Positions 1-57,692 of a stretch of DNA of 57,692 nt are shown piece after piece. The position numbers and the translations under genes were made by a program. The first letter of the stretch is position 1. Each line of letters opens with the position of its first letter. This stretch comes from Sphingomonadales bacterium (GTDB lineage: Bacteria; Pseudomonadota; Alphaproteobacteria; Sphingomonadales; Sphingomonadaceae), in contig JAGWPW010000051.1 of assembly GCA_028870315.1 (NCBI GenBank), positions 1 through 57,692 on the forward strand, read 5' to 3'. The notes under the pieces are model-generated. The model did not search any database. It worked only from the letters and a program-made list of their open reading frames with translations, and was not told the origin of the DNA.

Positions 1-482
1 ACCGCGAGCTGGCGCGCCTGCCCGGCGACCTGCCATTCCTGCCAGAGCAGCTCGGCATCGACCTGCGCGGCGGCAGCCCGCGCCGCGCGCAGCCTTGGCC
101 GGTAGATCAGCAGCGCCTTCACGTCCTGAGTAAGGCCAAGGGTCCACGCCGGCACATTGCCTGGCCCCGAAAGCAGCGGCAGCAGCGAGCCGCCGAGCTG
201 CGGATTGGGCAACACCCCGGCCGCGACGAGCTGCGCCTGAGCCACCCCCCGCCGGGCACGGGCGGCGATGAGATCGGGATCACGCGCCAGCGCCAGCGCC
301 ACCACCTCGTCCACCGCCAGCGGATGCGGCGGCAACAGCCCGGCCGCCGCCTCCGCGCCGGCAAGCGGGGGCGCGGAGGCGAGCGGCGCCGGGGTGTAAT
401 GCGCGCAGCCCCCCAGCGCGAGCGCCAGTGCGGAAAACAACCGCAGGGGCGCAAACCCGGCATTCGGCGCTCGTGACGACAT
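1..482 (-). CDS. TolC/CzcC-family outer-membrane efflux lipoprotein, 3' part outside window
   Basis: Only the first 160 codons are inside the window; the frame stays open to base 1. The ATG is at 480-482. The N-terminus has a signal peptide ending in a lipobox (L-G-G-C, residues 23-26), so the protein should be a lipidated outer-membrane protein. After it come a stretch like ALARDPDLIAARARR and then GVLPNPQLGG, typical of the coiled-coil repeats of TolC/CzcC-type factors (family knowledge). Such factors form the outer-membrane channel of RND or related pumps. The gene lies 43 bp behind the PepSY gene on the same strand and is probably co-transcribed with it, away from the two-component system. 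Its inner-membrane partners would be to the left of the window. The substrate cannot be told. Confidence 0.8.
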   Translation of the reverse strand, partial: MSSRAPNAGFAPLRLFSALALALGGCAHYTPAPLASAPPLAGAEAAAGLLPPHPLAVDEVVALALARDPDLIAARARRGVAQAQLVAAGVLPNPQLGGSLLPLLSGPGNVPAWTLGLTQDVKALLIYRPRLRAARAAAAQVDAELLWQEWQVAGQARQLA

Positions 483-525
483 CGCCCCCCCTATGTGATC
501 CGCGCGCTGCCCCCCGGCACCGTCC

Positions 526-849
526 TTAGTCCGGGTTCGGACCCTCGGCCCGGTTCTCCAGCACCGCGCCGGTCCTGGCGTCAACCCCGACCTCGAAGGT
601 CCGACCGCGGCTCGTCACATCGAAGGAATAGCGCAGGCCCGAGCCCCCGGCCTCCTTTTCCAGTTCCTGATCGGTGATCGTCCCCGGCCGCGCCTTGAGC
701 GCGGTCGCGCGGGCGGCCGCGAGCGATACCTTCGCCATCGGCATCAGTTCCGCACCGGCCATGTGGCCGTGCGGCGGGGCGGCTTCGGCGCCGCCGGCGA
801 CAAGCACCGCAGCCGCCGCAACCGCCATGGTCATCACAGTCTTACGCAT
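526..849 (-). CDS. Small periplasmic PepSY-domain protein
   Basis: 107 aa. I chose the ATG at 847-849 because GGAGAAAG lies just upstream; an in-frame start 30 bp earlier would add an arginine-rich extension before the signal peptide. Residues 1-24 form a signal peptide (MRKTVMTMAVAAAAVLVAGG then AEA). Residues about 50-105 look like a PepSY domain, ending in YSFDV, FEVGVDARTGAVLEN. PepSY proteins are exported, often sit beside two-component systems and efflux genes, and are thought to bind or inhibit periplasmic partners (family knowledge). The gene is divergent from the response regulator and shares a 156-bp control region holding a 14-bp palindrome. It is probably the first gene of an operon with the efflux lipoprotein. 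Confidence 0.82.
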   Translation of the reverse strand: MRKTVMTMAVAAAAVLVAGGAEAAPPHGHMAGAELMPMAKVSLAAARATALKARPGTITDQELEKEAGGSGLRYSFDVTSRGRTFEVGVDARTGAVLENRAEGPNPD

Positions 850-925
850 CGTCTTTCTCCGGAGGCGTGATCGCCTCACGCTTATCCGCTACACGGACTT
901 ACATTCGCTCAGCCTCAACCGGACA

Positions 926-939
926 TTGGGAATTCCCAA
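926..939. promoter_or_regulatory. Perfect 14-bp palindrome, putative operator (box 1)
   Basis: TTGGGAATTCCCAA is a perfect inverted repeat in the divergent promoter region of the PepSY gene and the response regulator, 77 bp from the first start and 66 bp from the second. It lies in a 19-bp block, GACATTGGGAATTCCCAAC (922-940), that recurs with one mismatch at 3099-3117. Placement suggests a binding site for the adjacent OmpR-family regulator; that is an inference. Confidence 0.6.
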
Positions 940-1005
940 CTTGCGTGCCCGTCCGGATCGGAATGCTGCATGCGGGCAAACGAGACGCCAGAGGGAACCC
1001 GACCC

Positions 1006-1686
1006 ATGAAACTGCTGCTGCTCGAGGATGACGCATCGACCCGCACCCATGTCGCGCGAACGCTGACCGCCGCGGGCCATGTCGTCGATGTCTGCGCGAA
1101 CGGCGAAGATGCGCTGTTCCTCGCCACCACCAACAGCTATGCGGTTCTCATCCTCGACCGCATGGTGCCCGGGCTCGACGGGCTTTCGGCACTGAAGCGC
1201 ATGCGCGCGGCCGGGGTGGCGACCCCGGCGCTGCTGCTGACCGCGATCGACGGCGTGAACGACCGCGTCGAAGGTCTCGAAAGCGGGGCCGACGATTATC
1301 TGGTCAAGCCCTTCGCCGCCACCGAGCTCATCGCCCGCGTCGGCGCGCTCGCCCGGCGGCCACCCTCGGTCGAGGCGCTCACCACCCTGCGCGTTGGCGA
1401 TCTCGAATTCGACCTGCTCAAACGCAACGTCACCCGCGCCGGGCGGCGCATCGAGCTTCAGGCGCAGGAAATGAAGCTGCTCGAATATCTCATGCGGCAC
1501 AAGGGCGAGATCGTCACCCGCACGATGCTGCTCGAAAACGTCTGGTCGTTTCACTTCGATCCGCAGACCAATCTCATCGAAAGCCACATGAGCCGGCTGC
1601 GCTCCAAGGTCGATCGCGGTTTCGGCACAGCGCTGATCCATACCGTGCGCGGCTCTGGCTATCGCATCGAGGCACTGCCGGCGTGA
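1006..1686 (+). CDS. OmpR/PhoB-family DNA-binding response regulator
   Basis: 226 aa. The receiver domain (about 1-115) shows the acidic pair E7-D8-D9, the phospho-acceptor D51 in LILDRMVPGLDG, and the conserved lysine in DDYLVKPF. The C-terminal winged helix (about 128-224) carries ELQAQEMKLLEYLMRHKGE, RTMLLENVW and VRGSGYRIE. I chose the ATG at 1006, preceded by GAGGGAA; an upstream in-frame ATG at 970 would add 12 residues before the conserved start KLLLLEDD. The stop overlaps the GTG start of the kinase gene, so the two are translationally coupled. It probably controls the flanking PepSY/efflux genes and the beta-propeller gene through the palindromic boxes (inference). Confidence 0.93.
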   Translation: MKLLLLEDDASTRTHVARTLTAAGHVVDVCANGEDALFLATTNSYAVLILDRMVPGLDGLSALKRMRAAGVATPALLLTAIDGVNDRVEGLESGADDYLVKPFAATELIARVGALARRPPSVEALTTLRVGDLEFDLLKRNVTRAGRRIELQAQEMKLLEYLMRHKGEIVTRTMLLENVWSFHFDPQTNLIESHMSRLRSKVDRGFGTALIHTVRGSGYRIEALPA

Positions 1687-3050
1687 GCCGCCTTTCCTCG
1701 TTCAACAGCGGCGCCTTCCGCTTCGCCTTGCTCATCGCCGGGCTGTTCGCGCTGGGATCGCTGGTGCTGCTTGCGGTCGTCGATCGTTCGATCGAAGCCT
1801 ATGCACAGGAGGCGACCGTCGTCAGCCTGAAGGCCGAAACCGCAACCCTTATGCAGGACTGGCCCGAGGGCGGTCTCGCCGAACTGCGCGACGCGATCGC
1901 GCCGCGCGAGCAGTTGGCCATCGAACAACCGTTTCAATATCTGCTGCTCGACGCGCATGGCAGACGGCTGGCGGGCAGATTGCCGATGGCAGCGGCGCAC
2001 AGCGGCTGGGGCGCGGTCGCCTTCGCCGATGACCGCGAGAGGGAAACCGCCGCGCGTCCCGAAATCTTGCGGACGCTTGGCACGCGGCTGGCCGATGGCG
2101 CGCTGCTGGTGGTGGCGACCGACACGTTCGACGTCCAGAAGCTGCGCCACAGGCTTGCCGCCTTCACCATCGCCTCCAGCATCGCGCTGACGCTGCTCGC
2201 GCTGATCGGCGGCTATGCGATCGGCCTTGTCTTTCTCCAGCGGCTTGCGCGGGTGAACGGCGCGGTGGCGCGAATCATGACGGGCGATCTTGCCGAGCGG
2301 CTGCCGACCATCGGCATGAGCCCCGAGTTCGACCATCTGTCGCGCAATCTCAACGCGATGCTCGACCGGATCTCGGCGCTGATGGACGGGCTGCGCCAGC
2401 TTTCGACCGACATCGCGCATGATCTGCGCACGCCGCTGACCCGCCTGCAACAGCGGTTGGAGGCGATGCGCGCCAGTGCGTCACCCGAGGAATACGAAGC
2501 CGGGATCGAGGCGGCGCTGGCCCAGATCGAGGAGATCCACGCGATCTTCCGCGCGCTGCTGCGCATCGGGCTGATCGAAGGCGGCGAGCAGGCGCGCAAG
2601 CTCGAAACCGTCGATCTCTCCGAGCTGGTCGCCCGGGTCGCCGAGGCCTACCGGCCGACGGCGGAGGATGCCGGCCGGCGGTTTTCGCTGGCGATCGCCG
2701 AAGGTCTCCATGCCGCGGGCGATGCCGAGCTGCTCGCCCAGCTCCTCACCAACCTCGTTGACAATGCGCTCCAGCATACGCCGCAAGGGGTGGCGATCGC
2801 GATGGCGCTGCGGCGCGAGGGCGCGCGGGTGGTGATCGCGGTCAGCGACGAAGGCGGCGGCATTCCGCCCGACCAGCGCGGCAAGGTGCTCACCCGTTTC
2901 TACCGGCTCGACGCCAGCCGGCACAGCCCCGGCGCGGGGCTGGGGCTGGCGCTCGTCGCCGCGATCGCCGCGCTGCACCGCGCCGAACTGGTGCTTGCGG
3001 ACAACCGCCCCGGATTGCGGGTGGAACTGCATTTCCCGCAAGCGGAATGA
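1683..3050 (+). CDS. Membrane sensor histidine kinase
   Basis: 455 aa, starting at a GTG that overlaps the regulator's TGA. Predicted order: transmembrane segment about 10-32, periplasmic sensor of about 125 residues, second transmembrane segment about 160-185, HAMP linker, dimerisation domain with the phospho-acceptor His at about 246 in DIAHDLRTPLTRL, and an ATPase domain with N box DNALQHTP near 360, G1 box DEGGGIPP and G2 box GLGLALV. It should autophosphorylate and pass phosphate to the regulator encoded just upstream. The periplasmic domain has no motif I recognise, so the signal is unknown; the efflux and PepSY context suggests metal or envelope stress (inference). Confidence 0.93.
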   Translation: MSRLSSFNSGAFRFALLIAGLFALGSLVLLAVVDRSIEAYAQEATVVSLKAETATLMQDWPEGGLAELRDAIAPREQLAIEQPFQYLLLDAHGRRLAGRLPMAAAHSGWGAVAFADDRERETAARPEILRTLGTRLADGALLVVATDTFDVQKLRHRLAAFTIASSIALTLLALIGGYAIGLVFLQRLARVNGAVARIMTGDLAERLPTIGMSPEFDHLSRNLNAMLDRISALMDGLRQLSTDIAHDLRTPLTRLQQRLEAMRASASPEEYEAGIEAALAQIEEIHAIFRALLRIGLIEGGEQARKLETVDLSELVARVAEAYRPTAEDAGRRFSLAIAEGLHAAGDAELLAQLLTNLVDNALQHTPQGVAIAMALRREGARVVIAVSDEGGGIPPDQRGKVLTRFYRLDASRHSPGAGLGLALVAAIAALHRAELVLADNRPGLRVELHFPQAE

Positions 3051-3102
3051 TGCCAGTCGCATGAGGCGACCGGGCTTTTCGCCCGCCCCTTCCCATCCGA
3101 CA

Positions 3103-3116
3103 TTGGGAATTGCCAA
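3103..3116. promoter_or_regulatory. 14-bp near-palindrome, putative operator (box 2)
   Basis: TTGGGAATTGCCAA matches box 1 at 926-939 except for one base, and the match extends to 18 of 19 bases (3099-3117 versus 922-940). It lies 108 bp before the start of the beta-propeller gene and just after the kinase stop. It marks that gene as a likely separate transcript in the same regulon (inference). Confidence 0.55.
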
Positions 3117-3223
3117 CCTTTGCCCATCACGCTTGCCGAGCCGGGGCGAACCCGTCAGGCTCGCGCAGCAAGGGCTTCGGGCGCGACCCCGCAAATCACC
3201 CAGCCCGCTCCAGGGAGAAGCGC

Positions 3224-4252
3224 ATGACCGTCCGCCGCCTGCTTCGCGCGTTCTGCATCGGCATTGCCGCGCTCGCCCCGGCCCACGCGTTCGCATCGGA
3301 CGGCGGCTATCGCCAGGTGGCGAGCATTGCGCTGGGGCCACCCGAGCGCTGGGACTATGTCGTCGCCGATCCGGGAACCGGGCGGATCTATGTCTCGCAT
3401 GGTGACCGGGTCGCGGTGCTCGACGCGCGATCGGGCCACATCGTCGGACAGGTCGAGGGCATGCCCGGCGGCACCCATGGCATCGCGATCTCGGCGGCAA
3501 CCGGGCAGGGCTTCACCGATGACGGCGAAAAAGGCGAAGCGGTCGCCTTCGACCTCAAGACCCTCAAGGTCGGGCACCGCATCCCCGTCGCCGCCGATGC
3601 CGATGGCATGGTCACCGATCCGCGCACCGGACGGGTGTTCGTCGTCGATGGCGATCCCGGCAGGCTCACCGTCATCGACCCGCGCAGCGACAGCGTGGTC
3701 GCGACCATCGACGTCGGCGCGAAGATGGAATATCTCGCCGCCGACCGGGCGGGGCATGTCTATGTCGCGGGCGTGGAAAAAAGCGATGTCATCGTCATCG
3801 ATGCCGCGAGCGCGCAGATCACCGCGCATTGGCAGACCCCCGATTGCCAGCGCCCGCACGGCGTGGCGCTCGACGCGGCGAACGGGCGGCTGTTCATGGG
3901 CTGCCTCAACGCGAAGATGATGGTGCTCGACACCGGCTCGGGCCGCATCGTCGCCGAATTGCCGATCGGCCATGGCAATGATTCGGTCGCCTGGGATCCG
4001 CTGCGCCGCCGCGTGTTCAGCCCCAACGGCCGCGACGGGACGATCAGCGTCTTCCGGCAGGTGACGCCCGATCGCTATGCCGCGCTGCCGACGATCACCA
4101 CCATGCCCGGCACGCGCACCATGGCGGTCGATCCGCGCAGCGGCAAGCTGTTCGCGGTCGCCGCCGATTTCGACCCCGCCCCGTCCAGCGGCGGACGCCC
4201 CGCCATCCGGCCGGGCAGCGTGCGCGTGCTGGTGTTCGCGCCGGCAAGCTGA
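3224..4252 (+). CDS. Secreted YncE/YVTN-like beta-propeller protein
   Basis: 342 aa. I chose the ATG at 3224 because it follows GGGAGAAG and begins a signal peptide (MTVRRLLRAFCIGIAALAP, cleavage near AHA-FAS). The mature part has repeated blades of the type GRIYVSHGDRVAVLD, GRVFVVDG.PGRLTVID, GHVYVAGVEKSDVIVID and GRLFMGCLNAKMMVLD, as in YncE-type periplasmic seven-bladed propellers (family knowledge). A pair of cysteines in DCQRP and MGCLN could form a disulfide. The function of such proteins is generally unclear. It follows the two-component genes and carries box 2 upstream, so it is probably regulated with them. Confidence 0.8.
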   Translation: MTVRRLLRAFCIGIAALAPAHAFASDGGYRQVASIALGPPERWDYVVADPGTGRIYVSHGDRVAVLDARSGHIVGQVEGMPGGTHGIAISAATGQGFTDDGEKGEAVAFDLKTLKVGHRIPVAADADGMVTDPRTGRVFVVDGDPGRLTVIDPRSDSVVATIDVGAKMEYLAADRAGHVYVAGVEKSDVIVIDAASAQITAHWQTPDCQRPHGVALDAANGRLFMGCLNAKMMVLDTGSGRIVAELPIGHGNDSVAWDPLRRRVFSPNGRDGTISVFRQVTPDRYAALPTITTMPGTRTMAVDPRSGKLFAVAADFDPAPSSGGRPAIRPGSVRVLVFAPAS

Positions 4253-4272
4253 GGAAGCCGGCGGGCGGTGAC

Positions 4273-4300
4273 GAAAATCCGCCGCTTCCGGCGGATTTTC
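4273..4300. terminator. Bidirectional hairpin terminator
   Basis: A perfect 11-bp stem, GAAAATCCGCC / GGCGGATTTTC, with a 6-base loop lies between two convergent genes, 20 bp after the propeller stop and 15 bp from the ferredoxin stop. A short A run on one side and T run on the other allow it to work in both directions, though both U tracts are short. Confidence 0.7.
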
Positions 4301-4315
4301 AAACGAACTCCCGCG

Positions 4316-4633
4316 TCAGTCTTCCTGGGCGATGGTCACGCGCATGCCTTCGAAGGCATCGGTGACCGGCAACTGGCACGACAGCCGCGAGTTGCCGTCG
4401 CGGTGGCTGGAGCTGTCGAGCAGGTCGTTTTCATCCTCGCTCATCTTCGGCAGCCTGTCGAGATAGGCGGGGTCGATATGGACATGGCAGGTGGCGCAGC
4501 TGCAGCAGCCGCCGCACAGCGCGAGCAACTCATCGAAGCCATTGTCGCGAATGACCTCCATCAGCGTCCGGCCGGTGCTGGCGTTGACGGTCTTTTCCTC
4601 GCCGGCGTGATTGATCACCACAACATTGGGCAT
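4316..4633 (-). CDS. [2Fe-2S] ferredoxin, adrenodoxin/putidaredoxin type
   Basis: 105 aa. I chose the ATG at 4631-4633, preceded by GGGAAGGAAG and beginning MPNVVVINHAG. The cluster ligands fit C-x5-C-x2-C ... C: Cys40, Cys46, Cys49 and Cys86 (LSCQLP). The HVHID after the third cysteine and the acidic SEDENDLLD segment match ferredoxins that pass electrons from a ferredoxin reductase to P450s or oxygenases (family knowledge). Two additional cysteines, 43 and 44, sit inside the cluster loop (CGGCCSC). The gene stands alone, divergent from the glycosylase gene, so its partner cannot be inferred. Confidence 0.92.
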   Translation of the reverse strand: MPNVVVINHAGEEKTVNASTGRTLMEVIRDNGFDELLALCGGCCSCATCHVHIDPAYLDRLPKMSEDENDLLDSSSHRDGNSRLSCQLPVTDAFEGMRVTIAQED

Positions 4634-4733
4634 CGTGCACTTCCTTCCCATCGGCCTGTCGGCCCTGTTCGCGCTTCGGCGCGGCTGCTAACGACTGGCT
4701 GGCCGCTTGGCAACCGGGAGAGCGATAACGGGC

Positions 4734-5351
4734 ATGGGCGTATCGGCAGATGACTTGCACGCAGCGCTCGATGCGCTGGCGGCGCGCGAGCCGGGGATCG
4801 CCCGTGCGCTGGCGCTGGCCGGCTATCCCGAGCCGCGGCTGCGCGCGCGCGGGCATGCGACGCTGCTGCGCACGATCGTCGGCCAGCAGGTGAGTGTCGC
4901 TGCCGCCGCCTCGGTGTGGGGCCGGCTGGAGACGCTGCTCGGCCCCGGGCTTGCGCCCGAGGCGCTGCTCGCCGCCGATGCCGAGGCGCTGCGTGGCTGC
5001 GGGCTCTCGCGCCAGAAGCAGGCCTATGCGCGCAGCCTGTGCGAACTGGTCGCAGCGGGCACGCTCGACCTCCACACCCTGCCCGAAGCCGATGAGGAGG
5101 CGATCGCGGCGCTGACCCGGATCAAGGGAATCGGCCGCTGGTCGGCGGAAATCTATCTGCTGTTCGCCGAGGGCCGCCCCGACATCTGGCCCGCGGGCGA
5201 TCTTGCCGTGCAGGCAGGCATCCAGAAGATCCTCGGCCTCGATGCCCGGCCCGACGAGAAGCAGACCCGCGCGCGCGCCGAGGGCTGGCGTCCCTATCGC
5301 GGCGCCGCGGCGATCTTTACCTGGCACTGCTACAACAACGCCGCCCTATAG
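4734..5351 (+). CDS. DNA-3-methyladenine glycosylase, AlkA/HhH-GPD family
   Basis: 205 aa. The protein removes alkylated bases from DNA in base-excision repair (family knowledge). It shows the conserved TIVGQQVS segment of the HhH-GPD fold near residue 47, a helix-hairpin-helix around LTRIKGIGRWSAEIYLL, and the catalytic aspartate at about 156 in WPAGDLAVQ. It lacks the extra N-terminal domain of E. coli AlkA and so resembles the shorter single-domain forms. I chose the ATG at 4734 (GGGAGAG about 10-15 bases upstream); an in-frame start at 4707 is possible. Confidence 0.9.
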   Translation: MGVSADDLHAALDALAAREPGIARALALAGYPEPRLRARGHATLLRTIVGQQVSVAAAASVWGRLETLLGPGLAPEALLAADAEALRGCGLSRQKQAYARSLCELVAAGTLDLHTLPEADEEAIAALTRIKGIGRWSAEIYLLFAEGRPDIWPAGDLAVQAGIQKILGLDARPDEKQTRARAEGWRPYRGAAAIFTWHCYNNAAL

Positions 5352-5394
5352 GTCATCTTCACCGCTGCAACGAACGCAGGCGAGGAGACAGACG

Positions 5395-6567
5395 ATGGAT
5401 GCGGTGGCCGGCTGGGATGTTTTCATCGACAATCTGCGCGACCTGCCGCAGCGGATGCTGGCAAAGCTGCCGGCGGCGATGCAGGCCGATCCGCAGATCC
5501 GCCAGGAAATCGCGCGGCTGGCGCTCGAATCGCTCGCCTCGAACCTCTTGGAGGCGATCGGCGGCGATGGCGATGCGCCGGTGTTCCTGCCCTCGATCGG
5601 CCAGATCCTCAACGTCGGCCAGCCCAATGCCGATACCATCTATCGCTCGGCGAAGCTGACGCCGGGGGCGAGCTATCGGCTGACCGGGCGGCGCGGCAGC
5701 CTGAAGCTGAGCGTGCTCGCGCAGGTCGTCCCGCAGGGTGAGCCCGGTGCCGGCGCGCGCGCGCATCTCGACCTCGCCGATCTGGCGACCGATGCCGAGG
5801 GCCGCTTCGAGGTGCTGGTCAGCGCCGAACGCCCCGCGGGCCATCACGGCGACTGGTGGCAGCTCAATCCCGGAGCAACCCGGCTGATGCTGCGGCTGGT
5901 GAGTTCAAACTGGGCGGGCGAGACTTCGCCGACGATCGCCATCGAGCGGCTCGACCGGCCCACCGCGCGGCCGCGGCCTTGCGCCGAAGCGCTCGAAGCG
6001 CGGCTGCGCGCGCTGCCCCGCGCCATCGATTATCTCGCGCTGATGTTCGTCGATCATGTCGAACAGCTTCGCGCCGAGGGCTATGTCAACCGGCTCAAGG
6101 TATTCGACGTGCCGTTCGGCGCCTTGCAGGGCCAGTTCTATTACGAGGGCGCCTATGATCTCGCCGACGACGAGGCGCTGATCGTCGATTCGCCGGTGCC
6201 GGGCAAATGCGACTATCGCTCGCTCATCCTGACGAACGAGATCTACGAGACCACCGACTGGATCAACAACCACGCCAGCCTGAACGACGCGCAGGCCGCG
6301 CCCGACAGCGACGGGCGGCTGCGCATCGTCATTTCGGCGCGCGACCCGGGGGTGAAGAACTGGCTCGACACCGCCGGCCATGCAAAGGGCGCGGTGCAGG
6401 GCCGCTGGACCGGCTGCGACAGCCATCCGATGCCGACGGTCACCAAGGTGAAGCTGAGCGAACTGGCCGCGCATCTTCCCGCCGATGTCGCCCGGGTGAC
6501 GCCGGCCGAACGCGAGGCGATCCTGCGCGCCCGCCGCACCGCCTGGCTCGAACGGCCGCAGTGGTAG
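5395..6567 (+). CDS. DUF1214-like protein of unknown function
   Basis: 390 aa, start preceded by GAGGAGAC, no signal peptide. The C-terminal third has features that recall DUF1214 proteins: YRSLILTNEIYETTDW, HASLNDAQAAPDSDGRLRI, a VISARDPGVKNWLDTAGH segment, and RWTGC. The N-terminal third contains FLPSIGQILNVGQPNADTIY, a segment that often precedes this domain. Such proteins are widespread in sphingomonads and related bacteria, but no reaction is established to my knowledge. It begins 43 bp after the glycosylase and could share its transcript. The family assignment is by eye and moderate. Confidence 0.7.
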   Translation: MDAVAGWDVFIDNLRDLPQRMLAKLPAAMQADPQIRQEIARLALESLASNLLEAIGGDGDAPVFLPSIGQILNVGQPNADTIYRSAKLTPGASYRLTGRRGSLKLSVLAQVVPQGEPGAGARAHLDLADLATDAEGRFEVLVSAERPAGHHGDWWQLNPGATRLMLRLVSSNWAGETSPTIAIERLDRPTARPRPCAEALEARLRALPRAIDYLALMFVDHVEQLRAEGYVNRLKVFDVPFGALQGQFYYEGAYDLADDEALIVDSPVPGKCDYRSLILTNEIYETTDWINNHASLNDAQAAPDSDGRLRIVISARDPGVKNWLDTAGHAKGAVQGRWTGCDSHPMPTVTKVKLSELAAHLPADVARVTPAEREAILRARRTAWLERPQW

Positions 6568-6606
6568 GGCCAGCCCGCGACCGCGCGACGCGACGCTTGC
6601 CCGCAT

Positions 6607-6918
6607 TCAGGCCGGATGCGGATGCCCCCGCAGCACGGCGTCGATCGCCCCGGCCAGCGCCACGTCGCGCGCGCTCAGCCCGCCCGCGTCATGGGTGGTG
6701 AGGGTGATCGCCACGCGGTTGTAGACATTGTGCCATTCGGGATGGTGATCGGCCTTCTCGGCGAGCAAGGCAACGCGGGTCATGAAGGCGAAGGCCTCGC
6801 TGAAATCAGCGAAGCGCGCCTCGCGCAAGAGGGCGAGCCCGTCTGCGCGCAGCCGCCAGTCGGGCAGCCGCGCCAGCGCCGCGTCGCGCGCGGCTTCGGT
6901 GAGGCGGGGAATAGCCAT
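6607..6918 (-). CDS. phhB: 4a-hydroxytetrahydrobiopterin dehydratase (pterin-4a-carbinolamine dehydratase)
   Basis: 103 aa, the usual length. It dehydrates 4a-hydroxy-tetrahydrobiopterin to the quinonoid dihydropterin, recycling the cofactor of aromatic amino acid hydroxylases (family knowledge). The diagnostic E-K-A-D-H-H-P-E-W motif near residues 54-62 carries the catalytic histidines, followed by [20 protein letters not shown] phenylalanine hydroxylase gene is not visible in this window. It converges on the DUF1214-like gene with 39 bp between stops, and is divergent from ccmA. Confidence 0.93.
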
Positions 6919-6965
6919 GGCCGTCTCCTTGGCAGTGCGGCCGCTTTCGCCTAAGCGCGACGCCC

Positions 6966-7553
6966 ATGCAAGCCTCTCCGCCCCGCCTGCTCGCCCAAGC
7001 GCTGGCGTGCCGGCGCGGCGAGAGGGTGCTGTTCGCCGGGCTGGGGCTGGAACTGGGTCCGGGCGAGGCGCTGCATGTGCGCGGCGCCAACGGGATCGGC
7101 AAAAGCAGCCTCCTGCGGCTGCTCGCCGGGCTGGCGCGGCCCGAGGCGGGGCAGGTCATCCGGCAGGGCGCGATCGGCCTCGTCGATGAACGCCCCGCGC
7201 TCGATCCGCATCTGCCGCTCGGCCGCGCGCTCGGCTTCTGGGCGGCGCTCGACGGGGGCAAGAGCATCGCCGCCGCTGCCCGGCTGGGGCTGGGCGAACT
7301 GCTCGACGTGCCGGTGCGCTATCTGTCGAGCGGGCAGAGGAAGCGCGCCGCGCTCGCCCGGCTCATCACCCAGCCGGCAATGATCTGGCTGCTCGACGAG
7401 CCGCTCAACGGGCTCGATGCCGCCGCCGCCGACCTCGCCGCCCGCCTTGCCGCGGAACGCTGCGCGACCGGCGGGATCTGCGTCATCGCCTCGCATCAGC
7501 CCTTCGCGCTTGCCGGCATGGCAACGCTCGACCTCGCCGGTTTCGCGCCGTGA
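6966..7553 (+). CDS. ccmA: Heme exporter ATP-binding protein CcmA
   Basis: 195 aa. ATPase of the CcmABCD complex that supplies heme to CcmE for cytochrome c maturation (family knowledge). Walker A is GANGIGKSS (about 40-48), the ABC signature is [14 protein letters not shown], and Walker B is [12 protein letters not shown]; the short length and the LNGLD ending fit CcmA. The stop overlaps the start of ccmB by four bases, confirming a two-gene operon. The system matches the need for c-type cytochromes such as the cytochrome c1 encoded further right. Confidence 0.93.
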
Positions 7554-8209
7554 TCCGCATCTTCGCGCTGATCCTCAAACGCGATCTCGCGGTGCTGCTG
7601 CTGGGCCGTGGCCAGGGCAGCGCGCTGCTGCCGATCCTGTTTTTCCTTGCGGTTGCCATGCTGTTTCCCTTCGCGGTCGGCCCCGAACCGCGCGTTCTCG
7701 CCCGCGCCGGCGGCGGGGTGATCTGGATCGCCGCGCTGCTCGCCGCGGTGCTGCCGCTCGACCGGCTGATCGAACCCGACCTCACGCTCGGCGCGTTCGA
7801 CCAGTGGCGGCTTCGCGGCATCGCCGAGGAAGGTATCGTCGCGCTGCGCATGCTCGCGCATTGGCTGGCCTTCGCGCCGCCGCTGATGCTCGCCGCGCTG
7901 CCGGCAAGCGCGCTGCTCGGCCTTCCCGACCACGCGCTCGCCCGTATCGAACTGAGCCTGCTTGCCGGAACCCCGGGCCTTGCCGCGCTGGGAGTGACCA
8001 TCGCCGCGGTCACCGCCGGGCTGCGCGGCGGGGCGGCGCTTGCCGGGCTGCTCACCATCCCGCTTGCCGTGCCGCTGCTGATTTTCGGCGCCGGGAGCCT
8101 CGCCGCCGGCGGGGACAGCGGGCTGGCGCTTGCCGCTGCGGCCAGCCTGATGCTGATCGCGCTTGGCCCCTTCGCGGGCGGCGCGGCGATCCGCGCGGCG
8201 CGCGGCTGA
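7550..8209 (+). CDS. ccmB: Heme exporter membrane protein CcmB
   Basis: 219 aa, GTG start inside the end of ccmA (GTGA overlap). The protein is almost wholly hydrophobic with about six membrane segments and begins with the family-like [25 protein letters not shown] and the LAHWLAFAPPL segment are in register with CcmB. It is the membrane partner of CcmA. ccmC, which often follows, is absent: an intergenic palindromic element and then dapA on the other strand come next. Confidence 0.93.
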   Translation: MIRIFALILKRDLAVLLLGRGQGSALLPILFFLAVAMLFPFAVGPEPRVLARAGGGVIWIAALLAAVLPLDRLIEPDLTLGAFDQWRLRGIAEEGIVALRMLAHWLAFAPPLMLAALPASALLGLPDHALARIELSLLAGTPGLAALGVTIAAVTAGLRGGAALAGLLTIPLAVPLLIFGAGSLAAGGDSGLALAAAASLMLIALGPFAGGAAIRAARG

Positions 8210-8228
8210 CACCGCGCGCGGGGCAGGA

Positions 8229-8274
8229 GCATCGCGCCGAAAAGTGGGCACCGGTTTTCGGCAAAAAGCGATGC
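8229..8274. repeat. Palindromic intergenic repeat (REP-like), copy 1
   Basis: A 46-bp imperfect palindrome: outer arms GCATCGC (8229-8235) and GCGATGC (8268-8274), inner arms GCCGAAAA (8236-8243) and TTTTCGGC (8255-8262). It lies between the converging ccmB and dapA genes. A degenerate copy is at 22639-22683. Palindromes of this kind are common between genes in alphaproteobacteria (family knowledge) and may end or stabilise transcripts. The remaining intergenic bases hold no further gene. Confidence 0.75.
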
Positions 8275-8331
8275 GACAACAAAGACCTGGAGCACAGGGC
8301 GTGACTTACGAAATCACGCACTGCGCTCCAG

Positions 8332-9213
8332 TTATTGCAGCCCGGCGTGGCGCAGCGCCGCATCGACCGCGGCCCGCGCCTTGTCGTTGCACACGACGAG
8401 CGGCAGCCGCAGTTCCTCGGCGAACCAGTCCTGCGTCCGGGCCAGCGCATATTTGAGCGGCGCCGGCGAGGCGTCCTCGAACATCGCGTAATGCAGCGGA
8501 TAGAGCTGGTCGTTGAGCTTGCGCGCCAGCGCCAGATCGTTCGCCGCGCAGGCCGCCTGGAAATCGGCGCAGAGCCGCGGCGCGACATTGGCGGTCACCG
8601 AGATGCAGCCCACCCCGCCCGCGGCATTGAACGGCAGCGCCAGTTCGTCGTCGCCCGAAAGCTGGGCGAAGGGGCTGGCGATTCCCATGCGGTGATCGGT
8701 GACGCGGCTCAGATCGCCGCTTGCGTCCTTGATGCCGACGAAGGTCTGCGGATAGCGCCGGGCGAGTTCGCACACCGTCTCGGGCTTGAGATCAGTGACG
8801 GTGCGCGCCGGCACGTTGTACAGCACGATCGGCAGGTCGCCATGCTCGGCAAGCCAGGAGAAATGCGCAAGCAGCCCCTCCTGGCTCGGGCGGTTGTAAT
8901 AGGGCGCGACGACCAGCGCCGCCGACGCGCCGCATTTGCGCGAGAAGCGCATATGGAGCAGCGCGTTCATCGTGTCGTTGCTGCCGCAGCCGGCGATCAC
9001 CGGCACGCGCCCCGCCGCCTGCTCGACGCAGACTTCGATGACGCGGTGATGCTCGGCGTTGGACAGCGTCGAATTCTCGCCGGTGGTGCCGCAGGGAACC
9101 AGCGCCGAGGAGCCGCTGTCGATCTGCCAGTCGACCAGCCGGCGGAAGGCGCGCTCGTCGAACGCTCCGTCGCGGAAGGGCGTCACCAGAGCGGGAATCG
9201 ATCCGGAAAACAT
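8332..9213 (-). CDS. dapA: 4-hydroxy-tetrahydrodipicolinate synthase
   Basis: 293 aa, the usual length. It condenses pyruvate with aspartate semialdehyde, the first committed step to diaminopimelate and lysine. The Schiff-base lysine is K162 in GIKDASGD; the catalytic tyrosine is Y132 in LYNVPARTV; the substrate loop CGTTGENSTL is at 41-50. It starts divergently from the lytic transglycosylase gene across about 100 bp. Both genes concern cell-wall metabolism, since diaminopimelate is a peptidoglycan residue, but co-regulation is only a guess. Confidence 0.96.
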   Translation of the reverse strand: MFSGSIPALVTPFRDGAFDERAFRRLVDWQIDSGSSALVPCGTTGENSTLSNAEHHRVIEVCVEQAAGRVPVIAGCGSNDTMNALLHMRFSRKCGASAALVVAPYYNRPSQEGLLAHFSWLAEHGDLPIVLYNVPARTVTDLKPETVCELARRYPQTFVGIKDASGDLSRVTDHRMGIASPFAQLSGDDELALPFNAAGGVGCISVTANVAPRLCADFQAACAANDLALARKLNDQLYPLHYAMFEDASPAPLKYALARTQDWFAEELRLPLVVCNDKARAAVDAALRHAGLQ

Positions 9214-9314
9214 GGACTGTCACCCTCGTTCTGGACCATGGGACGGGGGCTCGCTGCAACCCGCCCACAGGGCCTTTCGGAAATCGAGCGCCTGATAGGG
9301 AGCCTGTGCCCGTG

Positions 9315-11261
9315 ATGTCCAGCGTCCATCGTCGCGCCGCGAGCCTGCTGCTGCTGGCGCTGGTCGTGCTTTCGGCCCCGGCGCAGTGCCAGGACGGCGC
9401 CGAATGGGACCGCGCCCGCGCCGCGCTGATGGCGAGCGAGCCGACCGCGATGGCCCAGGTTATCGCCCGCTGGCAGATGCTCACCGGCCCGGGCAGCGCC
9501 GGTTTCGATCAATATGCGGGCTTCCTGCTCGCCTATCCGGGGTTTCCCGAGGAGCACCGGCTGCGGATCGCCGCGGAAAAGGCGCTCGATCACGAAGCGG
9601 TCGCACCCGCACGGGCGGTCGCCTTCTTCGATCGCTTCGCGCCGCTGACCAACCCCGCCCGCGCGCAATATGCGCTGGCGCTGGCAACGCTCGGCCGGCC
9701 CGAGGCGCGCGCGGTGGCGCGCGCCGCCTGGCGCGGTGGCAGCATGTCCGATGCCGCCGCGGCGACGCTGCTCGCAAGCTATGGCGGCGATTTCACCCGA
9801 GCCGACGACGATGCCCGCATCGACGCGCTGCTGTGGGACGGCAACACCGCGCAGGCCAGCGCGGAACTGACGCGGGTTTCGCCCGGCGCGCGGACGCTCG
9901 CCTCCGCCCGGCTGGCGATGCTTGCCGGCGATCTCGGCGAGGCCGATCCCGCGTTGCTCGCCGATCCGGGCTACGTTTACACGCGCGCGCGGATGCTGGA
10001 ACAGACCGGCCAGGGCGCCTTTGCCGCAAGCCTGCTCGCCAGCCGGCCGATGTCAGCCACGCTGCCGCTCGATCCCCGGCGCTGGCTTGGCCTTGAACTG
10101 ACAGCGGCGCGCGCCGGCTCGGCGGCCGATGCGGTGCGCATCGCCGAGCGCGCGTCCGAGGGCTTTGCCGCCGGCACCGCCATCGCGCAGGAGAGCTTTG
10201 CGATCCGCGACGATTACACCTCGCTCGTCTGGCTCGGCGGCACCGAGGCGCTGTGGATGCTTGCCGATCCCGACCGGGCGTCGCGGCTGTTCGCGCTTTA
10301 TGGCGCGGCCGGGCGCACCCCGCAGACCCGCGCCAAGGGCTTCTACTGGGCGGGGCGCGCGCTCGCCGAAAAGGGCGATGCCAGCGCCGCCAGTGCCGAT
10401 TTCGAACGCGCCGCCGCCTATCCCGACCAGTTCTACGGCATGCTCGCGCTGGAAAGGCTGGGCCGGCCGCTCCCCAACCTCGCCGATCCGGCGCATCCGG
10501 CCCCCGATCCCGCCGCGCGTGCCGCCTTCGATGCCCGGCCGCTGACCCAGGCGGTGCGCGAAGTCGCGCGCAACGGCGACTGGCAGACGACGATCCGCTT
10601 CTTCCGCGAGATCGCCGCACAGGCGCAAAGCGACAGCGACCGCGCGCTGGTCGCCGAGCTTGCCCGCAGCCTTGGCCGGCGCGATCTCGGGGTCGTGCTC
10701 GGCCAGGCAGTGACCAACGAGGGCAGCGCGGCCTGGCGCGATGTCTCCTTTCCGCTGATCCCGACCCCGCCCGGGACCGACTGGACCATGGTCCATGCGA
10801 TCGCCCATCAGGAAAGCCAGTTTTCGCAGAATGCGATCAGCCACAGCGGCGCGCGCGGGCTGATGCAACTCATGCCCGCCACCGCGCAGGCCGAGGCCGC
10901 GGCCATGGGGACGAGCTACAGCACCGCCGCGCTCACCGACGACCCGCTCACCAACCTGCGGCTCGGCGATGGCTGGTTCTCGCATCTGATGACGGTCTAT
11001 GGCGGCAGCTATCCGCTGGCGATCGCCGCCTATAATTCGGGCACCGGCAATGTGAACCGCTGGCTGCGCGACAATGGCGACCCGCGCATCAGCGACGACT
11101 GGGTGGACTGGATCGAGCGCATCCCCTTCACCGAAACCCGCGGCTATGTGCAGCATGTCATCGAGAATGCGGTGGTTTACGAGGCGCTCTACCCCGCACA
11201 TGCCCGCTATCGCGGCCCCGCCCCCGCAAGCCATTTCCTCACCAAGCGCAAGCCGGGCTAG
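9315..11261 (+). CDS. Soluble lytic murein transglycosylase (Slt family)
   Basis: 648 aa. A signal peptide (SSVHRRAASLLLLALVVLSA) leads into a long alpha-helical superhelix and a C-terminal SLT domain. The catalytic glutamate is E500 in AIAHQESQFSQNA, followed by SGARGLMQLMPATAQ, LTNLRLGDGW and AIAAYNSGTGN, all standard SLT motifs. It cleaves peptidoglycan between MurNAc and GlcNAc, forming 1,6-anhydro ends in the periplasm (family knowledge). I chose the ATG at 9315; the GTG codons at 9306 and 9312 are possible. Its length matches E. coli Slt70. Confidence 0.93.
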   Translation: MSSVHRRAASLLLLALVVLSAPAQCQDGAEWDRARAALMASEPTAMAQVIARWQMLTGPGSAGFDQYAGFLLAYPGFPEEHRLRIAAEKALDHEAVAPARAVAFFDRFAPLTNPARAQYALALATLGRPEARAVARAAWRGGSMSDAAAATLLASYGGDFTRADDDARIDALLWDGNTAQASAELTRVSPGARTLASARLAMLAGDLGEADPALLADPGYVYTRARMLEQTGQGAFAASLLASRPMSATLPLDPRRWLGLELTAARAGSAADAVRIAERASEGFAAGTAIAQESFAIRDDYTSLVWLGGTEALWMLADPDRASRLFALYGAAGRTPQTRAKGFYWAGRALAEKGDASAASADFERAAAYPDQFYGMLALERLGRPLPNLADPAHPAPDPAARAAFDARPLTQAVREVARNGDWQTTIRFFREIAAQAQSDSDRALVAELARSLGRRDLGVVLGQAVTNEGSAAWRDVSFPLIPTPPGTDWTMVHAIAHQESQFSQNAISHSGARGLMQLMPATAQAEAAAMGTSYSTAALTDDPLTNLRLGDGWFSHLMTVYGGSYPLAIAAYNSGTGNVNRWLRDNGDPRISDDWVDWIERIPFTETRGYVQHVIENAVVYEALYPAHARYRGPAPASHFLTKRKPG

Positions 11262-11267
11262 TGGATT

Positions 11268-11322
11268 GATTTTGACAATTGCATCCCGCTATCCGGATGG
11301 GGTCGTCGCGAATGTCAAAATC
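11268..11322. repeat. Inverted repeat at the GC/AT boundary
   Basis: GATTTTGACA (11268-11277) and TGTCAAAATC (11313-11322) are perfect 10-bp arms; the match weakly extends to 13 of 15 bases. The loop contains a smaller palindrome ATCCGGAT (11291-11298). It starts 7 bp after the transglycosylase stop, where base composition changes to AT-rich. It could be a terminator without a T run, a protein site or a scar of insertion. The bases from there to 11421 hold no gene. Confidence 0.5.
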
Positions 11323-11421
11323 GTTAAATTCTCTAGAGCTGGATGTCTCCAGCGATCCTTCATATTATGGCGAAGACCGGAGAAACGTCCCATCTCGTGA
11401 TTTAAGAATCTCACAGATGCG

Positions 11422-12588
11422 TTATATGAGATCGCTCTTCAATCGTCGCATTTCCTGTTTCCTCTGCTCGTGCCCATGAACTGGGCTGGCGGGGTTTGCG
11501 CCACGCCGCGAAATATATTTCTTCATTTTTAAAGCCGGTTTTTCAACAAAATTCCACGATGCCATAGAAAATATCAATGTTATAATTAATGAAGTTGGAA
11601 AAACGAACCACCATTCGCGCAAGCGTGGCAACAATAATATCAAAGTTTTCTGGATTACAAACCCGTATAAATATAATCCATAGGAGTAATCTCCATGATT
11701 AAGAACATTGAATTTAAATTTCTCGTTTGATCCAACCCAGATCATTATATATATCAGTGGCAATATTGCAATTATTCCGGATATACGGAAGTAGTAAAAT
11801 ACTATATAAGAAATAATTGAAAAAATTAATACAAGTTTTGACAAAATTATTTTATCTCTCCAAAGAAATGCCACAACTCCCGTGCAAAAAGAATAAACAA
11901 AGACCGACGCTGGATAAATAGACCCTCTTAAAAACCAACCTTTTTCAAAGCTCATAATGGCCATGATCAAAGTTGCCAACGCCCACACCGAAATAGACAA
12001 GAGCCGTCTATGAATAATTCCGGATATCATAAATATTGACATTATAACATAGCATTCTAATTCGGCATGAAGCGTCCAAAGATTTTCATTCACCGTAAGG
12101 GCTACAGGATTATGCTCGAATAGCCCAGGAAGTTGGTATCGAACACGGCCAATTATATTCCCCCAATATATAAAAAATTTATGACTTATAAAATATTCTT
12201 TCAATGAGACTGTTGTCAAAAGTGGGCCGACTATGAGAGCCGAAAGAGTCACTTCAACCGCAAGGGCTGGCACCAATCGGATTGCGCGAAAACTGATAAA
12301 AATTCCAACATTCTCGGTTCTTATGGCGCTACCGGCGACCAAAAATCCACTTAGTCCGAAAAATATTGGCAAAATCATCCCAAAAAATGGATTTAGAATT
12401 AAAACTCTATCGCCGCCATTATGTACGCCATAGCATACATGAAAGCTATGTAAAAAAATAACAGATGATGATAAGAAAAAACGCCAGAAATCAAATCCTG
12501 GACCAGCGCCCCGGTTCGCATCCAACACATCTTGAACCGTTTGTTTTCCTGATAAGCCGTGTATATATTTCGTCATTCGAGCAATCAT
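11422..12588 (-). CDS. Acyltransferase 3 (OafA-like) membrane protein, AT-rich, probably acquired
   Basis: 388 aa. The N-terminal part reads FDFWRFFLSSSVIFLHSFHV, where the R and H fit the catalytic region of membrane acyltransferases that O-acylate sugars (family knowledge). GLSGFLVAGS, FRAIRLVPALAVEV, NENLWTLHAELECYVIM and W-NFVEKPAL also match that family, with about ten membrane segments. Its DNA is strikingly AT-rich and uses ATA, TTA and AAA codons, unlike every neighbour, so horizontal transfer is likely. I prefer the ATG at 12586-12588, with GGGCGGG upstream; the GTG at 12597 is an alternative. It could decorate exopolysaccharide or lipid-linked glycan, but the substrate is unknown. 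Confidence 0.85.
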   Translation of the reverse strand: MIARMTKYIHGLSGKQTVQDVLDANRGAGPGFDFWRFFLSSSVIFLHSFHVCYGVHNGGDRVLILNPFFGMILPIFFGLSGFLVAGSAIRTENVGIFISFRAIRLVPALAVEVTLSALIVGPLLTTVSLKEYFISHKFFIYWGNIIGRVRYQLPGLFEHNPVALTVNENLWTLHAELECYVIMSIFMISGIIHRRLLSISVWALATLIMAIMSFEKGWFLRGSIYPASVFVYSFCTGVVAFLWRDKIILSKLVLIFSIISYIVFYYFRISGIIAILPLIYIMIWVGSNEKFKFNVLNHGDYSYGLYLYGFVIQKTLILLLPRLREWWFVFPTSLIITLIFSMASWNFVEKPALKMKKYISRRGANPASPVHGHEQRKQEMRRLKSDLI

Positions 12589-12663
12589 GTAATTCACCCG
12601 CCCTTGGATATTTGACTCGGCTCATTTTTAATCAAATGGTTGACTGACACAACAACACTCTCG

Positions 12664-13275
12664 TCAGTGCCCCGAAAACAGCAGCCAGCCCAGCAGCGCG
12701 AACACCGCGAGCGCGACCAGCACCCAGATGAGGTTGCGCCGGACCGGGACGCCATCGGGGGTGCCATGGCCGGTGACCGCCTGTTCGAGCCGCGCCTCGC
12801 CCTCGGCGACGCGCTCGCCGAGTTGGACGATCGATTCGCCGACGCTGGCGATCGGCGCGCCGGTGACCAGCGCGACCGCATCGCCCGCAGCGGCGAGCGC
12901 GGCGCTGCCGCGCGCGCCGATCGCCGGATGCGCGGGCTCGGTATCGATGGCATCGCCCGCGGGCGCGCGCAGCCGGTCGAGCCTTCCGAGTTCCTCGGCA
13001 AGGCAATAGCAGACCGTCAGCCGGCAGGGCGCAATTCCCGCCAGCCGCGCCGCGACGCGGGCGATCGCCGCGTCGAGCGCCGGATCGGGCAGCGCGAGTT
13101 GCAAGGCGTCCTTGCAATAGAGTTCGCGCAGCCAGGCATCTTCGGCGCTGGAGGCCAGATCGACGCGCTCGTCGACGGGCGCGCTGGCCCCGCAGATCGC
13201 CGCGATCGCCGCGATTGCGCCTTCATCGGCGTCGGGAACGAGGCCTTTCAGCTGATTACGGCATTCGCTGTCCAT
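12664..13275 (-). CDS. Hypothetical protein with C-terminal membrane anchor
   Basis: 203 aa, start chosen at the ATG 13273-13275 behind GAGGGGAG. I do not recognise a family. It begins MDSECRNQLKGLVPDADEG, is rich in alanine and acidic residues, and has cysteines at LYCKDA, IAPCRLTVCYCLAEELG. The last 20 residues (NLIWVLVALAVFALLGWLLF) form one membrane helix with SGH after it, so the bulk is probably cytoplasmic with a tail anchor. A helical heptad-like stretch (ESIVQLGERVAEGEARLEQAV) precedes the anchor. It is divergent from the TSUP permease gene across about 120 bp. Confidence 0.7.
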   Translation of the reverse strand: MDSECRNQLKGLVPDADEGAIAAIAAICGASAPVDERVDLASSAEDAWLRELYCKDALQLALPDPALDAAIARVAARLAGIAPCRLTVCYCLAEELGRLDRLRAPAGDAIDTEPAHPAIGARGSAALAAAGDAVALVTGAPIASVGESIVQLGERVAEGEARLEQAVTGHGTPDGVPVRRNLIWVLVALAVFALLGWLLFSGH

Positions 13276-13396
13276 CGGCTCCCCTCGCGTCACTGCGACT
13301 GCAACCGCTATGCGGCGCGCCCGCCCGGCGCGCAAGCCGCTCTGCACGCTTGCCACCGCGCGCCCCGACCCGCTAGGCACCGCGATCCTAGCGCTC

Positions 13397-14152
13397 ATGA
13401 CCAGCCATCCCCTCGCCTTTCTCGTCCTGTTCGTCGCCGCGCTGTGGGCCGGCGCGCAGAACCAGCTCGCCGGCGGCGGCTCGTTCCTGACGCTGCCGGC
13501 GCTGATGCTGACCGGCATGGACGCGCGCGTTGCCAACATCACCTCGACGGTGGCGCTGTTTCCCGGCCAGATCACCGGCGGCTGGATCGGACGCCGGCTG
13601 GCGGGAGGGACCGAGACGCTGTCGCTCACCGCGCTGACCATCATCAGCCTGATCGGCGGCGCGATCGGCGCGCTGCTGCTGCTGGCGACTCCTTCGGGCA
13701 TCTTCGCGCGGATGGTGCCCTGGCTGGTGCTGTTCGCCACCGGCGCTTTCGCCTGGGGGAGCTTCGGGCGCAAGCCCAAGCCGACGAGAGTTGCGCTCGG
13801 CGCCGTGCCCGCGGGTGCGATCCAGTTCGCCATCGCCGTCTATGGCGGCTATTTCGGCGGCGGCATCGGCTTCCTCATGGTCACCGCGCTGACGCTGAGC
13901 CATGTCCCGGTCCGCGCCGCGTCCGCCACCAAGAACGTGCTGGCCGGGGTGATGAACGCGACCGCCGTCCTCGTCTTCCTGTTCTCGGGCGAGGTGCGCT
14001 GGCTCGGCGCGGCGATCGCCTGCATCGGCGCGCTTGCCGGCAGCATCATCGGCGCGCGGCTGCTGCGCCATATCAACGAAAGGGTGCTGCGCGTGGTCAT
14101 CGTCGTCATCGGCGCGGCGCTTACCCTCGGGCTGTTCCTGCGCCAGCCCTGA
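13397..14152 (+). CDS. TSUP-family (TauE/SafE) membrane permease
   Basis: 251 aa with about eight membrane helices. Two family-typical motifs are present, NQLAGGGSFLTLPALMLTGM in the first half and YGGYFGGGIGFLMVTALTL in the second, reflecting the duplicated TSUP fold. Members export sulfite, sulfoacetate and related anions, but the substrate here is unknown. I chose the ATG at 13397 because the membrane region begins directly after it. The stop overlaps the greB start (TGATG), so the two are co-transcribed, perhaps without functional link. Confidence 0.9.
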   Translation: MTSHPLAFLVLFVAALWAGAQNQLAGGGSFLTLPALMLTGMDARVANITSTVALFPGQITGGWIGRRLAGGTETLSLTALTIISLIGGAIGALLLLATPSGIFARMVPWLVLFATGAFAWGSFGRKPKPTRVALGAVPAGAIQFAIAVYGGYFGGGIGFLMVTALTLSHVPVRAASATKNVLAGVMNATAVLVFLFSGEVRWLGAAIACIGALAGSIIGARLLRHINERVLRVVIVVIGAALTLGLFLRQP

Positions 14153-14634
14153 TGGACGGCCCGCCGATCACCCCCGAAGGGCTGGCCGCGCTGCGCGCCC
14201 GCTATGATCACCTGCTTGGCACCGAGCGCCCGGCGATCGTCGAGATCGTCAGCTGGGCGGCGGGCAACGGCGATCGCAGCGAGAACGGCGATTACCTCTA
14301 TGGCCGCAAGCGCATGCGCGAGATCGACCGCGAGCTCGGCTTTCTCGCGCGGCGGATGAAGGCGGTGCGCCCGATCGACCCGGCGCGACAGGCCGACCGT
14401 GGCCGCGTCTGGTTCGGCGCCACGGTCACCATCGCCGACGAGGACGACAACCGCCGCACCCTGACGCTGGTCGGCGACGACGAGCAGGACGCCGGCGCCG
14501 GCCGCATCGGCTGGAGCGCGCCGATCGCGCGCGCCTTGCGCGGCGCGGCCGCGGGCGACGTGCGGCGGGTGACGCTGCCGGTTGGAGAAAAGGAATGGGA
14601 GGTTCTGGAGATCGAATATCCGGAAGAAAGGTAG
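14152..14634 (+). CDS. greB: Transcription elongation factor GreB
   Basis: 160 aa. It rescues backtracked RNA polymerase by stimulating transcript cleavage (family knowledge). The N-terminal coiled coil runs from about [18 protein letters not shown] to [10 protein letters not shown] and carries the acidic tip region [17 protein letters not shown], whose D and E residues act in cleavage. The C-terminal FKBP-like domain includes [17 protein letters not shown] and [17 protein letters not shown]. The start ATG overlaps the permease stop. Confidence 0.92.
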
Positions 14635-14636
14635 AA

Positions 14637-15122
14637 ATGCGAGGAACCTGGCCGCTCACCCTTCTGCTTGTCGCCGCCCCCGCCGCCGCGCGGGACAGCC
14701 TCGGCATGTTCGACCAATGGGGAGCGTTCCGCGATCCGCAAGTGCCGCGCTGCTATGCGATCGCCCGCGGCGAAAGCAGCCATGGCGAGCCCGCGGGCGT
14801 CGCTTACGCCGATGTCGCGAGCTGGCCGAAGCGCGGGCTGCGCGGCGAGGTGCATTTCCACCTGTCGCGCAAGGTGGTGTCGGGCACGGCGATCGAACTT
14901 GCGATCGGCAACCAGCGTTTCGCGCTGTTCAGCGACGGCAGCAATGCCTGGCTTGCCGATCCGCGGATGAATGCGGCGGTGGTCGCGGCGATGCGCTTCA
15001 ACCCGGCGATGGCGGTGCTGGCGCGCGACAGCAGCGGGCGCCATTTCACCGACAGCTGGCCGCTGGCGGGCGCTGCCTCGGCCATGGATTCGGCGGCGAT
15101 CGGCTGCGCGGAGTTGCGCTAG
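14637..15122 (+). CDS. Exported protein resembling invasion-associated locus B (IalB) family
   Basis: 161 aa. It begins two bases after greB, with GGAAGAAAGG as ribosome site, and has a signal peptide ([18 protein letters not shown] then RDS). The mature part reads [49 protein letters not shown] and ends with a second cysteine in IGCAELR. The pairing of W-x-F near a cysteine with the I-N-Q-R-F-x-L-F block and the terminal cysteine resembles IalB-like periplasmic proteins. The assignment is by eye. No function can be claimed; it probably shares the greB transcript. Confidence 0.7.
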
Positions 15123-15151
15123 GCCCGATCCCGCCTATATCGGCGCCTCGC

Positions 15152-16414
15152 ATGACCGCAACCCCGCTCATGGCCATACCGGGCCTTGTCGATCCAGTGC
15201 CGACCCCGCGTGACGTGACCGCGCGGGCGGACGGCCGTGTCGATCTCATCGGCCTGCCGCGCACGCGGATCGCCGGACTGCTCGCCGAGGCGGGGCTCGA
15301 CGCGAAGGCGGCGAGGCTGCGCGCGCGGCAATTGTTCCACTGGCTCTATCACCGCGGCGTCACCGATTTCGGCGCGATGACCGACATCGCCAAGCCCATG
15401 CGCCCCTGGCTTGCCGAGCGTTTCGTCATCGGCCGTCCCGAGGTGGCGACCGAGCAGATCTCGCGCGATGGCACGCGCAAATGGCTGCTGACCACCGCCG
15501 ACGGGCATGATTTCGAGATGGTGTTCATCCCCGATGCGGACCGCGGCACGCTCTGCGTTTCCTCGCAGGTCGGCTGCACGCTCAATTGCCGCTTCTGCCA
15601 CACCGGAACGATGCGGCTGGTCCGCAACCTCACCCCCGGCGAGATCGTCGGCCAGGTGATGCTGGCGCGCGATGCGCTGGGCGAATGGCCCAGGGGCGCG
15701 ATGGCCGATCTTCCAGACGAAAGCCTCGATGCCACAGCGGACGCGCACGCCTACACCGCCGACGGGCGCCTGCTTACCAATATCGTCATGATGGGCATGG
15801 GCGAGCCCTTGTATAATTTCGACAATGTCCGCGACGCGCTGGCGCTGGTGATGGACGGCGACGGGCTTGCCCTGTCGAAGCGCCGCATCACCCTTTCGAC
15901 GAGCGGGGTCGTGCCGCTGATGGCGCGCTGCGGCGAGGAGATCGGGGTCAATCTCGCGGTCTCGCTGCATGCGGTGTCGAAGGAGGTGCGCGACGAGATC
16001 GTGCCGATCAACCGCAAATATGGCCTTGACGCGCTGCTCGCCGCCTGCGCCGCCTATCCCGGCGCCTCGAACGCGCGGCGGATCACCTTCGAATATGTGA
16101 TGCTCAAGGACCGCAACGATCGCGACGAGGACGCGCGCGAACTCGTCCGCCTGCTCCGGCAGCACAAGCTACCCGCCAAGGTCAATCTCATCCCGTTCAA
16201 CCCCTGGCCGGGCGCACCTTACGAATGCTCGACGCCCGAGCGCATCCGCGCCTTTTCCGAGATCGTTTTTGCCGCCGGGATCAGCGCGCCGGTCCGCACC
16301 CCGCGCGGGCGCGACATCGATGCCGCCTGCGGGCAGTTGAAAACCGCAGCCCGCAAGCTGAGCCGCGCCGAACACGACCGGCTGGTCGAGGAAAAGCAGG
16401 CGGCGCTGGGCTGA
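15152..16414 (+). CDS. rlmN: Dual-specificity 23S rRNA/tRNA adenine-C2 methyltransferase RlmN
   Basis: 420 aa. A radical-SAM enzyme that methylates A2503 of 23S rRNA and A37 of some tRNAs (family knowledge). The cluster motif is C142-x3-C146-x2-C149 in [11 protein letters not shown]. The methyl-carrying C-terminal cysteine is C393 in DIDAACGQL. Other marks are [35 protein letters not shown] and [11 protein letters not shown]. The start is either 15152 or the in-frame ATG at 15170. It follows the exported protein gene by 29 bp. Confidence 0.96.
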
Positions 16415-16539
16415 CTTTCGCCTGCCGGCGGGCGGGGAGGGAGAGCGGTGCGAAACGCTGCGTCCGCCCCTCGGCCGGCGGCGCCCGATCGGGGCGCGAG
16501 CGCGATGACTTTTTTGATAACCGTAAAGTGGTATCGCAC

Positions 16540-16572
16540 AAAAAACAGGGCGGTGGATAGCCACCGCCCTGT
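16540..16572 (-). terminator. Rho-independent terminator of the PEP-CTERM gene
   Basis: Read on the minus strand, a perfect 12-bp stem ACAGGGCGGTGG / CCACCGCCCTGT with a 4-base loop is followed by six T. It lies about 100 bp downstream of the PEP-CTERM stop and closes that single-gene transcript. It faces away from rlmN, which ends at 16414. The rest of 16415-16672 shows no gene. Confidence 0.88.
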
Positions 16573-16672
16573 ATATCGTTCATGAATTGACTGTCGCAGC
16601 GGGTAAATTCATTCACCTTGTGTGGGCAAATGCCGCGACATAATTTATTTTACTCAATATTTGGTCCGCCGG

Positions 16673-17275
16673 TTAGCCGGCAAGCCCGAGCTTGGTCTTC
16701 TTGCGCAGCGACATCCGCAGCCCGGTGCCGATGAACAGGAAGCCGAGGATCGCGGTCGCCCAGGTCGCGGGTTCGGGAACGGCTTCAAAAGTCAACTGGC
16801 CGCCGAACGACCCGCTGCCCTTGGTGTAATAGGTGACGACCAGATCGTTTGTCACATAGGCAGTAATCGGAACGCCACTGACGGCCGCCACCTGGAAGAA
16901 ATAGTTGGTCGAAGAGGTCGTCGAAATCGGAACCGCCGTGCCGTCAAAAGTCACCGAGGTGATGTCCAGATAGCCGTTGGCCTTGGGGCCGCCGGATGTC
17001 ACGGTGATGGACCCGGTGCCACTCCCGTTTTGCGGGATGGTGAACTGAAAATCATCGGTATAGGTGCCGGCTGCCTTGGCAGGAGAATCGCCGACGACCC
17101 CGGCAATTTCAGGGGCGTTGAAAACGGTATAACCGGTCTGCGGAGTGACCGTGAAAGTGTACTCCGCCGGGTTGGGGTTAATCGACGGCGTGATTATGGT
17201 CACCGTCGCTGAAGCGGGGGCAGCAAGGACGCACAAAGCGAGAATGCCCGCCGCGCTGAGAAGTGGCTTGTTCAT
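16673..17275 (-). CDS. PEPxxWA-CTERM sorting-domain exported protein
   Basis: 200 aa. A signal peptide (MNKPLLSAAGILALCVLAAP, ASA) is followed by a threonine- and serine-rich, beta-rich domain. The C-terminus is a classic sorting tail: PEP at 167-169 in VPEPATWATAILG, a hydrophobic helix, then RMSLRKK. Such proteins are exported, cut by an exosortase and retained or released as part of the envelope or extracellular matrix (family knowledge). Translation starts behind a near-perfect AGGAGG. It has its own sigma-54-type promoter and its own terminator. Two genes for exosortase-A-linked glycan synthesis lie a few kilobases to the right. Base composition is somewhat lower in GC than the neighbours. 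Confidence 0.9.
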   Translation of the reverse strand: MNKPLLSAAGILALCVLAAPASATVTIITPSINPNPAEYTFTVTPQTGYTVFNAPEIAGVVGDSPAKAAGTYTDDFQFTIPQNGSGTGSITVTSGGPKANGYLDITSVTFDGTAVPISTTSSTNYFFQVAAVSGVPITAYVTNDLVVTYYTKGSGSFGGQLTFEAVPEPATWATAILGFLFIGTGLRMSLRKKTKLGLAG

Positions 17276-17360
17276 TTTACCTCCTGACTAAGGCGCGAAA
17301 GACGCCTGGCGAAAGAACCGATCCGCGAGCCGACATCACCAGCACCGCTGCAATGATGTA

Positions 17361-17377
17361 AGCAACAACCGTGCCAA
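17361..17377 (-). promoter_or_regulatory. Consensus sigma-54 (RpoN) promoter of the PEP-CTERM gene
   Basis: On the minus strand the site reads TTGGCACGGTTGTTGCT, matching every defined base of the sigma-54 consensus YTGGCACGRNNNTTGCW, with GG and GC correctly 10 bp apart. Transcription should begin near 17350, leaving about 75 bases of leader before the ATG at 17275. The remainder of 17276-17616 holds no gene that I can support; an enhancer-binding protein site may lie to the right of the promoter. Confidence 0.82.
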
Positions 17378-17616
17378 AAAAAATTCATACGTATTTACAA
17401 AGTATTGTGAAGGCTGGCGATCCGCATATTGAAAATGTGTAACCGTGGCTGACACCCCCCCCGCGTTGCCGTGATCCTGACCGGGCGGCGCGCCATGGGC
17501 TTTGGCGGCAGGTCGCGCCCTCGCCCGCGCGCGCCCGATGAGGAGCAGGTGACCCGCGCGACGATCCGGAAACCGTCGGCAGGAGCAGACTGCAGCGCCC
17601 CTGGTCGGAGAAGTCG

Positions 17617-18882
17617 CTAAAACGTCGTCGCGCTCTCGATCGGCGGGTCACCGCGATGCGCGGTGGCGTAGGCTTGCGCCGCCTTGAGCACGCGCATCAT
17701 GTTGCCGCTGGCGAGCTTTTCGAGATCGCCCTCGCTCCAGCCGCGCCGGGCAAGCTCGGTGAACAGCGCGGGGTAGGTCGAGACGTCCTCCATGCCGCGG
17801 GTGGTGATCTCGATGCCGTCGAAATCGCCGCCCAGCCCGACATGGTCGTGACCGATCAGCGCGGCGATGTGATCGATGTGATCGGCAACCTCGGCCAGGC
17901 TCGCCTCGGGGCGCGGGTTGGCCTGTTGCCAGGCGGCGAGCGCGGCCGCTGCCGCCGCGGGATCGCAGGGGGCAAGCGCCTTGCCGCGTGCCTCCTCGGC
18001 GGCGCGGGCGGCACTCCAGCGGCGCACCGCCTCGCTGACATAGGGCGGATAGCTGTTCACCATGATGATCCCGCCATTGGCCTTGAGCAGGCGCAGCACA
18101 TCATCGGGGGCGTTGCGCGGGCTTGCATCGAGCGCGAAGGCGCCCGAATGGCTGAACATCACCGGCGCGCCTGCGACCGCCAGCGCGGCGCGCATGGTCT
18201 CGGCGCTGACATGGCTCAGATCGACGAGCATGCCGAGCCGCTGCATCTCGCGCACCACGTCGCGGCCGAACGGGGTGAGCCCGTGATGCGCGGGCGCATC
18301 GGTGGCGCTATCGGCCCAGGCGGTGTTCCGGAAGTGGGTGAGCGTCATGTAGCGCACGCCCAGCGCATACATCTGGCGCAGCACGCCAAGCGAGCCGCCG
18401 ATCGCATGGCCGCCCTCCATGCCAAGCAGCGAGGCGATCCGCCCCGCCCGCCACGCAGCCGCCACGTCCTGCGCGCTCGCGGCGAATTGCAGATCGTCGG
18501 GATAGCGGGCGATCAGCCGCTTCATCACGTCGATCTGTTCGAGCGTCGCCTGCACCGCCTGCGGTTCGGGCAGCTGTGCCGAGACAAAGACCGACCAGAA
18601 CTGCGCGCCGACATGGCCGCGGCGCAGCCGGGCAAGATCGGTCTGCATTGCCGGCAGCGGCGTGCCGTCTTCAGCCCTCGCGGTATCGGTGGTGCTGGCG
18701 GTATCGCGAAAGTCGAACCCGTCGAGCCGGTCCTTGCGCCTGACGCGCAGCTGCTCGGCAACGTCATTGTGCCCGTCCCAGACCGGCGCCGCGCGCAGCG
18801 CCGCAAGCGCCACCTCGGCCGGCGGCGGCGCGGCGGCGATCGACAGCATGGCGGCGGCAACAAGCGCGGAACAACGAGGCAT
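17617..18882 (-). CDS. Membrane dipeptidase, peptidase family M19
   Basis: 421 aa with a signal peptide (MPRCSALVAAAMLSIAAAPP). A zinc-dependent amidohydrolase-fold dipeptidase, probably periplasmic. Metal-binding motifs are WDGHNDV (HxD), the bridging glutamate in LLGMEGGHAIGG, the SHVSAETM and FSHSGAFALD histidines, and GLGGDFDGIE near the end, all standard for renal-dipeptidase-like enzymes (family knowledge). It could act on dipeptides or D-amino-acid peptides. It stands between the PEP-CTERM unit and a membrane protein gene, with 41 bp to the latter on the same strand. Confidence 0.93.
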   Translation of the reverse strand: MPRCSALVAAAMLSIAAAPPPAEVALAALRAAPVWDGHNDVAEQLRVRRKDRLDGFDFRDTASTTDTARAEDGTPLPAMQTDLARLRRGHVGAQFWSVFVSAQLPEPQAVQATLEQIDVMKRLIARYPDDLQFAASAQDVAAAWRAGRIASLLGMEGGHAIGGSLGVLRQMYALGVRYMTLTHFRNTAWADSATDAPAHHGLTPFGRDVVREMQRLGMLVDLSHVSAETMRAALAVAGAPVMFSHSGAFALDASPRNAPDDVLRLLKANGGIIMVNSYPPYVSEAVRRWSAARAAEEARGKALAPCDPAAAAAALAAWQQANPRPEASLAEVADHIDHIAALIGHDHVGLGGDFDGIEITTRGMEDVSTYPALFTELARRGWSEGDLEKLASGNMMRVLKAAQAYATAHRGDPPIESATTF

Positions 18883-18923
18883 GGCCGCAGCAAAGGCGAT
18901 CCGCGCGCCGCGCGCAAGCCCGA

Positions 18924-19589
18924 TCAGGCGGCGGTGCCGCGCAATTGGTCGAGCGTTTCGCGCAAATTGGCGATCGCCGCCGCGCGCGCGTGGTGCTGCG
19001 CGGGGCTGTCCCGGGCCACAGGCGGCGAATCGAGGCCACGGGACTGCAAGGCGATGGCGAGCCGTTCGATCAGTTCCACCAGGGACAGCTCGCCCGGATG
19101 CGCGCCGGCGATCCGTTCGGCCGCGCTTCGCGCCGGCGCGGGCACCGGATCGCCGTCCGCCCGCGGCGCGGCGCTTGCCAGCGATTCGGCGGGGATCAAC
19201 TCCTCATGCGCCGAAACCGGCCGGCGCGGCGGCGCATCGGGATGGGCATCGCGCGCGCGCACCCGATAGGCGCCGGCATCGGGCGATGCGTCGGCGGCAG
19301 GGCGCGTCGGCCGCGCGAGCAGCCGGGCGACGCCTCGCCCGAGCAAGGCGCCCGGCACGGCAAGCCCCAGCGCGAACAGCATCCTTGCGCCATGGCCAAG
19401 CGGCGGCGCCGCCATGGGAAGAAGGCGCACAAATCCGCTGGCCAGCACCCAGCGCTCGAACAGCGCGGCCCGCACCGCGAGGCTCGACAGGCCGAACAAT
19501 GCCGCGGTCCACAGCGTCACCGCCGGCACGAACAGCGCATGCCCGGTCAGCGGCGGGGTGTTCGACGCGGGGCGAAAGCGCGTTTTCAA
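18924..19589 (-). CDS. Hypothetical membrane protein, probable TTG start
   Basis: About 221 aa. No family recognised. There is no ATG before the first membrane region except one far upstream that would overlap the glycosyltransferase gene; the TTG at 19587-19589 avoids the overlap but its ribosome site is weak, so the start is uncertain. Two or three membrane helices lie in the first 110 residues (ALFVPAVTLWTAALFGLSSL, LFALGLAVPGALLGRGVARL). The rest is a cytoplasmic tail rich in Pro, Ala and Arg, ending in a helical segment (LSLVELIERLAIALQSRG ... IANLRETLDQL). It follows the exosortase-linked glycosyltransferase by 35 bp, so it may belong to the same operon and polysaccharide system. Confidence 0.6.
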   Translation of the reverse strand: MKTRFRPASNTPPLTGHALFVPAVTLWTAALFGLSSLAVRAALFERWVLASGFVRLLPMAAPPLGHGARMLFALGLAVPGALLGRGVARLLARPTRPAADASPDAGAYRVRARDAHPDAPPRRPVSAHEELIPAESLASAAPRADGDPVPAPARSAAERIAGAHPGELSLVELIERLAIALQSRGLDSPPVARDSPAQHHARAAAIANLRETLDQLRGTAA

Positions 19590-19624
19590 GGTGTCAATCC
19601 CGAAGCAGGCGGCCGCGCCCGCGC

Positions 19625-20854
19625 TCAGGCGGCCGCGGACAGGGTGGGTTTCGCGGCCGTGCCTAGCAAGCCTTGGTAAACGGTGCGATAATTTTGCCCG
19701 TTTCGCGCCCAATCATGGTGCTGCGCGACATGCGCGCGCGCCCGCGCCCGGCGCACCTCCCACAGCGTGCGGTCGGACAGCAGCGCAACCAGCGCCTCGG
19801 CGCAGGCCGCCGGCGAATCGGGGGTGAACAGCGTTCCGGTCAGCCCGTCGCGGATCAGCTCGCGATGGCCGCCGACATCGGAAGCGGCGACCAGCCGGCC
19901 CTGCGCCATGGCCTCCAGCGGCTTGAGCGGGGTGACGAGATCGGTCAGCCGGCTGCGCTTGCGCGGATAGGCGAGCACATCGCACAGCGCGTAATAGCGC
20001 TCGACCTCGTGGTGCGGCACCCGGCCGACGAAGCGGATCGCGCCATGCGCCGGCGACCGGGCGGCGGCGGCGCGCAGCATGTCCTCGCGCGGGCCACCGC
20101 CGACCAGCAGCAGCCGCGCGCCGGGCAGCCGGGCGGTGACCGCCGGCATCGCCGCGATCAGATCATCGAGCCCCTCGTAATCATAGAAGCTGCCGATGAA
20201 GCCGATCACCGGCCCGTCGCCGAGCGTCCATTGCCCGGCAAGCGCGGGATCGCGCGCGGGCGGAGTGCCGAACAGCGACAGATCGACGCCGTTCATCATC
20301 ACCGAGATCCTTGCGCCGTCATGGCCCCGGCCGATGAGATCACGGCGCAGCCCCTCGCAGATCGTCACCACCGCGCCGGCGCCGGCGACGACGTGGTTTT
20401 CAAGGCTGCGGGTCGCCTGATATCTGACCGAGGCTTCGCGACCGGTGCCATTGCCGACCGCGGCATCCTCCCAGAAGGCGCGAATCTCATAGACCAGCGG
20501 CAGGCCGCGGCGGCGCGCGACGCGCAGCGCCGCCATGCCGCAAAGCGCGGGCGAATGGGCATGGAGCAGATCGGGGCGCCATGCGTCGCACAAGCGCTCG
20601 ATAGCCTGCGCCAGCCGGCCGATCTCGCGCCATTCGCGCCAGCCGGCCGGGCCGGCGGCATCGCCCTGGCAGCGGTGGAACACCAGCCCCTCTATGGTTT
20701 CGACCTCGGGCCCCGCGCGGTGATGGCGCAGGCCGGTGATCGCGCGCACCTCAAGCCCCATCGCCTGCTGGGAAAGGAGGATCGCGCGGGTACGAAACGC
20801 ATAGCCGCTGTGCAGCGGCAGCGAATGATCGAGCACATGCAGGATGCGGGCCAT
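19625..20854 (-). CDS. Glycosyltransferase, exosortase-A-system type (GT4)
   Basis: 409 aa, ATG at 20852-20854. The N-terminus ARILHVLDHSLPLHSGYAFR is the hallmark of the PEP-CTERM/exosortase-A-associated glycosyltransferases (family knowledge). The GT-B fold is supported by LLHAHSPALCGMAAL, the MMNGVDLSLF segment, VIGFIGSFYDYEGLDDLI, and the nucleotide-binding E-x7-E-like region PLKPLEAMAQGRLVAASDVGG. It should add a sugar during extracellular polysaccharide synthesis. It is divergent from a small membrane protein and the O-antigen-ligase-like gene, the other exosortase-A-type gene here. Confidence 0.88.
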   Translation of the reverse strand: MARILHVLDHSLPLHSGYAFRTRAILLSQQAMGLEVRAITGLRHHRAGPEVETIEGLVFHRCQGDAAGPAGWREWREIGRLAQAIERLCDAWRPDLLHAHSPALCGMAALRVARRRGLPLVYEIRAFWEDAAVGNGTGREASVRYQATRSLENHVVAGAGAVVTICEGLRRDLIGRGHDGARISVMMNGVDLSLFGTPPARDPALAGQWTLGDGPVIGFIGSFYDYEGLDDLIAAMPAVTARLPGARLLLVGGGPREDMLRAAAARSPAHGAIRFVGRVPHHEVERYYALCDVLAYPRKRSRLTDLVTPLKPLEAMAQGRLVAASDVGGHRELIRDGLTGTLFTPDSPAACAEALVALLSDRTLWEVRRARARAHVAQHHDWARNGQNYRTVYQGLLGTAAKPTLSAAA

Positions 20855-20949
20855 CACGCCATGCTAGCGCGACAGGCTTAACGCAGCGTCAACCCCGATC
20901 GCCTAGAGCAATGCGCGACGCGCAAGACGCATCGCGACAGGCGGCCGGG

Positions 20950-21099
20950 ATGATTGACGACTTCGCGATCGGTTTGACGCATCTGCTGCTGCTCATCGCC
21001 GCCTGGCGGCTGCTGCGCCGCGACGATCTCGACGCCGACCCGCGCGACGAAACCCCTGCGCCCGCCCCGCCGCGCCGCGGCCGGATGCGCCGTGCTTAG
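20950..21099 (+). CDS. Small single-helix membrane protein
   Basis: 49 aa: a hydrophobic helix (IGLTHLLLLIAAWRLL) followed by a charged, then proline-rich tail (RDDLDADPRDE, PAPAPPRRGR). The ATG at 20950 follows CGGCCGGG, a modest ribosome site. Its stop overlaps the GTG start of the ligase-like gene by eight bases, which suggests translational coupling and supports it being real. Codon pattern is like its neighbours. Function unknown; it may be an accessory subunit of the polymerase/ligase. Confidence 0.5.
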   Translation: MIDDFAIGLTHLLLLIAAWRLLRRDDLDADPRDETPAPAPPRRGRMRRA

Positions 21100-22471
21100 C
21101 CTGGGCATCGCCGCCTTCCTCGCGGCCTTCCTGCTGATGGGGTTGCGGCGCCCGTTCCTGTGGGTGCTGTGCTATCTTTATGTCGATATCGTCGCGCCGC
21201 AGAAATTCATCCCGATCCTCGCGGGCGCGCCGCTGTCCTTCGTCACCTTCATGCTCGCCGGGGTGGCCTGGGCGCTGGTCGATCGCGGCGCCGGCACGCG
21301 CTTCACGCCGCGTCAGGGGCTGATCCTGCTGCTGCTCGTCTGGTGCGCGCTGACCACCCATTTCGCGCAGTTTCCCGCCGCTGCCGCGACGAAATGGGCG
21401 TGGGTGTGGAAGGCGCTGGTGTTTGCGATTTTCCTGCCGCTGACCCTGCGCACCCGGCTGCGCATCGAGGCGGCGGCGCTGGTGATGGTGCTGTCCGCGG
21501 CGGCGATCGTCGTCTCGGGCGCGCTCAAGACGCTGACTTCGGGCGGCGGCTATGGCCTTCTCCATTTCTTCGTCAACGACAACACCGGGCTTTACGAAGG
21601 CTCGACGCTGTCGATGGCGGCGATCGCGATCATCCCGCTGATCCTGTGGCTGGCGAAATTCGGCACGATCCTGCCGCCCTCGAAACCGCTGCGGCTTGCG
21701 GCCTGGGGCCTTGTCGCCTGCTGCCTGCTGATCCCGGTCGGCACGGTGGCGCGCACCGGGCTGATCTGTGCGGGGCTGCTCGCGGTGGTGATGCTACGCA
21801 GCGTCCGGCGCCGCGCGCTTTATCTCGTCGGGCTGGCCGGCGCGGTGCTGCTGGCGCTGCCGCTGCTGCCCGCAAGCTACACCGAGCGCATGGGCACGAT
21901 CGGCCATCATGAAGCCGATGAATCCGCCTCGACGCGGGTGGCGGTGTGGAAATGGACGCTCGGCTATGTCGCCGAGCATCCGCTCGGCGGCGGCTTCCAG
22001 GCCTATCTCGGCAACCACCTGAAGATCGAGACGCGCGGCGTTGACAGCAGCGGCGCGGGCAGCGTCGAGGCGGTGAACGTGCAGAACACCACCGACAACG
22101 CCCGCGCGTTTCACTCCGCCTATTTCGAGATGCTGGGCGAGCAGGGCTGGCCCGGGCTCGCGCTGTGGCTGACGCTCCAGATTTCCGGGCTCGTCCAGCT
22201 CGAATCGGTGCAGCGCCGGCTGCGCCGCGCGCCGCTTGCCATCGACCGGCGCGATGGGGCGCTCGCGCTCGCGCTCCAGCAGGGCCATATCGTCTATCTG
22301 TTCGGGGCGCTGTTCGTCGGCATCGCCTATCAGCCGTTCATCTTCATGCTCATCGGCATCCAGGTGGCACTGGTCGAAAACGTGCGCCGCCGCCTCATGC
22401 CGGGCAAGCCTCGTGACGAGAAGCGGGCGATGCCGCTGCCCGCCGGCGCCGCGCCGCTTCGCGCCCCATGA
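21092..22471 (+). CDS. O-antigen ligase/polymerase-like membrane protein, exosortase-A-associated type
   Basis: 459 aa, GTG start, about eleven membrane helices. The opening LGLRRPFLWVLCYLY-like region and the block TKWAWVWKALVFAIFLPLTL, then GSTLSMAAIAIIPLILW, resemble the putative O-glycosylation ligases linked to exosortase A. The Wzy_C-type loop includes STRVAVWKWTLGYVAEHPLG and FHSAYFEMLGEQGWPGLALW, with the conserved histidine in H-S-A-Y. It probably polymerises or transfers an extracellular glycan. The exosortase gene itself is not in the window. Confidence 0.85.
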   Translation: MLSLGIAAFLAAFLLMGLRRPFLWVLCYLYVDIVAPQKFIPILAGAPLSFVTFMLAGVAWALVDRGAGTRFTPRQGLILLLLVWCALTTHFAQFPAAAATKWAWVWKALVFAIFLPLTLRTRLRIEAAALVMVLSAAAIVVSGALKTLTSGGGYGLLHFFVNDNTGLYEGSTLSMAAIAIIPLILWLAKFGTILPPSKPLRLAAWGLVACCLLIPVGTVARTGLICAGLLAVVMLRSVRRRALYLVGLAGAVLLALPLLPASYTERMGTIGHHEADESASTRVAVWKWTLGYVAEHPLGGGFQAYLGNHLKIETRGVDSSGAGSVEAVNVQNTTDNARAFHSAYFEMLGEQGWPGLALWLTLQISGLVQLESVQRRLRRAPLAIDRRDGALALALQQGHIVYLFGALFVGIAYQPFIFMLIGIQVALVENVRRRLMPGKPRDEKRAMPLPAGAAPLRAP

Positions 22472-22522
22472 CCGGTGCCGGTCCTTAACCTTTGGGCAAC
22501 GTTCTGGCGTCAGAATGAACGC

Positions 22523-22630
22523 ATGACCCACGCTGTATATCGCCTGCTGCACGAAGGACTGGGTGGCCTGCTGGTCTATGGCTGCGCCGCGATCCTCGCC
22601 ACCGCGAGCCCGCTGCTGGCACACGGCTGA
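22523..22630 (+). CDS. Possible 35-aa membrane microprotein
   Basis: A short frame from ATG 22523 to TGA 22630 encodes MTHAVYRLLHEGLGGLLVYG and a hydrophobic stretch AILATASPLLAHG. It could form one membrane helix. There is no clear Shine-Dalgarno sequence and it lies between the ligase-like gene and an intergenic palindrome. Reported because hydrophobic microproteins are easily missed; the call is weak. Confidence 0.25.
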   Translation: MTHAVYRLLHEGLGGLLVYGCAAILATASPLLAHG

Positions 22631-22638
22631 AAATCAGG

Positions 22639-22683
22639 GCACCGCGCCAAAAGGCGAGCGCCGGGGTTCGGCAAAAGCGATGC
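22639..22683. repeat. Palindromic intergenic repeat (REP-like), degenerate copy 2
   Basis: This 45-bp segment aligns with the element at 8229-8274: GCACCGCGCC in place of GCATCGCGCC on the left, and TTCGGCAAAAGCGATGCGA nearly identical on the right. Left-arm pairing has been lost by mutation (GCACCGC against GCGATGC). It lies between the ligase-like gene and a convergent secreted protein gene. Confidence 0.6.
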
Positions 22684-22717
22684 GAAACCGCGCGACCGGG
22701 CGCCTATCCGTCCGGGC

Positions 22718-23584
22718 TCAAAGCCCCGGAACCGACGGGCAGGGCCCGAGATCGGCAAGCACCTGCGCGTAATCGGCCGCCGCCTGCGCGCGGTCCTCGG
22801 CGGTGCCCGAGACATTGACCCCGGCGGGCAACTGGCGCGGCAAGCCGCAGGCCAGCCGATATGTGGCGAGCGTGTCGGGGGCGGGGGGACGGCCGCTCGC
22901 ATCGACCACTTCGGAAAATGACACGCTCCAGCCAGCCGGCTGGCCGGGGCGATGCGTCACGGTGATCGCGGCGGGGCCATGGCTGGCGGTGACGAGGAAG
23001 AACTGCGCCTGGCCCTCGCCGCTCAGCGTGCCGGGCACATAGATCGCCTCGCTCACCCCGGTCACGCGCGGCGGCGCGTCATCGGCGGCAAGCGCCGCCA
23101 GCACCGCGCCGACGCGCTGTTCGAGCGGCGCCGCGGTTTCGAGCCCGGCGGTCGGGGCGACAAGTTGCAGCATCGCCGGATTGCCGGCGACCGGACGGGC
23201 GAACAGCAGCAGGTGCTGCTTTGCCAGCGGCGGCAGCCGGCCCTTCACCCCCTGCGGCACATCGACGAGGAAGGAAAGCAGCGGCGCCGCGGGCAGCGCG
23301 CCCTTCAGCGCCGCGAGCGGCCGGGCGACGACATAGGCGCGCATCATGCCCGCGCCCACGTCGCGCGCGCGCGCCGGATCGAGCGCGATTGCCTTCCTGA
23401 CCTCGACGGTCAGCACCAGCGGCGCGGCCGAAACGAGCGCGACGAGCGTCCCGAAGCGCGGCGATGAATCCGCGACCGCCGCCGCCGGCGCATCCCCGGC
23501 GGCGCCGGCGCGAATCGGCGGCGCGGCCAGCGCGAGCGCTGCCGCCAGCATCGGCAGCGCGCGATTGGCAAAGCGGCGGCGCAT
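22718..23584 (-). CDS. Hypothetical exported protein
   Basis: 288 aa. I chose the ATG at 23582-23584 because it follows GGGAG and opens a signal peptide (RRRFANRALPMLAAALALAA). No family recognised. The mature protein has a hydrophobic beta-rich core (LVLTVEVRKAIAL, LLSFLVDVPQGVKGRLPPL, KQHLLLFARPV) and two cysteines near the C-terminus (LACGLPRQL, LGPCPSVPGL) that could form a disulfide. The order of those segments suggests one globular periplasmic domain. It converges on the ligase-like gene and is divergent from tonB, so the neighbours give no role. Confidence 0.75.
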   Translation of the reverse strand: MRRRFANRALPMLAAALALAAPPIRAGAAGDAPAAAVADSSPRFGTLVALVSAAPLVLTVEVRKAIALDPARARDVGAGMMRAYVVARPLAALKGALPAAPLLSFLVDVPQGVKGRLPPLAKQHLLLFARPVAGNPAMLQLVAPTAGLETAAPLEQRVGAVLAALAADDAPPRVTGVSEAIYVPGTLSGEGQAQFFLVTASHGPAAITVTHRPGQPAGWSVSFSEVVDASGRPPAPDTLATYRLACGLPRQLPAGVNVSGTAEDRAQAAADYAQVLADLGPCPSVPGL

Positions 23585-23825
23585 CCTCGCATCTCCCTTG
23601 CGCAGGGTTGGAAACCCCCGCTTTGCGTCGGAATCCGGCCCGACACAACCGAATCGACAGCTAACCACGATCAGCAGGCGGTTTTGGCGTTGCGCGGGGG
23701 CAATGTCGCCGCTAAAGCACCGTCAACGCGGGCTGAAAAGCAACGGCTCCACCGGGCCCTCCGGGTTATTGCCCCGCTGGCCCAGAAATCCGGCAGGGTG
23801 GAAAATAAACAGGGCATTCTGGGGA

Positions 23826-23870
23826 CCGGCTAAAGCCGGCTTCAGGACGTGGCCGGGGCTTTGTCCCGGC
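23826..23870 (+). promoter_or_regulatory. Two hairpins in the tonB upstream region
   Basis: The 310-bp gap 23585-23894 has no gene. Near its right end are CCGGC-TAAA-GCCGG (23826-23839) and a 7-bp stem GCCGGGG / TCCCGGC (23852-23870, one G-T pair). They end 24 bp before the tonB start and would lie in the mRNA leader. Neither has a T run. They could influence translation or stability; no known riboswitch was recognised. Confidence 0.35.
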
Positions 23871-23894
23871 AGAATTATGGAGCGAAGAGGCTGA

Positions 23895-24548
23895 ATGGCA
23901 TACACTGATCAACGTATGAGCAGTAATCGGCTTACTGCGCTTGTCATCGTTGCCCTGATTCATGTCGTGGTCGGCTATATGCTTATCACCGGCCTTGCCT
24001 ATTCTGCCGCGCAGCAGATCATCAAGAAGGTGACGACGGTCGACATCAAGAAGGACGAGCCGAAGAAGCCGCCGCCACCCCCTCCCAAGCCCAAGGATCT
24101 TCCGCCGCCGCCGGTGGCGCCGCCGGTGAAGATCAATGTGGCGGTCACCCCGCCGCAGATCCAGACGGTGACCACGCCGCCGCCGCCCGCGCCGATCGTC
24201 GTGCTGCCGCCGCCCTCCGCGCCGCCGCCGCCGCCGCCGCCGCGGTTCACGCCGACAGGGCCGCAGCCGCGCGGCAATCCGGGCGACTGGGTGACCACCG
24301 ACGATTACCCCGCGCGGGCGCTGCGCGAAGAGCGCGCCGGCACCACCGGCATCCGGCTTTCGGTCGGCGCCGATGGCCGCGCCAGCGATTGCGAGGTGAC
24401 AAGCTCGAGCGGGAGCCCCGATCTCGACGAGGCCGCCTGCAGCTATGCCAAGCGCCGCGCGCGGTTCACGCCGGCGAAGGATGGCGATGGCAATGCCACT
24501 ACGGGCGCCTATTCGACCCGGATTCGCTGGGTCATTCCGAAAGATTGA
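23895..24548 (+). CDS. tonB: TonB energy transducer
   Basis: 217 aa, ATG behind GAAGAGG. One N-terminal membrane helix (LTALVIVALIHVVVGYMLI) with the histidine conserved in TonB, then a long proline/lysine-rich periplasmic spacer (KKPPPPPPKPKDLPPPP and more, about 55-115), then the C-terminal beta domain (YPARALREERAGTTGIRLSV, DEAACSYAKRRARFTPAKD). It couples the proton gradient, through ExbB-ExbD, to TonB-dependent outer-membrane receptors (family knowledge). First gene of the operon tonB-exbB-exbD-exbD. Confidence 0.94.
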   Translation: MAYTDQRMSSNRLTALVIVALIHVVVGYMLITGLAYSAAQQIIKKVTTVDIKKDEPKKPPPPPPKPKDLPPPPVAPPVKINVAVTPPQIQTVTTPPPPAPIVVLPPPSAPPPPPPPRFTPTGPQPRGNPGDWVTTDDYPARALREERAGTTGIRLSVGADGRASDCEVTSSSGSPDLDEAACSYAKRRARFTPAKDGDGNATTGAYSTRIRWVIPKD

Positions 24549-24616
24549 CGGTTGCAGGGCACGGCGCCGGGCGCCGTGCCCATACGCTTTTTCAGTTTTC
24601 TTGAGAGGACTTACGC

Positions 24617-25411
24617 ATGCTTTTTCAACTCCTGGCCGCTGGCGCCGCCGCCAGCAACGCGGCCCCGCAGAACAAGTTCGGCTTCATGGAAGCCATGCAT
24701 CAGGGCGGCGCGATCTCGTGGTCGGTCGTCACCGTGCTCGGGATCATGTCGTTCGGCTCGTTCTTCATTCTGTTCACCAAGTGGTGGGACCAGTCGAAGA
24801 TCATGAAGCAGGCCCGCGATCTGCACACCACCTTCTGGCGCGCGCCGAGCCTGCGCGATGGCGCAGCCAAGCTCGACAAGAACAGCGCCTGGCGCCAGAT
24901 CGTCGATGACGGTCTGAACGCCGAGGACCAGCACGCCAAGATGACCGACTCGATGGAGGCGCATGACTGGCTGCACGGCACGCTCGCCCGGACCGAGGCG
25001 TTCATCAATGCGCGGCTGGCGCAGGGGCTGCCCTTCCTCGCGACCGTCGGCGCGACCGCGCCCTTCGTCGGGCTGTTCGGCACCGTCGTGGGCATCTATC
25101 GCGCGCTGATCGCGATCGGCATCGCCGGCTCGGCATCGATCGACAAGGTTGCCGGCCCGGTCGGCGAGGCGCTGATCATGACCGCGCTCGGCCTGCTCGT
25201 CGCGGTGCCCGCGGTGCTCGCCTACAACTACCTCCAGAGCCGCAACAAGCGCATCGCCGAGGCGCTCTCGGCCTTCTCGACCGACGTGCTGGCGAACATC
25301 AACTCGCGCGGCGCGATCAAGCCGCAGCACGCCGCTGCCGCAGCGATCAAGCCCGCGGCGGCGAAGGCGCCCGCGATGGCTGGCGGTTCGACCACCCCGC
25401 CCAAGCCCTGA
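24617..25411 (+). CDS. exbB: ExbB/TolQ/MotA-family proton channel protein
   Basis: 264 aa. Three membrane helices: one after the Ala/Asn-rich N-terminus (SWSVVTVLGIMSFGSFFILF), and a pair around FLATVGATAPFVGLFGTVVG and VGEALIMTALGLLVAVPAVL. The TVGATAPFVGLFGTVVGI motif is diagnostic of ExbB/TolQ. It forms the inner-membrane channel ring that holds ExbD and TonB. An Ala/Lys/Pro-rich tail extends beyond the core. It lies 68 bp after tonB; a hairpin follows it in the 128-bp gap before exbD. Confidence 0.94.
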   Translation: MLFQLLAAGAAASNAAPQNKFGFMEAMHQGGAISWSVVTVLGIMSFGSFFILFTKWWDQSKIMKQARDLHTTFWRAPSLRDGAAKLDKNSAWRQIVDDGLNAEDQHAKMTDSMEAHDWLHGTLARTEAFINARLAQGLPFLATVGATAPFVGLFGTVVGIYRALIAIGIAGSASIDKVAGPVGEALIMTALGLLVAVPAVLAYNYLQSRNKRIAEALSAFSTDVLANINSRGAIKPQHAAAAAIKPAAAKAPAMAGGSTTPPKP

Positions 25412-25416
25412 GGCGA

Positions 25417-25432
25417 GCCAGCCCCGGCTGGC
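25417..25432 (+). other. Hairpin between exbB and exbD
   Basis: GCCAGC-CCCG-GCTGGC lies 6 bp after the exbB stop. No T run follows. It may protect the upstream message or adjust relative expression of the channel and ExbD proteins; this is only suggested by position. The remaining bases to 25539 hold no gene. Confidence 0.35.
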
Positions 25433-25539
25433 CGGCAGCGCCGCCGGAAAAGGGCGGGATCGGAACGGGCCGACCGCGCGGCATGCAGCGGGGTCGCCCC
25501 TCCGTCCTCAAGGACAATGCACAAGGATAGGATGAGACA

Positions 25540-26076
25540 ATGGCGATTTCGGTAGGCGGCGCGGGGGTCCAGGAACGGCCCATGTCGGATATCAACACGA
25601 CGCCGCTCGTCGACGTGATGCTGGTGCTGCTGATCATCTTCCTGATCGCGGTGCCGGTGGCGATCCAGCAGATCCAGAAGCTTCGCATCCCGATCATGGT
25701 GTCGGTCGAATCGAAGAACAAGGTGGAGAACCTGCTGCTGACGGTCGCGACTACCGATGCCGCGGGGCGCAGCGCCGGCGATCCGGGCTATGAAGGCTCG
25801 TCGCGCGGCGGCGATTGCCGGGTCTATTTCAACAATATCACCCCGGTCACCTCGGATGAGCTGCGCGATCTCGCGTTCAAGCGGCTCGATGCCATCGTCA
25901 AGCGTGCCGGCGGCCCGGAAGCGCTGAAGGACGATCCGACCAAGATCCCGCAAGTCCATATCCGTGCCGACGTCAACGCCCCGTGGCGCTGCGTCGCGGG
26001 TGCGATCTACAACGTCCAGCTCTCGGGCTATCCGACCGTCGGCTTCATCTCGACCCCGGTCGATCCGAACGCCTGA
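25540..26076 (+). CDS. exbD: ExbD/TolR biopolymer transport protein, first copy
   Basis: 178 aa. One N-terminal membrane helix with the proton-binding aspartate in DINTTPLVDVMLVLLIIFLI, then a periplasmic domain (VENLLLTVATTDAAG ... VHIRADVNAPWRCVAGAIYN). The DINTTPLVDV motif is standard for ExbD. Two cysteines occur in the periplasmic part (RGGDCRVYF, PWRCVAG), possibly a disulfide, absent from the second copy. It is followed 26 bp later by a second ExbD gene. Confidence 0.93.
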   Translation: MAISVGGAGVQERPMSDINTTPLVDVMLVLLIIFLIAVPVAIQQIQKLRIPIMVSVESKNKVENLLLTVATTDAAGRSAGDPGYEGSSRGGDCRVYFNNITPVTSDELRDLAFKRLDAIVKRAGGPEALKDDPTKIPQVHIRADVNAPWRCVAGAIYNVQLSGYPTVGFISTPVDPNA

Positions 26077-26102
26077 CCCGCAGATTTCAGGAGTACCAAG
26101 CC

Positions 26103-26561
26103 ATGGCAATGTCAGGCGGCAAAGACGACGGCTCGCCGATGATGGAAATGAACACGACGCCGCTCATCGACGTCATGCTCGTGCTGCTCATCATGTTCAT
26201 CATCACCATCCCCGTCGCCACCCATTCGGTGAACATCGACCTGCCCTCGCCGCTGCCGCCGACGACCCCGCCGCCGCTCAACCCGGTCAAGAACAAGGTC
26301 GTGCTGACCGCCGACGGCAGGATTCTGTTCAACGCAACCGAGGAAAACCAGAACCAGCTGGTTTATACGCTGAAGCAGACGATGGCGATGCCGGTCGAGC
26401 CTGAACTCCAGTTCCAGCCCGATCCGCAGGCCCCCTACGATCTCGCCGCGCATGTGCTCAACATCATCAAGCAATCGGGCGTGACCAAGTTCGGCTTCGT
26501 CGGCAACGAACAATACGTCAATTTCGGCAAGGCGCCCAACGCGCCCAAGGCCACCGGCTGA
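26103..26561 (+). CDS. ExbD/TolR biopolymer transport protein, second copy
   Basis: 152 aa, ATG at 26103 behind AGGAGT. Same architecture as the first copy, with MEMNTTPLIDVMLVLLIMF and the conserved aspartate, then a shorter periplasmic domain (NKVVLTADGRILFNATEENQ). Tandem ExbD genes are a recurrent arrangement in TonB-receptor-rich bacteria, and both may join one ExbB ring (family knowledge). It is the last gene of the operon and is closed by a strong terminator. Confidence 0.92.
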   Translation: MAMSGGKDDGSPMMEMNTTPLIDVMLVLLIMFIITIPVATHSVNIDLPSPLPPTTPPPLNPVKNKVVLTADGRILFNATEENQNQLVYTLKQTMAMPVEPELQFQPDPQAPYDLAAHVLNIIKQSGVTKFGFVGNEQYVNFGKAPNAPKATG

Positions 26562-26581
26562 GCGCCCGCCTGATCGGGTTC

Positions 26582-26614
26582 AAAAGGGCGGCTCTTCGGC
26601 CGCCCTTTTTTTTT
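26582..26614 (+). terminator. Rho-independent terminator after the tonB operon
   Basis: An 11-bp stem AAAAGGGCGGC / GCCGCCCTTTT with a 6-base loop TCTTCG and a run of nine T, 20 bp after the second exbD stop. Because the stem begins with AAAA it may also stop transcripts arriving on the other strand from the helicase gene. Confidence 0.92.
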
Positions 26615-26628
26615 CGCGCCGCGCCGGC

Positions 26629-29061
26629 TCAGCCGGGCCGCCACGCCTCCGCCGCCAGCGCTTCGGCTTCGATCAGCAGCTCATCGTCAGCGGCGCCCGC
26701 GGGCATCGCCTCGCGCCCGATCATCGTCAGCACCGGCACGGCGAGCGGGCTCACCCGTTCGAGCAGCACATGATCGACGCCCCGCTGCGCCCGGCCGAGC
26801 ACGTCGGCGATGCGCGCGACATCGGTAAGCCGCGTGCGCGCATCGGCCCAGGCCGCCTCGATGAGCAGGTGACCGGGTTCATAGCGGCGCAGCACGTCAT
26901 AGATGAGGTCGGTCGAGAAGGTGACCTGCCGCCCGGTCTTGCGCCTGCCCGGCTGCTGCCGCTCGATCAGCCCGCCGATCACCGCGACTTCGCGGAAGGC
27001 GCGGCGCAGGAGGTAGGAGCGCTCTACCCATTCGACGAATTCATGCGTGAGGATGGTGGGTGAAAGCAGGTTTGCGGGGTCGGTGATCGGCCGCAGGCTC
27101 CACAGCGCCAGCGCATAGTCATTGGCAACGAAGCCGAGCGGAGCGAGGCCCGCATCGGTCATCCGCCGGGTCAGCAGCATGCCGAGCGACTGGTTCGCCG
27201 GCCAGCCCTCGAAGGTGTAGAACACGCTGCACGCCTGGCCGCGCAGCGGAAAGCTCTCGACCAGCAGCCGTCCGGGAATCGGCAGCCGCGAGCGCCGGTC
27301 CTGCATTTCGAGCCATTCGCGCACATCCGCGGGAAACTGCCCCCAGCCGGCACGATCGCCGAGCATCGCCTGGACGCGCGCCGCCAGATGGCTGCTGATC
27401 GGAATGCGCTGGCCCATGTAGCTGGGGATCATCGCGGCGCCGTGCGCGGCGCGCACCCGCAGTTCACCCTCCCTCAGCGCCTCGACCTCGAGATCGAGCC
27501 CGGCGAAGCGGAAGCTGTCGCCGGGCTCGAGCTGCGCGGCAAAGGCCTCCTCGACGCGGCCCACCGATCCGCCACGGCGCAGCCGCACCTCGATCATCTC
27601 GGTATCGACGATGATCCCGGCGTTGAGCCGGTGGCGCGCGGCAAGCCGGGGATGGGTGAGCCGCCAGTTTCCCGCCCGATCGCGCGCGATACGACGGAAG
27701 CGGTCATAGGCGCGCAGCGCATAGCCGCCGGTCGCGACGAAAGCGAGGACGCGGCGCCAGGTCTCCGGGTCGAGCGCGCGATAGGGGGCGGCGGCGCGGA
27801 TCTCGGCGAACAGTTCGTCCTCGTGGAACGGCGCGGCGCAGGCACAGCCCATGACATGCTGGGCAAGCACGTCGAGCGCGCCGGGCCGAAAGCCTTCGCC
27901 ATCGCGCTGGCCCGCGCGCACCGCCTCGGCGGCGGCCATCGCCTCGATGAATTCGAAGCGGTTTCCGGGGACGAGCAGCGCCTCGCTCGCAAGGTCGAGC
28001 CGGTGGTTGGCGCGGCCGATGCGCTGCAACAGCCGCGACGAGCCCTTGGGCGCGCCCATCTGGATGACGAGGTCGATATCGCCCCAGTCCACCCCGAGGT
28101 CGAGGCTGGCGGTGCAGACCAGCGCGCGCAACCGGCCCGCGGCCATCGCCGCCTCGACCTTGGCCCGCGCCTCGCGCGACAGCGAGCCGTGGTGGATGGC
28201 GATCGGCAAATGGTCGTCGTTCGCTTCCCACAGCGCCTGGAAAATATATTCGGCGAGAAAGCGGGTATTGGTAAAGATCAGCGTGGTGCGATGCCGCCGG
28301 ATCGCCGCATGGACCTGCGGCACCGCCCAGCGCGCGGCATGACCACCCCAGGGGATCACCCCCGCATCGGGCACCAGCACCGCGATCACCGGCGACGCGC
28401 CGGGTTCGCCCTCGACCATGGCGACACGCGCGCCCTCGCCGCCCGGCGCCAGCCAGTCGCGAAAGGCAGCGGGATCGGCAAGCGTGGCCGACAGGCCCAC
28501 CCGCTGTGCGCCGGGCGCATATCGCGCCAGTCGCGCCAGCGTCAGCGCCAGCAGATCGCCACGTTTGGTGGCGGCAAAGGCATGGACCTCGTCCACCACC
28601 ACCCGCTTCAGCCCGGCGAACAGCGCCGGGCTTTCGGGCCATGACAGCAGCAGCGCCAGCGATTCAGGCGTGGTCAGCAGGACATGCGGCGGATGCGCGC
28701 GCTGGCGCGCCTTGCGCTCGCTCGACGTGTCGCCGCTCCGCGTCTCGACGCGCAGCGCCAGTCCGATTTCGGCGATCGGCGCGAGCAGGTTGCGTTCGAC
28801 ATCGGCGGCGAGCGCCTTCAGCGGCGAGACATAAAGCGTATGCAGCCCGTCGGGTGGCGGCGCCCCGGCAAGGCGCGAGGGCGCGAAATCGGCCAGCGTC
28901 GGCAGGAAGCCCGCTAGCGTCTTGCCCGCGCCCGTGTCCGCGGCAAGCAGCACATGCCGCCGCTCGGCGGCAAGCGTGAGCATCTCGGCCTGATGGCGCC
29001 GCAGCCGCCAGCCGCGCGCGGCGAACCAGCCGGCGATTTCGGGGGGCAGCGCGGCGCTCAC
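26629..29061 (-). CDS. Ligase-associated DEXH-box helicase (Lhr-like)
   Basis: 810 aa, the usual length. Superfamily 2 helicase: Walker A is ADTGAGKT (41-48), Walker B is VVDEVHAF, motif III is GLSATLAD, and the C-terminal helicase half has VQMGAPKGSSRLLQRIGRANH-like residues (motif VI, QRIGRANHRLD). The winged-helix and Lhr C-terminal regions follow. Homologues are usually next to an ATP-dependent DNA ligase, an exonuclease and a phosphoesterase, and act in DNA repair (family knowledge). None of those partners is here; the gene is followed upstream by a small hypothetical gene and panC on the same strand. Confidence 0.93.
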   Translation of the reverse strand: MSAALPPEIAGWFAARGWRLRRHQAEMLTLAAERRHVLLAADTGAGKTLAGFLPTLADFAPSRLAGAPPPDGLHTLYVSPLKALAADVERNLLAPIAEIGLALRVETRSGDTSSERKARQRAHPPHVLLTTPESLALLLSWPESPALFAGLKRVVVDEVHAFAATKRGDLLALTLARLARYAPGAQRVGLSATLADPAAFRDWLAPGGEGARVAMVEGEPGASPVIAVLVPDAGVIPWGGHAARWAVPQVHAAIRRHRTTLIFTNTRFLAEYIFQALWEANDDHLPIAIHHGSLSREARAKVEAAMAAGRLRALVCTASLDLGVDWGDIDLVIQMGAPKGSSRLLQRIGRANHRLDLASEALLVPGNRFEFIEAMAAAEAVRAGQRDGEGFRPGALDVLAQHVMGCACAAPFHEDELFAEIRAAAPYRALDPETWRRVLAFVATGGYALRAYDRFRRIARDRAGNWRLTHPRLAARHRLNAGIIVDTEMIEVRLRRGGSVGRVEEAFAAQLEPGDSFRFAGLDLEVEALREGELRVRAAHGAAMIPSYMGQRIPISSHLAARVQAMLGDRAGWGQFPADVREWLEMQDRRSRLPIPGRLLVESFPLRGQACSVFYTFEGWPANQSLGMLLTRRMTDAGLAPLGFVANDYALALWSLRPITDPANLLSPTILTHEFVEWVERSYLLRRAFREVAVIGGLIERQQPGRRKTGRQVTFSTDLIYDVLRRYEPGHLLIEAAWADARTRLTDVARIADVLGRAQRGVDHVLLERVSPLAVPVLTMIGREAMPAGAADDELLIEAEALAAEAWRPG

Positions 29062-29074
29062 CCCGGCGGCGCGC

Positions 29075-29314
29075 TCACCGTCGGGCCGTAAGCTGATCGA
29101 CCCAATCGAGGATGGTCTTCTCGCAGCTCGTCACGCGCATCGCCTCGGCTTCGCGCCGCGCCTGTGGCTGGATTTGCGGGGCACGCGCGGTCAATTCCTC
29201 CAGCGCGCGCGCGTGATCGGGGCCGCGGGCGTTGCGCAACAGGCGCGCGCGCGCAGCGGCGATGCGCGTTTCGAGGCTCGCCTTGCGGGCGCTGAGAGCC
29301 GCCATGTCGGCCAT
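29075..29314 (-). CDS. Small helical hypothetical protein
   Basis: 79 aa, ATG at 29312-29314 behind AAAGGGAT, a good ribosome site. It is rich in Ala, Arg and Glu and predicted to be two or three amphipathic helices (ARKASLETRIAAARARLL, ALEELTARAPQIQPQARREA) with a single cysteine in VTSCEKTILDW. No family recognised. It ends 13 bp before the helicase start, so the two are probably co-transcribed. Confidence 0.65.
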   Translation of the reverse strand: MADMAALSARKASLETRIAAARARLLRNARGPDHARALEELTARAPQIQPQARREAEAMRVTSCEKTILDWVDQLTARR

Positions 29315-29412
29315 GATCCCTTTCCAAAACGCCAGCCCCGCCGCGTCACGCCGCCCGGGGTTTTCGCGCCCGGCGGTGGTGCGAAGATGGCGCCTCCCTT
29401 TGTGGAACCCTA

Positions 29413-30264
29413 TCAGCCGACCGCGAGATTGTCGATCAGCCGCGTGGCGCCGATGCGCGCGGCGACCAGCAGCCGCGCCGGCTCGGCGCCAAGGCGCGCC
29501 AGCGGCACCAGCGTCCCGGCCGTGCGGAATTCGGCGTAATCGACCGCGGAAAAGCCGGCGGCGCGCAATTCTTCGCGCAGCGCCGCCAGCACCGGCGCGG
29601 CAGCATCCCCGGCACGCAGGCGCGCCGCCGCCGTGGCGAGCGCGCGCGGCAACCGCGCGGCGATGCGGCGCTCATCGGCATCGAGGTAGCGATTGCGCGA
29701 CGAGCGGGCGAGCCCGTCCGCCTCGCGTTCGGTGGCGATGCCGATGATCGCCCCGGCATGCGGCCGGGTGAGGTCGAGATCGCGCGCCATGCGGCGGATG
29801 ACCGCAAGCTGCTGCCAGTCCTTTTCGCCGAACACCGCAAGGTCGGGCTCGACCTGGTTGAACAGCTTGAGCACCACCGTCGCGACGCCATCGAAATGGC
29901 CCGGCCGGGCCGCGCCGCACAGCCCTTCACTGACCCCGCTCACGGCGACATGGCTTGCAAAGCCCTCGGGATACATCGTCTCGACCGCGGGCGCCCACAA
30001 CACGCCCACGCCCTCGCTTTCGAGCATCGCCGAATCAGCGGCAAGCTGGCGCGGATAGGCGGCGAGATCCTCGCCCGCGCCGAACTGCATCGGGTTGACG
30101 AAGATCGACACCACGACATGCGCCGCGCGCGCGCGCGCGGCACGCACCAGCGCAAGATGGCCTTCGTGCAGCGCGCCCATCGTCGGCACCAGCGCCAGCG
30201 GTCCGTCGCGACGCAGCGCCGCGGTCGCATGCCGCAGTGGATCAAGCCGATTGATGGTTTGCAC
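29413..30264 (-). CDS. panC: Pantoate-beta-alanine ligase
   Basis: 283 aa. It joins pantoate and beta-alanine with ATP in coenzyme A synthesis. Nucleotidyl-transferase motifs PTMGALHEGHLALVR (HxGH), FVNPMQFGAGEDLAAYPR, VFGEKDWQQL and SSRNRYLD are all present; the family norm in the third is EKDYQQL. The start is a GTG at 30262-30264, preceded by AAGGGTCG; an ATG much further upstream would overlap the mipZ region. It is divergent from mipZ across about 100 bp. Confidence 0.95.
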   Translation of the reverse strand: MQTINRLDPLRHATAALRRDGPLALVPTMGALHEGHLALVRAARARAAHVVVSIFVNPMQFGAGEDLAAYPRQLAADSAMLESEGVGVLWAPAVETMYPEGFASHVAVSGVSEGLCGAARPGHFDGVATVVLKLFNQVEPDLAVFGEKDWQQLAVIRRMARDLDLTRPHAGAIIGIATEREADGLARSSRNRYLDADERRIAARLPRALATAAARLRAGDAAAPVLAALREELRAAGFSAVDYAEFRTAGTLVPLARLGAEPARLLVAARIGATRLIDNLAVG

Positions 30265-30368
30265 GTGCTGCGACCCTTGGATAAGGCTGGCGACGGGCCG
30301 CGGGCTTGGCCGTGGTCCGGTTTTGCCATGCACGCCTCCGGCCACGCCTGACAAGAGTATCGCGCGCA

Positions 30369-31214
30369 ATGTCCCTTCCCGGCCCGCATCGAATCGTCTT
30401 CGCCAATGAAAAGGGCGGCACCGGCAAATCGACCACCGCAGTCCATGTCGCGATCGCGCTTGCCTATCAGGGCGCGCGCGTCGCCGCGATCGACCTCGAT
30501 CCGCGCCAGCGCACGCTGCATCGCTATCTCGAAAACCGGGCGGAGACGATCGGCCGCCGCGCGATCGCCGTGCCGCAGGCCGATTTCGCGGTGTTCACCG
30601 GCGACAGCATCGCCGCGCTCGACGCACTGGGCGAGGATGTCGGCGCAGACCATGATTTCCTCATCTACGACACCCCCGGCCGCGACGATGATTTTGCCCG
30701 CCATGTCGCCACCCAGGCCGACACGCTGGTGACCCCGCTCAACGACAGCTTCGTCGATTTCGATCTCATCGGCCAGGTCGATGCCGAAACTTTCAAGGTC
30801 CGGCGCCTGTCGTTCTATGCCGAGCTGATCTGGGAAACCCGCAAGAAGCGCGCGATGACGACGATCAGGGATGCGCGGCGCGAGATGGACTGGGTGGTGG
30901 TCCGCAACCGCACCCAGCATATCGAGGCACGCAACATGCGCCGCATCGACAGTGCCCTCACCGAACTGTCGCGCCGCGTCGGGTTCCGCATCGCCAACGG
31001 GCTTTCGGAACGGGTGATATATCGCGAGCTGTTTCCCTCCGGACTGACCCTGCTCGACAAGGGACATCTCGGCGAACTCGGCACCAGCCACCTCGTCGCG
31101 CGGCAGGAGATGCGCGCACTGGTCGCCGGGCTGAAGCTGCAGATGCCCGCGGGCGCCGCCGCCGCACAGCGCGAGATGGCGTTCGCAGCCGATGGGGCGA
31201 GCGTGCAGGCATGA
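30369..31214 (+). CDS. mipZ: Division-plane positioning ATPase MipZ
   Basis: 281 aa. A ParA-type ATPase that forms a gradient from ParB-bound origins and keeps FtsZ from assembling near the poles in alphaproteobacteria (family knowledge). Deviant Walker A KGGTGKS at 15-21, with switch regions AAIDLDPRQRTLHRYLENR and LIYDTPGRDDDFARH, and the MipZ-type NRTQHIEARNMRRID. The ATG at 30369 directly precedes the conserved core. Its stop overlaps the start of the J-domain gene (ATGA). Confidence 0.95.
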   Translation: MSLPGPHRIVFANEKGGTGKSTTAVHVAIALAYQGARVAAIDLDPRQRTLHRYLENRAETIGRRAIAVPQADFAVFTGDSIAALDALGEDVGADHDFLIYDTPGRDDDFARHVATQADTLVTPLNDSFVDFDLIGQVDAETFKVRRLSFYAELIWETRKKRAMTTIRDARREMDWVVVRNRTQHIEARNMRRIDSALTELSRRVGFRIANGLSERVIYRELFPSGLTLLDKGHLGELGTSHLVARQEMRALVAGLKLQMPAGAAAAQREMAFAADGASVQA

Positions 31215-31492
31215 TCCGTCTGCTGCTGCTGCTCGCGGTGGTCGCGATGGGCGCCAAACTCGTCTTCGGCCGCTGGCCGTGGGAGATGATGGCGCTGCCC
31301 CCTTCCGGAGAGCGGCTGGCGCAGGCGCGGGCGCTGCTCGGGGTCGGCGCGGATGCGAGCCGCGGCGACATCATCGAGGCGCACAAGCGGCTGCTGATCC
31401 AGGTCCATCCCGATCGCGGTGGCAGCGAGGCGCTGGTCCACGAGGCGAATGACGCGCGCGACCTGCTGCTCGCGCGGATCGGCACGCGCTGA
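31211..31492 (+). CDS. Membrane-anchored short J-domain protein
   Basis: 93 aa. An N-terminal hydrophobic helix (MIRLLLLLAVVAMGAKLVFG) precedes a compact J domain with the HPD motif at 66-68 in LLIQVHPDRGGSEALV, which stimulates Hsp70 ATPase (family knowledge). There is no Gly/Phe or zinc region, so it is a DnaJ-like type III co-chaperone, comparable in size to the Pam18/DjlA-type membrane J proteins. It overlaps mipZ upstream and, at its stop codon, the phosphomannomutase reading frame. Confidence 0.88.
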   Translation: MIRLLLLLAVVAMGAKLVFGRWPWEMMALPPSGERLAQARALLGVGADASRGDIIEAHKRLLIQVHPDRGGSEALVHEANDARDLLLARIGTR

Positions 31493-32880
31493 GCGCGGGG
31501 ATCGATCGCTCGATCCTGCGCGAATACGACATTCGCGGGATCGTCGGGCGCACGCTCAATGCGGCGGATGCGACGGGAATTGGCCGGGCTTTCGCGCAGG
31601 TGGTGCTGGGCTCGGGCGGCCATAGCGTCGCGGTGGGGCGTGACGGCAGGCTGAGTTCGCCGATGCTGGAGGCGGCGCTGGTCGAGGGGTTGCGCGATGC
31701 CGGCTGCGACGTGCTGCGGATCGGGGCGGGGCCGACCCCGATGCTCTATTTCGCCGAGCGTGCGATCGACGGTGTCGATGGCGGGATAGAGGTGACCGGC
31801 AGCCATAATCCACCCGATCACAATGGCTTCAAGCTTCAACTGCGCGGGCGGCCGTTCTTCGGACCCGACATCCTCGGGCTCGACGCGCTGGCGCGCAGCG
31901 CCCCTGTGGCTGCGGCGCGGCGCGGGCGCATCGAGACCACAGACGTGCTGCCCGCCTATGTCGAGGCGCTGCTCGGCGCGCTTCGCGGGCTCGATCCGGC
32001 GGCGCTTGCCGGACTGCGCATCGGCTGGGACGCAGGGCATGGCGCCGCGGGGCCGGTGATCGAGGCGCTGGTCGCACGGCTGCCCGGCGAGCACCACCTG
32101 TTATACACATCGATGGACGGGCGCTTTCCCGCCCATCACCCCGATCCCTCGGTGGCCGCCAATCTCGCCGATCTGCAACGGCTGGTTGGTGAAAAGCGGC
32201 TCGATTGCGGCTTTGCCTTCGACGGCGATGGCGATCGGCTGGGGGTGATCGATGGCGAGGGGCGTATCATCCGCAGCGACCTTTTGCTGCTGATCTATGC
32301 CGAGGATCTGTTGCAGCGCCATCCCGGCGCAAGCGTTATCGCCGATGTGAAGGCCTCGCAGGCGGTGTTCGACGGCCTCGCCGCGATGGGCGCACGGCCG
32401 CAGATGGCAAGGACCGGGCATAGCAACATCAAGGCGCGGATGCAGGAGAGCGGCGCGCTGCTCGGCGGCGAGATGACCGGGCACCTGTTTTTCGCCGAGG
32501 CCTGGTACGGCTTCGACGATGCGATCCATGCGGCGCTGCGGCTGATCGCCGCCAGCCTGCGGCTCGGCCGCCCGGTTGCCGGCCTGCACGATGGCCTGCC
32601 GCGCCCGGTCAACACCGACGAACTGCGGTTTGCCATCGCCGAGGATCGCAAGGCGGCGGCGATGGCCGCGGTCGCCCGCCGCCTTGCCGCGCGCGGGGCG
32701 AAGGCGATCACCCTCGACGGGCTGCGGGTGACGACCGCCGACGGCTGGTGGCTGCTGCGCACCTCCAACACCGAGGCGGCGCTGGTGGCGCGGGCCGAAG
32801 CGCGCGATGCGGCGGGGCTGGCGCGGGTGCTCGTCGAACTCTATGCGGAACTGGCGGTGGTGGGGATCACAAGGGCGTGA
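31489..32880 (+). CDS. Phosphomannomutase/phosphoglucomutase, probable CTG start
   Basis: 463 aa if begun at CTG 31489, which matches family length. It interconverts hexose 1- and 6-phosphates for sugar nucleotide and polysaccharide synthesis. The N-terminal REYDIRGIVG is at residues 12-21; the phosphoserine is S105 in TGSHNPPDHNG; the metal loop is DGDGDR; GGEMTGHLFF and the phosphate site RTSNTEAALVAR follow. The frame has no ATG, GTG or TTG between its upstream stop (31450) and the GTG at 31600, which would remove the conserved start. A CTG at 31489 overlaps the J-protein stop (CTGA), mimicking an ATGA coupling. ATC or ATT codons nearby are alternatives. Confidence 0.85.
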   Translation: MSAGIDRSILREYDIRGIVGRTLNAADATGIGRAFAQVVLGSGGHSVAVGRDGRLSSPMLEAALVEGLRDAGCDVLRIGAGPTPMLYFAERAIDGVDGGIEVTGSHNPPDHNGFKLQLRGRPFFGPDILGLDALARSAPVAAARRGRIETTDVLPAYVEALLGALRGLDPAALAGLRIGWDAGHGAAGPVIEALVARLPGEHHLLYTSMDGRFPAHHPDPSVAANLADLQRLVGEKRLDCGFAFDGDGDRLGVIDGEGRIIRSDLLLLIYAEDLLQRHPGASVIADVKASQAVFDGLAAMGARPQMARTGHSNIKARMQESGALLGGEMTGHLFFAEAWYGFDDAIHAALRLIAASLRLGRPVAGLHDGLPRPVNTDELRFAIAEDRKAAAMAAVARRLAARGAKAITLDGLRVTTADGWWLLRTSNTEAALVARAEARDAAGLARVLVELYAELAVVGITRA

Positions 32881-32892
32881 CCCGCGGCCGGG

Positions 32893-33423
32893 TCAATGCC
32901 CGGCGAATTCGAGGATCGCCTCGGCCGGGATTGCTGCCGCGCGCAGCCGGTCGGCGCCGCCGAGATCGGGCAGGTCGATCATGAACAGCGCCTTTGTCAC
33001 CGTGGCGCCCGCCTGGCTCAGCAGCTTCGCGGCGGCGAGCGCGGTGCCGCCGGTGGCGATGAGATCATCGATGATCGCCACCCGCTGGCCGGCGGCGATG
33101 GCACCCGGATCGATCTCCAGCGTGTCGGTGCCATATTCGAGCGCATAGTCGATCGCCAGCGCCGGCACCGGCAGCTTGCCGGGCTTGCGCACCGGGATGA
33201 AGGGCAAGCCGCAGCGCGCCGCGACCGCGGCGCCGAAGATGAAGCCGCGTGCCTCGATCCCGGCGATCGCCTGCGCCGGCCCGAGCCGCGCGGCGAGCAG
33301 CCCGACCGACGCGGCAAAGCCCTCGCCATGGCCGATGAGCGTGGTGATGTCGCGGAAGAGAATGCCCGGCCGCGGGAAATCGGGCACGCAGCGGATCAGG
33401 GTCTTGAGCGTCTCGGGCGCCAT
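32893..33423 (-). CDS. apt: Adenine phosphoribosyltransferase
   Basis: 176 aa. It salvages adenine with PRPP to AMP. The PRPP loop is VAIIDDLIATGGTALAA; FPRPGILFRDITTL and EARGFIFGAAVA are the typical N-terminal and hood motifs. It ends 12 bp from the convergent phosphomannomutase stop and starts downstream of the petABC operon, behind a strong hairpin that probably isolates it. Confidence 0.95.
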   Translation of the reverse strand: MAPETLKTLIRCVPDFPRPGILFRDITTLIGHGEGFAASVGLLAARLGPAQAIAGIEARGFIFGAAVAARCGLPFIPVRKPGKLPVPALAIDYALEYGTDTLEIDPGAIAAGQRVAIIDDLIATGGTALAAAKLLSQAGATVTKALFMIDLPDLGGADRLRAAAIPAEAILEFAGH

Positions 33424-33440
33424 GCTGTTTGCAGCGGGTC

Positions 33441-33466
33441 GGGGGGCCGGCTTTCGCCAGCCCCCC
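33441..33466 (-). terminator. GC-rich hairpin between petC and apt
   Basis: On the minus strand GGGGGGCTGGC-GAAA-GCCGGCCCCCC forms an 11-bp stem (one G-U pair) capped by a GNRA-type tetraloop. It lies 9 bp after the petC stop and 18 bp before the apt start. No T run follows, so it may stabilise the petABC mRNA end or act with Rho. Confidence 0.6.
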
Positions 33467-33474
33467 TTGTCCGC

Positions 33475-34287
33475 TCAATGCTTCTTGTCGGCCCAGACGT
33501 TGCGATAGGCCATATAGGCGAGAACCGTGGCGAAGATCAGGAAGCCCACGGTCGCAAATCCGGCCTGATGGCGGTTTTCGAGCTTGGGCTCGGCGGTCCA
33601 CACCAGGAAGGCGGCCACGTCCTGCGCCATCTGATCGACGGTCGCAGGGGTGTTGTCCTTGTAGCTCACCTGGCCGTCGGCGGTCAGCGGCGGCGGCATC
33701 GCGATGTTGAGATTGGCGAAATAGGGGTTGTAATAGAGCCCGTCGGGGGTCTTCGCCTCGGGGAAGTGAGCCAGCAGTGCGGCAGGCTGCTTCTGGAACC
33801 CGGTCAGCAGCGAATAGACATAGGCGGCGCCGCCATGACGGGCCTTGGTGATGAGCGAGAGGTCGGGCGGGCTGCCCTGACCGCCATAGACCACCGGCGG
33901 GAAGTGATCGGTGGGCAGGCCGTTCACCGTCTTCACCTCGCCGGTCCTGGCGTCGTAATGCGGCACCTTGAAGCCGGCGGCGATCGCCTTCACCTCATCG
34001 TCGTTGTAGCCGATCGCCTTGAGATCGCGGAAGGCGACCTCATGCAGCGCATGGCAGTTCGAGCAGACTTCCTTGTAGACCTGGAAGCCGCGCTGCACCT
34101 GCTGCATGTCGAACTTGCCGAACGGCCCGTCGCTGGCGAGGTGGAGCGGGCGCGGCGCAAGGTGGAAGGCGTGTTCGGCGGTCGCCGCCGGCGGCGAGGT
34201 GACATAGCTCACCAGACCCTTGCCGAACGACCACAACAGCGCCAGCGCGAAGAACAGCCCGGCGAAGAAGGCGATGATACGAACCAT
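33475..34287 (-). CDS. petC: Cytochrome c1 of the bc1 complex
   Basis: 270 aa. One c-type heme site, C75-S-N-C78-H79 in VCSNCHALHEVAFRDL. An N-terminal membrane helix/signal (FFAGLFFALALLW) and a C-terminal anchor (GFLIFATVLAYMAYRNVW) place the heme domain in the periplasm. The Met ligand region includes NIAMPPPL. It accepts electrons from the Rieske protein and passes them to cytochrome c. Last gene of petA-petB-petC, 27 bp after petB. Heme attachment would rely on the Ccm system. Confidence 0.95.
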   Translation of the reverse strand: MVRIIAFFAGLFFALALLWSFGKGLVSYVTSPPAATAEHAFHLAPRPLHLASDGPFGKFDMQQVQRGFQVYKEVCSNCHALHEVAFRDLKAIGYNDDEVKAIAAGFKVPHYDARTGEVKTVNGLPTDHFPPVVYGGQGSPPDLSLITKARHGGAAYVYSLLTGFQKQPAALLAHFPEAKTPDGLYYNPYFANLNIAMPPPLTADGQVSYKDNTPATVDQMAQDVAAFLVWTAEPKLENRHQAGFATVGFLIFATVLAYMAYRNVWADKKH

Positions 34288-34314
34288 GATGTGTTCTTTC
34301 CCCTCTCGCAGGTC

Positions 34315-35604
34315 TCAGGCGGATGCCGGCGCGCCGGCGAGCGCGGCCTGATCGTCCTTGCCCAGCACCGACTCGGTGATCGAGAACGGCAGCGGCTCGG
34401 GCTTCTCGATCGAGGAAACGATCGGCAGGACGATCAGGAAGTGGACGAAGTAATAGACCGCCGCGAGCTGGCTGATCATCACATAAGGCTCTTCGGCCGG
34501 CGAGCCACCGCACCACCCGAGCAGCACGACATCGGCGACCAGCACCCAGAAGAATTTGCGGTGCAGCGGGCGGTAATGCCCCGATCGCACCGGCGAACGG
34601 TCGAGCCAGGGCAGGAAGAACCACACCAGGATCGAGCTGAACATGGCGAGCACGCCCATCAGCTTGGCCGGGATCATGAAGAAGTCCTGCGTGAAGGCGC
34701 GCAGGATGGCGTAGAACGGCCAGAAATACCATTCGGGCACGATATGCGCCGGGGTCTGCATCGGATTGGCCGGGATGTAATTGTCGGGATGGCCGAGCGC
34801 GTTGGGCGCGTAGAACATCATCAGGCAATAGACGACGAGGAAGCAGCCGAGCCCGAACCCGTCCTTGGCGGTGTAATAGGGGTGGAAGGGGACCGTGTCG
34901 CTCTCGCTCTTCACCTCGACGCCGGTCGGATTGGAGCTGCCTGGAATATGCAGCGACCAGATGTGCAGGATGATCATCCCCAGGATTACGAAGGGCAGCA
35001 GGAAATGCAGCGCATAGAAGCGGTTCAGCGTGGCATCCACCGGCGCGAAGCCGCCGAGCAGCCAGGTGTGCAGGCCGTTGCCGACGATCGGGATGGCGCT
35101 GAACAGCCCGGTGATGACCTGCGCGCCCCAATAGCTCATCTGACCCCAGGGCAGCACATAGCCCATGAAGGCGGTGGCCATCATCAGCAGGAAGATGGCG
35201 ACGCCGAGCAGCCAGATCATCTCGCGCGGGGGCTTGTAGGAACCATAGAAGAAGCCGCGGAAAATATGGATATAGACCACCGCGAAGAAGGCCGATGCGC
35301 CGTTGGCATGCGCATAGCGCAGCAGCCAGCCGTAATTCACGTCGCGCATGATGTGCTCGACCGAATCGAAGGCGATCCCCGAATTCGCGGCGTAATGCAT
35401 GGCAAGCACCACGCCGGTGACGATCTGCAACAGCAGGCAGAAGCCGGCGAGAACCCCGAAATTCCACATGTAGTTGAGATTGCGCGGCACCGGATAGCCG
35501 GCGCCGATGGCGTTATAGACGAACCGCGGCAAAGGCAGCTTCTCGTCGAGATACACCATGAAGGGGTGGCTCGGCTTGTAATGATTGGCCCAGGGAAAGC
35601 TCAT
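34315..35604 (-). CDS. petB: Cytochrome b of the bc1 complex
   Basis: 429 aa, eight membrane helices. Typical motifs are [40 protein letters not shown], the heme-ligand histidine pairs around [20 protein letters not shown] and [20 protein letters not shown], and the Qo-site PEWYF ([16 protein letters not shown]). The C-terminal three helices are retained on the same chain, as is usual for bc1 and unlike b6f. It starts four bases after petA and so is translationally coupled. Confidence 0.97.
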
Positions 35605-35608
35605 CGGA

Positions 35609-36181
35609 TCAGCCTACCTTGATTGCGGTGTCGGTCTTGAAGACATAGTCGGGCACGACGAGATTCTTCGGCGCCGGACCTTTGCGGATGCGTGCCGCGG
35701 TATCGTATTGCGAGCCGTGGCAGGGGCAGAAATAGCCGCCGAATTCACCGCGGTTCTGCGTCGAGACGATGCCCTGCGGCACGCAGCCGAGATGGGTGCA
35801 CACCCCCATGGTGATCAGCCATTCGGTCTTGCCGGACTTGGTGCGCTGCTCCAGCGTTTCGGGATCGCGCAGCGTCGAGATCGGCACCGCTTCGGCCTCG
35901 GCGATTTCCCTGGGCATCAGCCGGCGCACGAACAGCGGCTGCGAACGGTACACCGCGACGATGCCCTGCCCCGCCTGGATGCCCGAAAGATCGACCTCGG
36001 TGGTGCTGTCGGCAAGCACATCGGCCGATGGCGACATCTGGCTGATCAACGGCAGCAGCACGGCCAGCGCGCCGACGCCCGCGGCGCTGACCGCGGCAAC
36101 ATTGATGAAATCACGGCGTCGCGCGCCGCCGATCTCGTCTGCATCGTGGGGAGGAGCGTCAATGACCGCATCGTCTGCCAT
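35609..36181 (-). CDS. petA: Rieske iron-sulfur subunit of the bc1 complex
   Basis: 190 aa. The cluster ligands are C128-T-H130-LG-C133 and C152-P-C154-H155 (box II CPCHGS). The N-terminus has a Tat-type signal anchor, [10 protein letters not shown] followed by a hydrophobic stretch, so the folded protein is translocated by Tat and stays membrane-bound. I chose the ATG at 36179-36181 behind AAAGGTCA; it is the first gene of petABC. The 238 bp upstream carry its promoter region and no gene. Confidence 0.96.
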
Positions 36182-36419
36182 GAGTGACCTTTGCCTTACC
36201 TTAGTCCCCGGCGGCCCTTGACGGGAGCCGGACCCGAAATTCAAACGCCTTCAGGATGCCCCCGCAAACGCACGCATTGCGGGCCTTTGCCGCCGCAAAT
36301 GCCGCTATCGCCGGCCTGATAGACGCGAAAATCAGCGCTGCCAACCGCCTTTTTGAACCCGGTCCGGGCCGCAAATCGGCCGGATTCCGGGGCGCTTGCG
36401 CGCGGGCCCGGCGATGCGC

Positions 36420-37226
36420 TCACCGCCGGCCCGGCTGCGGCAGGCCGATCAGCGCGAGCTGGCGGCCATAGGCGGGCTCACCGCGATGGGTCGCGCGGCG
36501 GAACGAGAAGAAGCGTTCGGGCGCGGCATAGGTATCGAGCGCGAGGCGGTCTATCGTCTCCACCCGCGCCGCGGCGAGCCGGGCCGCGACATAGCCGGGC
36601 AGGTCGAATTGCCAGTGCCCTGGCCGGCCGGGGCGGAAGAACGCGCCATCGTCTGCGGCGAAGCGATCGCGCAGCGCCGCATCGACCTCGTAGCTCGGCT
36701 GGGCGATCGTCGGCCCGATCGCCGCGGCGATCGCGCCGCGCCGCGCGCCATGCGCGACCATCGCCGCGACGGTGTTTTCGATCACCCCGGCGCGCGCGCC
36801 CTTCCAGCCGGCATGCGCCGCGCCCACCACCCCGGCTTGCGCATCGGCGAGCAGCACCGGCGCGCAATCGGCGGTCAGGATGCCGAGCAGCAGCCCGGGC
36901 GTCGCACAGACCAGCGCGTCGGCGTGCGGGCGATCGCTCTCTTCCCAGGGGGTCGAAACCGCGATGCAGTCGGGCGAATGGACCTGCCAGACGGTGACCA
37001 GCCGCGCGCCGGGCAGCACCGCGGCCACCGCCCGGCGCCGGTTTTCCGCGACCGCCGCGGCGCTGTCGCCGTCGGGGCCGATGCTGCCGGGGCCGCAGTT
37101 CAGCCCGGCGAGCGCGCCTTGCGATACCCCGCCGCGGCGCCCGAGAAAGCCATGCGCGACGCCCGCCAGCGCCGCCGAGGCGAAGACCTCGACCGCCGTG
37201 CTCCGGCGCGGCTCAGGCGCCGGCAA
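36420..37226 (-). CDS. pgeF: Multicopper polyphenol oxidase/laccase-domain protein (purine nucleoside phosphorylase type)
   Basis: 268 aa. The YfiH/LACC1 family is now linked to purine nucleoside phosphorolysis and to peptidoglycan editing (family knowledge). Zinc-ligand motifs are VWQVHSPDC, GILTADCAPVLLAD and GAAHAGWKGARAGV; N-terminal FLGRRGGVSQG is typical. It begins inside the last codons of pepN (14-bp overlap), so the two are co-transcribed. The ATG at 37224-37226 is the only start that precedes the domain well. Confidence 0.92.
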   Translation of the reverse strand: MPAPEPRRSTAVEVFASAALAGVAHGFLGRRGGVSQGALAGLNCGPGSIGPDGDSAAAVAENRRRAVAAVLPGARLVTVWQVHSPDCIAVSTPWEESDRPHADALVCATPGLLLGILTADCAPVLLADAQAGVVGAAHAGWKGARAGVIENTVAAMVAHGARRGAIAAAIGPTIAQPSYEVDAALRDRFAADDGAFFRPGRPGHWQFDLPGYVAARLAAARVETIDRLALDTYAAPERFFSFRRATHRGEPAYGRQLALIGLPQPGRR

Positions 37227-39798
37227 GGCTGCGGCTGACCTGCTCGAAGGTGTCGCGCGACAGCGCCGGCGCGGCCACGATCCGTTCGAGCTCGGCGCGC
37301 ATCAGCGCGCCGCGCCGGGGCTCGATGCGCCGCCAGCGCCCGAGCGAGGGAACGAAGCGCGCCGCGGTCTGGGCGTTGATCGGATCGAGCGCGAGGATAA
37401 GGTCCGAGATCGTCCGATAGCCCGCGCCATCGGCGGCGTGGAAGGCGCCGGCGTTGACCGCAAGGCCCATGTACAACGCGCGCACGCGGTTGGGATTGCC
37501 GAGGGTGAAATCGGCATGGGCGGCAAGCGCGCGCACATGATCGAGCGCGCGCGGATGCAGCGAGCCCGATTGTAGCGCGAACCATTTGTCGATGACCAGC
37601 GCATTGCCCGCATAGCGCGCGTGGAAATCGGCAAGCAGCGCCTCGCGCGCGGGGGTGTCGAGCCCGGCCAGCACCATCAGCGCGCCCTGGCGGTCGGTCA
37701 TGTTGTCGGCGGCGCGATATTGTGCCTCGGCGCGGCGCGCGGCTTCCTCGGGCAGGCCGGCGGCAAGCATGACCAGCGCCTGCGTCTTGACCTTGCGCGC
37801 GCCGCGCGCCGTGGCATCGAGGCTGTAGGGCACCGCGCTCGCCCGATCGTGCAGCGCGCCAAGCCGATCGGCCAGCGCCTTGGCGATCGCCGCCTTGAGC
37901 GCCTCGCGCCGGGCGCGGATCGCCTGCGGATCGGCGGCGGCGATCTGCTCGGCGATATAGGCTTCGGCGGGAAGCATCATCAGCTCGCCGCGCATCAGGT
38001 CATCGAGGGCGGGATCGGCAAGCGCGGCGGCCATCGCCTCGATGATCGCCGCCTCGCCGGCAAGATCGGCACCGATGAGATGGCGCAGCATCAGGCTCTG
38101 CATCGCCTCGTAGCGGGCGAAGGGATCATCGTCGTGCGCGGCCAGAAACAGCAGGTCTTCGCGCGCGGTGTCGGCGACGATCGCCACCGGCGCCGAAAAA
38201 CCGCGGTTGAGCGAAAGCACCGGGCGGCTGGCGAAGCCCTTGTAGTCGAGCCGCGCTTCCTGCTTGTCGAGCACCACCAGTTCCTCGCCATGGTGGCGCC
38301 CGGTTTCGCGATCGAACAGCGCCAGCCGCAGCGGGATCGGCATCGGGCGCTTGTCGGGCTGGCTGGGGGTCGGTGGCACCATCTGCGCGAGATGGAGGCT
38401 TGCGGTATCGCCGTCATGCGTCAGCCGCACGGTCACCTGCGGGGTGCCCGCCTGCTCGTACCACAGGCGGAAGGCGCCGAGATCGAGCCCCGCCCCGTCC
38501 TCGATCGCCTTGACGAAATCCTCGCAGGTCGCCGCCTCGCCGTCGTGGCGATCGAAATAGAGGTCGGTGCCCGCGCGAAAGCGCGCCGTGCCGGCCATGG
38601 TCCGCATCATGCGGATCACCTCGGCGCCCTTGTTATAGACGGTCGCTGTGTAGAAGTTCGAGATTTCCTGATAGCTGTCGGGGCGGATCGGATGCGCCAG
38701 CGGCCCCGAATCCTCGGGAAACTGCGCCGAGCGCAGCACGCGCACATCCTCGATCCGCTTGACCGCCGCCGAGCCCATGTCGGCGCTGAACAGCTGGTCG
38801 CGCAGCACGGTGAAGCCTTCCTTGAGGCTGAGCTGGAACCAGTCGCGGCAGGTGACGCGATTGCCCGACCAGTTGTGGAAATATTCATGCGCGATGACCC
38901 CTTCGACCCCGTCGTAATCGGCGTCGGTCGCGGTTTCGGCGTCGGCGAGCACATAGCGGGTGTTGAAGATGTTGAGCCCCTTGTTCTCCATCGCCCCCAT
39001 GTTGAAGTCCGAGACGGCAACGATGTTGAACAGGTCGAGGTCATAGGCGCGGCCGAACACCTCCTCGTCCCAGCGCATCGCCGCCTTGAGCGAGCGCATC
39101 GCGTGGTGGGTCTTGTCCTCGTCGCCGCGCCGCACCCAGATCGCCAGCGCGACCTCGCGGCCAAGCATCGTCGTGAAGCGGTCGCGGGTCGCGACGAGGT
39201 CACCCGCGACCAGCGCGAACAGGTAGCTCGGCTTGGGCCAGGGATCGTGCCACTCGGCCCAATGGGTGCCGTCGGCGCCCTCGCCGCTCGCCACGCAATT
39301 GCCGTTGGCGAGGAGGATCGGGAACCCGGCGCGATTCCCCTCCATCCGCACGCGATAGGTCGAGAGCACATCGGGCCGGTCGGGAAAGAAGGTGATGCGG
39401 CGGAAGCCCTCGGCCTCGCATTGCGTGCAGAGCATGCCGTTCGAGGCATAGAGCCCCATCAGCTGGCTGTTGGCGATCGGCCTGACCGCGGTTTCGACGG
39501 TGACGACATGCGCGTCGCCGGGAAGCGCGACGAGGAGGTCGCCGTCCTCGATCCGCCAGTCGTTATGGGCCGCGCCATCGACCAGCACCGCGGCGGGCTC
39601 CAGCCCGTCGCCGCGCAGCCGCAGCACCGCATCGTCATGTGCCGCCGGATTGCGCGCCACCGACAGCCGCGCGGTCACCCGTGTCATTTCGAGGTCGAGC
39701 GCGAAATCGAGCGCGACCTCGGGCACCAGCCAGTCGGGCGGGCGGTAATCCTCGCGGCGGATCACGGGCGGGGCGGCGGGAGCTTCGGCGATATCCAT
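37213..39798 (-). CDS. pepN: Aminopeptidase N (M1 family)
   Basis: 861 aa, the E. coli-like long form. Zinc motif H-E-Y-F-H-N-W with the downstream glutamate in LKEGFTVLRDQLFS, and the exopeptidase motif GAMENKGLNIFN. The N-terminal beta domain begins IRREDYRPPDWLVPEV and the C-terminal part is the helical PepN bowl. It trims N-terminal residues from peptides in the cytoplasm. It is divergent from hsp20-lon, another proteolysis unit. Confidence 0.96.
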   Translation of the reverse strand: MDIAEAPAAPPVIRREDYRPPDWLVPEVALDFALDLEMTRVTARLSVARNPAAHDDAVLRLRGDGLEPAAVLVDGAAHNDWRIEDGDLLVALPGDAHVVTVETAVRPIANSQLMGLYASNGMLCTQCEAEGFRRITFFPDRPDVLSTYRVRMEGNRAGFPILLANGNCVASGEGADGTHWAEWHDPWPKPSYLFALVAGDLVATRDRFTTMLGREVALAIWVRRGDEDKTHHAMRSLKAAMRWDEEVFGRAYDLDLFNIVAVSDFNMGAMENKGLNIFNTRYVLADAETATDADYDGVEGVIAHEYFHNWSGNRVTCRDWFQLSLKEGFTVLRDQLFSADMGSAAVKRIEDVRVLRSAQFPEDSGPLAHPIRPDSYQEISNFYTATVYNKGAEVIRMMRTMAGTARFRAGTDLYFDRHDGEAATCEDFVKAIEDGAGLDLGAFRLWYEQAGTPQVTVRLTHDGDTASLHLAQMVPPTPSQPDKRPMPIPLRLALFDRETGRHHGEELVVLDKQEARLDYKGFASRPVLSLNRGFSAPVAIVADTAREDLLFLAAHDDDPFARYEAMQSLMLRHLIGADLAGEAAIIEAMAAALADPALDDLMRGELMMLPAEAYIAEQIAAADPQAIRARREALKAAIAKALADRLGALHDRASAVPYSLDATARGARKVKTQALVMLAAGLPEEAARRAEAQYRAADNMTDRQGALMVLAGLDTPAREALLADFHARYAGNALVIDKWFALQSGSLHPRALDHVRALAAHADFTLGNPNRVRALYMGLAVNAGAFHAADGAGYRTISDLILALDPINAQTAARFVPSLGRWRRIEPRRGALMRAELERIVAAPALSRDTFEQVSRSLAGA

Positions 39799-39865
39799 GC
39801 GGTGATCCTAGAACCGCGCGAGGCCGAGGGAAAGCGCAGCGATTGTCCGCGCGCAATGACCCGGG

Positions 39866-39893
39866 CTTGAAAACGCGGTCCATCGTCCATTTA
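39866..39893 (+). promoter_or_regulatory. Sigma-32 (RpoH) heat-shock promoter
   Basis: CTTGAAA at 39866-39872 and CCATTTA at 39887-39893, separated by 14 bp, fit the heat-shock consensus CTTGAAA-N(11-16)-CCATnT. The start codon of hsp20 follows 23 bp later, preceded by a GAAAGCGAGG ribosome site. The 118-bp region is also the upstream region of pepN on the other strand. Confidence 0.75.
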
Positions 39894-39916
39894 TTGACTC
39901 GGGAAAGCGAGGCGCC

Positions 39917-40338
39917 ATGACCAATCGATCGCGGCAATGGATGTGGGCGGATGCGGTCGAGCTGCTCGGCCGCATCGAGCGGCTGCGCAGCCAGGGACAT
40001 TCGCCCGCGCTCGCGCATGGCGGCGTTCCCGGCTGGGAGCCGCCGGTCGATCTGATCGAGACCGATCACGAGGTGATCGTGCTCGTCGCGCTGCCGGGGG
40101 TCGATCCGCAGGCGGCCGAGGCGTTCATCGAGGAGGGGGTGCTGGTCGTGCGCGGTCGGCGCGAGCTGCCCGAGGTGTTCCGCGCCGCGCGGATCCATCG
40201 GCTGGAGCTGCCGCAGGGCCGCTTCGAACGGCGGCTGCGCCTGCCCGCCGGGCGCTATCACGATGTCCGCCGCAGCGCCGGCGAGGGCTGCCTGGTGGTG
40301 ACGCTGCGCAAGAACACCGGCGCGGGAGGGCACAGGTG

Positions 40339-40339
<1 letters not shown>
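39917..40339 (+). CDS. Small heat-shock protein, Hsp20/alpha-crystallin family
   Basis: 140 aa. The alpha-crystallin domain spans about 45-135: WEPPVDLIETDHEVIVLVAL, then PGVDPQAAEAFIEEGVLVVR, and the ELPQGRFERRLRLPAG segment typical of Hsp20. The last strand (CLVVTLRKN) is present, but the usual C-terminal I-x-I/V motif is not obvious, so large oligomers may not form as in IbpA. It overlaps the lon start (TGATG). The sigma-32-type promoter upstream should make the pair heat-inducible. Confidence 0.9.
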
Positions 40340-42738
<2,399 letters not shown>

Positions 42739-42786
42739 CGCAGGCGCCGCAATGGCGCAGGATTGTCGCCGGTAGATACCGTATAG

Positions 42787-44061
42787 ATGCCGATTCACCT
42801 TTCCCCCTTCGATGCGGCGGCAATCCTCGTCGGGCTCGCGACGCTGCTTGGCTATGTCAATCTGCGCTGGATCGGGTTGCCGGCGTCGGTGGGCATGACG
42901 GCGATGGGCGCGGTCGCATCGCTGGCGGTGGTCGCGCTCGACCGCTTGCTGCCCGGCGGCCGGCTCACCGCGCAGCTCACCGGCTTTCTGGCCGATCTCG
43001 ATTTCCACCGCACGCTGATGAACGGCATGCTGTCCTTCCTGCTGTTCGCCGGCGCGCTCCATGTCGATGGCGCGGCGCTGCGCCGGACACGGCTGCCGGT
43101 GCTGGTGTTCAGCACGATCGGCGTCGCGGTGTCGGCGGTGCTCGTCGGCTTGGGCTTTCTGGCGCTGGTGCGGCTGCTGGGGCTGGGGGTTGCGCCGCTG
43201 TGGTGCTTCGTTTTCGGCGCGCTCATCAGCCCGACCGATCCGGTCGCGGTGCTGGCGATGATGAAGCGTGCGGCGATGCCCGCGACGCTGCAAGCGACGA
43301 TCGCCGGCGAAAGCCTGTTCAACGATGGTATCGGGGTCGTCGTCTTCACCCTGCTCCTTGGCCTCGCGCTCGCGGGGGCGCCAGTCGGCGTGCCGGCGAT
43401 GGCGGTCCATTTCCTGCGCGATGCCGGCGGCGGCGCGCTGCTCGGCTGGCTTGCCGGCTGGGGCGCGTTCGGCGCGATGCGCGGCATCGACGACGCCAAC
43501 ATCGAGGTGATGCTCAGCCTGGCGCTGGTGATGGGCGGGCAGAGCCTTGCTCATGCGCTGGGGGTGAGCGCGCCGGTGGCGATGGTGACAGCGGGACTGG
43601 TCTTCGGCAATGCCGGGATCGCTCGCGCGATGAGCGCGGTCAGCCGTGACTATCTTGTCAAATTCTGGCTGCTGATCGACGAGATCCTCAACGCGGTGCT
43701 GTTCCTGCTCATCGGCATGGAGGTGGTCGCGCTTGCCGGGCCGCCGCGGCTGATCCTTGCGGCGATCGGGGCGATCGTCGTGGTCACCGCCGCGCGGGCG
43801 GTGGCGATCGGGGTGCCGCTGTGGCTGATGAAGGCGCGGATCAATATGGGGCCGCTCGCCTTTCCGACGCTGCTGTGGGGCGGCTTGCGCGGCGGCATCC
43901 CGGTGGCGCTGGCGCTCTCGCTCCCGGCGAGCGCGACGCGCACGACGCTTCTCGCGGCGACCTATGGGGTGGTGCTGTTCTCGGTGATCGTCCAGGGCGG
44001 CAGCATGCGATGGCTGATCGCCCGGCTGTCGCGCGGCCTTGCGGACGCGCCGCCTGCCTGA
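42787..44061 (+). CDS. Na+/H+ antiporter, CPA1 family
   Basis: 424 aa, about twelve membrane helices. The core motif ISPTDPVAVLAMMKRAAMP contains the conserved aspartate, and GESLFNDGIGVVVFTLLLG contains the second acidic pair; FWLLIDEILNAVLFLLIGME and LLWGGLRGGIPVALALSLP are typical of NhaP/CPA1. It should exchange sodium or another cation for protons across the inner membrane. It starts 48 bp after lon without a hairpin, so it may be read through from the heat-shock operon. The stop is 16 bp from the convergent bioA stop. Confidence 0.93.
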   Translation: MPIHLSPFDAAAILVGLATLLGYVNLRWIGLPASVGMTAMGAVASLAVVALDRLLPGGRLTAQLTGFLADLDFHRTLMNGMLSFLLFAGALHVDGAALRRTRLPVLVFSTIGVAVSAVLVGLGFLALVRLLGLGVAPLWCFVFGALISPTDPVAVLAMMKRAAMPATLQATIAGESLFNDGIGVVVFTLLLGLALAGAPVGVPAMAVHFLRDAGGGALLGWLAGWGAFGAMRGIDDANIEVMLSLALVMGGQSLAHALGVSAPVAMVTAGLVFGNAGIARAMSAVSRDYLVKFWLLIDEILNAVLFLLIGMEVVALAGPPRLILAAIGAIVVVTAARAVAIGVPLWLMKARINMGPLAFPTLLWGGLRGGIPVALALSLPASATRTTLLAATYGVVLFSVIVQGGSMRWLIARLSRGLADAPPA

Positions 44062-44077
44062 GCGTGCCGCGCATGGC

Positions 44078-45316
44078 TCACAGTGCCGCCGCCATCGCCG
44101 CGTGTACCCGGCCAAGGTCATCTGTGGTGATGGCATAGGGCGGCATCGCATAGACGGTGTTGCCGAGCGGTCGCAGCAGCAGATCTCCTTCGCGGAAAAA
44201 CGCCATGAGCCGCGGGCCGAGCGTCGAGAGATAGCCGCGGTCGCTGCCCGCCTCATAGTCGAGCGCAAGGACCGTGCCCATCTGGCGCACCCCGGCGATC
44301 CCCGGAACGCCCGCCAGCCGTTCGCGCGCCGCCGCCTGCGCCGCGCCCAGCGCCGCGATCCGCTCGGCCACCGGCTCGTCGCGCCAGATCGCGAGATTGG
44401 CGCGCGCGGCGGCGCAGGCGATCGGGTTCGCGGTGTAGCTGGAGGAATGGTAGAAGGTTTTGGCGCGGTCCTGCGCATAATGCGCATCATAGATCGCCTC
44501 GCTCGCCAGCGTCACCGCCAGCGGGATCGCGCCGCCGGTCAGCCCCTTGGCAAGGCACAGGACATCGGGGACGACCGCGGCCTGCTCGCAGGCGAGCAGC
44601 GTGCCGGTGCGGCCCCAGCCGGTCATCACCTCGTCGGCAAGGAACAGCACGCCGTGGGCCTCGCAGATCGCGCGCATTTCGGCGAGCACCCATGGCGGAT
44701 ACATCAGCATGCCGCCCGCGCCCAGCAGCAGCGGCTCGACGAGGAAGGCGGCGGGCGCGTTGCGGCAGGCCGCCTCCAGCGCATCGAGCGTGCGCTGCTC
44801 GCCACCCTCGGCCGGAAACGGGATCGTGCCGACATCGAACAGCAGCGGCGCATAGGCGCGGTTGAACACGCCGCGCGCGCCGACGCTCATCGCGCCGATG
44901 GTATCGCCGTGATAGCTGTGTTCGAGGACGAGGATGCGGTGCCGGGGCTCGCCCCGGTTCGCCCAGAAGCCCAGCGCCATCTTCAGCGCCACCTCGACCG
45001 CGGTCGAGCCCGAATCCGAGAAGAACACATAGGGCAGCGGCAGCAGCGCGGTGAGTTCGGCGGCGAGCCGCTCGGCGGGCTCATGCGTCCAGCCGGCAAA
45101 GATCAACTGGTCGAGCCGGCCCGCCTGCTCGGCGATGGCCGCGACGATGCGCGGGTGGCAATGGCCATGCGTCGTCACCCACCAGCTCGAAATCGCATCG
45201 ATCACGCGGCGGCCGTCGCGCGTCCACAGGATCGCGCCCTCGGCGCGATCGACGAGCGGCACGGGCTCTTCGAGCCCGTGCTGGGTGAAGGGATGCCAGA
45301 CCGGCGAGCGGGTCAT
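44078..45316 (-). CDS. bioA: Adenosylmethionine-8-amino-7-oxononanoate aminotransferase
   Basis: 412 aa. It makes 7,8-diaminopelargonate from KAPA with SAM as amino donor. [23 protein letters not shown], the PLP motif [14 protein letters not shown] and the lysine in [14 protein letters not shown] are all typical. Last gene of yggS-bioF-bioD-bioA; its ATG overlaps the bioD stop region. Confidence 0.96.
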
Positions 45317-45930
45317 GCAAGCGCGCCAAGGTCGAGATGCGCCGCGATCGCCCGGCGCAGGCTTGCGGCATCGAGCGGGTCGAGCCACGGTAGCCGGCCG
45401 AGCCGCGCCACCTGTGCGATCGCGCCGATCACCCGCTCGCTTTCGGGCGCCGGCTCGCCGACGAAGACGAGCCCGGCGATCGCCACCCCCCGCGCGCGCA
45501 ACGCCTCGATCGACAGCAGGCCGTGGTTGATCGTGCCGAGCGCGGTGCGCGCGACCAGCACCACCGGCAGGCCCCAGCGCGCCATCTGGTCGGCATAGAG
45601 CCAGTCCTCGCGCAGCGGCACCAGCACCCCGCCCGCGCCCTCGACCACCAGCGGGCCGGCGCCTTCGGGCAGCGCCAGCGCACTTTCGGCGATCCGCACC
45701 CCGTCGATCGCCGCGGCGTGATGCGGCGAGGCAGGGGTGGCGAGCCGGTAGGCCTCGGGGTGGATCGGGGCGCCGGGGGCGAGCGCGGCGACCGTCGCGC
45801 TGTCGGTCGCGCCGTCGAGCCCGGCCTGGACCGGCTTCCAGTAGCGCGCGCCCAGCGCGGCGGTGAGCCCGGCGGCGACCACGCTCTTGCCGATGCCGGT
45901 GTCGGTGCCGGTGACGACAAGCCCTCTCAC
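45313..45930 (-). CDS. bioD: Dethiobiotin synthetase
   Basis: 205 aa, GTG start overlapping the bioF stop. The P-loop [16 protein letters not shown] is at about 7-22; [13 protein letters not shown] and the carbamate-site K in [11 protein letters not shown] are typical. It closes the ureido ring of dethiobiotin with CO2 and ATP. Confidence 0.95.
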
Positions 45931-47069
45931 GCGCGCGCATCCCCGGCGAGCACCGGGCCGAGCGCCGCGGCAAGCGCGGTGATATCGGCGGGCGCGGCGT
46001 TGCGGGTGATGACGATGCGTAGGCGCGAGGTGCCGGGCGGCACGGTCGGCGGGCGGATGCCGCGGATGTCGAAGCCGGCCTGTTGCAGCCGCGCGGCGAC
46101 GCCCATGGTGCGCCGGTCATCGCCCAGCACCAGCGGCAGGATCGGCGCGCCATGGCCCTGCGCGCCGAGCGGCAGCAGCAGCCGTTCGGCCAGCGCGATC
46201 CTTGCCGCAAGTTCCGTGCGCAGCGCATCGCCCGCGGCGATCAGCCGCAGCGCTGCGCGCAGCCCGGCGGCGATCAGCGGCGACGGCGCGGTCGAGAAGA
46301 TGAAGCCGCGCGCGCGGTTGATGAGGCACGCGCGCAGCACCACAGGGCCGCACAGGAGCGCGCCCTCGACCCCCAGCGCCTTGCCGCAGGTGTGCAGGCT
46401 GATGACATGCGCGCGGGTTGGCAGCGTCGCGACCAGCCCGCGCCCGCCCGGGCCGAAGACGCCGGTCGCATGCGCCTCGTCGGCGATCAGCACCGCACCC
46501 GTGCGCAGCGCCAGCGCCGACAATCCGGCGAGCGGAGCGAAATCGCCGTCCATGCTGTAGAGCGTCTCGATCGCGATCCACACCCGGCCCTTGCCGCCTT
46601 CGCCCTGCCATTGCGCGATCGCCGCCTCGCAGGCGGCGATGTCGTTATGCGCGAAGAAGCGGTGCGCGGCGCGGGTCAGGCGCAGGCCCTCGTGGCTGCT
46701 CGCGTGGATGAGTTCATCGGCGAGGACGAGGTCGCCACGCTGCGGCAGCGTTGAAAGCAGCGCCGAATTGGCGGCATAGCCGGTGGCGAGGAACAGCGCC
46801 GCCTCGCTGCCGAAGAAATCCGCCGCTTCGGCTTCCAGCGCCTCATGTTCGGGATGGTTGCCGCGCAGCAGCCGCGATCCGCCCGAGCCCACCGGCACCC
46901 CGCGCGCCAGCGCCGCGGCGATCGCCGCCGCCAGCTCGGGCGAGGCAGCGAGCCCGAGATAGTCGTTCGAGGCGAAATCGATCCCCGCGCGCGGCGCCAG
47001 CATGCGCAGCCGTCCGCGCGCTTCGAGCCGGGCTAGGTCGGCGTGCTGCGCGGCGAAAGGCGCGCTCAT
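45927..47069 (-). CDS. bioF: 8-amino-7-oxononanoate synthase
   Basis: 380 aa. PLP-dependent condensation of pimeloyl-ACP with alanine, the first ring-forming step. [44 protein letters not shown] and the PLP lysine in [15 protein letters not shown] are present. The ATG at 47067-47069 overlaps the end of yggS. bioB and bioC are not in the window. Confidence 0.96.
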
Positions 47070-47740
47070 GCCCGCGCACCGAACAGCGCGCTGCCGATGC
47101 GCACATGCGTCGCGCCGAGCTGGACCGCGGTTTCGAAATCGCCGCTCATCCCCATCGAGCGGCCGACAAGCCCGTGGTCCCCGGCCAGCTTGTCGAGCAG
47201 CGCGAAGAACGGCGCGGGCTCGATCCCCTCGGGCGGGACGCACATCAGCCCGGCGAGCGGGATCGCGGCGGCGCGCGCCTCGACGAGCAGCGCCGGCAGT
47301 TCGGCGATCGCGCAGCCGCCCTTGTGCGGCTCGGCGCCGATGTTGACCTGGACGAAGCAGGGCGGGCGGCGCCCGGTCCGGTCCATGGCGCGCGCGAGCG
47401 CGGCCACCAGCCGCACCCGGTCGAGCGAGTGGATGGCATCGAACAGCGCCACCGCATCCCCGGCCTTGTTGGTCTGCAACTGGCCGACGAGATGGAGCGC
47501 AAGGCCCGAACAGCGCTCACGCAGCGCCGGCCATTTCGCCGCCGCTTCCTGGACGCGGTTCTCGCCGAACAGGCGCTGGCCGGCGGCGATCAGCAGCGCG
47601 ATCGCCTGGGCGGGGTGAGTCTTGCTGATCGCCACCAGCGCGATGGCATCGCCATCGCGCCCGGCGACGGCCGCAGCCTGCGCGATGCGCGCCTTCACCG
47701 CGGCGAGCCGTGCGGCGGCGTTGTCGTTTGGTCCGGACAT
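47066..47740 (-). CDS. yggS: PLP homeostasis protein, YggS/PROSC family
   Basis: 224 aa. A single-domain TIM-barrel PLP-binding protein, lysine in LVAISKTHPAQAI, then FGENRVQEAAAKWPAL and HLVGQLQTNKAGDAVALFDA. Its loss disturbs vitamin B6 and amino acid pools in other bacteria (family knowledge). As the first gene of a chain with three bio genes, two of which use PLP, the link is sensible. It is divergent from the ThiE-like gene with only 22 bp between starts. Confidence 0.93.
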   Translation of the reverse strand: MSGPNDNAAARLAAVKARIAQAAAVAGRDGDAIALVAISKTHPAQAIALLIAAGQRLFGENRVQEAAAKWPALRERCSGLALHLVGQLQTNKAGDAVALFDAIHSLDRVRLVAALARAMDRTGRRPPCFVQVNIGAEPHKGGCAIAELPALLVEARAAAIPLAGLMCVPPEGIEPAPFFALLDKLAGDHGLVGRSMGMSGDFETAVQLGATHVRIGSALFGARA

Positions 47741-47762
47741 GGCGCGCTGCTATAACGCAGCG

Positions 47763-48302
47763 ATGCCCATGCGCCAGCCCGCTCTGCCCCGCCTGTGGCT
47801 GCTGAGCGATCGCCGCAATGATGCGATGCTGGAAGCCGCGCTCGCCCGCCTGCCGCCGGGCAGCGGCTTCATCTTTCGCCATGCCCATCTTTGCCCGGCC
47901 GAACGGCGGGCGCGGTTCCGCGCGCTGTGCGCCATCGCCCGGCGACGGCGCCATCTGGTGGTGCTGGCGGGCGATGCCGCGCTGGCGCGGCGCTGGGGCG
48001 CGGACGGCGCTTATGGTTCGCCGCGCCGGCAGGCGCGCGGACCGGCGCTGCTCCGGCTGGCCGCCGTCCATGATCTTGCCGAGATCGGCGCCGCCCGGCG
48101 TGCGCACGCGCTGCTGCTCTCACCGGTGTTCGCCACCCGCTCGCATCCGCGCGCGCGCCTGCTCGGCGTGCAGCGCTTCCTGGCGCTGGCGGCGCGCGCG
48201 CAGGTCCCGGTGATCGCGCTCGGCGGCATGGATGCGCAACGCGCGCGGCGGCTCGGCGGGGTTGGCTGGGCGGCGATCGACGCGCTCGGGCTGGTCGGAT
48301 AG
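47763..48302 (+). CDS. Thiamine phosphate synthase (ThiE/TenI)-like protein
   Basis: 179 aa. PALPRLWLLSDRRND at the N-terminus, then HALLLSPVFATRSHPRARLLG and VPVIALGGMDAQRARRLGGV, match the C-terminal half of the ThiE/TenI TIM barrel. The usual N-terminal Q-x-R-x-K of ThiE is replaced by GSGFIFRHAHL, and no HGxxD motif is clear, so canonical activity is doubtful. The protein is short for the family (about 200-210). It may be a TenI-type regulator or a degenerate homologue. Confidence 0.75.
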   Translation: MPMRQPALPRLWLLSDRRNDAMLEAALARLPPGSGFIFRHAHLCPAERRARFRALCAIARRRRHLVVLAGDAALARRWGADGAYGSPRRQARGPALLRLAAVHDLAEIGAARRAHALLLSPVFATRSHPRARLLGVQRFLALAARAQVPVIALGGMDAQRARRLGGVGWAAIDALGLVG

Positions 48303-48503
48303 CCTGTGCTGACGGCCGATTTGCGATTGTCTCGCATTTGTAGCAGCGCTTGCCGGCTCGCGGCTTTGCCGCTAGGAGCCGTGCGTTCCCGGAACCGTTA
48401 TCGCGGCCGCGGCGCTGCCTCTCGGGCGCGCCCGACCAGGCCCTGCGGCCGGTGCGGAAAATTTCTTCGGTTTCGCGCCGGCGTCCTGCCGGCGGAGTGA
48501 TGC

Positions 48504-51500
48504 ATGATCCAGATCGTCAAGGTTGCACTGCACCGGCCGCTCACCTTCATCGTCATGGCCATTCTCATCGCGGTGATGGGAATTATCGCCGCGATCGAGA
48601 CGCCGATCGACATCTTCCCCAATATCGACATTCCGGTGATCGCGGTTGCCTGGCAATATGCCGGGCTGCCGCCGCAGGACATGTCGGATCGGATCATCAC
48701 GCCCTATGAGCGGGTGCTGACCACCACGGTCAACGACATCGAACATATCGAAAGCCAGTCCTTCCAGGGGATCGGCATCGTCAAGATCTACCTGCAGCCG
48801 GGCGCCGACATCCGCACCGCGACCGCGCAGGTGACTTCGGTTTCGCAGACCATCCTGCGCGCGATGCCGCCGGGCACCACCCCGCCGCTGATCCTCAACT
48901 ACAATGCCTCGACGGTGCCGATCATCCAGCTGGCGCTGACCGGGCAGGGAATGTCCGAACAGCAGCTGTTCGATGTCGGCATGAACCAGATTCGTCCGCA
49001 GCTGGTCACCGTGCCGGGGCTTGCCATGCCCTATCCCTCGGGCGGCAAGCAGCGCCAGGTGCAGATCGACCTCAACCCGCTGGCGCTGCAATCCAAGGGC
49101 CTGTCGGCGCAGGATGTCGCCGATGCGGTCGCCGCGCAGAACCAGATCAACCCGGCGGGCTTCATCAAGGTGGGGCCGATCCAGTACAGCGTGCGGCTGA
49201 ACGACGCGCCGACCTCGATCGAGGGGCTGAACAACCTGCCGGTCAAGACGGTGAACGGCGCCACCATCTACATGCGCGATGTCGCCTATGTCCGCGACGG
49301 CTATCCGCCGCAGACCAACATCGTCCATGTCAACGGCCGCCGCTCGGTGCTGCTGACGGTGCTGAAGAACGGCTCTACCTCGACGCTGTCGATCATCTCG
49401 GACGTCAAGAAGCTGCTGCCCAGGATCACCGTCGGCCTGCCGCCCCAGCTGCGCATCCTGATGGTCGGCGACCAGTCGCTGTTCGTCAAGGCGGCGGTGG
49501 CCGGCGTGCTGCGCGAGGCGGTGATCGCCGCCGGGCTGACCAGCCTGATGATTCTCTTGTTCCTCGGCTCGTGGCGCTCGACGGTGATCATCGCGCTGTC
49601 GATCCCGCTGTCGATCCTCGCCGCGGTCGCCGCGCTCGCCGCGACCGGGCACACGATGAACACGATGACGCTTGGCGGGCTCGCGCTCGCGGTCGGCATT
49701 CTCGTCGATGAAGGCACGGTGACGATCGAGAATATCAACTGGCATCTCGAACAGGGCAAGGGGGTGATCGCGGCGATCATGGACGGCTCGGCGCAGATCG
49801 TCACCCCGGCGTTCGTCTCGCTGCTGTGCATCTGCATCGTCTTCGTGCCGATGTTCTTCCTGCCCGGTGTCGCGGGCTATCTGTTCGTGCCGATGGCGCT
49901 CGCGGTGGTGTTTGCGATGGTCGCGTCCTTCATCCTGTCGCGCACGCTGGTGCCGACGATGGCGATGTATCTGTTGAAGCCGCATCGGCCCGGCGACCAT
50001 GCGGGCGCGCCCACCGGCATCCTCGTTTGCTTCCAGCGCGGCTTCGAGACCCGCTTCGAGCGGATGCGCGGCATCTATGTCAGCCTGCTGCGGCGGGCGC
50101 TGGCGCTGGGGCGGCCGTTCCTCGCCGGGTTTCTCGCGGTGGTGGCGGCATCGCTGCTGCTTTTCCCGCTGCTTGGCAGCACCTTCTTCCCCTATGTCGA
50201 TTCGGGGCAGATCCTCATGCATGTGCGCGCGCCGATGGGGAGCCGCATCGAGGACACCTCGGCGCGTTTCGGGCGGATCGCCACCGAGCTGCGCCGGCTG
50301 ATCCCGGGTGACGAACTTGCCGCGATCACCGACAACATCGGCCTGCCGGTGAGCTCGATCAACACGATCTACAACAATTCGGGCACCATCGGCCCGCAGG
50401 ACGGCGACATGATGATCACGCTTGCCGCCGATCACCGCCCGACCCGCGACGTGATCGCCGAGCTGCGGCGCGCGTTGCCGGCGCGCTTTCCCGGCACCAG
50501 CTTTTCGTTCCTGCCCGCCGACATCACCAGCCAGATCCTCAATTTCGGCGCGCCCGCGCCGATCGACGTGCAGGTGACCGGGCGCAACCCGCAGGCGGTG
50601 CGCGCCTACGCCGACCGGTTGCTGCCGCTGATCGCCAGGGTGCCCGGGGTTGCCGATCCGCGCATCCAGCAGCCGGCGAACTCGCCGCAGTTCGATGTCA
50701 ACGTCGATCGTTCGCGGATCAGCCAGTATGGGCTGACCGAGCGCGATGTGACCAGCAGCCTTTCGACCTCGCTCGCCGGCTCGTCGCAGACCGCGCCGGT
50801 CTATTACGTCAATCCGCAGAACGGGGTGTCTTACGGGGTCGTCGCCCAGGCGCCCGAATATCTCGTCCAGTCGCTGAACGAACTTGCCAATGTGCCGATT
50901 TCGGGCGCCGCCGGGGCAAGCACCCAGCCGCTCGGCGGGGTGGCGACATTCCAGCGATCGAACACGGTGCCGGTGGTCTCGCACTACAACATCCAGCCGG
51001 TGATCGATCTCTACGCCACCACCCAAGGCCGCGACATGGGCGCGGTCGCGGACGACATCCAGCAGGTCATCGACCGGTTGAAGGCGCAGCAGCCCAAGGG
51101 GGTCACGGTCACCATCCGCGGGCAATATGCGACGATGACCAGGGCGTTCACCGGGCTGGGGCTGGGGCTCGCGGCGGCGATCGTGCTCGTCTATCTGCTC
51201 ATCGTCGTCAATTTCCAGAGCTGGCTCGATCCTTTCGTGATCATCACCGCGCTGCCCGCGGCGCTGGCCGGCATCGTCTGGATGCTGTTCCTCACCGGCA
51301 CGCCCTTGTCGGTGCCGGCGCTGACCGGGGCGATCATGTGCATGGGCGTTGCCACCGCCAATTCGATCCTTGTCGTCAGCTTCGCGCGCGAGCAGCTCGA
51401 CCAGACCGGCGATTCGACACAGGCCGCTCTGGCCGCGGGCTTCGTGCGCTTCCGCCCGGTGCTGATGACCGCGCTCGCCATGATCATCGGCATGGTGCCG

Positions 51501-51710
51501 ATGGCGCTCGGGCTTGGCGAGGGCGGCGAGCAGAACGCACCGCTGGGTCGCGCGGTGATCGGCGGCCTGTTGTGCGCGACGATCGCGACGCTGTTTTTCG
51601 TGCCTACCGTCTTCAGCCTCGTTCACCGCCATCGCGGCGTCCATCACGCGCCGGCGCTGCCGGGCGATGATGCGCCCGGCCAAACGGAAGCGCAGCCCGC
51701 CCATGCCTGA
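48504..51710 (+). CDS. RND-superfamily efflux permease
   Basis: 1068 aa, twelve membrane helices with two large periplasmic loops. It begins IQIVKVALHRPLTFIVMAIL and keeps SVDVxTAPNID-like features as ETPIDIFPNIDIP. The proton-relay region of TM4 reads GILVDEGTVTIENI, with D402-E403 and E409, where multidrug pumps usually have two adjacent aspartates. TM10-TM11 have GIVWMLFLTGTPLSVPALTG. It is the inner-membrane pump of the permease-adaptor-OMF operon. Substrate unknown. The upstream 201 bp contain a small inverted repeat TGCGA-N5-TCGCA and no gene. Confidence 0.94.
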   Translation: MIQIVKVALHRPLTFIVMAILIAVMGIIAAIETPIDIFPNIDIPVIAVAWQYAGLPPQDMSDRIITPYERVLTTTVNDIEHIESQSFQGIGIVKIYLQPGADIRTATAQVTSVSQTILRAMPPGTTPPLILNYNASTVPIIQLALTGQGMSEQQLFDVGMNQIRPQLVTVPGLAMPYPSGGKQRQVQIDLNPLALQSKGLSAQDVADAVAAQNQINPAGFIKVGPIQYSVRLNDAPTSIEGLNNLPVKTVNGATIYMRDVAYVRDGYPPQTNIVHVNGRRSVLLTVLKNGSTSTLSIISDVKKLLPRITVGLPPQLRILMVGDQSLFVKAAVAGVLREAVIAAGLTSLMILLFLGSWRSTVIIALSIPLSILAAVAALAATGHTMNTMTLGGLALAVGILVDEGTVTIENINWHLEQGKGVIAAIMDGSAQIVTPAFVSLLCICIVFVPMFFLPGVAGYLFVPMALAVVFAMVASFILSRTLVPTMAMYLLKPHRPGDHAGAPTGILVCFQRGFETRFERMRGIYVSLLRRALALGRPFLAGFLAVVAASLLLFPLLGSTFFPYVDSGQILMHVRAPMGSRIEDTSARFGRIATELRRLIPGDELAAITDNIGLPVSSINTIYNNSGTIGPQDGDMMITLAADHRPTRDVIAELRRALPARFPGTSFSFLPADITSQILNFGAPAPIDVQVTGRNPQAVRAYADRLLPLIARVPGVADPRIQQPANSPQFDVNVDRSRISQYGLTERDVTSSLSTSLAGSSQTAPVYYVNPQNGVSYGVVAQAPEYLVQSLNELANVPISGAAGASTQPLGGVATFQRSNTVPVVSHYNIQPVIDLYATTQGRDMGAVADDIQQVIDRLKAQQPKGVTVTIRGQYATMTRAFTGLGLGLAAAIVLVYLLIVVNFQSWLDPFVIITALPAALAGIVWMLFLTGTPLSVPALTGAIMCMGVATANSILVVSFAREQLDQTGDSTQAALAAGFVRFRPVLMTALAMIIGMVPMALGLGEGGEQNAPLGRAVIGGLLCATIATLFFVPTVFSLVHRHRGVHHAPALPGDDAPGQTEAQPAHA

Positions 51711-52911
51711 CATGATCCCGCCGGAAACGGCCCTGCCCGAACCGATCCACATCCCCGAAGAAGACCTTGCGCCCAGCAATGCGCGGCTGAAGCGCTGGGG
51801 CGTCGGCGCGGCGGTGGTCGCGCTGGTGATCGCGGCGGCGGGCGTCGTCTCGCGCGTGCACAACGACCATGCGCTGCGCGAAAGCGCGGCCGAGGCGGCG
51901 ATTCCCGTGGTGACGGTGGTCCACCCAACCCCGGCGGTCAGCGCGCCGCTGGTGCTCCCCGCGCAGATCGAGGCGTTCAACAGCGCGGCGATCTTTGCCC
52001 GTACCAATGGCTATGTCAGCCGCTGGCTGGTGGACATCGGTCAGCATGTCCGCGCCGGCCAGGTGCTCGCCACGCTCGATGCGCCCGATCTCGACCAGCA
52101 GCTCGCGCAGGCGCGCGCCGATTACGAGACCGCGCTCGCCAACCAGCATCTCGCCGAAATCACCGCGCGGCGCTGGAAGTCGATGCTGGCGCAGGACGCG
52201 GTCTCGCGCCAGGAAACCGACGAGAAGGAAGGCGATCTCGCGGCCAAGCAGGCCCTGTCGAACGCGGCGCTCGCCAATGTCCGCCGGCTGGTCGCGACCG
52301 AGGGCTTCACCCAGCTCGCCGCGCCGTTTGCCGGCGTGGTCAGCAGCCGCGGCACGCAGATCGGCCAGCTCGTCGTCGCCGGCACCGCCAACTCTGCGCC
52401 ACTGTTCACGATTTCCGATGTCCACCGCATGCGCATCTTCGTGCGGGTGCCGCAAAGCAGCGCCGGCCAGGTGCATGACGGCATGAGCGCGACGCTGACC
52501 GTGCCCGAATATCCCACCCGCCAATATGTCGCGACGCTGGTCCATAATTCGCAGGCGGTCGATACCCGCTCGGGCTCGGTGCTGGTCGAATTGCAGATCG
52601 ACAATCCCGATGGCACGCTCAAGCCCGGCGCCTTCGCGCAGGTGACCTTCCCCGGCGGCAGCGGCGGCGCGCTGGCCGGCGACATGGCGATCCCGGGAAG
52701 CGCGGTGCTTTATACGAACAGCGGCCCGACCATCGCGCTGGTCGATGGCCATGGCCGGGTGACGGTCAGGCCGGTGCGGATCGCGCGCGATGCCGGCACC
52801 ACGGTCACCGTGTCGGGGATCGCTGCGGACGACCGGGTGATCGATTCGCCCCCCGATTCGATCCGCAGCGGCGATCGCGTGCAGGTCGGGGCGGGTCCGC
52901 ATGCCGGCTAG
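51703..52911 (+). CDS. HlyD-type periplasmic adaptor (membrane fusion protein)
   Basis: 402 aa. I chose the ATG at 51703, which overlaps the permease end by eight bases; 51712 is also possible. One N-terminal membrane helix (VVALVIAAAGVVSRVHN) anchors it. The lipoyl half-motifs are GYVSRWLVDIGQHVRAGQVL and FAGVVSSRGTQIGQLV, with the hairpin helices between (LDQQLAQARADYETALANQ). It bridges the pump to the outer-membrane factor. The long Pro-rich N-terminal cytoplasmic segment of about 40 residues is common in this subfamily. Confidence 0.93.
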   Translation: MPDMIPPETALPEPIHIPEEDLAPSNARLKRWGVGAAVVALVIAAAGVVSRVHNDHALRESAAEAAIPVVTVVHPTPAVSAPLVLPAQIEAFNSAAIFARTNGYVSRWLVDIGQHVRAGQVLATLDAPDLDQQLAQARADYETALANQHLAEITARRWKSMLAQDAVSRQETDEKEGDLAAKQALSNAALANVRRLVATEGFTQLAAPFAGVVSSRGTQIGQLVVAGTANSAPLFTISDVHRMRIFVRVPQSSAGQVHDGMSATLTVPEYPTRQYVATLVHNSQAVDTRSGSVLVELQIDNPDGTLKPGAFAQVTFPGGSGGALAGDMAIPGSAVLYTNSGPTIALVDGHGRVTVRPVRIARDAGTTVTVSGIAADDRVIDSPPDSIRSGDRVQVGAGPHAG

Positions 52912-54376
52912 ATCCTTTGCCGGGCCGGTGGCGGCGGCGTTGTTGCTTTCGGCCTGTTCCTTCGCGCCTGCCTATCATGCGCCGGCGGTCAATGTGCCGG
53001 CGCAATACAAGGAAGCGTCGGGCAGCGGCCTTCCCGGCTGGAGCGCGGCGAGCCCGATGGATTCAGAACCGCGCGGCGCCTGGTGGCGCGCCTTCGGCGA
53101 TCCGCTGCTCGACGATCTCGAAGCCCGCGCGGCGGCGGCAAGCCCGACGCTGGTGGCCGCGCTCGCCCGCTATGACGAAGCGCGGGCGCAGGCCGGCATC
53201 GCCGCCGCGACGCTGGTCCCCGAGGTGGACGCGACGGCAAGCTATCAGCACAGTCGTATCTCGGCGCACGGGCCGGCCAACATCCTGGGCGCTCCGATCA
53301 CCTACAGCGAGACGTCGGTCGGCGGAACGGCGAGCTATGATCTCGATCTCTGGGGGCGGATCCGCAACAATCTGCGCGCCAGCCGCGCCGATGCCGAGGC
53401 GAGCCACGCCGATCTCGTCTCCGCCCGGCTGAGCCTTCAGGCCGCGGTTGCCGATGCCTATGTGCGGCTGCGCGGGCTCGATTCGCGCGCCGAGCTGCTG
53501 CGGCGCACCGTCGAGGCCTATAACCGCGCCTATGAGTTGACCCGAACCCGCCATGACGGCGGCATCTCCGCCGGGATGGACGTCAGCCGCGCGCGCTCGA
53601 CGCTTTCGACCGCGGTCGCGCAGACCTCGGACGTGGCCAACGCGCGCGCCGCAACCGAGCACGAGCTTGCCGCGCTGGTCGGCGCCAGCGCCGGCGATTT
53701 CGCGGTGGCGCCGCGGCCCGACACGCTGGCGGTGCCCGAGGTGCCGGCAAGCCAGCCCTCGCTGCTGCTCCAGCGCCGCCCCGACATCGCCGCGGCCGAG
53801 CGCCGGATGTTCGCCGCCAATGCCGAGATCGGTGTCGCCAAGGCGGCGCTGTTTCCCGATATCACGCTGGGGCTCGCCGGCGGCTGGCAGACGACGCGTG
53901 GCGCGCTGTTCGCCGCGCCGAACAGCTTCTGGTCGCTGGGGCCGGCGGCGGGGCTGCTCGCGATCTTCGACGGCGGCCGACGCCGCGCCCAGATCCGCCT
54001 CAGCCGCGCGCAATATGACGAGGCGGCGGCCAATTATCGCGGCGTCGTGCTCACCGCCTTCCGCCAGGTCGAAGACGGGCTGGCGGCGCTGCGCCATCTT
54101 TCGGCCGAGGAGGTCGAGCAGCGCGATGCCGCGGCCTCGGCCCAACATACCGTCGATCTCGCGCTCATCCGCTATCGCGATGGCGCCGCCGATTATCTCG
54201 AAGTGGTGACCGCGCAGACCGATGCGCTGACCGCGCAGCTGACGCTGATCAATCTTCAGACGGCGCGGCTCGAAAGCCAGATCGCGCTGGTCGAGGCGCT
54301 GGGCGGCGCGGGCCGCGACGCGGCGCCGCGTTCGTCCCTGTCGCAAGGCGCCTCGACTGCGGCCCGTTCGCCCTGA
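52901..54376 (+). CDS. Outer-membrane efflux lipoprotein, NodT/OprM type
   Basis: 491 aa. A signal peptide ends in the lipobox L-S-A-C (residues 16-19, ALLLSACSFAPAY), and the protein follows the TolC fold with two OEP repeats. WWRAFGDPLLDDL, EVDATASYQHSRISAHGPAN and the second half LLLQRRPDIAAAERRMFAAN with GVAKAALFPDITLGL are diagnostic of NodT-type factors. It overlaps the adaptor gene by 11 bases and completes the tripartite pump. A related but separate lipoprotein lies at the left end of the window. Confidence 0.94.
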   Translation: MPARSFAGPVAAALLLSACSFAPAYHAPAVNVPAQYKEASGSGLPGWSAASPMDSEPRGAWWRAFGDPLLDDLEARAAAASPTLVAALARYDEARAQAGIAAATLVPEVDATASYQHSRISAHGPANILGAPITYSETSVGGTASYDLDLWGRIRNNLRASRADAEASHADLVSARLSLQAAVADAYVRLRGLDSRAELLRRTVEAYNRAYELTRTRHDGGISAGMDVSRARSTLSTAVAQTSDVANARAATEHELAALVGASAGDFAVAPRPDTLAVPEVPASQPSLLLQRRPDIAAAERRMFAANAEIGVAKAALFPDITLGLAGGWQTTRGALFAAPNSFWSLGPAAGLLAIFDGGRRRAQIRLSRAQYDEAAANYRGVVLTAFRQVEDGLAALRHLSAEEVEQRDAAASAQHTVDLALIRYRDGAADYLEVVTAQTDALTAQLTLINLQTARLESQIALVEALGGAGRDAAPRSSLSQGASTAARSP

Positions 54377-54526
54377 GTGTGCCTGCGGGCCGCGCTTCGC
54401 CATGCGGCGGGCACAAGAAGGACCGCGCTTCGCCAGGCCGGGAGCATCGCGCCGGCAAGCGGGTGGCCGACACAGCGCGCATGGCCGCTTGCAAGCGAGC
54501 CGAAAATCGCGTCCTTCGTCGCCGGT
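54377..54526. other. 150-bp intergenic region with short repeats
   Basis: Between converging efflux and epimerase genes. It holds a 13-bp direct repeat CCGCGCTTCGCCA (54390-54402 and 54423-54435) and, at 54442-54453, GAGCATCGCGCC, matching the left arm of the intergenic palindrome at 8229. No gene is seen and the palindrome is otherwise lost. Confidence 0.4.
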
Positions 54527-55492
54527 TCAGGCGAAGGCCTTCGCCCCGAAGCGGCCATGACGGCGATAGCGCAGCATCCAGCGATCGAGGAACAGGCCAA
54601 GCGGGCGCGGCGCCACGCCGAGTTCCGCCAGCCCCGGATATTGGCCCGAAGCACAATTGCCCGGCTGGAGCAGCTTCCACTGCGCACGGGTCAGCGGCGC
54701 GCCGGGCAGCCAGCCGGTGCCGGCGGCGATCGCCGCCGACAGCGCATCGGGCAGAGGCACGAAGCTGCGGCGGCGATGCTGGGCTGCGGCGATCGCCGCG
54801 TTGAGCTCCAACATGGTGAGCACTTCCGGCCCGGCGATTTCATGGATCCGCCCGCCATGCGCCCGCGGATCGCCGAGCGCGGCCACCGCCGCCTGCGCCG
54901 CATCATCGATGAACAACGGTTGCAGGCGTGCGCCGGGCGCGAACACCGGCAGCACCGGGAAGGTGGCGATCAGCCGCGCGAAAAGATTGATGAAGTTGTC
55001 ATCCGCGCCGAACAGGATCGAGGGACGAAGCACCGTCGCGCGCGCAAAGGCGGCCAGCACCGCCGCCTCGCCCTCGGCCTTGGTGCGCGCATAGGCGATG
55101 TCCGATGCCGGATCGGCACCGATCGCCGAGACATGCACGAAGCTCGATGCGCCCGCGGCCAGCGCCGCCGTGGCGATGCGCCCGGCACCCTTGCCCTGCA
55201 AGCCGTCGAGATCGCCGGTAAAGGCGCCGGCGAGATTGATCACCGCCTCGGCCCCGGCCATCGCCTCGGTCAGCATGCGCGGCTGCAGCACGTCACACAG
55301 CTGGAACTGCACCTGGCCGAGATTGGCGAGCGGACGGATCGCGAAGGCGCGCTCGGGATGGCGGCTGGCGATGCGCAGCCGGGCACCGCAACGCAGCAGT
55401 TCCTGCGCCAGATGCCGCCCGAAAAAGCCGCTGCCGCCGACCAGCACCACCAGCCGGTCGCGCAGCCTGTCATTGCCCGTGCCGCTTGCCAT
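54527..55492 (-). CDS. NAD(P)-binding NDUFA9-type epimerase-like protein
   Basis: 321 aa, ATG at 55490-55492 behind GAGGACTT; an ATG 51 bp upstream is possible. The Rossmann motif VVLVGGSGFFGRHLAQELL is close to the N-terminus, then INLAGAFTGDLDGLQGKG and VHVSAIGADPASDIAYARTK with the SDR-like Y-x3-K replaced by Y-A-R-T-K. Homology to the complex I accessory subunit NDUFA9 is suggested by the order of blocks, PSILFGADDNFINLFARL and EIAGPEVLTMLELN. In alphaproteobacteria it is sometimes linked to NADH dehydrogenase. No nuo gene is near. Confidence 0.88.
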   Translation of the reverse strand: MASGTGNDRLRDRLVVLVGGSGFFGRHLAQELLRCGARLRIASRHPERAFAIRPLANLGQVQFQLCDVLQPRMLTEAMAGAEAVINLAGAFTGDLDGLQGKGAGRIATAALAAGASSFVHVSAIGADPASDIAYARTKAEGEAAVLAAFARATVLRPSILFGADDNFINLFARLIATFPVLPVFAPGARLQPLFIDDAAQAAVAALGDPRAHGGRIHEIAGPEVLTMLELNAAIAAAQHRRRSFVPLPDALSAAIAAGTGWLPGAPLTRAQWKLLQPGNCASGQYPGLAELGVAPRPLGLFLDRWMLRYRRHGRFGAKAFA

Positions 55493-55652
55493 CCCGTCTA
55501 AGTCCTCGCACCTGCCAACCGTGCCATGAACCGGCGCCGGCATGTACGCAATGCCCTGCCTCGCGCGCGGGAACAAGCGTTGACAAGCTGCCGACGCCCC
55601 CCTATCGGCGCGCACCTACCCGGTGCACGGCACTAGCGCCGTCGCATCCCGT

Positions 55653-55739
55653 GCCCAGATGGCGGAATTGGTAGACGCACCAGCTTCAGGTGCTGGCGCT
55701 CGCAAGGGCGTGGAGGTTCGAGTCCTCTTCTGGGCACCA
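55653..55739 (+). tRNA. tRNA-Leu (anticodon CAG), CCA encoded
   Basis: Acceptor arms GCCCAGA (55653-55659) and TCTGGGC (55729-55735) pair perfectly, followed by A and the encoded CCA. The anticodon stem CCAGC / GCTGG encloses TTCAGGT, anticodon CAG (leucine, CUG). The variable arm is long, as in class II tRNAs, and GGTTCGAGTCC is the T-arm. The integrase gene starts 157 bp after it, so its 3' end is probably the island attachment site. Confidence 0.97.
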
Positions 55740-55749
55740 TTATTTCTTC

Positions 55750-55761
55750 CGGATGCATCCG
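55750..55761. repeat. 12-bp palindrome downstream of tRNA-Leu
   Basis: CGGATGCATCCG is a perfect inverted repeat 11 bp after the tRNA. It may be a recombinase or regulator site of the island edge; its role is not shown. Confidence 0.4.
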
Positions 55762-55766
55762 CAGAT

Positions 55767-55786
55767 GTCCGGAAAAGTCCGGAAAA
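55767..55786 (+). repeat. Tandem 10-bp repeat, putative integrase arm site
   Basis: Two perfect adjacent copies of GTCCGGAAAA. Their position between the tRNA attachment site and the integrase gene is where phage-type integrases bind arm sites. Confidence 0.5.
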
Positions 55787-55797
55787 TCAGGGGCTTT

Positions 55798-55872
55798 TGA
55801 CGGATCGGGCGTCCATTGGCATCCGGCCGAATTCGTTGAAATTGACGGTACATGACGGTATATCTGACGGTA
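55798..55872 (+). repeat. Four spaced TGACGG repeats upstream of integrase
   Basis: TGACGGTA occurs at 55843-55850, 55853-55860 and 55865-55872, with TGACGGAT at 55798-55805. The last three are 10 and 12 bp apart, near one helical turn, and end 23 bp before the integrase ATG. They could be arm sites or an autoregulatory operator. Confidence 0.5.
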
Positions 55873-55895
55873 TCGAAACCGACAGAGGTGGCGCC

Positions 55896-57140
55896 ATGCT
55901 GACCGATCTGGCCGTCCGAAAAGCCGCTCCGCGCGGCAAGCCCTACAAGCTCTCCGATGGGGGCGGATTGTACTTGCTGGTGACAGCGGCGGGTCAGCGA
56001 TACTGGCGGATGGATTATCGCTTCGCCGAAAAGCGGGCTACGGCAGCACTCGGGGTCTATCCGACCATCACCCTGGCCGAGGCGCGCGCCAAGCGGCTGG
56101 AGATCAAGAAGCAGATCGCCGAGGGCATCAATCCCGCCGCCAAGCGCAAGATCGACAAGATCACCGGACCGCTCGCCAGTGTGAACAGCTTTAAGGCAGT
56201 TTCGGAAGAATGGCTCGACAAGGCCCGGCGCGAAGGCCGTGCCGAAGTGACGCTGGGCAAGCTGAAATGGCTTCTCGAATTCGCCTACCCCATCATCGGA
56301 GACCGCAAGGTCGGCGAGATCAAGGCGCCCGAACTGCTGGCCGTGCTGCGCGCTGTTGAAAAGCGCGGTCATTACGAAACGGCCCGAAGGCTGCGCAGCA
56401 CCTGCGGACAGGTGTTCCGCTATGCCATCGCTACCGGCCGCGCCGACCGGGACGTGTCGGCAGACCTGCGCGGTGCACTGATCGTGCCCAAGGTGACGCA
56501 CCGGGCCGCGATCATCACGGCGAAGGAAGCGGGTGTTCTGCTGCGCGCTATCGACGCCTATTCAGGCTATCCGGTCACCCACGCAGCCCTGCGGCTTGCC
56601 CCCTATGTCTTCGTGCGTCCCGGTGAACTGCGGCAGGCCGAATGGAGCGAGTTCGACTTCGCCCGCAACATCTGGACCATCGCCGCCGACAAGACCAAGA
56701 TGCGCGTCGCGCACCGCGTGCCGCTGAGCCGTCAGGTGCTCGCCATCCTGGAAGAGCTACGCGAGATTACCGGCAACCGCCGCTACCTCTTCCCGGCCCA
56801 GGGCAAACACGACCGGCCCATGTGCGAAAACACGATCAATCTTGCGCTTCGGCGCATGGGTTTCGACGGGACCACGATGACCGCCCACGGCTTCCGCGCC
56901 ATGGCCAGCACGCTGCTGAACGAGCAAGGCCACTGGAACCCCGACGCGATCGAGCGCCAGCTTGGCCATGCCGAGACCGATGACGTCCGCCGCGCCTATG
57001 CACGGGGCGAGCACTGGGAAGAACGGATCAGGATGATGCAGAGCTGGGCAGACTATCTCGACCAGCTACGCTCCGGCGCAAAGGTCCTGCAAGGCAGCTT
57101 CCGCAAGCCGCCTGCCGCCGCGAGTGCGGTCCCTGGTTGA
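55896..57140 (+). CDS. P4-type tyrosine-recombinase integrase
   Basis: 414 aa. I chose the ATG at 55896 with GACAGAGG upstream; an open frame continues into the tRNA but codes for no known domain. Residues 1-85 are the arm-binding DUF4102-type domain (LTDLAVRKAAPRGKPYKLSD, GGLYLLVTAAGQRYWRMDYR). The catalytic residues are R241 (VRPGELRQ), H331-x2-R334 (HGFRAMAST), H358 (QLGHAET) and Y368. It would insert the mobile element into the tRNA-Leu 3' end. The tRNA-proximal position and direction are typical of island integrases (family knowledge). Confidence 0.95.
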   Translation: MLTDLAVRKAAPRGKPYKLSDGGGLYLLVTAAGQRYWRMDYRFAEKRATAALGVYPTITLAEARAKRLEIKKQIAEGINPAAKRKIDKITGPLASVNSFKAVSEEWLDKARREGRAEVTLGKLKWLLEFAYPIIGDRKVGEIKAPELLAVLRAVEKRGHYETARRLRSTCGQVFRYAIATGRADRDVSADLRGALIVPKVTHRAAIITAKEAGVLLRAIDAYSGYPVTHAALRLAPYVFVRPGELRQAEWSEFDFARNIWTIAADKTKMRVAHRVPLSRQVLAILEELREITGNRRYLFPAQGKHDRPMCENTINLALRRMGFDGTTMTAHGFRAMASTLLNEQGHWNPDAIERQLGHAETDDVRRAYARGEHWEERIRMMQSWADYLDQLRSGAKVLQGSFRKPPAAASAVPG

Positions 57141-57177
57141 CCCCGCTGCACCGCTCAGGATCTGGCCGCCAATCTGC

Positions 57178-57495
57178 TCAGCCAGCGATTTCCGCATCAA
57201 GATAGGCCTGGACCCGCTGCATACCCGCAAGGCCATCCGCCAGAATGACGTCGAGCGCGCTGTCCCCATCGAAGGCTTCGTTAGGCGCACCGATCCACCG
57301 CACGGCCCTATCGCTATCAGCGAGTATCCGTCGCAAGGCCGCATGTATGCCGAGCAGCGCCGCAGCCCGCTCGTCGCCGTTGAGCAGCCTGTCGACTGTT
57401 TCGTCTGGAACGCCCCAGCGCGCAACCAATGAGGCGGCGGCCCGCTCCATCGCCAGTTTTTCTTCATCGTCGTATTGAGCGCTGGCGATTGGCAT
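57178..57495 (-). CDS. MbcA/ParS/Xre-type antitoxin homologue
   Basis: 105 aa, ATG at 57493-57495 behind AGGGAA. The C-terminal part matches the toxin-binding domain of RES-Xre-type antitoxins: W-I-x-A-PN-x-A-F-x-G-D-SALDVILADGLAGM and VQAYLDAE. The N-terminal 45 residues are helical but without a clear helix-turn-helix. A partner RES-domain toxin normally follows the antitoxin; here the next gene leftward is the converging integrase, so a partner is absent unless it lies to the right on the other strand. Three 16-bp palindromes lie upstream of its start. Confidence 0.7.
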   Translation of the reverse strand: MPIASAQYDDEEKLAMERAAASLVARWGVPDETVDRLLNGDERAAALLGIHAALRRILADSDRAVRWIGAPNEAFDGDSALDVILADGLAGMQRVQAYLDAEIAG

Positions 57496-57559
57496 GGATG
57501 GATTCCCTGACTTCGACGATCCTCAATAGCACAGAATGTACTATCCGGTCATCATCTGG

Positions 57560-57675
57560 CTTACCGATCGGTAAGATTTCATACGCTAACCGGCACCGCA
57601 GCGCATGCTCTTCCCGATCGGGAAGAAATCCTCTTGAAATCTGACGAGATACATGCGATCTTCCCGGTCGGTAAG
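57560..57675. promoter_or_regulatory. Three 16-bp palindromes at exact 50-bp spacing, putative operator array
   Basis: CTTACCGATCGGTAAG (57560-57575) and CTTCCCGATCGGGAAG (57610-57625) are perfect palindromes; CTTCCCGGTCGGTAAG (57660-57675) joins the left half of the second type to the right half of the first. Starts are exactly 50 bp apart. The first is 65 bp upstream of the antitoxin start. They probably bind a dimeric regulator of the antitoxin or of a gene to the right of the window. No coding frame is supported in 57496-57692. Confidence 0.65.
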
Positions 57676-57692
57676 AATGGAATGATCGACAA

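Follow-up and report, generated by a model that had tools for sequence, protein, structure and literature searches.

A probable CTG start codon in a four-base overlap with the upstream gene in a pgmG-type phosphohexomutase locus of a Sphingomonadales bacterium

The three-gene run and its phosphohexomutase

The DNA analyzed here, a stretch of 57,692 nucleotides that we call the window, is contig 8 of a 3.13 Mb draft assembly. It contains a closely spaced trio of genes for a ParA/MipZ-like ATPase, a short J-protein and a phosphohexomutase, whose coordinates are listed together with the features around the third start in Table 1. The TGA of the ATPase gene and the ATG of the J-protein gene overlap as ATGA at 31211-31214. 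In the initial annotation, the first gene was called mipZ and the second a J-protein gene. These names were looser than the evidence, as the best NCBIfam match of the former, which is better described as a ParA-like ATPase, and the Pfam DnaJ match of the latter both scored below their cut-offs.

Table 1. Coordinates of genes and start-region features in the window
Feature	Position	Strand	Remarks
ParA/MipZ-like ATPase gene	30369..31214	+	First in the trio; NCBIfam ParA_partition 75.6 bits, cut-off 180
Short J-protein gene	31211..31492	+	HPDRGG motif; stop TGA 31490-31492; Pfam DnaJ 23.0 bits, cut-off 27.8
Predicted start-region fold, 70 nt	31454..31523	+	-40.1 kcal/mol; CTG and TGA largely within a stem
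Proposed pgmG start codon CTG	31489..31491	+	10 codons upstream of REYDIRG
CTGA start/stop overlap, -4 spacing	31489..31492	+	CTG 31489-31491 over the J-protein TGA 31490-31492
pgmG-type phosphoglucomutase/phosphomannomutase gene	31489..32880	+	463 aa plus stop; NF046027 and four Pfam domains
Inverted repeat, 7-bp perfect, 4-nt loop	31499..31516	+	Just downstream of the CTG, within the coding sequence
GTG, first in-frame ATG/GTG/TTG	31600..31602	+	Downstream of REYDIRG; a start here drops 37 residues including REYDIRG

The third gene runs for 463 codons uninterrupted by a stop or frameshift. Translated from the CTG at 31489, its product scored 632 bits against the NCBIfam PgmG model NF046027 (curated cut-off 600), which was the lowest among the 13 genomes compared, the other 12 scoring 717 to 818 bits. 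All four Pfam domains (PF02878, PF02879, PF02880 and PF00408, domains I to IV) exceeded their cut-offs whether translation was taken from the CTG or from GTG 31600. Pfam alone is therefore compatible with a shortened protein, and this counts against the CTG. Nevertheless, a start at GTG 31600 was rejected, because this codon lies within the conserved first domain, downstream of the conserved REYDIRG, and the score from it (574.3 bits) falls below the PgmG cut-off. The solved PMM/PGM structure 2fkf and its relatives aligned over residues 6-450, which placed TGSHNP and DGDGDR and made the sugar and phosphate loops recognizable; we take these motifs and loops to be those of the PMM/PGM active site. 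REYDIRG, TGSHNP and DGDGDR are all present. Of 121 full-length loci, 118 have RASNTQ in the C-terminal phosphate loop and two have RASNTE, compared with RTSNTE in the window. As judged from its sequence, the product is a complete PgmG-type phosphoglucomutase/phosphomannomutase with that predicted activity. It resembles other PgmG members in its full-length match and its four domains and differs from them in having CTG rather than ATG, GTG or TTG as its start.

According to the initial annotation, the open frame contains no usual start codon ahead of REYDIRG, and a CTG overlaps the J-protein stop with the same geometry as the ATGA upstream. Both observations held. The frame is closed upstream by the TGA at 31450-31452; from 31453 onward, REYDIRG (whose CGC is at 31519) is preceded by 22 codons, none of which is ATG, GTG or TTG, and the coordinates of the overlap are right.

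Start codons in relatives

We then compared the start codons of 238 loci: 80 named loci from GTDB genomes, 157 loci from genomes of the genus to which the window belongs (that of the window among them), and a further match in the latter genome. Among 195 genus genomes, 175 gave a strong match, and 157 of these were used; the other 20 fell short of the threshold for a strong match, several of them with split or partial matches. A REYDIRG-like motif was present in 234 loci, and the four without it by the pattern used (L106, L111, L198 and L211) were dropped. Merging three duplicates that were identical around the start left 231 unique loci. For the 234-locus counts, the canonical codon nearest REYDIRG was taken as the start, and for the 231-locus, pairing and fold counts the one nearest position -10 (in codons from REYDIRG); the counts shift slightly between these two rules.

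By the first rule, the canonical start lay at -10 to -12 in 210 of the 234 loci, and the commonest position was -10 (174 loci: 159 ATG, 9 GTG and 6 TTG). Three loci, namely the window, L007 and L120, had no ATG, GTG or TTG within 20 codons, and all three carried CTG at the expected place. The 231 merged loci divided into 205 ATG, 13 GTG, 10 TTG and 3 CTG starts. The nearest relative found was L002 (the same sequence as L031) from a Sphingomonas palustris MAG (JAMFSI010000098.1), with 65% identity; no PgmG closer to that of the window was found in the 195 genus genomes. At the site of the window's CTG AGC, L002 has GTG AGC, and its start likewise overlaps the J-protein stop by four bases (GTGA versus CTGA).

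L007 and L120 belong to two separate genomes, of about 9 contigs for the former and 3 for the latter, and a 4,383-column alignment of their sequences showed 98.8% identity, with 21 mismatches and 4 gap openings. Both have CTG at -11, where their sister L017 carries ATG; L017, whose sequence equals that of L035 (Novosphingobium clariflavum), shares 96% identity with L007. Given the 21 mismatches between their sequences, L007 and L120 do not owe their CTG to a single common read error, and a CTG at the pgmG start appears to have evolved on at least two occasions. Such switches are rare, as CUG was reached from 2 of 61,358 ancestral AUG starts and 1 of 5,080 ancestral GUG starts (PMC5622118). The CTG at -11 in L007 and L120 sits 23 bases downstream of the J-protein stop; therefore, if this codon is used, the overlap is not strictly required. 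L007, L120 and also L017, which starts with ATG, have a second in-frame CTG at -20 (20 codons before REYDIRG), and this codon forms a CTGA overlap with the J-protein stop. Either the CTG at -11 or that at -20 may be the start in L007 and L120.

These data also bear on a read or consensus error, the main alternative in the initial annotation, by which position 31489 actually holds G (or A or T) and the gene has an ordinary start in an NTGA overlap. The GTG of the nearest relative, the 170 contigs of the draft and the lack of a second strain among the 195 genus genomes, where the nearest PgmG is only 65% identical, are in favor of such an error. However, it would need to strike exactly base 31489, and the same codon occurs at the pgmG start in two other assemblies. 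Since two near-identical genomes have CTG and their sister has ATG, a lone read error is the weaker reading, and we consider it unlikely. A Pfam scan of 35 ORFs of the window (34 of the 40 picked plus 29416-30594), of which 29 had a match at E 1e-8, showed no family whose match was divided between two frames. This indicates that gross assembly errors are few in the window, and it is more informative on indels than on single-base errors, on which it has little bearing.

It had also been proposed that ATG in close relatives would point to a mutation or a read error. The outcome was mixed: since the relatives carry ATG or GTG, the start probably underwent a base change either way, but L007 and L120 show that such a change to CTG occurs in well-assembled genomes. 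Initiation at the CTG itself gained support from its position, the GTGA of the nearest relative, the two further genomes with CTG and the complete frame. We conclude that CTG 31489 is probably the real start of pgmG, a weak and perhaps coupled start that is most simply derived from an NTG codon by one base change.

Overlap with the J-protein gene and local RNA structure

An upstream J-protein gene was recognizable at 192 of the 231 unique loci and not at the other 39. Among these 192, the -4 spacing was the commonest single value (37 loci: 33 ATGA, 2 GTGA, 1 TTGA and 1 CTGA). The two GTGA loci, L002 and L112, are the best and third-best matches to the window (itself excluded). Thus, the overlap is a recurring arrangement of the J-protein and pgmG genes rather than a chance of the window, yet one found in a minority of loci. 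The -4 spacing has also been reported as by far the commonest stop/start spacing motif (PMC12548453), and translational coupling has been validated for 14 gene pairs (PMC6728339).

The region around the pgmG start is predicted to fold strongly (Table 1). Its fold was the lowest of 229 starts, both by energy and by the z-score against simple shuffles, and five other starts in the window folded at -9.9 to -29.4 kcal/mol (with the ATPase start taken at 30370, the true one being 30369). Along the contig, 1.8% of 11,526 segments from both strands folded as low. Against dinucleotide shuffles, the z-score was -2.07, and 8 of 200 shuffles were as low, indicating that part of the stability is due to base composition. 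The start of L007 folded at -23.8 (rank 25 of 229), which is not extreme and weakens any rule that a CTG start needs an extreme fold. Pairing of the CTG start with the 16S tail was weak, at -4.1 kcal/mol compared with a median of -6.3 for 234 starts, and 76% of these starts pair equally well or better. In termination-reinitiation pairs, a Shine-Dalgarno motif inside the upstream gene is common but not universal. The combination of weak pairing, a weak codon and a strong predicted fold would argue against efficient fresh initiation and would fit ribosomes arriving from the J-protein gene. Based on the conserved NTGA overlap, the strong predicted fold and the weak Shine-Dalgarno pairing, it is plausible that coupling permits initiation at the CTG.

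Rate of evolution of PgmG

Next, the evolution of PgmG was compared with that of the ATPase encoded in the same run. Six of 46 chosen loci had no recognized ATPase gene, which left 40 loci for the trees, with the duplicates L038 and L121 kept. The terminal branch of the window was the longest of the 40 for PgmG (0.417, compared with 0.206 for its sister L002) and the seventh for the ATPase (0.125, compared with 0.094). At 129 nearly invariant PgmG columns, the window showed 8 departures, the most of 118 proteins and followed by 5 in the next; two of the 8 fall in the C-terminal phosphate loop. With L003 as the outgroup, changes on the window's lineage at codon positions 1, 2 and 3 numbered 58, 48 and 68 in PgmG and 4, 10 and 34 in the ATPase (p 1.4e-4), although GC3 differs between the two sisters (0.83 vs 0.73), which may affect the third-position counts. 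This contrast gave p values of 3e-5 to 6e-3 with five outgroups; the same contrast in L002 was not significant with five outgroups (p 0.14 to 0.47). Median pairwise dN/dS of PgmG was highest in the window (0.312; median 0.197) among 39 loci, L029 being left out as it had no valid pair, whereas the window's ATPase ranked 17th of 40. Relative-rate tests on PgmG alone gave p values of 2e-4 to 0.36 with seven outgroups, and a direct comparison of PgmG and ATPase protein rates was not significant (Fisher p 0.07 to 0.65, seven outgroups).

These results could also be read as start loss in progress, with very little PgmG made from a real CTG in a decaying gene. The long branch, the departures that reach the phosphate loop and the codon-position contrast, which the sister L002 does not show, would all suit decay, as would the three further phosphohexomutase domain I genes in this genome. 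However, spare copies alone are an insufficient explanation: among 12 relatives searched, four have four such genes, five have three and three have two. Moreover, the frame and the three motifs are intact, dN/dS between the window and L002 is 0.27/1.07, and the direct rate comparison and the GC3 difference temper the contrast with the ATPase. The changes are spread along the protein; on this ground, a compensated frameshift as the source of the divergence was rejected as well. Decay of the gene is therefore improbable in our view. Our reading is that constraint on PgmG may have eased while still being present, as a low-output gene might show.

Two further explanations dispense with the CTG at 31489. 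Initiation at another near-standard codon that is in frame upstream of REYDIRG (ATC 31501, ATC 31513 or CTG 31516, ATC being counted as a rare start listed in table 11) is very unlikely, as none of these lies at the -10 to -12 position of 210 of 234 relatives and none touches the J-protein stop. A -1 frameshift near the end of the J-protein gene, yielding a J-PgmG fusion that needs no start codon, is hardly credible and was rejected: PgmG does lie in the -1 frame of the J-protein gene and is open back to 31453, but no X XXY YYZ heptamer was seen by eye upstream of the TGA, and the same overlap occurs with its own start codon in 37 of 192 loci.

A putative coupled weak start

Taken together, the weak CTG start is probably real, with low output and eased constraint on its product, and we infer that it is served by ribosomes finishing the J-protein gene. 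By this mechanism, a GTG-like NTG start, as in the nearest relative, would have become CTG by one base change. Ribosomes finishing the J-protein gene would open the strong local fold, and the same ribosomes would restart at the CUG with initiator tRNA. The full-length PgmG would then begin with fMet, its output would be lower than from AUG, and this lower output would accompany the eased constraint on the protein.

CTG starts, which are rare and have probably been overlooked at times, are already established, as are NTGA overlaps and reinitiation. CTG (CUG in the mRNA) accounts for approximately 0.024% of annotated starts in model bacteria, and initiation at CUG has an output of 0.86% of that at AUG (both as cited in PMC11497404). 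In Caulobacter dnaA, a CUG binds ribosomes in vitro and is unused in vivo (PMC8443254). Both the low output and the dnaA case weigh against a CTG start in pgmG. The rep gene of RepFIB in F-type plasmids has a CTG start, which most GenBank records misannotate at a GTG 14 codons downstream, and its authors suspect more overlooked CTG starts (PMC11983097). The pgmG gene would share the CTG start with RepFIB rep. However, the CTG of rep is backed by N-terminal analysis and mutation in a working replicon with a good ribosome-binding site, as described in the same paper, while that of pgmG is a candidate from the sequence, with weak pairing and a four-base gene overlap. Compared with NTGA termination-reinitiation pairs, the window has the same -4 stop/start spacing and differs in that N is C. 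The main text of PMC12548453 does not contain "CUG", and that of PMC6728339 contains neither "CTGA" nor "CTG"; the accessible parts of PMC11445065 and PMC9955659 hold nothing on CTG as a start, and those of a mycobacterial study give no support for CTG starts (PMC4633059). No description of reinitiation at a natural CTGA was found in a limited search of the open literature.

The pgmG gene is a rare, well-placed example of a CTG start, and its interest lies mainly in the recurrence in one gene and setting. New in the present analysis are the most stable start fold of 229 and the longest PgmG branch of 40, which the ATPase does not share. It offers a clean candidate, a conserved enzyme with an anchored N-terminus in two separate lineages of the genus, both of which have a relative with a standard start, and it provides a natural experiment on a small scale into the extent to which translational coupling loosens start-codon choice. 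For annotation, a gene finder limited to the three usual starts would truncate the front end of pgmG; starting from GTG 31600, it would yield a protein without the first 37 residues, REYDIRG included, and below the PgmG model cut-off. A stop/start overlap together with a start-occluding fold might, more generally, leave the start of a coupled gene almost free to drift to CUG, which only ribosomes coming from the upstream gene would then read; hidden CTGA starts would be missed across genomes because annotation seldom seeks CTG. We put this forward as a doubtful possibility.

Other features of the window

Elsewhere in the window, long ORFs at 3065-4252, 5116-6567, 12664-13839, 13849-14655 and 22718-23722 had no Pfam match at E 1e-8 and have a coding-like base composition. 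Two ExbD/TolR-type genes lie in tandem at 25531-26561, downstream of TonB-like and ExbB-like genes. Near the contig end, a tRNA-Leu (cag) at 55653-55739 precedes a gene for a tyrosine integrase that carries an Arm-DNA-bind_3 domain, and this region (55653-57140) is probably the edge of a tRNA-integrated element.
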